From: a virus
Direction: 5' to 3' (one strand)
Virus record (IMG/VR): IMGVR_UViG_3300028920_000202
Coordinates: 1-30,219 of that record
Length of the DNA stretch: 30,219 nucleotides
A program made the translations under genes and the position numbers. The notes beneath the pieces were generated by a model that was not told the origin of the DNA, did not search any database, and saw nothing but the letters and a program-made list of their open reading frames with translations. How positions within the stretch are numbered: the stretch's first letter is position 1; the number at the start of each line of letters is the position of its first letter. Shown piece after piece: positions 1 to 30,219 of this stretch.

Positions 1-2
1 AT

Positions 3-110
3 TTATATGCCGTCTGTAGCCTGAAATGTAATGCTAAAATGGCAGTTGGTAAGGCAAGCGAAGCACAGGAAGCGGAACGGATACGGAAACTAATATATGA
101 CAAGGAGTAA
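3..110 (+). CDS. C-terminal end of an unidentified small early protein (partial)
   Basis: An open frame enters from the left edge and stops at TAA 108-110, giving 35 residues that include a CSLKC pair and an acidic/basic helical tail (EAQEAERIRKLI). A CxxxC pair alone is not enough to call a zinc site. The sequence TGACAAGGAG at its 3' end is also the ribosome binding site of the next gene, so the two are packed in one operon. The start lies outside the window and the family is not recognised. Confidence 0.5.
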   Translation, partial: LYAVCSLKCNAKMAVGKASEAQEAERIRKLIYDKE

Positions 111-113
111 ATT

Positions 114-326
114 ATGAGCGGTTTTATCTGCAGTGACCCTATTTATAACTATAAAAATATCTATTTCCGGCATCATGACTGGTTAGGCATAACAAAGCTG
201 AACAAAGATTTAAAGAAAGCGAAAAGAACCGGGCGTGTATTTTTTGAAAAATATCGTGAATGGGTTATGCTGGCCAAAGAAGAAAGGGAAAAGTACCGAA
301 TCGGCGGCGGGTGTGTACCGTTTTAG
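114..326 (+). CDS. Small hypothetical phage protein, 70 aa
   Basis: The ATG at 114 follows AAGGAG at 102-107 (spacing 6). The protein is basic and aromatic-rich in its first half, with a Lys/Arg-rich middle (KDLKKAKRTGR) and a short glycine patch near the end (GGGC). It has no membrane segment. It lies 3 nt after the preceding gene and belongs to the same early operon. I do not recognise the family; the basic middle would suit nucleic-acid binding, but that is only inference. Confidence 0.65.
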   Translation: MSGFICSDPIYNYKNIYFRHHDWLGITKLNKDLKKAKRTGRVFFEKYREWVMLAKEEREKYRIGGGCVPF

Positions 327-365
327 TTTGACACCTACCAATATTTGACAAGGAGTGAAAGAATT

Positions 366-500
366 ATGAAAGGTGAAATTTTTGCTGAATTTAAAATGAC
401 AAAATGGCAAAGGATTAAAATATTTATATATTCAATTACCGGAATACGATTACCAGGAAAGATTGTTAATATGGAAATAAAGGCAGTGAAGGATGATTGA
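366..500 (+). CDS. Very short hypothetical protein, 44 aa
   Basis: The ATG at 366 follows AAGGAG at 350-355. The reading frame ends at TGA 498-500 and overlaps the start of the next gene (ATG 493) by 8 nt. That tight overlap and the upstream ribosome binding site are the main reasons to accept it. The protein is basic (pattern KMTKWQRIKIF) with no recognisable domain. The ribosome binding site region repeats that of the gene before (TGACAAGGAG then ATG), which suggests a duplicated initiation region. Function unknown. Confidence 0.45.
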   Translation: MKGEIFAEFKMTKWQRIKIFIYSITGIRLPGKIVNMEIKAVKDD

Positions 501-741
501 AGAACAAGACGGTAAATATTTAGGCGGTTTAACTCCGTTACCTGAGGATATTATTAGAGATAAAATAAAAAACATTGACGAACACAGAGCCCATGAAACA
601 GCAGAGATGATGTGTGTTAAATGTTATTATAGATATCAGGGCGTGTGGCCGGAACAAACACTATTAAAAAATCTTGAATGTCCACACTGTAAAAAGACAG
701 GTGGAATTATCAAGACGGGGCAAACAATATTTGACACCTGA
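493..741 (+). CDS. Small zinc-ribbon protein, 82 aa
   Basis: Two cysteine pairs, CVKC (about residues 41-44) and CPHC (about 63-66), about 18 residues apart form a typical zinc-ribbon pattern. The second half (ECPHCKKTGGIIKTG) looks like rubredoxin-knuckle zinc binders. The N-terminal 35 residues are charged and probably helical. The ATG overlaps the preceding small gene by 8 nt. Its last codons overlap the -35 box of the promoter that serves the replication gene. The role is unknown; phage zinc ribbons of this size often bind nucleic acid or host polymerase subunits, which is inference here. Confidence 0.65.
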   Translation: MIEEQDGKYLGGLTPLPEDIIRDKIKNIDEHRAHETAEMMCVKCYYRYQGVWPEQTLLKNLECPHCKKTGGIIKTGQTIFDT

Positions 742-759
742 GCGTTTTTATGGTAGTAT
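731..759 (+). promoter_or_regulatory. Sigma70-type promoter for the replication unit
   Basis: A perfect -35 box TTGACA (731-736) is followed by a 17-nt spacer and the -10 TAGTAT (754-759, four of six consensus bases). Transcription would start near 766 and give a leader of about 140 nt before the replication gene at 907. The leader contains the structured element at 813-894. Confidence 0.6.
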
Positions 760-812
760 TTAATTGGCCTTTGACCGGGTTGAAAAATGGAAGTCAAACT
801 ATTAATTTAGTT

Positions 813-894
813 AAGCCCTCCGGGTTGTGGTTTGATGAATATATACGACTTCCAGATATTTTTCAAACAGGTCACACGATCCGGGGGGTTTTTT
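813..894 (+). terminator. Leader hairpin with U-tract, candidate attenuator of the replication gene
   Basis: The outer stem pairs AAGCCCTCCGG (813-823) with CCGGGGGGTTT (881-891), including two G-U pairs, and runs into six T (889-894), as in an intrinsic terminator. Inside, TGTG+GTTTGA (826-835) pairs with TCAAAC (863-868) and CACA (873-876) with a four-base AGGT bulge. The apical loop is about 27 nt. The GGAG ribosome binding site of the next gene (898-901) comes directly after the T-run, so the structure could act as an attenuator or riboswitch-like element. Confidence 0.5.
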
Positions 895-906
895 ATTGGA
901 GCGAAG

Positions 907-1629
907 ATGGCAACACAAAGATATATAAGTACAAGTTTTTGGGATGATGAATGGATACAAACATTAGACCCATCAGAGAAATTACTTTATTTGTATTTTA
1001 TGACCAATCCGTTAACTAATATAGCTGGAGTTTATAAAGTAACTGACAAGCGTATAAGTTTTGATACCGGCTTTAATATTGATACAATAAGACATATCAT
1101 GGATAAGTTTAAGAAAGCAGGAAAGGCATACAGAGACGGACAATATATATTATTGCCATCGTGGCCCAAACATCAAAAATGGAAAAATAGAAAAAAAATA
1201 AAAACAGGAATTGATAATTGTCTATCAGAATTACCAGAACACATATTAAATAAACTCAAAAGTATCGGTTATTGCTATGATTTAGATAACTTATATATAA
1301 CTTATGATAACTTATCTGAAGATACGAACTATATAGATACTGATTCTGATATTAATATAGATACAGATATAGATACTGATAAAGAAGTAAAACACAAATA
1401 CGGGGAGTTTAAAAATATCTTATTAACAGACAAAGAAAAAGACAGACTAATATCTGAATACGGACAAGACAAATTCGACAAGGCTATACTTTTCTACTCA
1501 TCCTACAAGGTTGAAAAGGCATACAAAAGCAAAAGCGATAATTTAAGCATGCGTCGTTGGGTGTTCAAGGCTATTGAAGATAAAAAAAGCCAGGGGTTTA
1601 CTAATACAGACAAGTACAAGGATATGTAA
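907..1629 (+). CDS. DnaD-like phage replication initiator
   Basis: This 240-residue protein has a winged-helix-like N-terminal half (pattern FWDDEWIQTLDPSEKLLYLYFMTN, then VYKVTDKRISFDTGF), typical of phage replisome organisers. A low-complexity Asp/Ile/Thr linker (about residues 143-158) follows. The helical C-terminal part ends in a basic helix around SMRRWVFKAIEDK, as in DnaD-like domains. The start is set at ATG 907 because GGAG (898-901) lies 5 nt upstream; an in-frame ATG at 832 would read through the leader hairpin and has no ribosome binding site. It probably binds the repeats inside its own gene and loads a host helicase. No phage helicase or primase is visible, which suggests use of the host replisome. 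Family assignment is by pattern only. Confidence 0.7.
   Translation: MATQRYISTSFWDDEWIQTLDPSEKLLYLYFMTNPLTNIAGVYKVTDKRISFDTGFNIDTIRHIMDKFKKAGKAYRDGQYILLPSWPKHQKWKNRKKIKTGIDNCLSELPEHILNKLKSIGYCYDLDNLYITYDNLSEDTNYIDTDSDINIDTDIDTDKEVKHKYGEFKNILLTDKEKDRLISEYGQDKFDKAILFYSSYKVEKAYKSKSDNLSMRRWVFKAIEDKKSQGFTNTDKYKDM
1286..1315 (+). repeat. Three 9-bp direct repeats ATAACTTAT, origin-like iterons
   Basis: Identical copies lie at 1286-1294, 1297-1305 and 1307-1315. Their starts are 11 and 10 bp apart, so they fall on one face of the helix. They sit inside the linker-coding part of the replication initiator gene, the usual place of phage origins of the lambda O type. Confidence 0.55.
1333..1380 (+). 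repeat. Four tandem 12-bp AT-rich repeats, candidate unwinding element
   Basis: Units at 1333-1344, 1345-1356, 1357-1368 and 1369-1380 follow ATAGATAC(T/A)GAT. Units 1 and 4 are identical, unit 3 differs by one base and unit 2 is diverged. They encode the IDTD-type linker repeats and lie 17 bp beyond the phased 9-mers, as an AT-rich melting region would. Confidence 0.5.
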
Positions 1630-2111
1630 TGAAAGATGTTTCTGAATTTATGAAAAAGATGGTTGAATATTATGGAGCTTTTATTAACGAAAAGGTTGCT
1701 GATTTAATAGCTGAAGAATTGCATTACATTAAACCGACAGACTATGACCGGGTTTTCCGATTTATGATTGAAGAATTTCCGGCAAACTGGAAACCTGACA
1801 TAAAAGCAATAAATGATATTATAAAGAAAAATGGAATTCAAAGATTAAGTAATTCAGGCGGTAAAAAATGTCCTGTGTGTTTTACTATAAACTATTCAAG
1901 CTGTATGTGCTGCCCTAAATGCAAATATGAAAGCAATGACGGTAGCCCGGAAGTATACAGACAATTTTGGAAAGACTGGCAAGCCGGAAAAGTGAAAAGA
2001 TTTGATTCAAAAAAACTTATTCAATTACTGGCCGAAAGTAAAAAGTATAAAGAAGAGGAAGAAGAAAAAGAAAGCCTTAAACAAATGTTATCTAAGGTTA
2101 AGGAGGGATAA
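1629..2111 (+). CDS. Replication-associated protein with zinc ribbon, 160 aa
   Basis: The ATG overlaps the stop of the replication initiator by 1 nt. The first 75 residues are helical and resemble phage replication loader or accessory proteins (FMIEEFPANWKPDIKAINDI pattern, like the N-terminal part of helicase-loader-type proteins). A zinc ribbon follows, with CPVC (about 81-84) and CMCCPKC (about 92-98). The C-terminus is a strongly charged coiled-coil-like tail rich in EEEEEK. Position directly after the initiator supports a role in replisome loading. No Walker A motif is present, so it is not a DnaC-type ATPase. Confidence 0.6.
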   Translation: MKDVSEFMKKMVEYYGAFINEKVADLIAEELHYIKPTDYDRVFRFMIEEFPANWKPDIKAINDIIKKNGIQRLSNSGGKKCPVCFTINYSSCMCCPKCKYESNDGSPEVYRQFWKDWQAGKVKRFDSKKLIQLLAESKKYKEEEEEKESLKQMLSKVKEG

Positions 2112-2503
2112 TGAAAAGAATATTTCATTCGATAGACAAATGGGAAGATAAGAAAAATGGAATGTATAATCATCTTCCACTTGATAATGAATTAATAAAA
2201 AAATGTGTTTATCTGTTAACAAATGATATTTTATTTTTTCAAATTATGAAGCAAGTATGTAAAGAATGGAAAAATGCGGCAGAATCTAATCTTTCTCATA
2301 TAAACAATAATCGAAGAGCATGGCTTGGTAGGGCTTCATGCTGTTATTATATAAATGCTCCTGAAAATATAACACAACATGCATGGATATCAATGACAGA
2401 TAAGCAAAGAGAAAATGCGAATAAAACGGCAGATAAATTTTTAATTTATTGGTATGAAAAATACGAAAAACAATTAAATTTATTCGAGGTAACAAATGCC
2501 TAA
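2111..2503 (+). CDS. Conserved phage protein associated with ibrA/ibrB-like genes, 130 aa
   Basis: The start overlaps the previous stop by 1 nt and follows AAGGAGG (2100-2106). A central block NRRAWLGRASCCYYI followed by APENITQHAW and a helix ending in NKTADKFLIYW resembles a phage family commonly found just upstream of PAPS-reductase/ParB pairs. No function is known to me. It ends with 8 nt overlapping the ibrA-like gene, so the three genes are translationally linked. The cysteine pair (about 76-77) is notable next to a sulfur-chemistry-type partner, but that is inference. Confidence 0.6.
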   Translation: MKRIFHSIDKWEDKKNGMYNHLPLDNELIKKCVYLLTNDILFFQIMKQVCKEWKNAAESNLSHINNNRRAWLGRASCCYYINAPENITQHAWISMTDKQRENANKTADKFLIYWYEKYEKQLNLFEVTNA

Positions 2504-3740
2504 AAAACAGCTAAATATAAATGTTTATGACTCTGCAAAAAAAAGAATAGAATATGTATTTGATAATTTTAATAAAATATATGTGTCCTTTTCTGCAGGT
2601 AAAGATAGCACTACAATGTTGCATTTAGTAGCAAATGAAGCAATCAAAAGGAACAGGAAAATAGGATTATTATTTATCGATTTAGAATCTCAGTATAAAT
2701 TTACGATTGAAAATGCAAAGAATATGTTTGAGTTATATAAAGATATTATTATTCCATTCTGGGTATGTTTGCCTATTCATTTAAGAAATGCTGTATCAGT
2801 ATATGATCCTTTTTGGAAATGTTGGGATATAAAAGAAAAAATAAAATGGGTAAGAGAAGTACCTGATAATGCGATAAATAATATAAATTATTTTCCTTTC
2901 TTTTTTGATGGAATGGAATTTGAAGAATTTGTTCCATTGTTTGGAGAATGGTTTTCTGGTGGCAAAAAAACTGCCTGTTTTGTAGGAATAAGGGCAGATG
3001 AGTCATTAAATAGATTTAGGACAATAGCAAGTAAAACTAAAACTACATTTGAGGGAAACCAATGGACAACAAAAGTAACTGATAATGTTTATAATATATA
3101 TCCAATGTATGATTGGAGAACAAGAGATATATGGATTTATCACGCTAAGAATAGAGATAAGCCATATAATAAATTATATGATATGATGAATATGGCTGGA
3201 TTATCTATACATCAACAGAGAATATGCCAGCCTTATGGAGACGATCAACGAAGAGGTTTGTGGTTGTTTCATTTAATAGAACCAGAAACTTGGGCTAAAG
3301 TAGTTGCAAGGGTGAATGGAGTTAACGGAGGTGCTTTATATATAAAAGAGTCGGGCAATATGACCGGGTATAATAAAATAGAACTTCCGAACGGACATAC
3401 TTGGGAAAGTTTTGCAAAGCTATTATTAGGATCAATGCCACCAAAAACAAGAATACATTTTGAGAATAAGATAATATTATTTATTAAATGGTGGGAAGAA
3501 AAGGCATATCCAAATGGAATACCAGACGTAATAGATCAAATTCTCGAATCAAAAAGAAAAGCGCCTTCGTGGAGACGTATTTGTAAATCATTATTAAGAA
3601 ATGATTATTGGTGTAAGGGGTTGGGGTTTTCACAACACAAAAGTGAAGCATATGAAAAATATTTAAGACTGATGGAAAGACGAAAGAGAGAATGGAATTA
3701 TAATTTATTTGGAGAAGAAAATGAAACAGAGAGCGCATGA
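2496..3740 (+). CDS. IbrA-like protein, PAPS-reductase/ATP-pyrophosphatase family with DUF3440-type C-terminus
   Basis: The 414-residue protein has an N-terminal PP-loop SFSAGKDS (residues 31-38), the signature of adenylating N-type ATP pyrophosphatases such as CysH, CysD and DndC. A second family motif, GIRADESLNRFRT, lies near residue 170. A long C-terminal region (about 260-400) fits the DUF3440 arrangement of IbrA. Known members (IbrA of E. coli) are prophage proteins that act with the ParB-like IbrB and influence eib gene expression; the chemistry is not established. The downstream gene is an IbrB-like protein, which supports the call. The block is more AT-rich than the virion genes, consistent with separate acquisition. 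No Fe-S cysteine motif of assimilatory CysH is evident. Confidence 0.8.
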   Translation: MPKKQLNINVYDSAKKRIEYVFDNFNKIYVSFSAGKDSTTMLHLVANEAIKRNRKIGLLFIDLESQYKFTIENAKNMFELYKDIIIPFWVCLPIHLRNAVSVYDPFWKCWDIKEKIKWVREVPDNAINNINYFPFFFDGMEFEEFVPLFGEWFSGGKKTACFVGIRADESLNRFRTIASKTKTTFEGNQWTTKVTDNVYNIYPMYDWRTRDIWIYHAKNRDKPYNKLYDMMNMAGLSIHQQRICQPYGDDQRRGLWLFHLIEPETWAKVVARVNGVNGGALYIKESGNMTGYNKIELPNGHTWESFAKLLLGSMPPKTRIHFENKIILFIKWWEEKAYPNGIPDVIDQILESKRKAPSWRRICKSLLRNDYWCKGLGFSQHKSEAYEKYLRLMERRKREWNYNLFGEENETESA

Positions 3741-4440
3741 ATTGATTGATATGATTTATCAAGAAAATAATGAAAATAAAAAAATAGAATATTTAAATGA
3801 AATAAGAGAGATATTACACAACGAAAGTCCACTAAAAACAGAGCCTGTTGATTGTGTGTTGTGGGTTAAAAATGAAAAAGTGCAAGCAAATGATTATAAC
3901 CCCAATAATGTGGCTCCTCCGGAAATGGAATTATTAGAACTATCAGTGTTGAATGACGGATACACACAACCAATAGTAACATTCAATGAAGAAGGTATTT
4001 ATGAGGTCGTTGACGGATTTCATAGAAATAGAATTGGTCAAGAATCTGAAAAAATAAAAACAAGAATAAAAGGATATTTGCCTATAGTTAAAATAAATCA
4101 AGATCGTGAAAATAAAAGTGATAGAATAGCAGCAACAATACGACACAACAGGGCAAGAGGAAAACACCAGGTTTCAGCCATGAGTGAAATAGTTTTAGAA
4201 TTAAAAAGAAGAAACTGGAGTGATAAGAAAATAGGAAAAGAATTAGGAATGGATTCTGATGAGGTTTTGAGATTAACACAAATAAGCGGGCTTGCAGAAA
4301 TGTTTTCAGATCAAGAATTTTCAATGGCTTGGGAAGCAATAGATTTAAATGATGACGATTATAAATCAGAAATACAAGAATTAGAAATACAATATCAGGA
4401 AGAAGAAACAAAAGAACGTGAGGCATGGAGAAAAGGATGA
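3721..4440 (+). CDS. IbrB-like ParB/Srx-fold protein
   Basis: This 239-residue protein carries the ParB/sulfiredoxin-fold signature: GFHRNR (residues 99-104, the GxHR box), and RHNRARGKH (141-149), the second conserved box of phage ParB-like proteins. An HTH follows (about 165-190, KKIGKELGMDSDEVLRLTQI). The start is set at ATG 3721 because GGAG (3711-3714) lies 6 nt upstream; a TTG at 3709 is in frame but unsupported. It overlaps the ibrA-like gene by 20 nt. IbrA-IbrB pairs are known from E. coli prophages. ParB-fold proteins can be CTPases, nucleases or ATP-dependent kinases of the Srx type; which applies here is unknown. Confidence 0.78.
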   Translation: MKQRAHELIDMIYQENNENKKIEYLNEIREILHNESPLKTEPVDCVLWVKNEKVQANDYNPNNVAPPEMELLELSVLNDGYTQPIVTFNEEGIYEVVDGFHRNRIGQESEKIKTRIKGYLPIVKINQDRENKSDRIAATIRHNRARGKHQVSAMSEIVLELKRRNWSDKKIGKELGMDSDEVLRLTQISGLAEMFSDQEFSMAWEAIDLNDDDYKSEIQELEIQYQEEETKEREAWRKG

Positions 4441-4456
4441 CAGATAAGGGGATAGT

Positions 4457-5131
4457 ATGGGATTAAATAAATCAAAGGGTAATATGTATGATTTTGTAAC
4501 GCACACCTGGAACACAATAAAGGGGCAGTGTTATCATGATTGTTCTTATTGCTATATGAAACGCTGGGGGAAATTAAAACCTGTTAGATTTGATGAAAAT
4601 GAATTAGAAACAGATTTAGGAAAAGACAATTTTATATTTGTTGGCAGCAGTTGCGATATGTTCAACGAAATGATACCGGCTGACTGGATCAGAAATACGT
4701 TGATTAAATGTAATTCGTATAATAATAAATATCTTTTTCAGAGCAAAAATTGTGAAAGAATGATTAGATGGATAGAATGGGGATATTTAGATAAAAATAA
4801 AACCTTATTATGCGCAACACTGGAAACGAACAAGTGGTATAGAAATATAATGAATAAATCTGATATGCCATGGCAAAGGGCATTTGACTTTAAATATTAC
4901 AACGGGAAAAAATATATAACAATTGAACCGATCATGGAATTTGATTTAGATAAATTTGTAAAAATGATAAAGGAATGTGAACCGATACAGGTAAACATTG
5001 GAGCCGATAGTGGTAATAATAATTTACCAGAACCATCACCAGAAAAAATACTTGAATTAATTCAAGAACTGGATCAATTCACTAAAGTAAATATAAAACC
5101 TAATTTAAAAAGGATTATGATAAGGGGATAG
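4457..5131 (+). CDS. Radical-SAM-like phage protein, Gp37/Gp68 (DUF5131) type
   Basis: CYHDCSYC (residues 25-32) is a CxxxCxxC cluster that would ligate the 4Fe-4S centre of radical SAM enzymes. It follows the WNTIKGQC approach strand seen in the phage Gp37/Gp68 family. The later strands FIFVGSSCDMF, TLLCATLETN, KYITIEPIM and VNIGADSG fit the remaining barrel. At 224 residues it is compact. The ribosome binding site AAGGGGATAG-T-ATG is nearly identical to that of the following gene. The substrate is unknown. Position after the IbrA/IbrB pair suggests joint action, for example on nucleotide or DNA modification, but this is inference. QueE is an alternative of similar size; the surrounding motifs do not favour it. 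Confidence 0.7.
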   Translation: MGLNKSKGNMYDFVTHTWNTIKGQCYHDCSYCYMKRWGKLKPVRFDENELETDLGKDNFIFVGSSCDMFNEMIPADWIRNTLIKCNSYNNKYLFQSKNCERMIRWIEWGYLDKNKTLLCATLETNKWYRNIMNKSDMPWQRAFDFKYYNGKKYITIEPIMEFDLDKFVKMIKECEPIQVNIGADSGNNNLPEPSPEKILELIQELDQFTKVNIKPNLKRIMIRG

Positions 5132-5132
5132 C

Positions 5133-5348
5133 ATGAAACTATACAACATCAACCAGGAATGCATTATAAAGCGCAACAACAAAAACGGGCTTGTGGTCGG
5201 TGTATGCATCCGGGAGAATATGAATGTCCAGTATGAGATCAGCTATGAGTTAAACGATGATATTGTCAGCCGCTGGTTTTATGCGTTTGAGCTGACATTT
5301 ACCGAGCTTCCGGAGCTGGTTTTGTCCAACGGAGCCGACTGGGAATAG
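5133..5348 (+). CDS. Small hypothetical protein, 71 aa
   Basis: Starts 2 nt after the radical-SAM gene behind AAGGGGATAGC-ATG. The composition suggests a small beta-barrel: a basic N-terminal strand (ECIIKRNNKNGLVVGVCI), alternating hydrophobics and an acidic C-terminal end. It has no motif I can name. GC content is visibly higher than in the preceding Ibr block, so it may have a separate origin. It is the last gene before the promoter at 5418. Confidence 0.6.
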   Translation: MKLYNINQECIIKRNNKNGLVVGVCIRENMNVQYEISYELNDDIVSRWFYAFELTFTELPELVLSNGADWE

Positions 5349-5417
5349 CACAATCTTACAAAGATTAGCACAGGTTTGACATTTTGTAAAAATAATGGAA
5401 AAAAAATAAAAAAGTGC

Positions 5418-5446
5418 TTGAAATAAGCATGCTTATATGATACACT
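5418..5446 (+). promoter_or_regulatory. Promoter with palindromic operator in the spacer
   Basis: -35 TTGAAA (5418-5423), 17-nt spacer, -10 TACACT (5441-5446). The perfect 14-bp palindrome ATAAGCATGCTTAT (5423-5436) fills most of the spacer. A dimeric repressor bound there would block polymerase directly. It drives the small gene at 5477. Confidence 0.55.
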
Positions 5447-5476
5447 ATTATTATAAGTTATTAAGGAGGTATTCAT

Positions 5477-5677
5477 ATGAATACAAAAGATTTTACAGAT
5501 TACGAAAGTTTTATAGGCACTTATAATACTCCTGGCGGTGTTGCTAAAATTACTATTGTAAAAAACGGAACAATTGTTGCTGATATGATTATGACAATAG
5601 GGGAAAAATCAATGAAAGTGTCTCCATCTGATGTTGCTGAACATATTAGAGCCGGAAGAATGAAGAGGGTATATTAA
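5477..5677 (+). CDS. Small hypothetical protein, 66 aa
   Basis: Starts at ATG 5477 behind a perfect AAGGAGG (5463-5469) that belongs to the shared GTTATTAAGGAGG leader motif. The protein alternates short beta strands (AKITIVKNGTIVADMIMTI) with a C-terminal helix (SPSDVAEHIRAGRMKRVY). It is the first gene after an apparently regulated promoter, so it is probably expressed early. Function not recognised; proteins of this size and position in phages are often host-takeover or anti-defence factors, which is only inference. Confidence 0.65.
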   Translation: MNTKDFTDYESFIGTYNTPGGVAKITIVKNGTIVADMIMTIGEKSMKVSPSDVAEHIRAGRMKRVY

Positions 5678-5744
5678 TGACAAAGATTAGTGCAATCAGA
5701 AAGATTGAAGAAGTTAGCAATTACACAAAGTAATGTAGCTAATA

Positions 5745-5793
5745 CCGGTCACAACCTCGGCTGTAAAACACAGACGAAAGGTTATTAAGGAGG
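5745..5793 (+). repeat. Repeated leader module, copy 1
   Basis: CCGGTCACAACCTCGG (5745-5760), a 20-nt spacer, then GTTATTAAGGAGG (5781-5793) including the ribosome binding site of the gene at 5800. The same two blocks recur at 6148-6194 with 15 of 16 and 13 of 13 matches. The second block alone also occurs at 5457-5469. Confidence 0.65.
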
Positions 5794-5799
5794 GACCAG

Positions 5800-6084
5800 A
5801 TGGTACAGGAAAAGGAAACAATTAAATCAGGAAAAACTATTATTGCTCGTGTTGCGATAATGGGGGCAAAAAGGGGGTGCGGTTGGAAATATACCAGATA
5901 TAAAGCAAAACTTGGAACAGAATCTGGCTATGTGTATGTAAATAATCTTACAAACGGCATGTATCCTAACAAATACAATTTTGAATTATCAAAAGAATAT
6001 GAAGAGAAATGGATTGCAAAAGGTGTAACAATAGTGTATGGAAGACCAAATCAAAACACAAATGCTCCTAAAGTAATTAAATAA
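5800..6084 (+). CDS. Small hypothetical protein, 94 aa
   Basis: ATG 5800 follows AAGGAGG (5787-5793). The protein is basic with many aromatic residues and reads as a small beta-rich domain: TIIARVAIMGAKRG, KYTRYKAKLG and SGYVYVNNL strands, then a helix (LSKEYEEKWIAKG) and a final strand VTIVYGRP. No known motif is seen. It is preceded by the repeated leader module and followed by a strong nested hairpin, so its transcript is framed by structured RNA. Function unknown. Confidence 0.65.
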   Translation: MVQEKETIKSGKTIIARVAIMGAKRGCGWKYTRYKAKLGTESGYVYVNNLTNGMYPNKYNFELSKEYEEKWIAKGVTIVYGRPNQNTNAPKVIK

Positions 6085-6102
6085 CAAAACAGGCTGGTTA
6101 AC

Positions 6103-6152
6103 ACCGGCCTTAATAACTACCCGCTTCGGCGGGTAATGCAGGCAAGGCCGGT
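6103..6152 (+). ncRNA. Nested hairpin RNA element between small genes
   Basis: An outer 9-bp perfect stem pairs ACCGGCCTT (6103-6111) with AAGGCCGGT (6144-6152). It encloses a 7-bp perfect hairpin TACCCGC-TTCG-GCGGGTA (6118-6135) with a stable UUCG tetraloop. No T-run follows either stem, so it is not a plain terminator. The right outer arm runs into the second copy of the repeated leader module. A processing site, stability element or protein-binding leader is possible. Confidence 0.5.
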
Positions 6153-6194
6153 CACAACCCCGGGAAAATGCAGAGTGATAAGTTATTAAGGAGG
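6148..6194 (+). repeat. Repeated leader module, copy 2
   Basis: CCGGTCACAACCCCGG (6148-6163), an 18-nt spacer and GTTATTAAGGAGG (6182-6194). The first five bases overlap the right arm of the nested hairpin. The AAGGAGG is the ribosome binding site of the gene at 6201. Confidence 0.65.
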
Positions 6195-6200
6195 TCAGAA

Positions 6201-6401
6201 ATGACATTTGCAGAAGCAATAAAATTGAAACAGGGCGATACAGTGAGTATCTATTGTGATCCTGTGACTGAGAAGGATTTAGAGGGAAACGATGCTATTA
6301 TTGAGTATATCCACAATTTAACACGGCATGAAATTAGAATGGATGTTACATTCCCGAGAGAAGACGGTGTCTTTTATCGATCAATTATTTTCCGTTCATA
6401 G
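6201..6401 (+). CDS. Small hypothetical protein, 66 aa
   Basis: The start is set at ATG 6201 because AAGGAGG (6188-6194) lies 6 nt upstream; an in-frame ATG at 6168 is inside the repeated leader and lacks a site. The protein is acidic and beta-rich (FAEAIKLKQGDTVSIYCD at the N-terminus, then EIRMDVTFPRED). The KLKQGDTVSI segment recalls small SH3-like barrels, but the match is too short to name a family. It shares its leader design with the genes at 5477 and 5800, so the three may be co-regulated. Confidence 0.65.
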   Translation: MTFAEAIKLKQGDTVSIYCDPVTEKDLEGNDAIIEYIHNLTRHEIRMDVTFPREDGVFYRSIIFRS

Positions 6402-6410
6402 GAAGTCAAC

Positions 6411-6656
6411 ATGAACCAAACAATAAACAATAACGGGCAAGGGAAACCGATAAAAAGCAAAGTCTTTGTTTTTGGCAATGTGAGCACGTCATTATCAAGA
6501 GAAATAAATGAATGGTTTGCTGAAAATATTAACATCAGAATTGTAAACATGCTTCAAAGCGAATGCCTGAAGTATACAACAATATCAATATTTTATTTCG
6601 AGGATGCAAAACGAATAAACTATGGTACTACCGAATTAAACACAGCCGGGCCTTAA
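6411..6656 (+). CDS. Small hypothetical protein, 81 aa
   Basis: ATG 6411 follows AGGAAG (6400-6405), 9 nt after the preceding stop. Residues 18-60 look like an alternating strand/helix fold (KVFVFGNVSTSLSREINEWFAEN, then CLKYTTISIFYFEDA). The end TAGP* is abrupt. In another frame the following 80 nt read as a protein-like tail (DYVACLDWARMETQEAKK, ending at 6737), so the gene may have lost its original C-terminus by a frameshift. No function recognised. Confidence 0.55.
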   Translation: MNQTINNNGQGKPIKSKVFVFGNVSTSLSREINEWFAENINIRIVNMLQSECLKYTTISIFYFEDAKRINYGTTELNTAGP

Positions 6657-6719
6657 ATAAACTTGATTATGTTGCCTGCCTTGATTGGGCCAGAATGGAA
6701 ACACAGGAGGCAAAGAAAA

Positions 6720-6821
6720 ATGATAAACTTTGCAAATAATAGCTTTTTAATTATTGTGCGTGTTTTGTTGTTAATTGCATGGGCTGTTGTTGTAATAAAA
6801 ATAGGGAGAAAAAAGAAATGA
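6720..6821 (+). CDS. 33-residue single-pass membrane peptide
   Basis: ATG 6720 follows AGGAGG (6706-6711), an excellent site. One hydrophobic segment (about residues 9-27, pattern FLIIVRVLLLIAWAVVVI) is followed by a short basic tail (KIGRKKK), which predicts an N-out/C-in single-pass peptide. The TGA stop overlaps the ATG of the zinc-ribbon gene at 6818 (ATGA). Phage membrane peptides of this size can modulate lysis or exclude superinfection; the role here is unknown. Confidence 0.6.
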   Translation: MINFANNSFLIIVRVLLLIAWAVVVIKIGRKKK

Positions 6822-6997
6822 TATGCGAAAAATGCAAAGCAGAATTAAAAGAAACCTGGACAAAAAAAGGGTATGTTTCAAAATGCGAAAAATGCAAAAT
6901 GAAATATACAAGAAACTGCGGCCATAAAAACCAGTTCACAGATATAGACGGTTATGGTCAGGTTTTTGAGCGTGGTAATTTATATCAACGGTTTTAA
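6818..6997 (+). CDS. Zinc-ribbon protein, possibly truncated by an in-frame stop
   Basis: Start at ATG 6818 (ATGA overlap, GGGAG at 6804-6808). CEKC at residues 3-6 and CEKC at about 23-26 form one zinc ribbon, with a further Cys/His (NCGHK) after it. The frame stops at TAA 6995-6997 after NLYQRF, but the same frame then continues CNNCGKPVKLAKTW to TGA 7049-7051, which overlaps the next ATG (7048) as ATGA. The natural protein was therefore probably 77 residues with another CxxC pair, and the TAA is likely a recent nonsense change or a recoded stop. An in-frame ATG at 6779 has no ribosome binding site and was not used. Confidence 0.6.
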   Translation: MICEKCKAELKETWTKKGYVSKCEKCKMKYTRNCGHKNQFTDIDGYGQVFERGNLYQRF

Positions 6998-7047
6998 TGT
7001 AACAATTGCGGCAAGCCGGTAAAGCTGGCTAAAACATGGAGCAGAGC

Positions 7048-7254
7048 ATGATTACACAACAACAAGCAAATGAACGATGGAGAAAAAAAAGAAAGATCAG
7101 TTTTACAATGCTGTATACAACAGAAGAAGAACACTTAATAATTAAAAAGACTGCTAAACTATTTAATCAGACAATTACAAGATTTTGCGTAAATGCAATT
7201 ATGAACAAATGCAACGATGCAATAATTAAGGGGGTGCGTGATGCAGAAGGCTAA
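7048..7254 (+). CDS. Ribbon-helix-helix-like small protein, 68 aa
   Basis: Start set at ATG 7048, with GGAG (7038-7041) 6 nt upstream; the in-frame ATG at 7036 lacks such a site. After a basic N-terminus (RWRKKRK) comes a strand ISFTMLYT, a helix EEEHLIIKKTAKLF, a turn NQTI, and a second helix TRFCVNAIMNKC. This strand-helix-turn-helix order matches Arc/CopG-type DNA-binding proteins or MobC/DUF1778-like relatives. It could be the dimeric regulator that binds the palindrome at 5423-5436, but that is speculation. Confidence 0.55.
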   Translation: MITQQQANERWRKKRKISFTMLYTTEEEHLIIKKTAKLFNQTITRFCVNAIMNKCNDAIIKGVRDAEG

Positions 7255-7528
7255 AATTATATCATACATTGTCATGTGGTTAATAACCGCCGGAATGTTT
7301 TTTGGTGCATTTTTATCGCCGTTTATTGATGATTTTAGAATCGTGTGGATTCGGCCCGTAATGGCTATATTGTTTTTTGTTTTAATAATCGCAGACTTTT
7401 TTCTGCTTTATCTCGGGCAATGGCCTGACAAACCGACAGACCCGGAATCATTACGGTCTAAAGAAATTCAACAGGTCAGGCAGATTCTGGAAGTGTTCAA
7501 GGCGTTGAAAATGGAGGGGAAGAAATGA
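7241..7528 (+). CDS. Two-pass membrane protein, 95 aa
   Basis: Start at ATG 7241, with AAGGGG (7229-7234) 6 nt upstream; a GTG at 7238 is too close to the site. Two hydrophobic segments (about residues 6-27 and 36-58) are joined by a short acidic/aromatic loop and followed by a charged cytoplasmic tail (SKEIQQVRQILEVFKALKMEGKK). It overlaps the preceding gene by 14 nt and the next by 4 nt. It could be a holin-like or membrane-defence factor, but early-region location argues against lysis. Family not recognised. Confidence 0.6.
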   Translation: MQKAKIISYIVMWLITAGMFFGAFLSPFIDDFRIVWIRPVMAILFFVLIIADFFLLYLGQWPDKPTDPESLRSKEIQQVRQILEVFKALKMEGKK

Positions 7529-7779
7529 ATAAACTTTTTGACAGACAGAAATACGTCAATGATGAGGGTGAAGTTTTTACATTTATGCGTGAGGTCGATC
7601 AATGGTGCTGTGAAAATAAATACGGAACACCAAGCGCATGGAAGCCGACAAAACACGCCTGCAGGAAAGAAATAGAAAAGGCACACGGTAAGTTAATCAC
7701 GTACAACGCTTATTTGCGCAAGCATTTCCCGGAGCGGTTCCGGGCTTTTAAGCTGGCTAAAAAGGCGGATCGGATATGA
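7525..7779 (+). CDS. Hypothetical basic protein, 84 aa
   Basis: The ATGA overlap with the membrane protein gene (stop 7526-7528) and GGGGAAG (7515-7521) set the start at 7525. The protein is basic and aromatic, with a Cys pair (WCCENK) and helices ending in RKHFPERFRAFKLAKK. No membrane segment or catalytic motif is seen. Overlap on both sides puts it in one translationally coupled chain from 7048 to 8230. Function unknown. Confidence 0.6.
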   Translation: MNKLFDRQKYVNDEGEVFTFMREVDQWCCENKYGTPSAWKPTKHACRKEIEKAHGKLITYNAYLRKHFPERFRAFKLAKKADRI

Positions 7780-7988
7780 ACGATCCAAACTATATTGATC
7801 TTACAAAATCGCTTGACTATAATTTAAGGTCAAGGCAGCACGCTCTTGAAATAGTGGAGCAAAGAGATAAAATAAAAATAATTAGAGATTTATTCGAGTT
7901 ATTAAAAAACAAAAAAATTATAAATATATCTATTACAAAGATAATAGATGGTAATAGTACAATCTCAATTATTTATAAGGGGGAATGA
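7776..7988 (+). CDS. Hypothetical protein, 70 aa
   Basis: Starts in an ATGA overlap with the preceding stop (7777-7779). The N-terminal half is helical (LRSRQHALEIVEQRDKIKIIRDLFELL) and probably forms a coiled coil. The C-terminal part is strand-like (KIINISITKI, then STISIIYKGE). No family recognised. Codon use is more AT-rich than in its neighbour. Confidence 0.6.
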   Translation: MNDPNYIDLTKSLDYNLRSRQHALEIVEQRDKIKIIRDLFELLKNKKIINISITKIIDGNSTISIIYKGE

Positions 7989-8230
7989 TGAAATACACTA
8001 ACAAAACAGGAACAACTATTTTTCATATTTATCCGAAAGGGCAGTTATTTACATTCAAGGCAATTGAAAGAAAAACCGGAATAATAAAATTCCCTGAGCC
8101 CGAACCAGAATGTGGAAAAATATTTCTGTCTAAAAAAGAATGCCTTGAATATCTGAAAGGGCTTTATGGTAAAATGGTGCGTGTAGGTGACATTGTAGTC
8201 AATGATCACTATTTTGGGAATGACTCATGA
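7988..8230 (+). CDS. Hypothetical protein, 80 aa
   Basis: Two ATG codons occur in tandem (7985 and 7988). The second is preferred because AAGGGG (7978-7983) then has a 4-nt spacer rather than 1. The protein looks like a small beta domain (TTIFHIYPKGQLFTFKAIER) with a Pro/Glu-rich turn (PEPEPECG), a helix (SKKECLEYLKGLYG) and a final strand MVRVGDIVVND. The last codons overlap the membrane peptide at 8227. Function unknown. Confidence 0.6.
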   Translation: MKYTNKTGTTIFHIYPKGQLFTFKAIERKTGIIKFPEPEPECGKIFLSKKECLEYLKGLYGKMVRVGDIVVNDHYFGNDS

Positions 8231-8343
8231 AAATATTTTGCCTGGTAGTAGCAATATTTTTTATAGCATTCACTTTTTTTCTGGGTGCTGTATGTATTAC
8301 GATAGTAAAGATTTTATTTGAGGGGGTTATGAATGGCTTATAA
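8227..8343 (+). CDS. 38-residue membrane peptide
   Basis: ATG 8227 overlaps the preceding TGA (ATGA). Almost the whole peptide is hydrophobic (residues 3-32, KIFCLVVAIFFIAFTFFLG then AVCITIVKILF), predicting one long or two short membrane segments. It overlaps the next gene (ATG 8333) by 11 nt. The GAGGGGG inside its end provides the next ribosome binding site. A lipobox is not convincing. Function unknown. Confidence 0.5.
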   Translation: MKIFCLVVAIFFIAFTFFLGAVCITIVKILFEGVMNGL

Positions 8344-8782
8344 ACCAACACAAGCACAGTTAATGCAGGACTTACTTGACCGTAAAAAAATGCGTCAAAC
8401 ACGGTGGTCGAATAGGAGTATAGCAATTTATCTCTGTCCTATACGGGGAGAAATAAGATACTGGCATATTCCAGAAGATGATGAACAACACAGTTTAGCA
8501 ATTAATAAGTTAAAATCAGCAGACGGGCATATCGAATGGGAAGAATACAAAGATCCGGAAGACTTCGGCCCAATAACAGAGGAAGAACTTGAAGGGGCGA
8601 GAACCCGGCTGAAGCAACCAAAACAAACAAAGCCGGTTATTGATTGGGAGCCAGCAAGAGCCTATCCTATAAGTTTAGCAATAACCAAAAATGATAATAC
8701 TGTTAATTCATTTAATCACTTGGAAAATGGAATTAGTCAAATAATAAACTGGATAAACAACCATGAAGAAAGTAATGGTTAG
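8333..8782 (+). CDS. Hypothetical protein, 149 aa
   Basis: ATG 8333 follows GAGGGGG (8320-8326). The N-terminus is helical and basic (AQLMQDLLDRKKMRQTRW), followed by a strand-rich acidic middle (SIAIYLCPIRGEIRYWHIPEDDE) and a linker rich in Glu, Lys and Gln. The C-terminal 40 residues end in a helix (LENGISQIINWINNHEES). No catalytic motif is visible. It is the largest protein of the small-gene cluster and stays unassigned. Confidence 0.6.
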   Translation: MAYKPTQAQLMQDLLDRKKMRQTRWSNRSIAIYLCPIRGEIRYWHIPEDDEQHSLAINKLKSADGHIEWEEYKDPEDFGPITEEELEGARTRLKQPKQTKPVIDWEPARAYPISLAITKNDNTVNSFNHLENGISQIINWINNHEESNG

Positions 8783-8942
8783 AATAATGGTTCCAGATGG
8801 AAAAACATATTTATATAAAGAACCTGGCATATTAAAAAGGATATTGAATAGAATATTTAAAAGACAATATTTGCGCAAAGTCAGATTTAAAAACGGGACA
8901 ATAAGATTAAGAAACAAGCAGGAGGAAAAAAATGACAGATAA
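8763..8942 (+). CDS. Basic hypothetical protein, 59 aa
   Basis: ATG 8763 lies within the end of the preceding gene (20-nt overlap). A later in-frame ATG at 8775 is also possible. The protein is very basic, with RILNRIFKRQYLRKVRFKNG in its centre, and starts with short strands (VMVRIMVPDGKTYLYKE). Its end overlaps the next ATG (8932) by 11 nt. The charge suits nucleic-acid binding but no family is recognised. Confidence 0.5.
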   Translation: MKKVMVRIMVPDGKTYLYKEPGILKRILNRIFKRQYLRKVRFKNGTIRLRNKQEEKNDR

Positions 8943-9033
8943 ACGATGGAAAGCATGGCAAAAAATTAAAAAGCACACTGACAAGAAAGCCCGAAACAAA
9001 CGCCGGAATATTCGACAGAAGTGTGCAAAATGA
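8932..9033 (+). CDS. 33-residue very basic peptide
   Basis: ATG 8932 follows AGGAGG (8920-8925), a strong site. Of its 33 residues, about half are Lys or Arg (KKHTDKKARNKRRNIRQK), and its TGA overlaps the next ATG at 9030. Such arginine-rich peptides can bind RNA, like antitermination peptides of the lambda N type, which would fit its position just before the early/late boundary. That reading is inference from composition and place only. Confidence 0.5.
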   Translation: MTDKRWKAWQKIKKHTDKKARNKRRNIRQKCAK

Positions 9034-9221
9034 AACAGATTGAAATTGACGGGGAATTCTTCCCCGATCTATACAAAACAATTCAATATTGTCCTGAATA
9101 TGCAATGAAACAGGCGGAAATATTTGGAACCGGACAATACTTCTGTAATGATAAAGGGTTTCTGGAAATACCGGAAGAAATAAGCAAGATATTAAGAAAA
9201 GACTTATGGAATTTAATATAA
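9030..9221 (+). CDS. Hypothetical protein, 63 aa, last gene of the early operon
   Basis: ATG 9030 overlaps the preceding TGA, so translation is probably coupled; no strong Shine-Dalgarno is present. The protein is mildly acidic with balanced composition (EIDGEFFPDLYKTI, then FLEIPEEISKILRKDLWN). It looks like a genuine globular protein, more so than the antisense frame on the same DNA. A perfect GGGGAA/TTCCCC hairpin (9051-9065) lies in the coding sequence. Function unknown. Confidence 0.55.
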   Translation: MKQIEIDGEFFPDLYKTIQYCPEYAMKQAEIFGTGQYFCNDKGFLEIPEEISKILRKDLWNLI

Positions 9222-9325
9222 ACAACCCAAGGGGCTTGATATAAATGGATCATAGCTTGTTCATTCATCCGACCTCCTTTTAAATAGTTTTCGGCGTTTG
9301 CGTTGCTGCGCTGTAAAGAGTTTCT

Positions 9326-9352
9326 ACCCGGTTGTCCCTTGCCGGGTTTTTT
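9326..9352 (+). terminator. Intrinsic terminator closing the early operon
   Basis: ACCCGG (9326-9331) pairs perfectly with CCGGGT (9342-9347) over a 10-nt loop, and six T follow (9347-9352). It stands between the last early gene and the terminase promoter. Confidence 0.8.
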
Positions 9353-9353
9353 A

Positions 9354-9382
9354 TTGTAATTTGTTTGATTATATGATATTAT
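9354..9382 (+). promoter_or_regulatory. Late promoter in front of terS, probably giving a leaderless mRNA
   Basis: TTGTAA (9354-9359), 17-nt spacer, TATTAT (9377-9382, five of six consensus). Transcription would start near 9388-9390, exactly at the terS ATG (9389), and no Shine-Dalgarno precedes that ATG. Confidence 0.5.
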
Positions 9383-9388
9383 AGTTAT

Positions 9389-9775
9389 ATGGCAGACCCG
9401 GGAAGACCAACCAAATATAATAAACAAATTCAAAAAGCCGCAGAAAAGTATTTAAAAGAATATAATTTATATGGTGATGTTGTTCCAACAACATGCGGGC
9501 TAGCATGTATCATAGAAGTCTCAAAGTCTACAATATACAAATGGGCAAAAGAAAATGAACAATTTTCGGACACGTTAAGACAAATACAAGAAAAACAAGA
9601 AACTGTTTTAATAAACAACGGTTTAAATAGTACTTTTCATCCAACAATAACCAAACTTATGCTTGCAAATCATGGCTACCATGATAAACAGGAAATAGAA
9701 CATTCAGGAAGCGACCCAATAAACGTTATTATCCAACCGGTAACAAATGCAGATAAAAATAAACCCGATAGCTAA
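9389..9775 (+). CDS. terS: Terminase small subunit
   Basis: This 128-residue protein has the usual N-terminus of this family (GRPTKYNKQIQ), an HTH region of the form GLACIIEVSKSTIYKWAKEN (about residues 37-56), then FSDTLRQIQEKQETVLINNGLN and the ITKLMLANHGYHDK segment near residue 87-100. The small subunit recognises the packaging site and recruits the large subunit. The frame overlaps terL by 29 nt, and terL follows at once, which confirms the call. The ATG has no ribosome binding site but sits at the predicted transcription start of the late promoter. Confidence 0.85.
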   Translation: MADPGRPTKYNKQIQKAAEKYLKEYNLYGDVVPTTCGLACIIEVSKSTIYKWAKENEQFSDTLRQIQEKQETVLINNGLNSTFHPTITKLMLANHGYHDKQEIEHSGSDPINVIIQPVTNADKNKPDS

Positions 9776-10976
9776 ACATTGGGAATTTCTTTATCAATCA
9801 AAATACAGATATAACATTTCAAGGGGCGGGGCAGGATCCGGCAAGTCTTACACTCATGCACAAATGATACTTACTGAGCTAATGACCCGTAATTTCTGCA
9901 GGTGGCTAGTCCTTCGGAAAGTCGGCAAAGATATATTAAGATCAGTGTATCAGCTTTTTCTTGATATCTGCATAGAATCAGACATGCTTGAACTGTTTCA
10001 TTTTAACAAGACAGACAAAATAATCACCTGTATTAAAACAGGCAATCAGATATTTATGTCAGGGCTGGATGATGCGAACAGGATTAAATCAATTGCCGGT
10101 GTTACGGATGTTTGGATTGAAGAAGCTACAGAATTTAATTATGGAGACTGGAAGCAGTTAACTTTAAGACTTCGGGGCAAAGGAATACAAAGACGGTTTT
10201 TTCTGACTTTTAATTCTGTTTCTTCCCGATCCTGGTTAAAAGAAACTTTTTACGATAGACCAATAGAAGGCGGCAAGATACAATATTTACATACTAATTA
10301 TCATGATAATCCTTTTCTCGACCAGGAATATATTGAAGACCTCGAGAGCAACAAAGAAACTGACCCGGATTGGTACAAGATTTATATTCTAAATGAATGG
10401 GGTGAAATCGGCGAACATAGAATATTATTAAATATTGTAGTTTATGATTTTGAAATTGACAACACAGTACAACACTTTAATGGCGGTGATTTCGGGTTTA
10501 ATGATCCATCAACATTAACAGACTGTTACATTAAAGATCAGGAATTATACATATGCCACGAGTTTTATAAATGCGAACTTGACCCGGAACAACTAAAGGC
10601 GGAAACAAGAAAAATAGAATGGATCAAAGGCCGCAAAAATGTAATATGTGATTCTTCCCGGCCAGACTTGATTAAAATGTATAACACCCCAGGCCGCACT
10701 TTTATTGCATACCCGGCACGGAAAAACGTTTTATCTAAACGATCAAAACATTATAAGACAAGCATGGCTTTTTATCTTAAGCAGTTTAAAAAGATACATG
10801 TCCATAAAACCAATTGTCAGAATGCAGCAGAAGAATTTATTTCCTGGTCATGGCAGACTGACAAAGAAGGTAAGCCGATTGACGAGCCGCTTGACGGATA
10901 TGATCACACAATTGACGCTGTTATCTACAGCTTGGAAGAAAGGGCAAGACGATATTATGCGACAAATAAAAGATAA
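9747..10976 (+). CDS. terL: Terminase large subunit
   Basis: The 409-residue protein is a Terminase_3-type ATPase-nuclease. Walker A is GGAGSGKS (residues 27-34), Walker B is VWIEEA (122-127), and the coupling motif FLTFNSVS follows (152-159). The C-terminal RNase-H-like nuclease shows Asp248 (GGDFGFNDP), Asp302 (VICDSS) and Asp390 (DHTIDAV), the three metal-binding acidic positions. It drives DNA translocation into the prohead and cuts genome ends. The length is normal for SPP1/PBSX-like enzymes. Translation is probably coupled to terS because no good site precedes ATG 9747. Confidence 0.93.
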   Translation: MQIKINPIAKHWEFLYQSKYRYNISRGGAGSGKSYTHAQMILTELMTRNFCRWLVLRKVGKDILRSVYQLFLDICIESDMLELFHFNKTDKIITCIKTGNQIFMSGLDDANRIKSIAGVTDVWIEEATEFNYGDWKQLTLRLRGKGIQRRFFLTFNSVSSRSWLKETFYDRPIEGGKIQYLHTNYHDNPFLDQEYIEDLESNKETDPDWYKIYILNEWGEIGEHRILLNIVVYDFEIDNTVQHFNGGDFGFNDPSTLTDCYIKDQELYICHEFYKCELDPEQLKAETRKIEWIKGRKNVICDSSRPDLIKMYNTPGRTFIAYPARKNVLSKRSKHYKTSMAFYLKQFKKIHVHKTNCQNAAEEFISWSWQTDKEGKPIDEPLDGYDHTIDAVIYSLEERARRYYATNKR

Positions 10977-10987
10977 TGTGCTATAAT
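10959..10987 (+). promoter_or_regulatory. Extended -10 promoter at the end of terL
   Basis: A perfect TATAAT (10982-10987) with TG one base upstream (TGCTATAAT, 10979-10987) forms an extended -10. A partial -35, GCGACA (10959-10964), lies 17 nt before it. Transcription would start near 10994, within or next to the Shine-Dalgarno of the GTG start at 11005. Confidence 0.55.
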
Positions 10988-11004
10988 GGCAAGAGGAGAA
11001 AATA

Positions 11005-11313
11005 GTGAAGAGTAATTTAATAGGCTATGAAACCATACGGGTCGGCGAATGCAAAAGCGTCTACCCTCCCGGAATAAACTGGATATCTTGTGAAGGAATA
11101 AATGAAAAGGAGAAACAAATGAAACATATAATAGGAAAAGGGAAAAAGACCGGGCATCATTATATAGAAACAATGTCTTTTAAAATTGAAATAACCCCAG
11201 AAGAATTTACAACCCTTTATAATGCAGAAAAAATATGTGAAAAATATAATATTAATATAAGTGATATACAGAGATTAACATGGGAAGAAAAAGAGAAAAT
11301 TACGGCATTATAG
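11005..11313 (+). CDS. Hypothetical protein with two possible starts, 102 or 64 aa
   Basis: GTG 11005 follows AGGAG (10994-10998, spacing 6) and gives 102 residues. An in-frame ATG at 11119 follows AAGGAG (11107-11112, spacing 6) and gives 64 residues. Both sites are good, so two forms may be made. The long form starts with an aromatic/Cys-rich stretch (VGECKSVYPPGINWISC). The common part has a strand MSFKIEITPEEF, then helices (YNAEKICEKY and LTWEEKEKI). Function unknown. It interrupts the usual terL-portal adjacency together with the next gene. Confidence 0.55.
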   Translation: MKSNLIGYETIRVGECKSVYPPGINWISCEGINEKEKQMKHIIGKGKKTGHHYIETMSFKIEITPEEFTTLYNAEKICEKYNINISDIQRLTWEEKEKITAL

Positions 11314-11325
11314 CAGGAGAAAATA

Positions 11326-11544
11326 ATGAAAGGAATTGCAGTAATTAAATTGGTAAACGGCGAAACTTTAGAATATAAAGTCTTAGAACAAGAAGTGCAG
11401 TATGGAAATGTTATATTAAAAACACCTTATTGTAGTGTAACCATAGCATCCGACAAAATATTATACATAGAGTTTTATAAAATGACCTTACAAGAATATA
11501 TAAATATACAAAAACGTGCAAATGAACGGGTTGACAATAAATAA
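11326..11544 (+). CDS. Hypothetical protein, 72 aa
   Basis: ATG 11326 follows AGGAG (11315-11319). The protein is beta-rich with alternating hydrophobic strands (GIAVIKLVNGETLEYKVLEQ, then VTIASDKILYIEFY) and a C-terminal helix, resembling a small Sm-like or SH3-like barrel. That resemblance is weak. It lies between terL and portal in the same short unit as the gene before. Function unknown. Confidence 0.6.
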   Translation: MKGIAVIKLVNGETLEYKVLEQEVQYGNVILKTPYCSVTIASDKILYIEFYKMTLQEYINIQKRANERVDNK

Positions 11545-11545
11545 G

Positions 11546-11574
11546 TTTACAAACGGCCTTTTGTGATATATAAA
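11546..11574 (+). promoter_or_regulatory. Promoter in front of the portal gene
   Basis: TTTACA (11546-11551), 17-nt spacer, TATAAA (11569-11574); both boxes match five of six consensus bases. The start point would be near 11581, leaving a leader of about 10 nt in front of ATG 11591, with AGGAG at 11580-11584 almost at the 5' end. Confidence 0.55.
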
Positions 11575-11590
11575 TAGTTAGGAGTCAATT

Positions 11591-12958
11591 ATGGTTTCAA
11601 GATCAATTACCACAGCCGAAAAAATAAAAGCGTTAATAACTGAACACAATCTCACAGAAGGAAATCAGTACAAACGATATCAAAAATATTATGACGGGCT
11701 TAATCCGACAATTTTAACAAAATCAATTCAGGCAGAACCGGACAACAGAAAAGCGGTTGCATATGCAAGGAAGGCAGTTCAGACTGTTGTGGGTTATATG
11801 TTTCAGGAAATTGTATACGATTATCCAGATAAAAATAATGAAATAATAAAAATGCTGTCGTCTGAAAAGGGACAGATTGATGAAACAGATTCGGCAACAA
11901 TAGCACTATCAAAGGGGCTTAGTTACAAACTTATCTGGAAAGCTGACAACAAAATAAAGTATGCTGTTGTCAAACCGGAAAACATGATTATCGAATGGGA
12001 TGATAAAATAGAGCCTGAAAAAATAGCGGCTTATTATTATACTGAAAAAGAAATAATAAATGCCAAAGGAACAAAAGACAAATATATTACCTGCCGGGTG
12101 TACACTGCCGACCAATATGAAACATGGGTTTCCGTTAATAATAATGCATATGTTTTAAATAAGGAAGAATCCGGGAAAAATGAATCCGGGGTTGTAAACG
12201 TTGCCGAACATAAGATAAACAGGGAAAAGCGAAATATCTTTTATGAAGTGATCGGGCTGATTGATTTTCAGGATGAGATCGTATCTTCAAACATGGCTAA
12301 TGAAATTCAAACCATAGCGAATTCAATTCTTGCTTTGTATGGCAAATATCTTGATAACGAAATGCCGGACCCACACACTGGAGAAACAGAACAAGATAAA
12401 TTCATGAAAGCAAAAATTAAAATAATTGACGGGTTAGATAAAGCTGCCGGTGATTTTATTGAATGGATCGTTAAAACAATCCAGTGGGAGGGAATATTTG
12501 GAATCTTTGACCGGATAAACGATTTGATTTATGATATCTTACAAATCCCAAATATGAGCAATGACAAATATTTTCAAGACCCGTCTGGGGAAGCATTAAA
12601 AATGCGCCTTACTCCGTTTGAAAACAAATGCTCCCTCATTGAATCCAATTATAAACAAGGGCTTGTTGAACAGATTAAAATAATGTCTGCGTTCCCAGGG
12701 GTCGATGAAGTTGATACTGAAAAATTGACAATCACATTTAACCGGAAAATACCTCAATCACAATCACAAAGAATTGATGAAGCAGTCAAAATTGCGATGA
12801 TGTTTGGTGAAGAAATAGCCCTTGAATATCTGGGTGATATAATTCCAGACCATAAAAAAGTATTAAAATTGATTCGGGAAAGAATGGAAAATGAAGCAAT
12901 AAACTTTTTAAACAATCAGACAAACGTATTACCGGAGCCGGAAATTGAAAGCGCCTAA
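11591..12958 (+). CDS. Portal protein, SPP1 gp6-like
   Basis: This 455-residue protein shows the N-terminal pattern of SPP1-type portals (QYKRYQKYYDGLNPTI, then AYARKAVQTVVGYMF near residues 57-71). A wing/stem region follows with the expected DNLIYDILQIPNMSNDKYF and ALKMRLTPFE segments near 300-340. It forms the dodecameric ring at the capsid vertex where terminase docks and the tail attaches. The length fits the family. ATG 11591 has AGGAG 6 nt upstream. The gene overlaps the gp7-like head gene by 14 nt. Confidence 0.88.
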   Translation: MVSRSITTAEKIKALITEHNLTEGNQYKRYQKYYDGLNPTILTKSIQAEPDNRKAVAYARKAVQTVVGYMFQEIVYDYPDKNNEIIKMLSSEKGQIDETDSATIALSKGLSYKLIWKADNKIKYAVVKPENMIIEWDDKIEPEKIAAYYYTEKEIINAKGTKDKYITCRVYTADQYETWVSVNNNAYVLNKEESGKNESGVVNVAEHKINREKRNIFYEVIGLIDFQDEIVSSNMANEIQTIANSILALYGKYLDNEMPDPHTGETEQDKFMKAKIKIIDGLDKAAGDFIEWIVKTIQWEGIFGIFDRINDLIYDILQIPNMSNDKYFQDPSGEALKMRLTPFENKCSLIESNYKQGLVEQIKIMSAFPGVDEVDTEKLTITFNRKIPQSQSQRIDEAVKIAMMFGEEIALEYLGDIIPDHKKVLKLIRERMENEAINFLNNQTNVLPEPEIESA

Positions 12959-14939
12959 ATCAACATTTAAGGGTGCAGAAACTTGGATATTTAATCAGGC
13001 ACAGAAAAATATTACTGTTACTAAAAAGGCACTTGTTGAAGTGTATAAACAGGTTTTAGAAAATATCCAAAACAAAATGAATACTTTAAAACCCGGAATG
13101 TCGTTCACAGAAAAACGGTTAACTGCAATGCAGGAGAAAATAAACGCAGAACTGAAAAGTCTTAACGCAACAAATCAACGAATTATTTCAAGCGGGTATA
13201 TTAGAAACTTTGAACTCGGGTATTATGGGAACGGCTACGAATATGAAAAATGGGTCAACTCGGTAATTACAAGTACTAAAACACATGTTGAACTTGGATA
13301 TTATCAGATTGACAGAACAGCCATTTTATCAAGCCTTAATCAGCAAATTGCAGGGGAAGCATTTAAAAACAGGATGCTTGATAATGTCTTAACACTCAGA
13401 AAAGAAATAAGGCGCTCTGTCGCTGTTGCTATGGTAGAAGGCCAATCGGCACAACAGACAGCAAGGAATATACAGTCAGGAATTCAGGGCATCGGCAAGG
13501 CAATGACAAAAAGCGTTAATCATTCTTTAATGATAGCCAGAACTGAAATGAACCGAGCGTATAGTCTCAGCCAGGAATTTGCAACGGCACAGGCTGAAGC
13601 TGCCGGGGTTGATGTTTCGCCGACATGGGATGCTACGCTTGACGGAAAGACAAGAGAATCGCATGCAAACGCAGACGGAAAGAAATTTATTCTTGATCAG
13701 AACGGCAACTGGATAGTAACTGTCGGAGGCACGATTTTTACAAGCCCAAGGGTGCCGTTATACGGGCCAGGGAAAGCAAAGGAAATAGTAAACTGCTTTA
13801 TTCCAGAAACAAAAATAAGCGCGGCAGATATAAAGAAATGCTATAAGAGAAAATATGACGGGCTATTAGTCACTATAGAAACGGCCACTGGAATTAAGTT
13901 GACCGGAACCCCTAATCACCCTGTACTCACCGAGAATGGATGGGTTGGCCTTGGCTTCTTGAAAAATGGAGATAATATAGTTAGCATGGATGTCGGAAAT
14001 TTCAATAATTCCACCATGCCCACTAAACCAAATAAATACTGTAAGCCAGCCAGCATTGGAAAGGTATTTAAGTTTTTTGATATTGTTTTTCCTAACCAAA
14101 GGGTGAGAGGGAGAAACGTGGACTTCCACGGCGATGGGAAACAAACCAATGTCAAGGTTGTATCGGTCGACAGCTTGTTGAGGAATACCAGAAAACCCAG
14201 ACTTTATAAGAAGATTAAGCAATTCTGTTTCTCCTTTTCCTATATATTGCTGTGTCTTTTCACGGGATTTTGCTCTAAGGCAAAGCTCATTATGAGAACG
14301 CTTTTTACCCCTAACAGCATCATGCGCAGCTTTAGTAAGGCGTTGTCTCTCAAACGGCGTGGCTTGATTCATGCGAGCAAACATAGCTTCACTGCGATTG
14401 CGACCTTTAAAACCTTTTTCAGAGAAGCGGTCATAGATATAAGCTCTGGAAACTCCGAACCGCTCAGACAGCTTTTTGACAGATACCCCTGCATTATGCA
14501 GCTTGATAAGATTGTCGATATCAATATGAGTAATTATTCTGGACATGTATATAACCTCCAAACTAAAGATAATACATATATAGCATATAATAACAGCAAT
14601 GGCAATAGGGGTATACTGGTACATAATTGTCGATGCAGAAGACAGAATAATCCATTTGGTGTTCAACCGGTAACAAGAACAGCAAGAACAGCAGGTGGCA
14701 CTTGGCAAGAAGTAAACGGAAATCTTAATTATAATCAATGGGCCAAAACGTTGGAAGGCCGAAAAGAAATAGAGCGCACTATCGCAGACAGGTCATTACG
14801 GGCAAGGGAATTGCGCATCATGAGAAATGCAAGAGACAGAAAACTCACTACAGCAGAAAGGCGAACATTAGCGGATATCAGGAAGCAAATTAAAGGCCGT
14901 GTGATTGGGAATATAGGGACACGCACCAACATAGCATAA
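12945..14939 (+). CDS. SPP1 gp7/Mu F-like head morphogenesis protein, interrupted by an intein
   Basis: The frame gives 664 residues; removal of the intein (residues 284-561) leaves 386, a normal gp7/Mu F length. The host protein has a helical N-terminal half, then the family motif ARTEMNRAYSLSQEF (about 202-216), WDATLDGKTRESHANADGK (about 231-249), and the final NCRC motif rebuilt by splicing (IVN|CRCRR). The protein works with the portal in head assembly. The start is TTG 12945 with GGAG (12934-12937) 7 nt upstream; no ATG is near, so the rare start is well supported. After the intein, 103 residues of basic C-terminus follow, rich in Arg. Confidence 0.88.
   Translation: MKAPKSTFKGAETWIFNQAQKNITVTKKALVEVYKQVLENIQNKMNTLKPGMSFTEKRLTAMQEKINAELKSLNATNQRIISSGYIRNFELGYYGNGYEYEKWVNSVITSTKTHVELGYYQIDRTAILSSLNQQIAGEAFKNRMLDNVLTLRKEIRRSVAVAMVEGQSAQQTARNIQSGIQGIGKAMTKSVNHSLMIARTEMNRAYSLSQEFATAQAEAAGVDVSPTWDATLDGKTRESHANADGKKFILDQNGNWIVTVGGTIFTSPRVPLYGPGKAKEIVNCFIPETKISAADIKKCYKRKYDGLLVTIETATGIKLTGTPNHPVLTENGWVGLGFLKNGDNIVSMDVGNFNNSTMPTKPNKYCKPASIGKVFKFFDIVFPNQRVRGRNVDFHGDGKQTNVKVVSVDSLLRNTRKPRLYKKIKQFCFSFSYILLCLFTGFCSKAKLIMRTLFTPNSIMRSFSKALSLKRRGLIHASKHSFTAIATFKTFFREAVIDISSGNSEPLRQLFDRYPCIMQLDKIVDINMSNYSGHVYNLQTKDNTYIAYNNSNGNRGILVHNCRCRRQNNPFGVQPVTRTARTAGGTWQEVNGNLNYNQWAKTLEGRKEIERTIADRSLRARELRIMRNARDRKLTTAERRTLADIRKQIKGRVIGNIGTRTNIA
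13866..14546 (-). CDS. Vsr/EDxHD-like homing endonuclease, antisense within the intein
   Basis: This 226-residue protein lies wholly inside the intein on the opposite strand. It begins at ATG 14546-14544 with GGAGG (14559-14555) 8 nt upstream; the frame can be extended to 14738, but that part has no start signal. An N-terminal HTH (about residues 12-40, IKLHNAGVSVKKLSERFGVS) is followed by a basic region (RNRSEAMFARM; TPFERQRLTKAAHDAVRG). The Vsr-like nuclease core comes last: GETELLNLLI (Glu106/Glu108), IPQQAVDRYNLDIG (Asp132), FPIAVEVHV (Glu141, His143), a further His148, then NAGWLTVFIW. It ends with EYRVIRGSGQL. The Vsr-like/EDxHD family is known from phage homing endonucleases including intein-linked ones. 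It would cut intein-less alleles of the head gene. Confidence 0.85.
   Translation of the reverse strand: MSRIITHIDIDNLIKLHNAGVSVKKLSERFGVSRAYIYDRFSEKGFKGRNRSEAMFARMNQATPFERQRLTKAAHDAVRGKKRSHNELCLRAKSREKTQQYIGKGETELLNLLIKSGFSGIPQQAVDRYNLDIGLFPIAVEVHVSPSHPLVRKNNIKKLKYLSNAGWLTVFIWFSGHGGIIEISDIHANYIISIFQEAKANPSILGEYRVIRGSGQLNSSGRFYSD
14577..14605 (-). promoter_or_regulatory. Antisense promoter for the homing endonuclease, inside intein coding sequence
   Basis: On the minus strand, TTGCCA (14605-14600) is followed by a 17-nt spacer and TATATA (14582-14577), with an extended TGC before the -10. The start point would be near 14570, about 24 nt before the endonuclease ATG and 11 nt before its GGAGG. 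Confidence 0.5.
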
Positions 14940-14946
14940 TTTTGAT

Positions 14947-14975
14947 TTGACAACAGTACAAACCTGTGCTATGTT
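14947..14975 (+). promoter_or_regulatory. Promoter for scaffold and capsid genes
   Basis: Perfect TTGACA (14947-14952), 17-nt spacer, TATGTT (14970-14975) with TG one base upstream (extended -10). Transcription would start near 14982 and give a leader of about 58 nt. The leader opens with a hairpin: ACCTTT (14985-14990) pairs with AAAGGT (15000-15005), a plausible mRNA-stabilising 5' stem for abundant capsid messages. Confidence 0.65.
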
Positions 14976-15039
14976 TTTAATAACACCTTTGCCGGTGGGA
15001 AAGGTAAAAACCGGTTATGATCTTTGAAAAGGATACATT

Positions 15040-15657
15040 ATGGCAGAGAAAGAAACGGCTGCAATCGTTACGCCAGAGGAAACTCCCGCCGAGGATGCAG
15101 CAAAACAGACCGAACAGGATGTTGAAACAAGGTTAAAAGCCCTTGAGGAAACAAATGCCAAATTACTGGAAGAAAATAACCGGTATAGAGGCAACATATC
15201 TAAAAAGGATAAAGACCTGGCCGCTCTGGAAAGGGAAAAGTCAGCACTGGAAAGGGAAAAAATGAGTGCTGAAGAAAAAGCCAAAGCAGAAGCAGAAGAA
15301 ACAAAAACGGTTTACATAAATGAACTGATTGAAACAAAAGCGGAAGCATTGGGACTTGATGAAGCTAACAAGAGTTTGCTTGAAGGGAATTCCGGCCAGG
15401 AAGTCAAAGAAAAAGCTGAAAAGCTTAAAGACTACAAGGCAACCATTTTAAAAGAAGCAAACTTAAAAATTGAAGCGCTTCAGAAAGAAATTGAAACCAT
15501 GAAGGGAAATATGCCAGACCCCGGAAGTGGTGATAAAACATCAGGCGGCCTTGCAGATTTATCCACGGCTGATTTAAACGCTTTAGCAGCAAAAGAACCA
15601 GCCAGAACTGAAGAAATTATTGCAGAAATTCAAAGGAGAAATCAGCGGTCAGCCTAA
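15040..15657 (+). CDS. Capsid scaffolding protein, GP20-like
   Basis: This 205-residue acidic protein is almost entirely predicted coiled coil (residues 25-150: repeated ALEREKSALEREK and EEKAKAEAEE patterns), with a Pro/Gly-rich break (PDPGSGDK near 159-166) and a short C-terminal helix ending in basic QRRNQRS, which would contact the coat protein. Composition, length and the place just before the major capsid gene match phage scaffold proteins. No protease domain is present. ATG 15040 has AAAAGGA (15027-15033) upstream. Confidence 0.82.
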   Translation: MAEKETAAIVTPEETPAEDAAKQTEQDVETRLKALEETNAKLLEENNRYRGNISKKDKDLAALEREKSALEREKMSAEEKAKAEAEETKTVYINELIETKAEALGLDEANKSLLEGNSGQEVKEKAEKLKDYKATILKEANLKIEALQKEIETMKGNMPDPGSGDKTSGGLADLSTADLNALAAKEPARTEEIIAEIQRRNQRSA

Positions 15658-15671
15658 AACAGGAGAATTAA

Positions 15672-16649
15672 ATGGCTGAAACAAGGCTAACAAATGTGGT
15701 TGTACCACGAGTATTTTCAGCGGCAACCGTTGAGCCGACAATCTATCGTAGTGAATTTTATCGATCTGGAATTATAGACATAGATGCAGAAGTATCAAAT
15801 TTAATTTCCGGTGGCGGTAAAATTTATGACTTACCTTTTTGGCAGGACGTGTCCGGGACTTCCGGTGATGCCCCGGTCGAAGGGTCAGACCAGACTGTAA
15901 ACAATTTGGCCCAATTACAGCAGGTTTTCAGAAAGCACACAAGAACAAAAGCATGGGGCCAGAATGACTTGTCTAAAGTGCAATCAGGAAGCAACGGAAT
16001 ATCTGCACTTGAAAACATGGTAATGGATTATTGGGCACAGGCGTATGACATTATCGCATTAAAATCAATGCAGGGAATTACCCTTGATAACATTGATAAT
16101 GACTCTGGCGATTTGGTCAATGACGTTTCTGGTAATGCAGGATCGGCAGCTTACATATCAGCAGAAGCAATTATTGATGCCAAAGCATTGATTAGCGAAA
16201 ACCAGGAAACATTTGCAGCAATTGGAATGCACCCAAGTGTGTATGCTTATCTGAAAAAGCTCGACTTGATTGATACCGTTCCAGATTCACAACAGGGCGG
16301 AAGGCTGTCTTTTTATGAAGGTATGAGAGTAATTCAGTCAAGGAATGTTTACACTTCAGGCGGTGTTTATTACACTTATCTTGTTAAATCAAACGCAATA
16401 AAATTTGGAACAACTTTAGCAAACTATATACCGACAGAGCTTAACAGGGAACCGCTTGACGGATACGGAATTGATCAGCTTATTACTCGTCGTACTTTTG
16501 CGCTGCACTTTGTAGGGACTGCATGGGTTGATGGATCAGTAGCCGGAACAACTCCGACTGATGTAGAACTCGCAGCCGCCGCACAATGGAACCGGGTTTT
16601 TGATGCTGAAAACATGCCGTTTGTTGTACTTAAACACAAAATAGGCTAA
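15672..16649 (+). CDS. Major capsid protein
   Basis: The 325-residue protein has the N-terminal signature of a common HK97-fold coat family: ETRLTNVVVPRVFSAATVEP, then RSGIIDIDAEVSNLISGGGKIYDLPFWQD near residues 31-59. The C-terminal part contains GYGIDQLITRRTFALHFVGTAWVDG, as in related coats. It follows the scaffold directly and no separate protease is seen, as in SPP1-type heads. ATG 15672 follows AGGAG (15661-15665). It would be the most abundant virion protein. Confidence 0.88.
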   Translation: MAETRLTNVVVPRVFSAATVEPTIYRSEFYRSGIIDIDAEVSNLISGGGKIYDLPFWQDVSGTSGDAPVEGSDQTVNNLAQLQQVFRKHTRTKAWGQNDLSKVQSGSNGISALENMVMDYWAQAYDIIALKSMQGITLDNIDNDSGDLVNDVSGNAGSAAYISAEAIIDAKALISENQETFAAIGMHPSVYAYLKKLDLIDTVPDSQQGGRLSFYEGMRVIQSRNVYTSGGVYYTYLVKSNAIKFGTTLANYIPTELNREPLDGYGIDQLITRRTFALHFVGTAWVDGSVAGTTPTDVELAAAAQWNRVFDAENMPFVVLKHKIG

Positions 16650-16659
16650 GGGGTTTTAA

Positions 16660-16848
16660 ATGGAAGAAGTCAAGATTGATCCTGAACTTTACACTTCGAG
16701 AAATCGACGGGTACAAGTTAAGCGGGCTACATTCAATAAATTGCGTTCAAGATTTGAAGACCTGATTGAATATATAGCAACGCTTGAAAAAAGGATTGAT
16801 AAATTAGAAAAAGCCAAGCCGACAAAGGCAAAGCAAAAGAAGGATTGA
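16660..16848 (+). CDS. Small coiled-coil protein after the capsid gene, 62 aa
   Basis: ATG 16660 follows AAGGGG (16649-16654). The N-terminal part is strand-like and basic (YTSRNRRVQVKRATF), then a heptad-like helix (LEDLIEYIATLEKRIDKLEKAK type pattern) and a Lys-rich tail. Genes of this size after the coat often encode decoration or head-completion proteins, or short accessory factors. No family is recognised. Confidence 0.6.
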   Translation: MEEVKIDPELYTSRNRRVQVKRATFNKLRSRFEDLIEYIATLEKRIDKLEKAKPTKAKQKKD

Positions 16849-16852
16849 AATT

Positions 16853-18049
16853 ATGAGACTTAATGACATAGATTCAAGATCAATCGGCGAATTAGTACAG
16901 GATGTACAGGATTTATATTCCCCTGTTCGGGGTACCGTTCTGTATGTTGACCCTTATGGGGCTGGTACTAATACCGTGGCATCAAGAAAAGACCCCGTGG
17001 ATAATCTATATGATATACATTCTAATAGCCTGGTTACATCGGGGCAAGGTGACAGGATAATCGTTTATTCTGGCGGTACAACTTCGGCACACACAACCAG
17101 TTACATGGATATAGAATTACCCTGGGCATATCACAATACAAGAATAAGCGGGATAGCCGCACCGACAAGACAGTTTGGCCGGGCCAGGGTATCAAACAAG
17201 GAAAGAACAACCGGAGCAATTACAACTATAGCATTTCCAACTACGACAACAATCACAGACTCAGCAGAAGGATTTTTGACGGCCGGGTTTGCAGTAGGGC
17301 AAACGATTTTAATCGACACTACTTCAAATACCAATGATGGGACTGCCACTATTACTGCAGTAACAGCCGGAACAATTACCTGCTCGGGTTCAACATTTAC
17401 ACCGGAAGATGCAGCAACCGCAGGCTCTACAACAATTATCAGCTATCAAGCTAACCTGATGACCATAAGCGGCGACAATAACCTGATTGAAAACATGCAC
17501 TTTGCTAACTATGGAACATCAACCAATTCTGTAGGAGCTGTAAAAGTAACCGGGAACAGAAACTGTTTTATCGGATGTCATTTTTACGGAATGGGACATG
17601 CAACAGCAGCCGCAAACGCAAGCGGTTATGACGTACTTCTTGACGGTGCCGAAGAAACAACTTTTATTAACTGTACTTTTGGAAGTGATACAATCATCAG
17701 GGCAGCAGCAAACGGGAACCTTTTACTTGACGGTGGAGTATGGCGTGCAAGATTTTACAACTGTGAGTTTTATTCTTATTCAGCTACTGCCGGAAAGGGT
17801 GCTGTTAAATCAGCAGATGCAACCGCTTTTTCTGGAATCCAGCTTTTTAAAGACTGTGTTTTTCTAAACTGGAACCCGAACGGAATCGCAGCTATTGACG
17901 ATGTGTTTATCGGCACTGATGCAACAAGCGGAGACTGTGTAGTAATTGGCGGCGGTTCGGCAGGATATACCGGATGGGGAGCAGCAACATATATTGGATT
18001 ACCGACATTTGCAGCAAGCGGGGCCGGTGGTATTGCTACAACCGAATAA
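16853..18049 (+). CDS. Parallel beta-helix virion protein, 398 aa
   Basis: After an N-terminal virion-linked part (VLYVDPYGAGTNTVASRKDP near 29-48; QGDRIIVYSGG), residues about 200-340 show the regular turns of a parallel beta-helix: NNLIENMHFANYG, GNRNCFIGCHFYGMG, EETTFINCTFGS, RARFYNCEFYS, FKDCVFLNW. A small beta-barrel module with GQTILIDTTSNTNDGTATITAV (about 140-195) is inserted before the helix. Such folds occur in tailspikes, fibres and decoration proteins. The location next to the capsid gene favours a head-associated spike or fibre rather than a tail fibre. ATG 16853 has AAGGA upstream. Confidence 0.7.
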   Translation: MRLNDIDSRSIGELVQDVQDLYSPVRGTVLYVDPYGAGTNTVASRKDPVDNLYDIHSNSLVTSGQGDRIIVYSGGTTSAHTTSYMDIELPWAYHNTRISGIAAPTRQFGRARVSNKERTTGAITTIAFPTTTTITDSAEGFLTAGFAVGQTILIDTTSNTNDGTATITAVTAGTITCSGSTFTPEDAATAGSTTIISYQANLMTISGDNNLIENMHFANYGTSTNSVGAVKVTGNRNCFIGCHFYGMGHATAAANASGYDVLLDGAEETTFINCTFGSDTIIRAAANGNLLLDGGVWRARFYNCEFYSYSATAGKGAVKSADATAFSGIQLFKDCVFLNWNPNGIAAIDDVFIGTDATSGDCVVIGGGSAGYTGWGAATYIGLPTFAASGAGGIATTE

Positions 18050-18053
18050 TAAA

Positions 18054-18079
18054 AAGCCGTCCATGTGGCGGCTTATTTT
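18054..18079 (+). terminator. Hairpin with weak U-tract after the beta-helix gene
   Basis: AAGCCG (18054-18059) pairs with CGGCTT (18069-18074) over a 9-nt loop that can pair further, followed by ATTTTA. It is probably a partial intrinsic terminator that reduces transcription from the abundant capsid unit into the connector genes. Confidence 0.55.
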
Positions 18080-18092
18080 AAAGGAGTAGCAA

Positions 18093-18665
18093 ATGGCTAC
18101 AGCAGCAGAAATATTAAACGGGGCGCGAGATTCTACTACAAAAGCAATAGCAGTTTTGGACGTTGCAAACAAAAAAATAAATGATGAAAAACGCTGGTTT
18201 GTAATGTATAGTGTTGCCGACCTGGGAACAATGACAACCCCGGATGATACAATAACTATTGATTTTACAACGCCGACAGAAGCAAGTCTTGAAAAATTAC
18301 GGTTTACATTTCTAGCAAAAGGAACAGCAGGCTGGAGGGTCAGGCTTATTGAAGCGCCGACAGGCGGAGCGGCAACTCCTACAGGACAATTAACTATATT
18401 AAATCACGACAGAAACAGCACGAACACATCATTAGTTACTGATGGGTCAACCGCTAATCAAGTAAATTATGATTCAACTTTAGCAACCGGCGGGGTTACT
18501 TTATGGGATGAATATTTAGGTGTTGCAACAGGGCCTTTTTATAGCGGCAACGTTCCGGCAATAAACCAGTTTCGGTTAAAATACAACACTAAATATCAGC
18601 TTTCATTATATGGAACTGATAACGATCCGGCAACAATCGCAATAGATTTTTATGATGAAAACTAA
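18093..18665 (+). CDS. Virion-associated protein of unknown role, 190 aa
   Basis: ATG 18093 follows AAGGAG (18081-18086). A short N-terminal helix is followed by a beta-sandwich-like body: WFVMYSVADLGTM, DTITIDFTTP, LEKLRFTFLAKG, WRVRLIEAP, and QLSLYGTDNDPATIAIDFYDEN at the end. The composition (Thr, Gly, Asn, few Cys) is that of phage structural proteins. It lies between the capsid and connector genes, so a head decoration or head-fibre base role is likely. No family is recognised. Confidence 0.65.
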   Translation: MATAAEILNGARDSTTKAIAVLDVANKKINDEKRWFVMYSVADLGTMTTPDDTITIDFTTPTEASLEKLRFTFLAKGTAGWRVRLIEAPTGGAATPTGQLTILNHDRNSTNTSLVTDGSTANQVNYDSTLATGGVTLWDEYLGVATGPFYSGNVPAINQFRLKYNTKYQLSLYGTDNDPATIAIDFYDEN

Positions 18666-18674
18666 GGGGGAAAA

Positions 18675-18818
18675 ATGAGAATCTACGACAAACAGGGAAA
18701 CCAAATCGGCGTACAGGACGCAAAAGGAAAAAACTTCTTTTTTAAGAAAGAAGACAACAAGAACCCGCCGAAAGATTTTACCCTGAAAAAAGCTGATGCA
18801 GTAAAGGAAAAAAAATAA
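18675..18818 (+). CDS. Short basic protein, 47 aa
   Basis: ATG 18675 follows AAGGGGGAAAA (18664-18674). The stop TAA (18816-18818) directly abuts the ATG of the connector gene at 18819. The peptide is basic and hydrophilic, with a short beta hairpin (MRIYDKQGNQIGVQDAKG) and a Lys-rich remainder. Small genes at this place are common in siphovirus head modules. Function unknown. Confidence 0.55.
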   Translation: MRIYDKQGNQIGVQDAKGKNFFFKKEDNKNPPKDFTLKKADAVKEKK

Positions 18819-19454
18819 ATGGCTTTGCTATCCCTGACAGAGTTTAAGGCATCGGCTACATATTTGTTAAACACCACAAAGTATTCTACGGATGCAACAA
18901 CTTCACAACTAATACTTGATGCTGAAGATAACTATTTATCTGTCAGGGGGAAGCCGTTTAAAAAGATTACCGGAACATATACAAGCGGAAGCGCTGAAAT
19001 ATCAGAAATCCCGGCTTATGATATGGTCGGACTTGCCAAAGGACAAAAAGTTGCTGATGATAATATCAGAGGAGAAATTATTGATATAGATACGGACAAT
19101 TCAACTATAACGCTAAATTCAAACGCAACTGATGACGGCGATGCTGTTGAGTTATTTGTTTACCCGGAGCAATCTTTAAACGTTGCAATCAGGCTTGTAA
19201 ACTTTTTACGGAATCAATATTTAGGGGATGAAACCAAAAAAGCAGAAGCTATTGAAAAACACTCTTGGACAAATTGGGGGCCAATGGATACAAAATACGG
19301 AATACCTAAATCTATATCAAGCCGTATAAAATCTTTTGCACACATCCAGGAAGGACAAAAAACGGGACAGGGATATTATAAGGGGCAGGAAGAAATTTCA
19401 GTCTCAGACCAGGATACAGTCATAATAAATGAAGAGGTGACCGTAACAGAATAG
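18819..19454 (+). CDS. Head-tail adaptor (connector) protein with inserted beta module
   Basis: The N-terminus (LLSLTEFKASATYLLNTTKY, residues 3-22) and the later helices (SLNVAIRLVNFLRNQYLG; GIPKSISSRIKSF) fit an SPP1 gp15/HK97 gp6-like adaptor that binds under the portal. Between them, about residues 49-108 form a beta module: GTYTSGSAEISEIPAYDMV, then GLAKGQKVADDNIRGEIIDI and STITLNSNATDDGDAVELF. At 211 residues it is about twice the size of minimal adaptors because of this insertion and a long acidic tail. Position before the stopper gene supports the call. Confidence 0.7.
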   Translation: MALLSLTEFKASATYLLNTTKYSTDATTSQLILDAEDNYLSVRGKPFKKITGTYTSGSAEISEIPAYDMVGLAKGQKVADDNIRGEIIDIDTDNSTITLNSNATDDGDAVELFVYPEQSLNVAIRLVNFLRNQYLGDETKKAEAIEKHSWTNWGPMDTKYGIPKSISSRIKSFAHIQEGQKTGQGYYKGQEEISVSDQDTVIINEEVTVTE

Positions 19455-19464
19455 GGGGCGAGAG

Positions 19465-19815
19465 GTGAGCCTTGCAGGACTATTAAACGAAACACTTTAT
19501 ATCTACCGCCAAGCAGCCGGGACAAATTACCCATTTAATGATGGAACGTGGTCATTGGTTGCAACCCTCCCTTGTTATGTATCAGACGAGACAATCAAAT
19601 CATTAAATGAAGACGGTGTGCTGCAGGAAGTGAATTTAACTCGTTTTCGTATTGAACCGTATTCATTCCAGAAAAACGATGAAATTTATTATAACAGTCT
19701 TTTTTGGGAGCGGCTTAGTTATGAAGAATTCGACAGACTTGGCCGTGAAGCTGTTATACGGTGTCAGGTTATGAATTTGAACGCTGCACAGATAGCCGAA
19801 AGGATTGGCTCATGA
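19465..19815 (+). CDS. Head-tail joining protein (stopper), SPP1 gp16-like
   Basis: GTG 19465 follows AGGGGG (19453-19458). The 116-residue protein has the head-closure pattern ETLYIYRQAAGTNYPFNDGTW, TLPCYVSDETI, VNLTRFRIEPYSFQKNDEIYY and REAVIRCQVMN, a small beta-barrel as in the Phage_H_T_join family. It seals the portal channel after packaging. Its stop overlaps the next ATG (19812) as ATGA. No ATG near the start competes with the GTG. Confidence 0.78.
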   Translation: MSLAGLLNETLYIYRQAAGTNYPFNDGTWSLVATLPCYVSDETIKSLNEDGVLQEVNLTRFRIEPYSFQKNDEIYYNSLFWERLSYEEFDRLGREAVIRCQVMNLNAAQIAERIGS

Positions 19816-20207
19816 TCAATGTAAAAATCTGGAAAAATCCTGAACTTCAAAAAACATTTGATGAAGCAAAAGAAGCAGCTTTACAGGGAATGGGGCTACA
19901 CATGTCTGATGCAATAGCCAGAAATACACACCGACAAACCGGAACTTTACAAAATAGCTGGAACAGCAAAACAAAAAAATGGCAATCCGGTTTTGGCAGC
20001 TTTCCGCTTGAGAATCCTAAAATAATTTTAGGGGAACAGGAAGAAGTCAGCACCCCTGCAGCCGACAGGGTAAGAACGGGTAGCGCTTTAAATTATGCTG
20101 CTCCGTATAATGATAAGTTTGCTGTGCTTGAAACAACGGCAGACAAAGAAAACAGGAATCTTGGTACAATTGCAAGCGCACCATTTACCAAGATTATAGG
20201 AAAGTAA
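19812..20207 (+). CDS. HK97 gp10-like tail completion/minor head protein
   Basis: Start set at ATG 19812 (ATGA overlap, AAGGA at 19799-19803); an in-frame ATG at 19761 lies inside the stopper gene without a site. The 131-residue protein shows ALQGMGLHMSDAIARNTHRQTGTLQNSWNSK, the helix-plus-RTGxLxxS pattern of the HK97 gp10 family, then a beta region and a C-terminal basic strand. The family acts at the head-tail interface. Its order (stopper, gp10-like, terminator, tube) is the canonical one. Confidence 0.78.
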   Translation: MINVKIWKNPELQKTFDEAKEAALQGMGLHMSDAIARNTHRQTGTLQNSWNSKTKKWQSGFGSFPLENPKIILGEQEEVSTPAADRVRTGSALNYAAPYNDKFAVLETTADKENRNLGTIASAPFTKIIGK

Positions 20208-20603
20208 ATGAGCCTGGAAAAAGGAATCTATGATAGATTGTCTACTGACTCAACGTTATCAGCGTATTTTACTGATGTAAAAACGCAAATAGGTAATCGG
20301 CCTTTAGGTGAAAAAGCTGTTTTTCCTTATTTGCAATTTAAAAAGCTTGACAGTCCTTTATATGACAACAAGCCGGAACGCTGGGAGCGGTGGCGCTTTA
20401 TTGTAACCGACTCTGATTTTTTCGATTGCGGAGAAATAAGGGATTTAGTAGCAGGATTGTTTTTAAAAGGATACGGGGATCTTGATGATGTTACCGTATT
20501 TAATGCACAGGTAATTAATGCCGGGAGTGATCCGGTTTTTAATACAGAGATTAGCGCATATCAGGTGTTAGATCTTGATATACGTTTTTCATACTATATT
20601 TAG
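20208..20603 (+). CDS. Tail terminator protein
   Basis: The 131-residue protein begins directly after the preceding stop. Pattern: EKGIYDRLSTDSTLSAYFTD at the start, FPYLQFKKLDSPLYDNKPERWERWRF in the middle, and AYQVLDLDIRFSYY as the last strand. This fits DUF3168/gp17-like terminators, which cap the tail tube in a hexameric ring. Position between the gp10-like gene and the major tail protein confirms this. ATG 20208 has AGGAAAG (20197-20203) upstream. Confidence 0.75.
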   Translation: MSLEKGIYDRLSTDSTLSAYFTDVKTQIGNRPLGEKAVFPYLQFKKLDSPLYDNKPERWERWRFIVTDSDFFDCGEIRDLVAGLFLKGYGDLDDVTVFNAQVINAGSDPVFNTEISAYQVLDLDIRFSYYI

Positions 20604-20612
20604 GAGACGATT

Positions 20613-21431
20613 ATGTCATTATTTCAATTAGACGAAACATATCTTGACAGTACAGATGTGCTTCGTGGTAATGCTACAGTAGAAATTTCTCCGTATCAAG
20701 CTACGCCCTCATATACAAATATTGGGGCAATTATTAACGTTTCCATACAGAGAAATTTAGAAACTACTGAAGAACAGACGGACAACAGTCCAGGGGATCA
20801 GCGGATTTATAAAGAGATTGCAACATTAAGCCTGACACGATGTGAAGCATTAAACACTGCCGTTTCTGAATCAATCTCTGGTGATTCTGACACGTATGCA
20901 AATGTAGCAGGGTCGCTGGTAGAAGGCGGAACGCAGACAATTGCGGCAAACTGGACAAACCTTCAAACCTATGAATTGTCAGGGCAAAATTCAGACGGAA
21001 CGGTCCCAACTATAAACAGTGTAACCGCAAGTGTTAGCGGAGCGCTGGCCGCTGAAGATGATTATTTTATCACCAGAGGCGCAAATGGATTATGGACAAT
21101 TGCTTTTGATACCGGTGGTTCTGCGACTGTAGCAACTTCAGAAAGCATTGTTATTGACTCTGATTATACCCCGGCTGCAAGTACTACAATTACATGGGCA
21201 ACCGGTAAAGTCCTGACAAAGTTTATTGTACGATTGACTTTTAACAACCAGGGCGCAAGAGCAAAAACCGTAGTGCTTTATAAATGCCAGCTTGAAGCAC
21301 GGGACGCTGTGTCTTTGGCTGCCGATGATGCGGAAGACCCGAGATATCTTGAACCGCTTACAATTACTTGTATGCCTGATGGATTGTATAATTCTGATGC
21401 GGTAGGGCTTGAAACTATTAACGCAAGTTAA
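20613..21431 (+). CDS. Major tail tube protein
   Basis: The 272-residue protein starts behind AGGAGACG (20602-20609). A tube-protein core is suggested by YTNIGAIINVSIQRNLETTEEQ near residues 34-55 and EIATLSLTRCEALNT, with the usual late strand PLTITCMPDGL. The middle (about 95-215) is Thr/Ser/Gly-rich and strand-like (TINSVTASVSGALAAEDDYF, GSATVATSESIVIDSD) and probably forms an extra surface domain. The gene precedes the two overlapping chaperone frames, the standard place of the tube protein. Confidence 0.75.
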   Translation: MSLFQLDETYLDSTDVLRGNATVEISPYQATPSYTNIGAIINVSIQRNLETTEEQTDNSPGDQRIYKEIATLSLTRCEALNTAVSESISGDSDTYANVAGSLVEGGTQTIAANWTNLQTYELSGQNSDGTVPTINSVTASVSGALAAEDDYFITRGANGLWTIAFDTGGSATVATSESIVIDSDYTPAASTTITWATGKVLTKFIVRLTFNNQGARAKTVVLYKCQLEARDAVSLAADDAEDPRYLEPLTITCMPDGLYNSDAVGLETINAS

Positions 21432-21512
21432 ACCTCTTTCTCCCTGATGGGTGGTCGGAGGTTATCTCCGGCTGCCTGTCTTTTATCGGGGGAAAGTGAA
21501 TATAGGGAGAAA
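21431..21512 (+). promoter_or_regulatory. Leader that can sequester the ribosome binding site of the tail chaperone gene
   Basis: TTTCTCCCT (21437-21445) is the perfect complement of AGGGAGAAA (21504-21512), which contains the Shine-Dalgarno of the gene at 21516. A competing stem pairs AACCTC (21431-21436) with GAGGTT (21458-21463). The two folds share the left arm region, so they are probably mutually exclusive. Confidence 0.5.
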
Positions 21513-21515
21513 AAA

Positions 21516-21932
21516 ATGGCAGAAGACATTAAAAGCGAACTTATCGAAAACATTGACGATGTAAAGACGATTACTATCGAAGCAAAAGACGGGAAGACAT
21601 ATAAAATTGACAATGTTTTACCGGTCAAAGCAGCACGACTACTTGAGTCTAACATACAGATACTTGCCCGAATGCTGCCGGACAATAATGCCGGGCAGGA
21701 CCCGGAAGAATTTGAAAAGGCAAGCAAGGTATTAAATTATGTTATTTCGTGGGCCAATATAGCAAAGTATCCAGAGCTTACTCCTGAATACATAGAAGAT
21801 AATTTTGACGGTGATGATTTTATTTTTATAAATCTTATGTATCAGGTTGCATGGGCCAAGATGTGTAAGCGGCGGAAATGGTCGGAGGTGGCGCCGCCAA
21901 AAAAGCAGGAAGGGGAAGCCGAAGATCAATAG
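21516..21932 (+). CDS. Tail assembly chaperone, short form (gpG-like)
   Basis: Start set at ATG 21516 behind AGGGAG; an in-frame ATG at 21447 lies inside the structured leader. The 138-residue acidic protein has a beta N-terminus (DVKTITIEAKDGKTYKIDNV) and helices (VKAARLLESNIQILARML; DFIFINLMYQVAWAKMCKRRKW). It ends EAEDQ at TAG 21930-21932. Its place between the tube and tape measure genes and the overlap with a second frame identify it as gpG-like. It wraps the tape measure during tail assembly and is not in the mature virion. Confidence 0.78.
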   Translation: MAEDIKSELIENIDDVKTITIEAKDGKTYKIDNVLPVKAARLLESNIQILARMLPDNNAGQDPEEFEKASKVLNYVISWANIAKYPELTPEYIEDNFDGDDFIFINLMYQVAWAKMCKRRKWSEVAPPKKQEGEAEDQ

Positions 21933-22222
21933 GATGTTTTGATGATCAAATATATACAATTGCAGCAGAAACAAATTCCTCAATTGAGTACATTTTATAT
22001 AAAATGCCTTATATTGCGTTTCTTGAATGTATTAACTGGATTGCAATGTATAAATTTGGATACACCCGAAAATGGATCACACAAGAAGAGCAGACGGCTT
22101 CCCTTGAATGGAAAGTGTGGGATGAAGCAAATAACAACTGGATTGATTTTGTACCAAACGAAATTAAACGGTATAGATTTGAAAAATCAAGAAACTGTTA
22201 TGTTTTGCCAAGGGGTAATTAA
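21516..22222 (+). CDS. Tail assembly chaperone, long form by -1 frameshift (gpGT-like)
   Basis: A -1 slip on A AAA AAG (21899-21905) joins residues 1-130 of the short form to 105 residues read in the next frame (from GCA 21905 to TAA 22220-22222), giving 235 residues. The second frame (KKAGRGSRRSIGCFDDQIYT, then YIAFLECINWIAMYKFG and a C-terminal FEKSRNCYVLP) has no ribosome binding site of its own and no ATG near its beginning except one at 21878 without a site. The tape measure gene starts at 22222, overlapping the stop. This arrangement is conserved in long-tailed phages. Confidence 0.75.
21884..21905 (+). promoter_or_regulatory. Programmed -1 frameshift site with Shine-Dalgarno stimulator
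   Basis: The slippery heptamer A AAA AAG (21899-21905) is in phase with the gpG frame. GGAGG (21884-21888) lies 10 nt upstream, the same design and distance as in E. coli dnaX. No strong downstream stem is seen. Confidence 0.75.
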
Positions 22223-24693
22223 TGGCCATTAAAGCGTTTGAAGTATTTGGCGAAATTGTACTAAAAGCCGACAAAGCAAAAAAAGATTTAAAAGACTGGG
22301 AAAAAGGAATAAAGCTTGTCGGCGACAAAATGCAAAAAGTCGGAAAGGAAATGACAAAGTTTTTGACTTTGCCTATTCTTGGAGCGGCGACAGCATCGGT
22401 CAAATTAGCTTCAGACTTTGATGAATCATTAAATAAAATCACTGTAGCATTTGGGGACTCAAAACAGGCTGTTATTGACTGGTCAGAAACAACGGCCGAC
22501 AGAATTGGTATGTCTTCAGGTGCGGCTTTAGATGCTGCCGCACTATTTGGAGACATGGCAACGTCAATGGGACTCACTCAGTCGGCAGCGGCTGACATGT
22601 CAATTGACCTTGTTAACCTTAGCGGCGACTTGTCAAGTTTTAAAAACGTCCGGCAAGATATAGCATCAACAGCATTAAAAGGGATTTTTACCGGCGAAAC
22701 AGAAAGTTTAAAAGGGCTTGGAATTGTAATGACCCAGGCTGAATTACAGGCTTTTGCATTATCAAGAGGAATAGAGAAAAATATTCAGGACATGACACAG
22801 GCTGAAAAAGTCAATCTTCGGTATGCTTTTGTTTTAGAAAAAACCCAAAACGCACAGGGAGACTTTGAAAGAACATCTGATTCTCTGGCAAATCAGATGC
22901 GTTCACTTAGAGCAAATCTTGAAGATGCAGCTGTGACTTTAGGCACAAAATTATTGCCAATTGTTACGCCAATAGTTCAGAAAATAAGTGAGTTTGTTAA
23001 AAAGATTTCAGAACTTGATGACGGTACAATCACCTGGATTTTAAGAATCGGGGGATTGGTTGCGGCCATTGGGCCGTTAACAAAAGTTACCGGTGTATTG
23101 ATATCTAATTTTAAAACCTTGTCGGCAGTAGGTAAAAACCTGTTTTCACCAACCGGAATTATAGCGGCCGGGATTGCGTTGATTGGGACTGCTATAGTTA
23201 AATATACTTTATCTGCTCAGGCAATCGGAGAAGAAGCAGAAGCAATTAAAAGAAAGCATGACGAACTTTTAGCAACAAACAGCGAACAATTAACTGCAAA
23301 CGAATTAGCGGCTGAATTTATAGGTCTGTCAAAAGAAAAATTAATGATGGAAAGGGTTGCAATAGAAGAAGAATTGAGAGCTTTTGTCGATGCTAATAGT
23401 AGAAAAATTGAACTAATAAATGAATTTAATGCAATATTAGAAGAATCAGAACAGGATCATGTATCTGCTGTTCGATCATATGAAATTGGTGAAAGAAGAA
23501 GACAAATAGCCCAGCAGCTTGGCATTGATTTAACAGGAAAAGATAGAGTTGAACTCGAAGGAACATTAAGGGCAAAAGTAGCATACTATGAAGATTTAAT
23601 ACCTAGGCAAAAGGCTGATTTAGAAGCTCGTCGGGATGCTTTAGATTTAGCCATAGCACAAAAAGCAGAATCTGAAGAAAGTGCAAACGCATATGAAGAA
23701 GAGTGGGATGCCCTTGATGATTTAATTTCAAAAGAAAAACAACGGAGCGGAATAAACAGAACAGCCGCCAAGTTTAGATATGATGAGAATTTAAAACAAT
23801 CAAAAGGAATGTTTAAAACATATGAAGAAGAATACGTACAGCCGGTAATTGATTCTGAATTTACTATCTGGAAAAGAACAAGGGAAATAGCAGAAGAAGG
23901 AATAAAAACTGTTACGGCAGTCAGGGACAAGGCTTTTGAAGAATGGAAAGAACAGCAAGAAAGTAAATATGTAGGCCCGATGATAGATGGAGAATTTGAA
24001 GTATACAAGGCCCGTATGGAAAAGCTGGACGCTTGGAAAGAAGCAAATGAAATATTTTATCAAGACATGATGGAACTTGATAAAAAATATATTGAACAAG
24101 CATTAAAAGATTATGAGGATTTGCAAAGCCAAAGAAAAAAAGACATTGAAACAACTACAGAAGCACTTCAAAACTTTTTAAAACCTGCTATGGAAGATAT
24201 AATAGGAACTGTTTTAGAAGGCGGGTCAGCTTGGCAATCGTTAGGAAAAATTGCTATCGGGACAATTGCAAATATTCTTGACGGTCTTGGCGCACAATTA
24301 ATTGCTTTAGTTGCAACACATGGTTTAGCTTTAGATTTTGCTGGAGCTGTTGCAGCCGGTGCTGGCGCAGCCGCTGCATTTGCAGCTGCTGCCGCATTAA
24401 GAGGAAGCATAGAACGCTTTGCAGAAGGCGGACTTGTTCCGGGTAGTCCGAATGCCGGGGATGTTGTTCCGGCAATGCTGACCGGCCGTGAAATGGTGTT
24501 AAATGGTAGACAACAGGCAAACCTTTTTAATATGATTGACAGGCCTAATTTAAGTTATAACACTACTAACAATTATGGTTCGAATTCACTTGATTTAACT
24601 GTAGGAATGGGAGATGAAATATTTTATAAAAAAATAAATCTTGCTTTTAAAAACAATAAAGCACGGGTTTATGCAAGGAACATAATACAATGA
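22222..24693 (+). CDS. Tape measure protein
   Basis: The 823-residue protein follows the chaperones. Residues 60-240 match the TP901-type tape measure core: LASDFDESLNKITVAFGDS, GMSSGAALDAAALFGDMATSMG, DMSIDLVNLSGDLSSFKNV, ALKGIFTGETESLKGLGIV. Two hydrophobic segments (about 275-295 and 313-335) and a third, Ala/Gly-rich one (about 680-735) could enter the host membrane. A long coiled-coil middle lies between. The C-terminus has the typical FAEGGLVPGSPNAGDVVPAM segment. It sets tail length; about 0.15 nm per residue would predict a tail near 120 nm. No lysozyme or peptidase domain is seen. Confidence 0.88.
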   Translation: MAIKAFEVFGEIVLKADKAKKDLKDWEKGIKLVGDKMQKVGKEMTKFLTLPILGAATASVKLASDFDESLNKITVAFGDSKQAVIDWSETTADRIGMSSGAALDAAALFGDMATSMGLTQSAAADMSIDLVNLSGDLSSFKNVRQDIASTALKGIFTGETESLKGLGIVMTQAELQAFALSRGIEKNIQDMTQAEKVNLRYAFVLEKTQNAQGDFERTSDSLANQMRSLRANLEDAAVTLGTKLLPIVTPIVQKISEFVKKISELDDGTITWILRIGGLVAAIGPLTKVTGVLISNFKTLSAVGKNLFSPTGIIAAGIALIGTAIVKYTLSAQAIGEEAEAIKRKHDELLATNSEQLTANELAAEFIGLSKEKLMMERVAIEEELRAFVDANSRKIELINEFNAILEESEQDHVSAVRSYEIGERRRQIAQQLGIDLTGKDRVELEGTLRAKVAYYEDLIPRQKADLEARRDALDLAIAQKAESEESANAYEEEWDALDDLISKEKQRSGINRTAAKFRYDENLKQSKGMFKTYEEEYVQPVIDSEFTIWKRTREIAEEGIKTVTAVRDKAFEEWKEQQESKYVGPMIDGEFEVYKARMEKLDAWKEANEIFYQDMMELDKKYIEQALKDYEDLQSQRKKDIETTTEALQNFLKPAMEDIIGTVLEGGSAWQSLGKIAIGTIANILDGLGAQLIALVATHGLALDFAGAVAAGAGAAAAFAAAAALRGSIERFAEGGLVPGSPNAGDVVPAMLTGREMVLNGRQQANLFNMIDRPNLSYNTTNNYGSNSLDLTVGMGDEIFYKKINLAFKNNKARVYARNIIQ

Positions 24694-25445
24694 GAATTAC
24701 ACCATATAATCAAATAACTTCAAGCATAACAATCACACCAAGTACCCAGGATTATGCATACCCAAAAGCTAATCTATTAGATGTTTACGGGTCGGAGGTT
24801 TTTAAGTTTACCGATTATTCAGATGTTAATATTGTGTTTTACAAGGCGGCTTTTTTTGACTTTGATTCAATTGCTATTGTTAACCACAATTTTACAAGCG
24901 GAGCAACAATTACCCTTGAAGCAAATACTTCAGACGCATGGGGGGCGCCCCCGTATCAGGAGTCTATTACATGGCGTGAATATATGACTTATGATTTTGT
25001 TACGGCAGTTGCTACTACAGACAATTACGATTATGTCAGAATCAGAATACAAGATCCTGGAAATACGGAAGCCTTGCAGATCGGGTATATAATGCTTGGC
25101 GATTATGTACAGATGCCCGGATTTAGTCCTGATTTATCTATCGGTGATCAAGTGCTTGGTGTGTCAGCAATAACCGATTCAGGACAGACCGAAGGGACTA
25201 AATATTATGATCGGCGTGTGATTACTGTAAACATGAATGATTTTTCAGAAGCACAAAGAACGGCTGTGAGGACTATTATTACAACTAATGGAAGTTTTCA
25301 GCCGGTTGCGGCTGTGTTATGGGAATCAGACTTTGCAAAAGAACTACCATTGTATGCTGTTTGTGAAGATGAAAAAACTTTTAATCATACCGATAATTTT
25401 CTAACCAGATGGTCAACGTCTTTTACACTTACGGAGGTTTTATAA
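24690..25445 (+). CDS. Distal tail protein-like structural protein
   Basis: The ATG at 24690 overlaps the tape measure stop (ATGA). The 251-residue protein is beta-rich, with a galactose-binding-like middle (FDSIAIVNHNFTSGATITLEA near 54-74; YDYVRIRIQDPGN near 111-124) and a late part with PLYAVCEDEKTF and the closing strand TRWSTSFTLTEVL. Position after the tape measure suggests a distal tail or baseplate-ring role. Sequence similarity to Dit is not obvious, so the specific role is inferred from order. Confidence 0.6.
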   Translation: MRITPYNQITSSITITPSTQDYAYPKANLLDVYGSEVFKFTDYSDVNIVFYKAAFFDFDSIAIVNHNFTSGATITLEANTSDAWGAPPYQESITWREYMTYDFVTAVATTDNYDYVRIRIQDPGNTEALQIGYIMLGDYVQMPGFSPDLSIGDQVLGVSAITDSGQTEGTKYYDRRVITVNMNDFSEAQRTAVRTIITTNGSFQPVAAVLWESDFAKELPLYAVCEDEKTFNHTDNFLTRWSTSFTLTEVL

Positions 25446-26345
25446 ATGGCCGGAACATTAGTAAACAAAACAGTACCGATTGACTGGTTTATCGAAGGTA
25501 CAACCGGATATGAAGCGGTTACAATATCAAATTATTCAGCAACAACAGAACCGGCTGTTCAGGCAGGATCAAAGCTTGAAATATCCGGGGACATATACGA
25601 ATTTACTTTAACGTCAATAACCGGCTGGTCTGGAATAGCAAATAGCACACAGGCATATATTAAGTTTGTTCCGGCCGGGTCTGCGTGTACGGTTGAATTT
25701 ACGGACTCAGCACCAACCTGGTCTGATGCAAAACAGGGCTGGTATGATGGAAATGACCGGTACATATTTGCAGTTTATAAAGACGGCTCGGGTAACTATA
25801 CTAAAAAATCATACTTACCAATTAAATTACTTAGAAGATTATACGGGAACACTTACATTGATGGAGACGTGACAGCAGAAGAAGGACTCACTGCAAATGC
25901 AAATTCAAGTGTAAACGCTGATTTATTAGTTACAGATGATTTGACGGTACAGCAGACATTGGAAGTTACCCAGACTTCAACCTTGACAGGAGGGATTGAC
26001 TCCGGGGGCGGGGGTACATTCTTAAAATTTAAAATAGTTGAGATAGGGGACTGGAATATGAATGTCAGCGCCGCCGGGGTTGCTTCTGTTTCGGTTGCAC
26101 ACGGTTTAACAGCATCAACAATAAGATCGGTAAGTGTTATCGTTAGGAATGATGCTCCAAACACATACTATCCATTAAATTCATTTAGTAATGGGGCTGA
26201 CCCCGCTTTATTTGCTGGAGGTGTTACTGCAATAACGGGAATAAATGTAATTTTAGCAATAAGAACGGGGGGAACATTTGATGCAGCAGGCTTTGATGCA
26301 ACGTCATATAATCGAGGATGGATTACCATCTGGTATACAGCATGA
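25446..26345 (+). CDS. Tail tip/fibre-type structural protein, 299 aa
   Basis: ATG 25446 follows ACGGAGG (25431-25437). The N-terminal 110 residues form a beta domain of the kind used in phage appendages (GSKLEISGDIYEFTLTSITG, STQAYIKFVPAGSACTVEF, KQGWYDGNDRYIFAVYKDG). Residues about 140-180 show a short repeat region (YIDGDVTAEEGLTA, VNADLLVTDDLTVQQTLEV) like a triple-stranded fibre. The C-terminal domain ends in RGWITIWYTA, typical of small phage knob domains. It probably belongs to the tail tip fibre. Its stop overlaps the next start (ATGA at 26342). Confidence 0.62.
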   Translation: MAGTLVNKTVPIDWFIEGTTGYEAVTISNYSATTEPAVQAGSKLEISGDIYEFTLTSITGWSGIANSTQAYIKFVPAGSACTVEFTDSAPTWSDAKQGWYDGNDRYIFAVYKDGSGNYTKKSYLPIKLLRRLYGNTYIDGDVTAEEGLTANANSSVNADLLVTDDLTVQQTLEVTQTSTLTGGIDSGGGGTFLKFKIVEIGDWNMNVSAAGVASVSVAHGLTASTIRSVSVIVRNDAPNTYYPLNSFSNGADPALFAGGVTAITGINVILAIRTGGTFDAAGFDATSYNRGWITIWYTA

Positions 26346-28231
26346 TAAATAAAGCAGTACTATTACAATTTGCAGTAAAAACCCTCTGGCCTTATTTTAT
26401 AACAGATTCAGCCGGAATATGGTATTTTGATTTTAATGGGACATGGACGGGAATAGCCGCATCTTTGGCAACGTCTTTAATTGCGCTGTCTGAAAATATA
26501 GAAAATGTAAATCAAGTAATAGCAGACGGAACAGGGCTAACACAGGTTAACAGTTATACGAACACTGTAACCGGCCGGGCTTCGGCTTTGGCTTCAGCCC
26601 CTTCTTTTATTTGGGACGGGGAAAACGATATTATATATATCAGGCTTGCCGATTGGGACCCGCCAGACCTTTCTACTATTACGCTCGGCGTAACAATTAA
26701 CGTTTCAAATCAGGCGTATGACGATACTGTAAATGATATACTACACCGCCCCGATTTAATGGGAATTCCTGGTCTGGCAGAACAGAAAGACCCGCTTTTT
26801 TATCAACGATTAGCATTTGATGAATTTACACAGGACATTAATAATTCCGGTCAAAAATATGATTATTTACAAGCATATAATTTGTTCGGTGCGCAAGCGG
26901 ATTACTACTACGGTAATATTGATTCTGCGTTTAGCACTTTTACACAGATTAAAGCCGGAAAAATAAAATCATACACTTATAATGATAATAAATTTAGCTT
27001 GCGCATAAAGGACGGCAGGAAGGCGCTTTCAAAAACATTGCCGCCAAATAAACTTAGTCAGACAACCTATACTAATTTAAAAGATGAATATTCAGGAACA
27101 AGAATTCCTTTAGTATATGGGCAGGTCAAAGATCATAAATGTATTCCTTTAGATGATGATGCCGTACAAGTAAATTATACTTTTATGATTGCCGATACAG
27201 AGATTTATAATTTATATCCGGGTACTACCGGAGTAGATTTTGAAATAGTAATGGATGATACAAACAAGGCGGCAAACGTTTTGAACTTCTCAGCATCAGC
27301 AGGGACTTTTCAACTTCCTGCAGCACATTACACGGTAGGCAAAACTGTAACTTATACCGGGCCGGGCTTTGTTTCATCCGGCACAACATTGGTTGACAAC
27401 CCGCTTGATATTGTCAAACACTGGCTAAGTGATTATTTATCCATTACGTATAATTCAGATAATTATAATACAACAGAATGGGCTGCAGAAACAACGGCAG
27501 CAACAGACGGAGGGCTTGTAATCAGTCAGCCGACAAGCATTATTGAAGCAATATCCGACATAGCAGGACAAACAGGGGCAGGGTTTCTCTTAGACCGGGA
27601 TGGGCGCTATACATGGCGGTCTTTTGACAGTTCAAAATTCAGGGCGGTGATGATTAGACAGCATCAATGGAAACGGTTTCCAAGTGTGACAATAGATTCC
27701 GATGAGATATTGACATCAGCAACAGCAAAGTATAACAAATCAATCGCTTCCGGCCGGTGGTCACGGTATGAAGACGACTCCCAAAAAACTGAAATATTTA
27801 ATGTAACCGATGAAGAAATAAACAAGGAATTTGATACTATTTACACAAATGCTACTGATGCGCAAACATTTGCGGAAAGCATTATGGAGCGTTCAGGGGT
27901 AGAACCAAAAACATTTACAGGAATTGTTGATGATAAATATATTGATTTGTCTGAAGTAAAAATCGGAGAACTTGCACAGATTGAGATTAACAGATTAGTT
28001 AATGGACAATATGTAGAATGGCTTGGTATAATGCTTTGTGAGATTTTGGAAGTCATACCGAATATTGATGAAAGGGAGTGTGCTTTGAAGTTTAGACGAA
28101 TTGAAGATGCCACACAGTTTGAATTGTTCCGCTGGATTGTCGACGACCTTAGCAATACAGATTTTATAGTGGATAGTATAAGCGACGGTGTACAGCCGTT
28201 ATATGCGGATAATATTGATATAGGAACTTAA
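26342..28231 (+). CDS. Tail tip hub/baseplate-like protein, 629 aa
   Basis: Start set at ATG 26342 (ATGA overlap); an in-frame start at 26318 lies inside the preceding gene. An N-terminal region with appendage-like beta segments (GIWYFDFNGTWTG) leads into ILHRPDLMG and a large central domain (DEYSGTRIPLVYGQVKDHKCIPL). The C-terminal half has LLDRDGRYTWRSFD and DEILTSATAKYNKSIASGRW, patterns of tail-hub proteins that form a ring around the tape measure end. No peptidase or lysozyme motif is visible. It likely contacts the fibre gene product at 28244. The hub call rests on position and these strand patterns. Confidence 0.6.
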   Translation: MINKAVLLQFAVKTLWPYFITDSAGIWYFDFNGTWTGIAASLATSLIALSENIENVNQVIADGTGLTQVNSYTNTVTGRASALASAPSFIWDGENDIIYIRLADWDPPDLSTITLGVTINVSNQAYDDTVNDILHRPDLMGIPGLAEQKDPLFYQRLAFDEFTQDINNSGQKYDYLQAYNLFGAQADYYYGNIDSAFSTFTQIKAGKIKSYTYNDNKFSLRIKDGRKALSKTLPPNKLSQTTYTNLKDEYSGTRIPLVYGQVKDHKCIPLDDDAVQVNYTFMIADTEIYNLYPGTTGVDFEIVMDDTNKAANVLNFSASAGTFQLPAAHYTVGKTVTYTGPGFVSSGTTLVDNPLDIVKHWLSDYLSITYNSDNYNTTEWAAETTAATDGGLVISQPTSIIEAISDIAGQTGAGFLLDRDGRYTWRSFDSSKFRAVMIRQHQWKRFPSVTIDSDEILTSATAKYNKSIASGRWSRYEDDSQKTEIFNVTDEEINKEFDTIYTNATDAQTFAESIMERSGVEPKTFTGIVDDKYIDLSEVKIGELAQIEINRLVNGQYVEWLGIMLCEILEVIPNIDERECALKFRRIEDATQFELFRWIVDDLSNTDFIVDSISDGVQPLYADNIDIGT

Positions 28232-28243
28232 CAGGAGTTTAAG

Positions 28244-29011
28244 ATGGGCGAAACATACAATGCAGGGTTGCGAATAATTCTTGACACACGGGCAAACATA
28301 GAAGCATATACACCGCTTGAAGCAGGAAGGGCTGCGTATGCAACCGATACCGGGGCTTTGTATTTAGGTGATGGATCAACGGCAACCAGCAGCCGGATAA
28401 TGGGGTATTTTGATATTGCAAATAAAAGGTTTGGAAATACAGACCCTGCATATATTGTTGATTTTACTACAAGCCGGGCGGCTGATGATTATATACGGAT
28501 AGTGCATACAGGAAATTATAACACCGGGGTATGGGTGGGAAACATAAATGGAAGTTATCAGTTAAGGGCATTACAAACAACCGGTGATTGTGCAATTTCA
28601 GATATTAGCGCCGGAACAAATCCGATTGTGATTGATAATAATTCTCCAAGCCAGGTTATATATATTGCAGCAGCTAAGCGGTTAGATGTCGGCGGGGCGT
28701 TTGCATTCGGCAGCGGCGGCGTAGTTACTCTAACTACAGGAACTTATGATGGTTATGACGTTACGGATACAGGATTAATTTATGCAGTTACTACCGGCGG
28801 CAATGTTACTATAAATGATTTTACAAACGGAGTGGCAAGTCAAATATTACATATTATGAATACATCCGGGGCAAACGATACGGTAATAACCGATGCAAGC
28901 GGCAGCAATCAGCAAATTTATTTATACGGCGGTACAATGACATTTAACAACGATATTGGAATGATTACAGTTGGATGTAATGGGTCATACTGGTGCGGAA
29001 ATACACCATAG
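28244..29011 (+). CDS. Tail fibre/receptor-binding protein
   Basis: ATG 28244 follows AGGAG (28233-28237). The N-terminus carries the fibre motif LEAGRAAYATDTGALYLGDG (residues 26-45), found at the base of many receptor-binding proteins where it forms a trimeric cap. The remaining 200 residues are Thr/Gly/Asn-rich beta strands (NPIVIDNNSPSQVIYIAA, GGNVTINDF, QQIYLYGGTMTFNND), as in a trimeric beta-fibre. The end WCGNTP is short, with no separate chaperone. It probably determines host range. No reverse transcriptase or template repeat is present, so variation by a retroelement is not supported. Confidence 0.72.
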   Translation: MGETYNAGLRIILDTRANIEAYTPLEAGRAAYATDTGALYLGDGSTATSSRIMGYFDIANKRFGNTDPAYIVDFTTSRAADDYIRIVHTGNYNTGVWVGNINGSYQLRALQTTGDCAISDISAGTNPIVIDNNSPSQVIYIAAAKRLDVGGAFAFGSGGVVTLTTGTYDGYDVTDTGLIYAVTTGGNVTINDFTNGVASQILHIMNTSGANDTVITDASGSNQQIYLYGGTMTFNNDIGMITVGCNGSYWCGNTP

Positions 29012-29020
29012 GGGGCAGGC

Positions 29021-29359
29021 ATGAAAATAATTGATAAGGCGTCATACAAAGAACTGGTTCTAGAATGTCGGCATATTGAAGGCTATACACGAAAATGTAA
29101 TAACTGCGGCAATCAAATTGAAACCGTTAACAATGTTAAAATTGAAGAGTGCCCGACTTGTAAAAGTAAGAACATATCTAAAGCAATTGCTAAGCGCTGT
29201 CCGAATGTGGAGCGTATAGCCTACACTATACAAAAAGGCATTGACAATCATTTGAAATCTATCGATAAACGGAAGCTTAAAAACTGGAATAAACCAGATG
29301 AATATTACTGTAATAAACACGCACAAGAAACCACAAGGAGCCGTATAAATGACCGCTAA
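29021..29359 (+). CDS. Zinc-ribbon protein, 112 aa
   Basis: ATG 29021 follows GGGGGCAG (29011-29018). CNNC (about residues 26-29) and CPTC (about 44-47) form a classical zinc ribbon, with further Cys at about 18, 59 and 97. The remainder is basic (HLKSIDKRKLKNW). It overlaps the next gene by 11 nt. Location after the fibre gene is unusual for a virion component; a regulatory or lysis-timing role is possible but not shown. Confidence 0.62.
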   Translation: MKIIDKASYKELVLECRHIEGYTRKCNNCGNQIETVNNVKIEECPTCKSKNISKAIAKRCPNVERIAYTIQKGIDNHLKSIDKRKLKNWNKPDEYYCNKHAQETTRSRINDR

Positions 29360-29708
29360 ACAATATTTTTTTAAAGAACTTCCCAAACGCTGCGGGGTAC
29401 ATCCTGCATGCGGAAAAGTAGTAGAACAGATTTATCTTTCTGAACTGGCAGGAGAAGAAGCCTTTTCCAGATCTGAATTTAAAACTGTCAGAGATCGGGC
29501 AAGATTAGCATTACCATACAGACCGGCCCCCGGATATGAACAGGAATGGAACCACGGGCTTGACGTTGCAACCCTGTTTTTACTGGATTCTGATTTGTCA
29601 AAGGGTATTGCAATTGATGAAGAGTTGCATGAGGAAATGCTCAGTAATACGTATGATGAAATTGAAATGGATGTTTTAAAGCAGGCTTCCGACTGGTGGA
29701 ACGGATAA
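29349..29708 (+). CDS. Hypothetical protein, 119 aa
   Basis: ATG 29349 follows AAGGAG (29335-29340). The protein is helical and acidic toward the end. It has a HPACG motif with two cysteines (about residues 15-21), a basic segment (FKTVRDRARLALPYRPAPGYEQEW) and a C-terminal helix EMLSNTYDEIEMDVLKQASDWW. No catalytic motif is recognised. It overlaps the membrane-HTH gene that follows. Confidence 0.6.
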   Translation: MTAKQYFFKELPKRCGVHPACGKVVEQIYLSELAGEEAFSRSEFKTVRDRARLALPYRPAPGYEQEWNHGLDVATLFLLDSDLSKGIAIDEELHEEMLSNTYDEIEMDVLKQASDWWNG

Positions 29709-30219
29709 GCAACCTAAGCAAGATATTTGTTATCATTACATCTTTAGTAATAATATTTAATTGTATAACATTCTTTGTAAATTCAGAAGATTTCTTATAT
29801 TTGCTTAAATACGTTATACCGTTTATTTGTTTGCTGTTTCTGTTAATTTTTTACAGAAAAGTATTTTTAAATGAATGGTTGTTGTTTTTATGTGCGCTTG
29901 GCGTTGCTATGATGGGACAACAAGGGAACTTCTCCGGGGCAACATTTATGATATTTTCTTTTATGATTTATTCTTCCCGGAACAGAAACATTATAAAACT
30001 AAGTATTTTTTTACTTGCTCTTGTTGTTAAATCATTAATTATTAATATAAATATTTCCCAGTTTGTGAATTTGCTATTGCTGAATTCTGCCGTGATAGTT
30101 GTTTATTTTGTCATTCCAAAAAAAACCATGGAAAAGCCGATTGATATTGATGATCAGGTATTACAAATAATTAATTATAAACTCCGGGGACTAACGTATA
30201 AAGAAATATCAGAACTTGT
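29696..30219 (+). CDS. Polytopic membrane protein with C-terminal HTH-like segment (partial)
   Basis: The frame is open from GTG 29696 (overlapping the preceding gene by 13 nt) to the right edge, giving 174 residues without a stop. About five to six hydrophobic segments fill residues 9-135 (FVIITSLVIIF, YVIPFICLLFLLIFY, WLLFLCALGVAMMG, SIFLLALVVKSLII, VVYFVI). After a short acidic stretch (MEKPIDIDDQ), the segment VLQIINYKLRGLTYKEISEL looks like the start of a LuxR/sigma-region-4-type HTH. The start codon is uncertain, because no strong ribosome binding site is seen. It might be a membrane-anchored regulator at the lysis-gene position; that is inference. Confidence 0.55.
   Translation, partial: MERISNLSKIFVIITSLVIIFNCITFFVNSEDFLYLLKYVIPFICLLFLLIFYRKVFLNEWLLFLCALGVAMMGQQGNFSGATFMIFSFMIYSSRNRNIIKLSIFLLALVVKSLIININISQFVNLLLLNSAVIVVYFVIPKKTMEKPIDIDDQVLQIINYKLRGLTYKEISEL

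Follow-up and report, generated by a model that had tools for sequence, protein, structure and literature searches.

A conserved three-gene phage module of IbrA, IbrB and a small helical protein, S130, with an exchangeable third partner

The E. coli pairs IbrA/IbrB and YbdN/YbdM consist of the same two core proteins, encoded by adjacent and overlapping genes. The phenotype described in E. coli is regulatory, IbrAB being cited in PMC7649339 as activating eib. A PP-loop, PAPS-reductase-like enzyme together with a ParB-superfamily protein has a precedent in DndC and DndB of DNA phosphorothioation (PMC10853773), and DpdB is a ParB-like ATPase that functions in the insertion of 7-deazaguanine into DNA (PMC12839542). 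Phage PAPS reductase or cysH genes, for their part, have often been reported as viral sulfur metabolism (e.g. PMC8319345, PMC10434257).

We analysed a locus with an IbrA-like and an IbrB-like gene in 30,219 nucleotides of viral DNA (IMG/VR record IMGVR_UViG_3300028920_000202, positions 1 to 30,219), referred to here as the window. The genes discussed below are as follows.

832..1629, + strand: DnaD-like helicase loader / replisome organizer (phrog_1701, 1.9e-21), upstream of the module
2111..2503, + strand: S130, 130 aa, no known family
2496..3740, + strand: IbrA-like PP-loop enzyme (DUF3440; phrog_2302)
3721..4440, + strand: IbrB-like ParB/Srx-fold protein with a C-terminal HTH (phrog_2159)
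4457..5131, + strand: radical-SAM protein near DUF5131 (phage Gp37/Gp68-like), with CxxxCxxC, just under the Pfam cut-offs

The four ORFs from S130 onward are genuine and contiguous, all on the + strand. The ATG of IbrA lies inside the 3' end of S130, giving an overlap of 8 nt. The likely start of IbrB is the ATG at 3721, preceded by GGAGAAG (the mechanical ORF starts at TTG 3709), from which IbrB overlaps IbrA by 20 nt; a gap of 16 nt separates its stop from the radical-SAM gene. The upstream DnaD-like gene suggests that the module sits in an early replication region, a location that may be mere accessory-gene placement. No tRNA genes or Rfam elements were found when the whole window was scanned.

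IbrA had been taken, from the sequence alone, for a PP-loop ATP pyrophosphatase, and profile searches bear this out. It matches DUF3440 (PF11922, E=1e-35, 123.7 bits, cut-off 25), PAPS_reduct (PF01507, E=3e-14) and phrog_2302 (6e-87), and its domain order, PAPS_reduct/PP-loop followed by DUF3440, is the one that defines the IbrA family. The canonical ATP-pyrophosphatase loop S[GA]GKD[ST] is intact in 107 of 111 distinct relatives and GxRxxES is kept in all 111; Cys363 and Cys373 are mostly conserved (92/111 and 98/111). An AF2 model (mean pLDDT 75.5) has CysH, FAD synthase and CysD as the nearest solved folds of its core. Because its C-terminal parts are of low confidence, we make no claim of a metal or cysteine site. 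A search by sequence found no solved relatives.

If IbrA were a phage CysH (PAPS reductase) aiding sulfate assimilation, its neighbours would be incidental. Phage PAPS-reductase genes have been reported as auxiliary metabolic genes (PMC8319345, PMC10434257). CysH is among the nearest solved folds, and the two share an adenine-nucleotide alpha-hydrolase core. IbrA differs in its extra DUF3440 domain, its intact ATP-pyrophosphatase loop and its lack of ECGLH: a motif scan found the CysH catalytic ECG[LIM]H in 0 of the 111 distinct relatives, the window's IbrA included. In CysH the state of the loop is the opposite. Scores against the CysH-type models TIGR02057 (27.7 bits, cut-off 254.2) and TIGR00434 (25.7 bits, cut-off 165.1) fall far short, and this reading does not say why IbrA should be in fixed linkage with a ParB/Srx protein and with DNA-type partners, as described below. 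We disfavour it as very improbable. With the ATP-pyrophosphatase loop kept and the PAPS-reductase catalytic motif absent, the usual phage 'cysH' annotation of IbrA seems doubtful.

IbrB matches phrog_2159 at 3e-70. Its match to ParB_N (E=6e-4, 20.2 bits) lies under the Pfam cut-off of 26.3, and its best solved sequence relative is a ParB, at 0.023. The ParB/Srx nucleotide-binding signature DGxHR, here DGFHR, occurs in 109 of 110 relatives and RHNxARGxH in 108 of 110. The initial assignment to the ParB/Srx fold thus holds, and the window's IbrB is probably a divergent member, assigned to the IbrB type by PHROG and context.

S130 is predicted to be all-helical (AF2 pLDDT 94) and resembles nothing named. 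Profile searches gave no credible Pfam or named PHROG match; identification with a known domain was rejected, the Pfam matches being at chance level (e.g. SdrG_C_C, 0.0026). The unnamed phrog_17463 is matched by 5 of 59 S130 members (best 5.5e-5). A Foldseek search of the predicted fold against the PDB returned no significant match, a second fold search (VIA) reached at best a Z of 4.5, below the noise level for helical proteins, and the only match in BFVD, A0A649V0K8, is unnamed there.

Seeding surveys with IbrA and with S130 showed that these genes are inherited together. Among the matches listed, S130 is present in 75 of 80 IbrA-seeded IMG/VR loci and IbrB adjoins IbrA in 79 of 80. Conversely, all 77 S130-seeded IMG/VR loci carry IbrA and 76 carry IbrB, the sole exception stopping at the end of its contig. 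The description of S130 as a small cysteine-containing partner is therefore right as to its conservation in the module, but no cysteines are among its 90%-conserved positions. The triad occurs in three gene orders, always adjacent and on the same strand. Mapped on the IbrA tree, the order has changed 9 times or more, and the linkage of S130, IbrA and IbrB is far above chance. One locus that seemed to lack S130 (L094) proved no real exception: 22 aa of S130 survive as a remnant directly before IbrA, so that it looks like a recent loss. In this branch S130 is an obligate neighbour of IbrA-IbrB, and a conserved three-gene phage module is well supported. Cultured phages that carry the module include Microcystis phage Mwe-JY13, Mycobacterium phage Nebkiss, Pseudomonas phage Amjad_SA and Pseudoalteromonas phage XCL1123.

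IbrB and S130 are also found as single-ORF fusions in three distinct elements (L211/L212, L233 and L234), and the two proteins therefore probably touch each other. The fusions are confined to one clade and may go back to a single event.

The sequence-only reading had joined the radical-SAM gene to these three as a cassette of four linked genes, with the enzyme in the same pathway as IbrA-IbrB and as the sign of a modification route. The protein has the CxxxCxxC motif attributed to it (C25-C29-C32) and, like DUF5131, GNMY..THTWN, although it is shorter and scores just under the Pfam cut-offs for both DUF5131 (4e-6, 26.9 bits, cut-off 28.9) and Radical_SAM (2e-5); no solved relatives were found by sequence. 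Its gene is contiguous with the module here, and in one other phage (L054) a radical-SAM gene, 36% identical, directly follows the triad. Elsewhere, the gene-neighbourhood survey found such co-occurrence to be essentially absent. Of the 80 IbrA-seeded loci among the matches listed, a single one has a radical-SAM relative close to the module. None of 52 radical-SAM loci has S130 or IbrB, and 1 has a divergent IbrA-like match. At the level of whole records, 2 of 50 with the triad also have the radical-SAM gene, and 2 of 49 with the radical-SAM gene also have DUF3440. The neighbourhood survey found no conserved neighbour of any kind for the gene. The four-gene cassette is thus largely refuted and hardly credible, the linkage holding for S130, IbrA and IbrB only; the radical-SAM gene is a chance neighbour, an independent accessory gene outside the module. 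The argument for DNA modification by a radical-SAM enzyme falls with it, since the gene is not co-inherited. Modification of DNA or another nucleic acid is possible on other grounds, namely the ATP-pyrophosphatase loop, the DGxHR partner and DNA helicases as partners.

No other gene takes the fourth place. The identifiable recurrent neighbours of the module include an ERF recombinase, NinG, a ResIII helicase and HNH/VRR nucleases; no extra neighbour exceeds 22 of 82 loci, which rules one out as a fourth component. No modified-precursor genes travel with the triad.

In other lineages the slot of S130 is taken by BP, an unrelated small beta-rich protein, or by an SNF2-like helicase, the latter in Streptococcus, Lactobacillus and Flavobacterium phages. 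Among the matches listed, 111 distinct loci have S130 (77), BP (16), the helicase (7) or no partner (11), and two partners occur together in 0 of 111. BP relatives, missed by a single-protein scan, were found by an alignment scan; IbrA and IbrB are present in 13 of 13 BP-seeded viral loci and S130 in none. To place the partner types on the tree takes 14 changes, where 3 would be the minimum. The IbrA-IbrB pair is thus nearly always accompanied by one of several unrelated partners, a pattern suggestive of a modular machine that is driven by ATP and works on DNA. Enterobacterial-type loci (L276, L277 and phage PhiR5_2; IbrA profile E ~1e-148, IbrB E ~1e-84) differ. Neither S130 nor BP nor the helicase is found near these E. 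coli-type YbdN-YbdM and IbrA-IbrB pairs, which lie next to a LysR-type regulator (L276, L277) or within a prophage, so a third partner is not universally required.

Small, fast-varying, mutually exclusive partners whose genes overlap that of the enzyme are also what an antidote might look like. IbrA-IbrB, or a nuclease or NTPase activity of IbrB, would then be toxic or nucleotide-depleting, and the swappable partner would be an immunity or timing factor. A Listeria ParB-DUF3440 pair is a TASmania toxin-antitoxin candidate through guilt by association (PMC7020466), and nuclease or NTPase activity is possible in ParB/Srx proteins (PMC10853773). We nevertheless consider such a conflict system improbable: 11 of 111 loci have no partner, a fusion of S130 to IbrB would be unusual for an antidote, and one of the alternative partners is a helicase, which is no antidote.

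The enterobacterial pairs bear more directly on a role in transcription, in which IbrB would be a ParB-like regulator that binds DNA, IbrA would produce a nucleotide-derived signal or modify IbrB, S130, BP or the helicase would set the target, and the nucleic acid would stay chemically unchanged. E. coli ibrB is cited as raising Eib expression (Sandt 2002, in PMC7649339), IbrB combines an HTH with a ParB-like domain, and the E. coli ybdNM operon adjoins, and is repressed by, a LysR regulator (PMC9068703). A near-universal canonical ATP-pyrophosphatase site would be odd for a plain regulator, however, and SNF2-like motors as alternative partners suggest work on DNA; we judge this co-activator reading unlikely.

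We prefer to see S130-IbrA-IbrB as a nucleotide-dependent unit that acts on nucleic acid through an interchangeable adaptor, and give this a probability of roughly one half. The three co-inherited proteins would work as a single unit, probably as a complex. IbrA, rather than serving as a sulfate-assimilation reductase, would use ATP to activate a substrate via an adenylated intermediate, a chemistry suggested by its motifs. IbrB would bind nucleotide and DNA and steer IbrA. S130, an adaptor or specificity subunit, would dock on the C-terminal side of IbrB; in other lineages BP or an SNF2-like DNA translocase would fill this role. The target is likely a nucleic acid. DNA of the phage or its host, at the time of early replication, is the most plausible one, and the outcome may be DNA modification or licensing or, in E. 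coli IbrAB, altered prophage gene expression.

Comparison with described DNA-modifying systems fits this proposal in part. The module shares with DndC/DndB the pairing of a PP-loop, PAPS-reductase-like enzyme with a ParB-superfamily protein, and Cys363 and Cys373 of IbrA add to the likeness, but the DndC profile matches IbrA weakly (25.1 bits, E 7.5e-6, against an equivalog cut-off of 290.4) and no DndA, DndD or DndE was seen among the recurrent neighbours. With DpdA/DpdB (PMC12839542) it shares the combination of a putative DNA-modifying enzyme and a ParB-like protein; the catalytic partner here is a PP-loop enzyme, and no TGT (DpdA) homologue was seen. A wider claim, which we put forward tentatively and with the odds against it, is that IbrA-IbrB forms the core of widespread modular, ATP-dependent DNA-modifying or -licensing phage machines, whose specificity or motor subunit is exchanged between S130, BP and an SNF2-like translocase, three unrelated proteins at the least, and that they carry out a new kind of modification unrelated to sulfate assimilation.

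For IbrA-type phage 'cysH' genes at least, the sulfur-metabolism reading is doubtful, since they lack the reductase motif and belong to a fixed module in which a ParB/Srx protein and a third partner accompany them. How IbrA and IbrB act has been a puzzle for roughly 20 years. The module renders it testable: it names a missing subunit, offers natural fusions for crystals and predicts a complex.

The four ORFs proposed by the sequence-only reading are present as given in an ORF call on the window:

2111-2503, + strand: S130, a 130-aa protein
2496-3740, + strand: IbrA, a DUF3440/PAPS-reductase-like protein
3721-4440 (likely), + strand: IbrB, a ParB-like protein (phrog_2159)
4457-5131, + strand: a CxxxCxxC protein scoring slightly below the DUF5131 and Radical_SAM cut-offs

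The S130 and IbrA ORFs share 8 nt, those of IbrA and IbrB 20 nt given an IbrB start at ATG 3721, and 16 nt separate IbrB from the radical-SAM ORF. We read this virus record of 30,219 bases as a tailed-phage genome fragment. Its + strand series runs from a DnaD-like loader through the small and large terminase, portal, head morphogenesis and major head proteins to the tape measure, and S130, IbrA and IbrB lie in its early, replication-type part. A 149-aa ORF upstream of the terminase (8333-8782) has no PHROG match.

Separate scans of IMG/VR used IbrA, S130 or the radical-SAM protein as query; each took at most 80 loci, chosen by similarity to the window, many of these loci being fragments of contigs. 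S130 accompanied 75 and IbrB 79 of the 80 best IbrA-seeded loci, while S130-seeded loci held IbrA in 77/77 and IbrB in 76/77, the single exception ending at a contig edge. Removal of near-copies left 82 distinct loci, all with the genes on a single strand, in the orders B-S-A, S-A-B and A-B-S. At least nine order changes are needed along the IbrA tree, so the three genes hold together through rearrangement. Among 15 bacterial genomes with an IbrA locus, S130 was present in four, each time on the same contig. Linkage of S130, IbrA and IbrB is real and firmer than the four-gene cassette proposal had claimed, but its fourth gene is a bystander. A radical-SAM relative lay within 6 kb in 1/80 best IbrA loci (the related locus L054), and the 52 radical-SAM-seeded loci contained no S130 or IbrB and one divergent IbrA-like ORF. 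Counted over whole records, the radical-SAM profile matched 2/50 triad records, one being L054, itself a source of that profile, and DUF3440 occurred in 2/49 radical-SAM records. The compact radical-SAM family (~220 aa, near DUF5131; window:4457-5131 and loci L002-L053) is a solo accessory gene in many phages, and no conserved neighbor gene was found across these members.

In ten genome and phage records with an S130-less IbrA-IbrB pair, S130 is replaced by an unrelated small protein, BP, typically 125-147 aa and usually overlapping the IbrA start. A BP-profile scan of IMG/VR returned 13 loci; every one carries IbrA and IbrB, and S130 is absent from all 13. The family (phrog_26647; ~130 aa, unannotated, beta-rich-looking) spans L224:4642-5025 and 22 further loci in all, always adjoining IbrA-IbrB and never together with S130. 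A further group of pairs, from phages of Streptococcus, Lactobacillus and Flavobacterium plus loci L134/L135, has directly upstream an SNF2-like helicase matching Pfam SNF2-rel_dom and Helicase_C. The 111 distinct loci divide into S130 (77), BP (16), helicase (7) and none (11), the last taking in enterobacterial YbdNM-like pairs and some recent losses; no locus among them carries two partner types. Partner labels require 14 changes on the tree against a minimum of 3, so exchange or loss of partners has happened repeatedly.

At L094:413-1111, S130 has shrunk to a 22-aa remnant beside an HNH-like ORF, which suggests a recent loss, perhaps by insertion. In a bacterial genome (L278:2500-6400), divergent IbrB and IbrA flank a DPPW-type putative N6 DNA methylase, slightly under the PF01555 cut-off, that may be a further partner type. 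The module also occurs in the cultured phages Nebkiss, Gaia, Mwe-JY13, Amjad_SA and XCL1123, with a GIY-YIG gene inside it in Mycobacterium phage Nebkiss (L214:2405-5393). Full IbrB followed by full S130 forms a single ORF of 377-382 aa, intact across independent assemblies, in loci L233 and L234 and viral loci L211/L212, so IbrB and S130 are probably in physical contact. Since these share one clade of the IbrA tree, the fusions may have one origin.

The S130 model is all-helical at high confidence (pLDDT 94.3), with no significant match among solved structures. The IbrA model (mean pLDDT 75.5) is good in its core, for which the closest solved folds are CysH, FAD synthase and the small subunit of ATP sulfurylase. 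Of 111 IbrA proteins, 107 retain the ATP-pyrophosphatase loop S[GA]GKD[ST] and all have GxRxxES, while the CysH catalytic motif ECGLH is missing from every one; from these motifs IbrA is predicted to adenylate a substrate rather than reduce PAPS. DGxHR is kept in 109/110 IbrB proteins.

In the simplest model IbrA would be the ATP-using enzyme, IbrB a director binding nucleotide and DNA, and the third partner an exchangeable adaptor or motor. DNA modification offers analogous pairings of an enzyme with a ParB-superfamily protein in DndC/DndB (PMC10853773) and DpdA/DpdB (PMC12839542), and identifiable neighbors of module loci include ERF, NinG, ResIII helicase and HNH/VRR nucleases; both are leads toward this model. 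A regulatory role is possible, and the one phenotype cited, eib activation (PMC7649339), favors it. A toxin-antitoxin role is also possible, a candidate pair being listed in PMC7020466.

Open-licence PMC literature mentions DUF3440 in two papers; we found no mention of DUF5131 there and, at partial coverage, no description of a third partner of IbrA-IbrB. The phage pair was known before, its action unexplained; the near-obligate, exchangeable third partner is new here. PAPS-reductase genes of phages are commonly described as genes for sulfur assimilation; those of the IbrA type, at least, fail the catalytic definition of a PAPS reductase.
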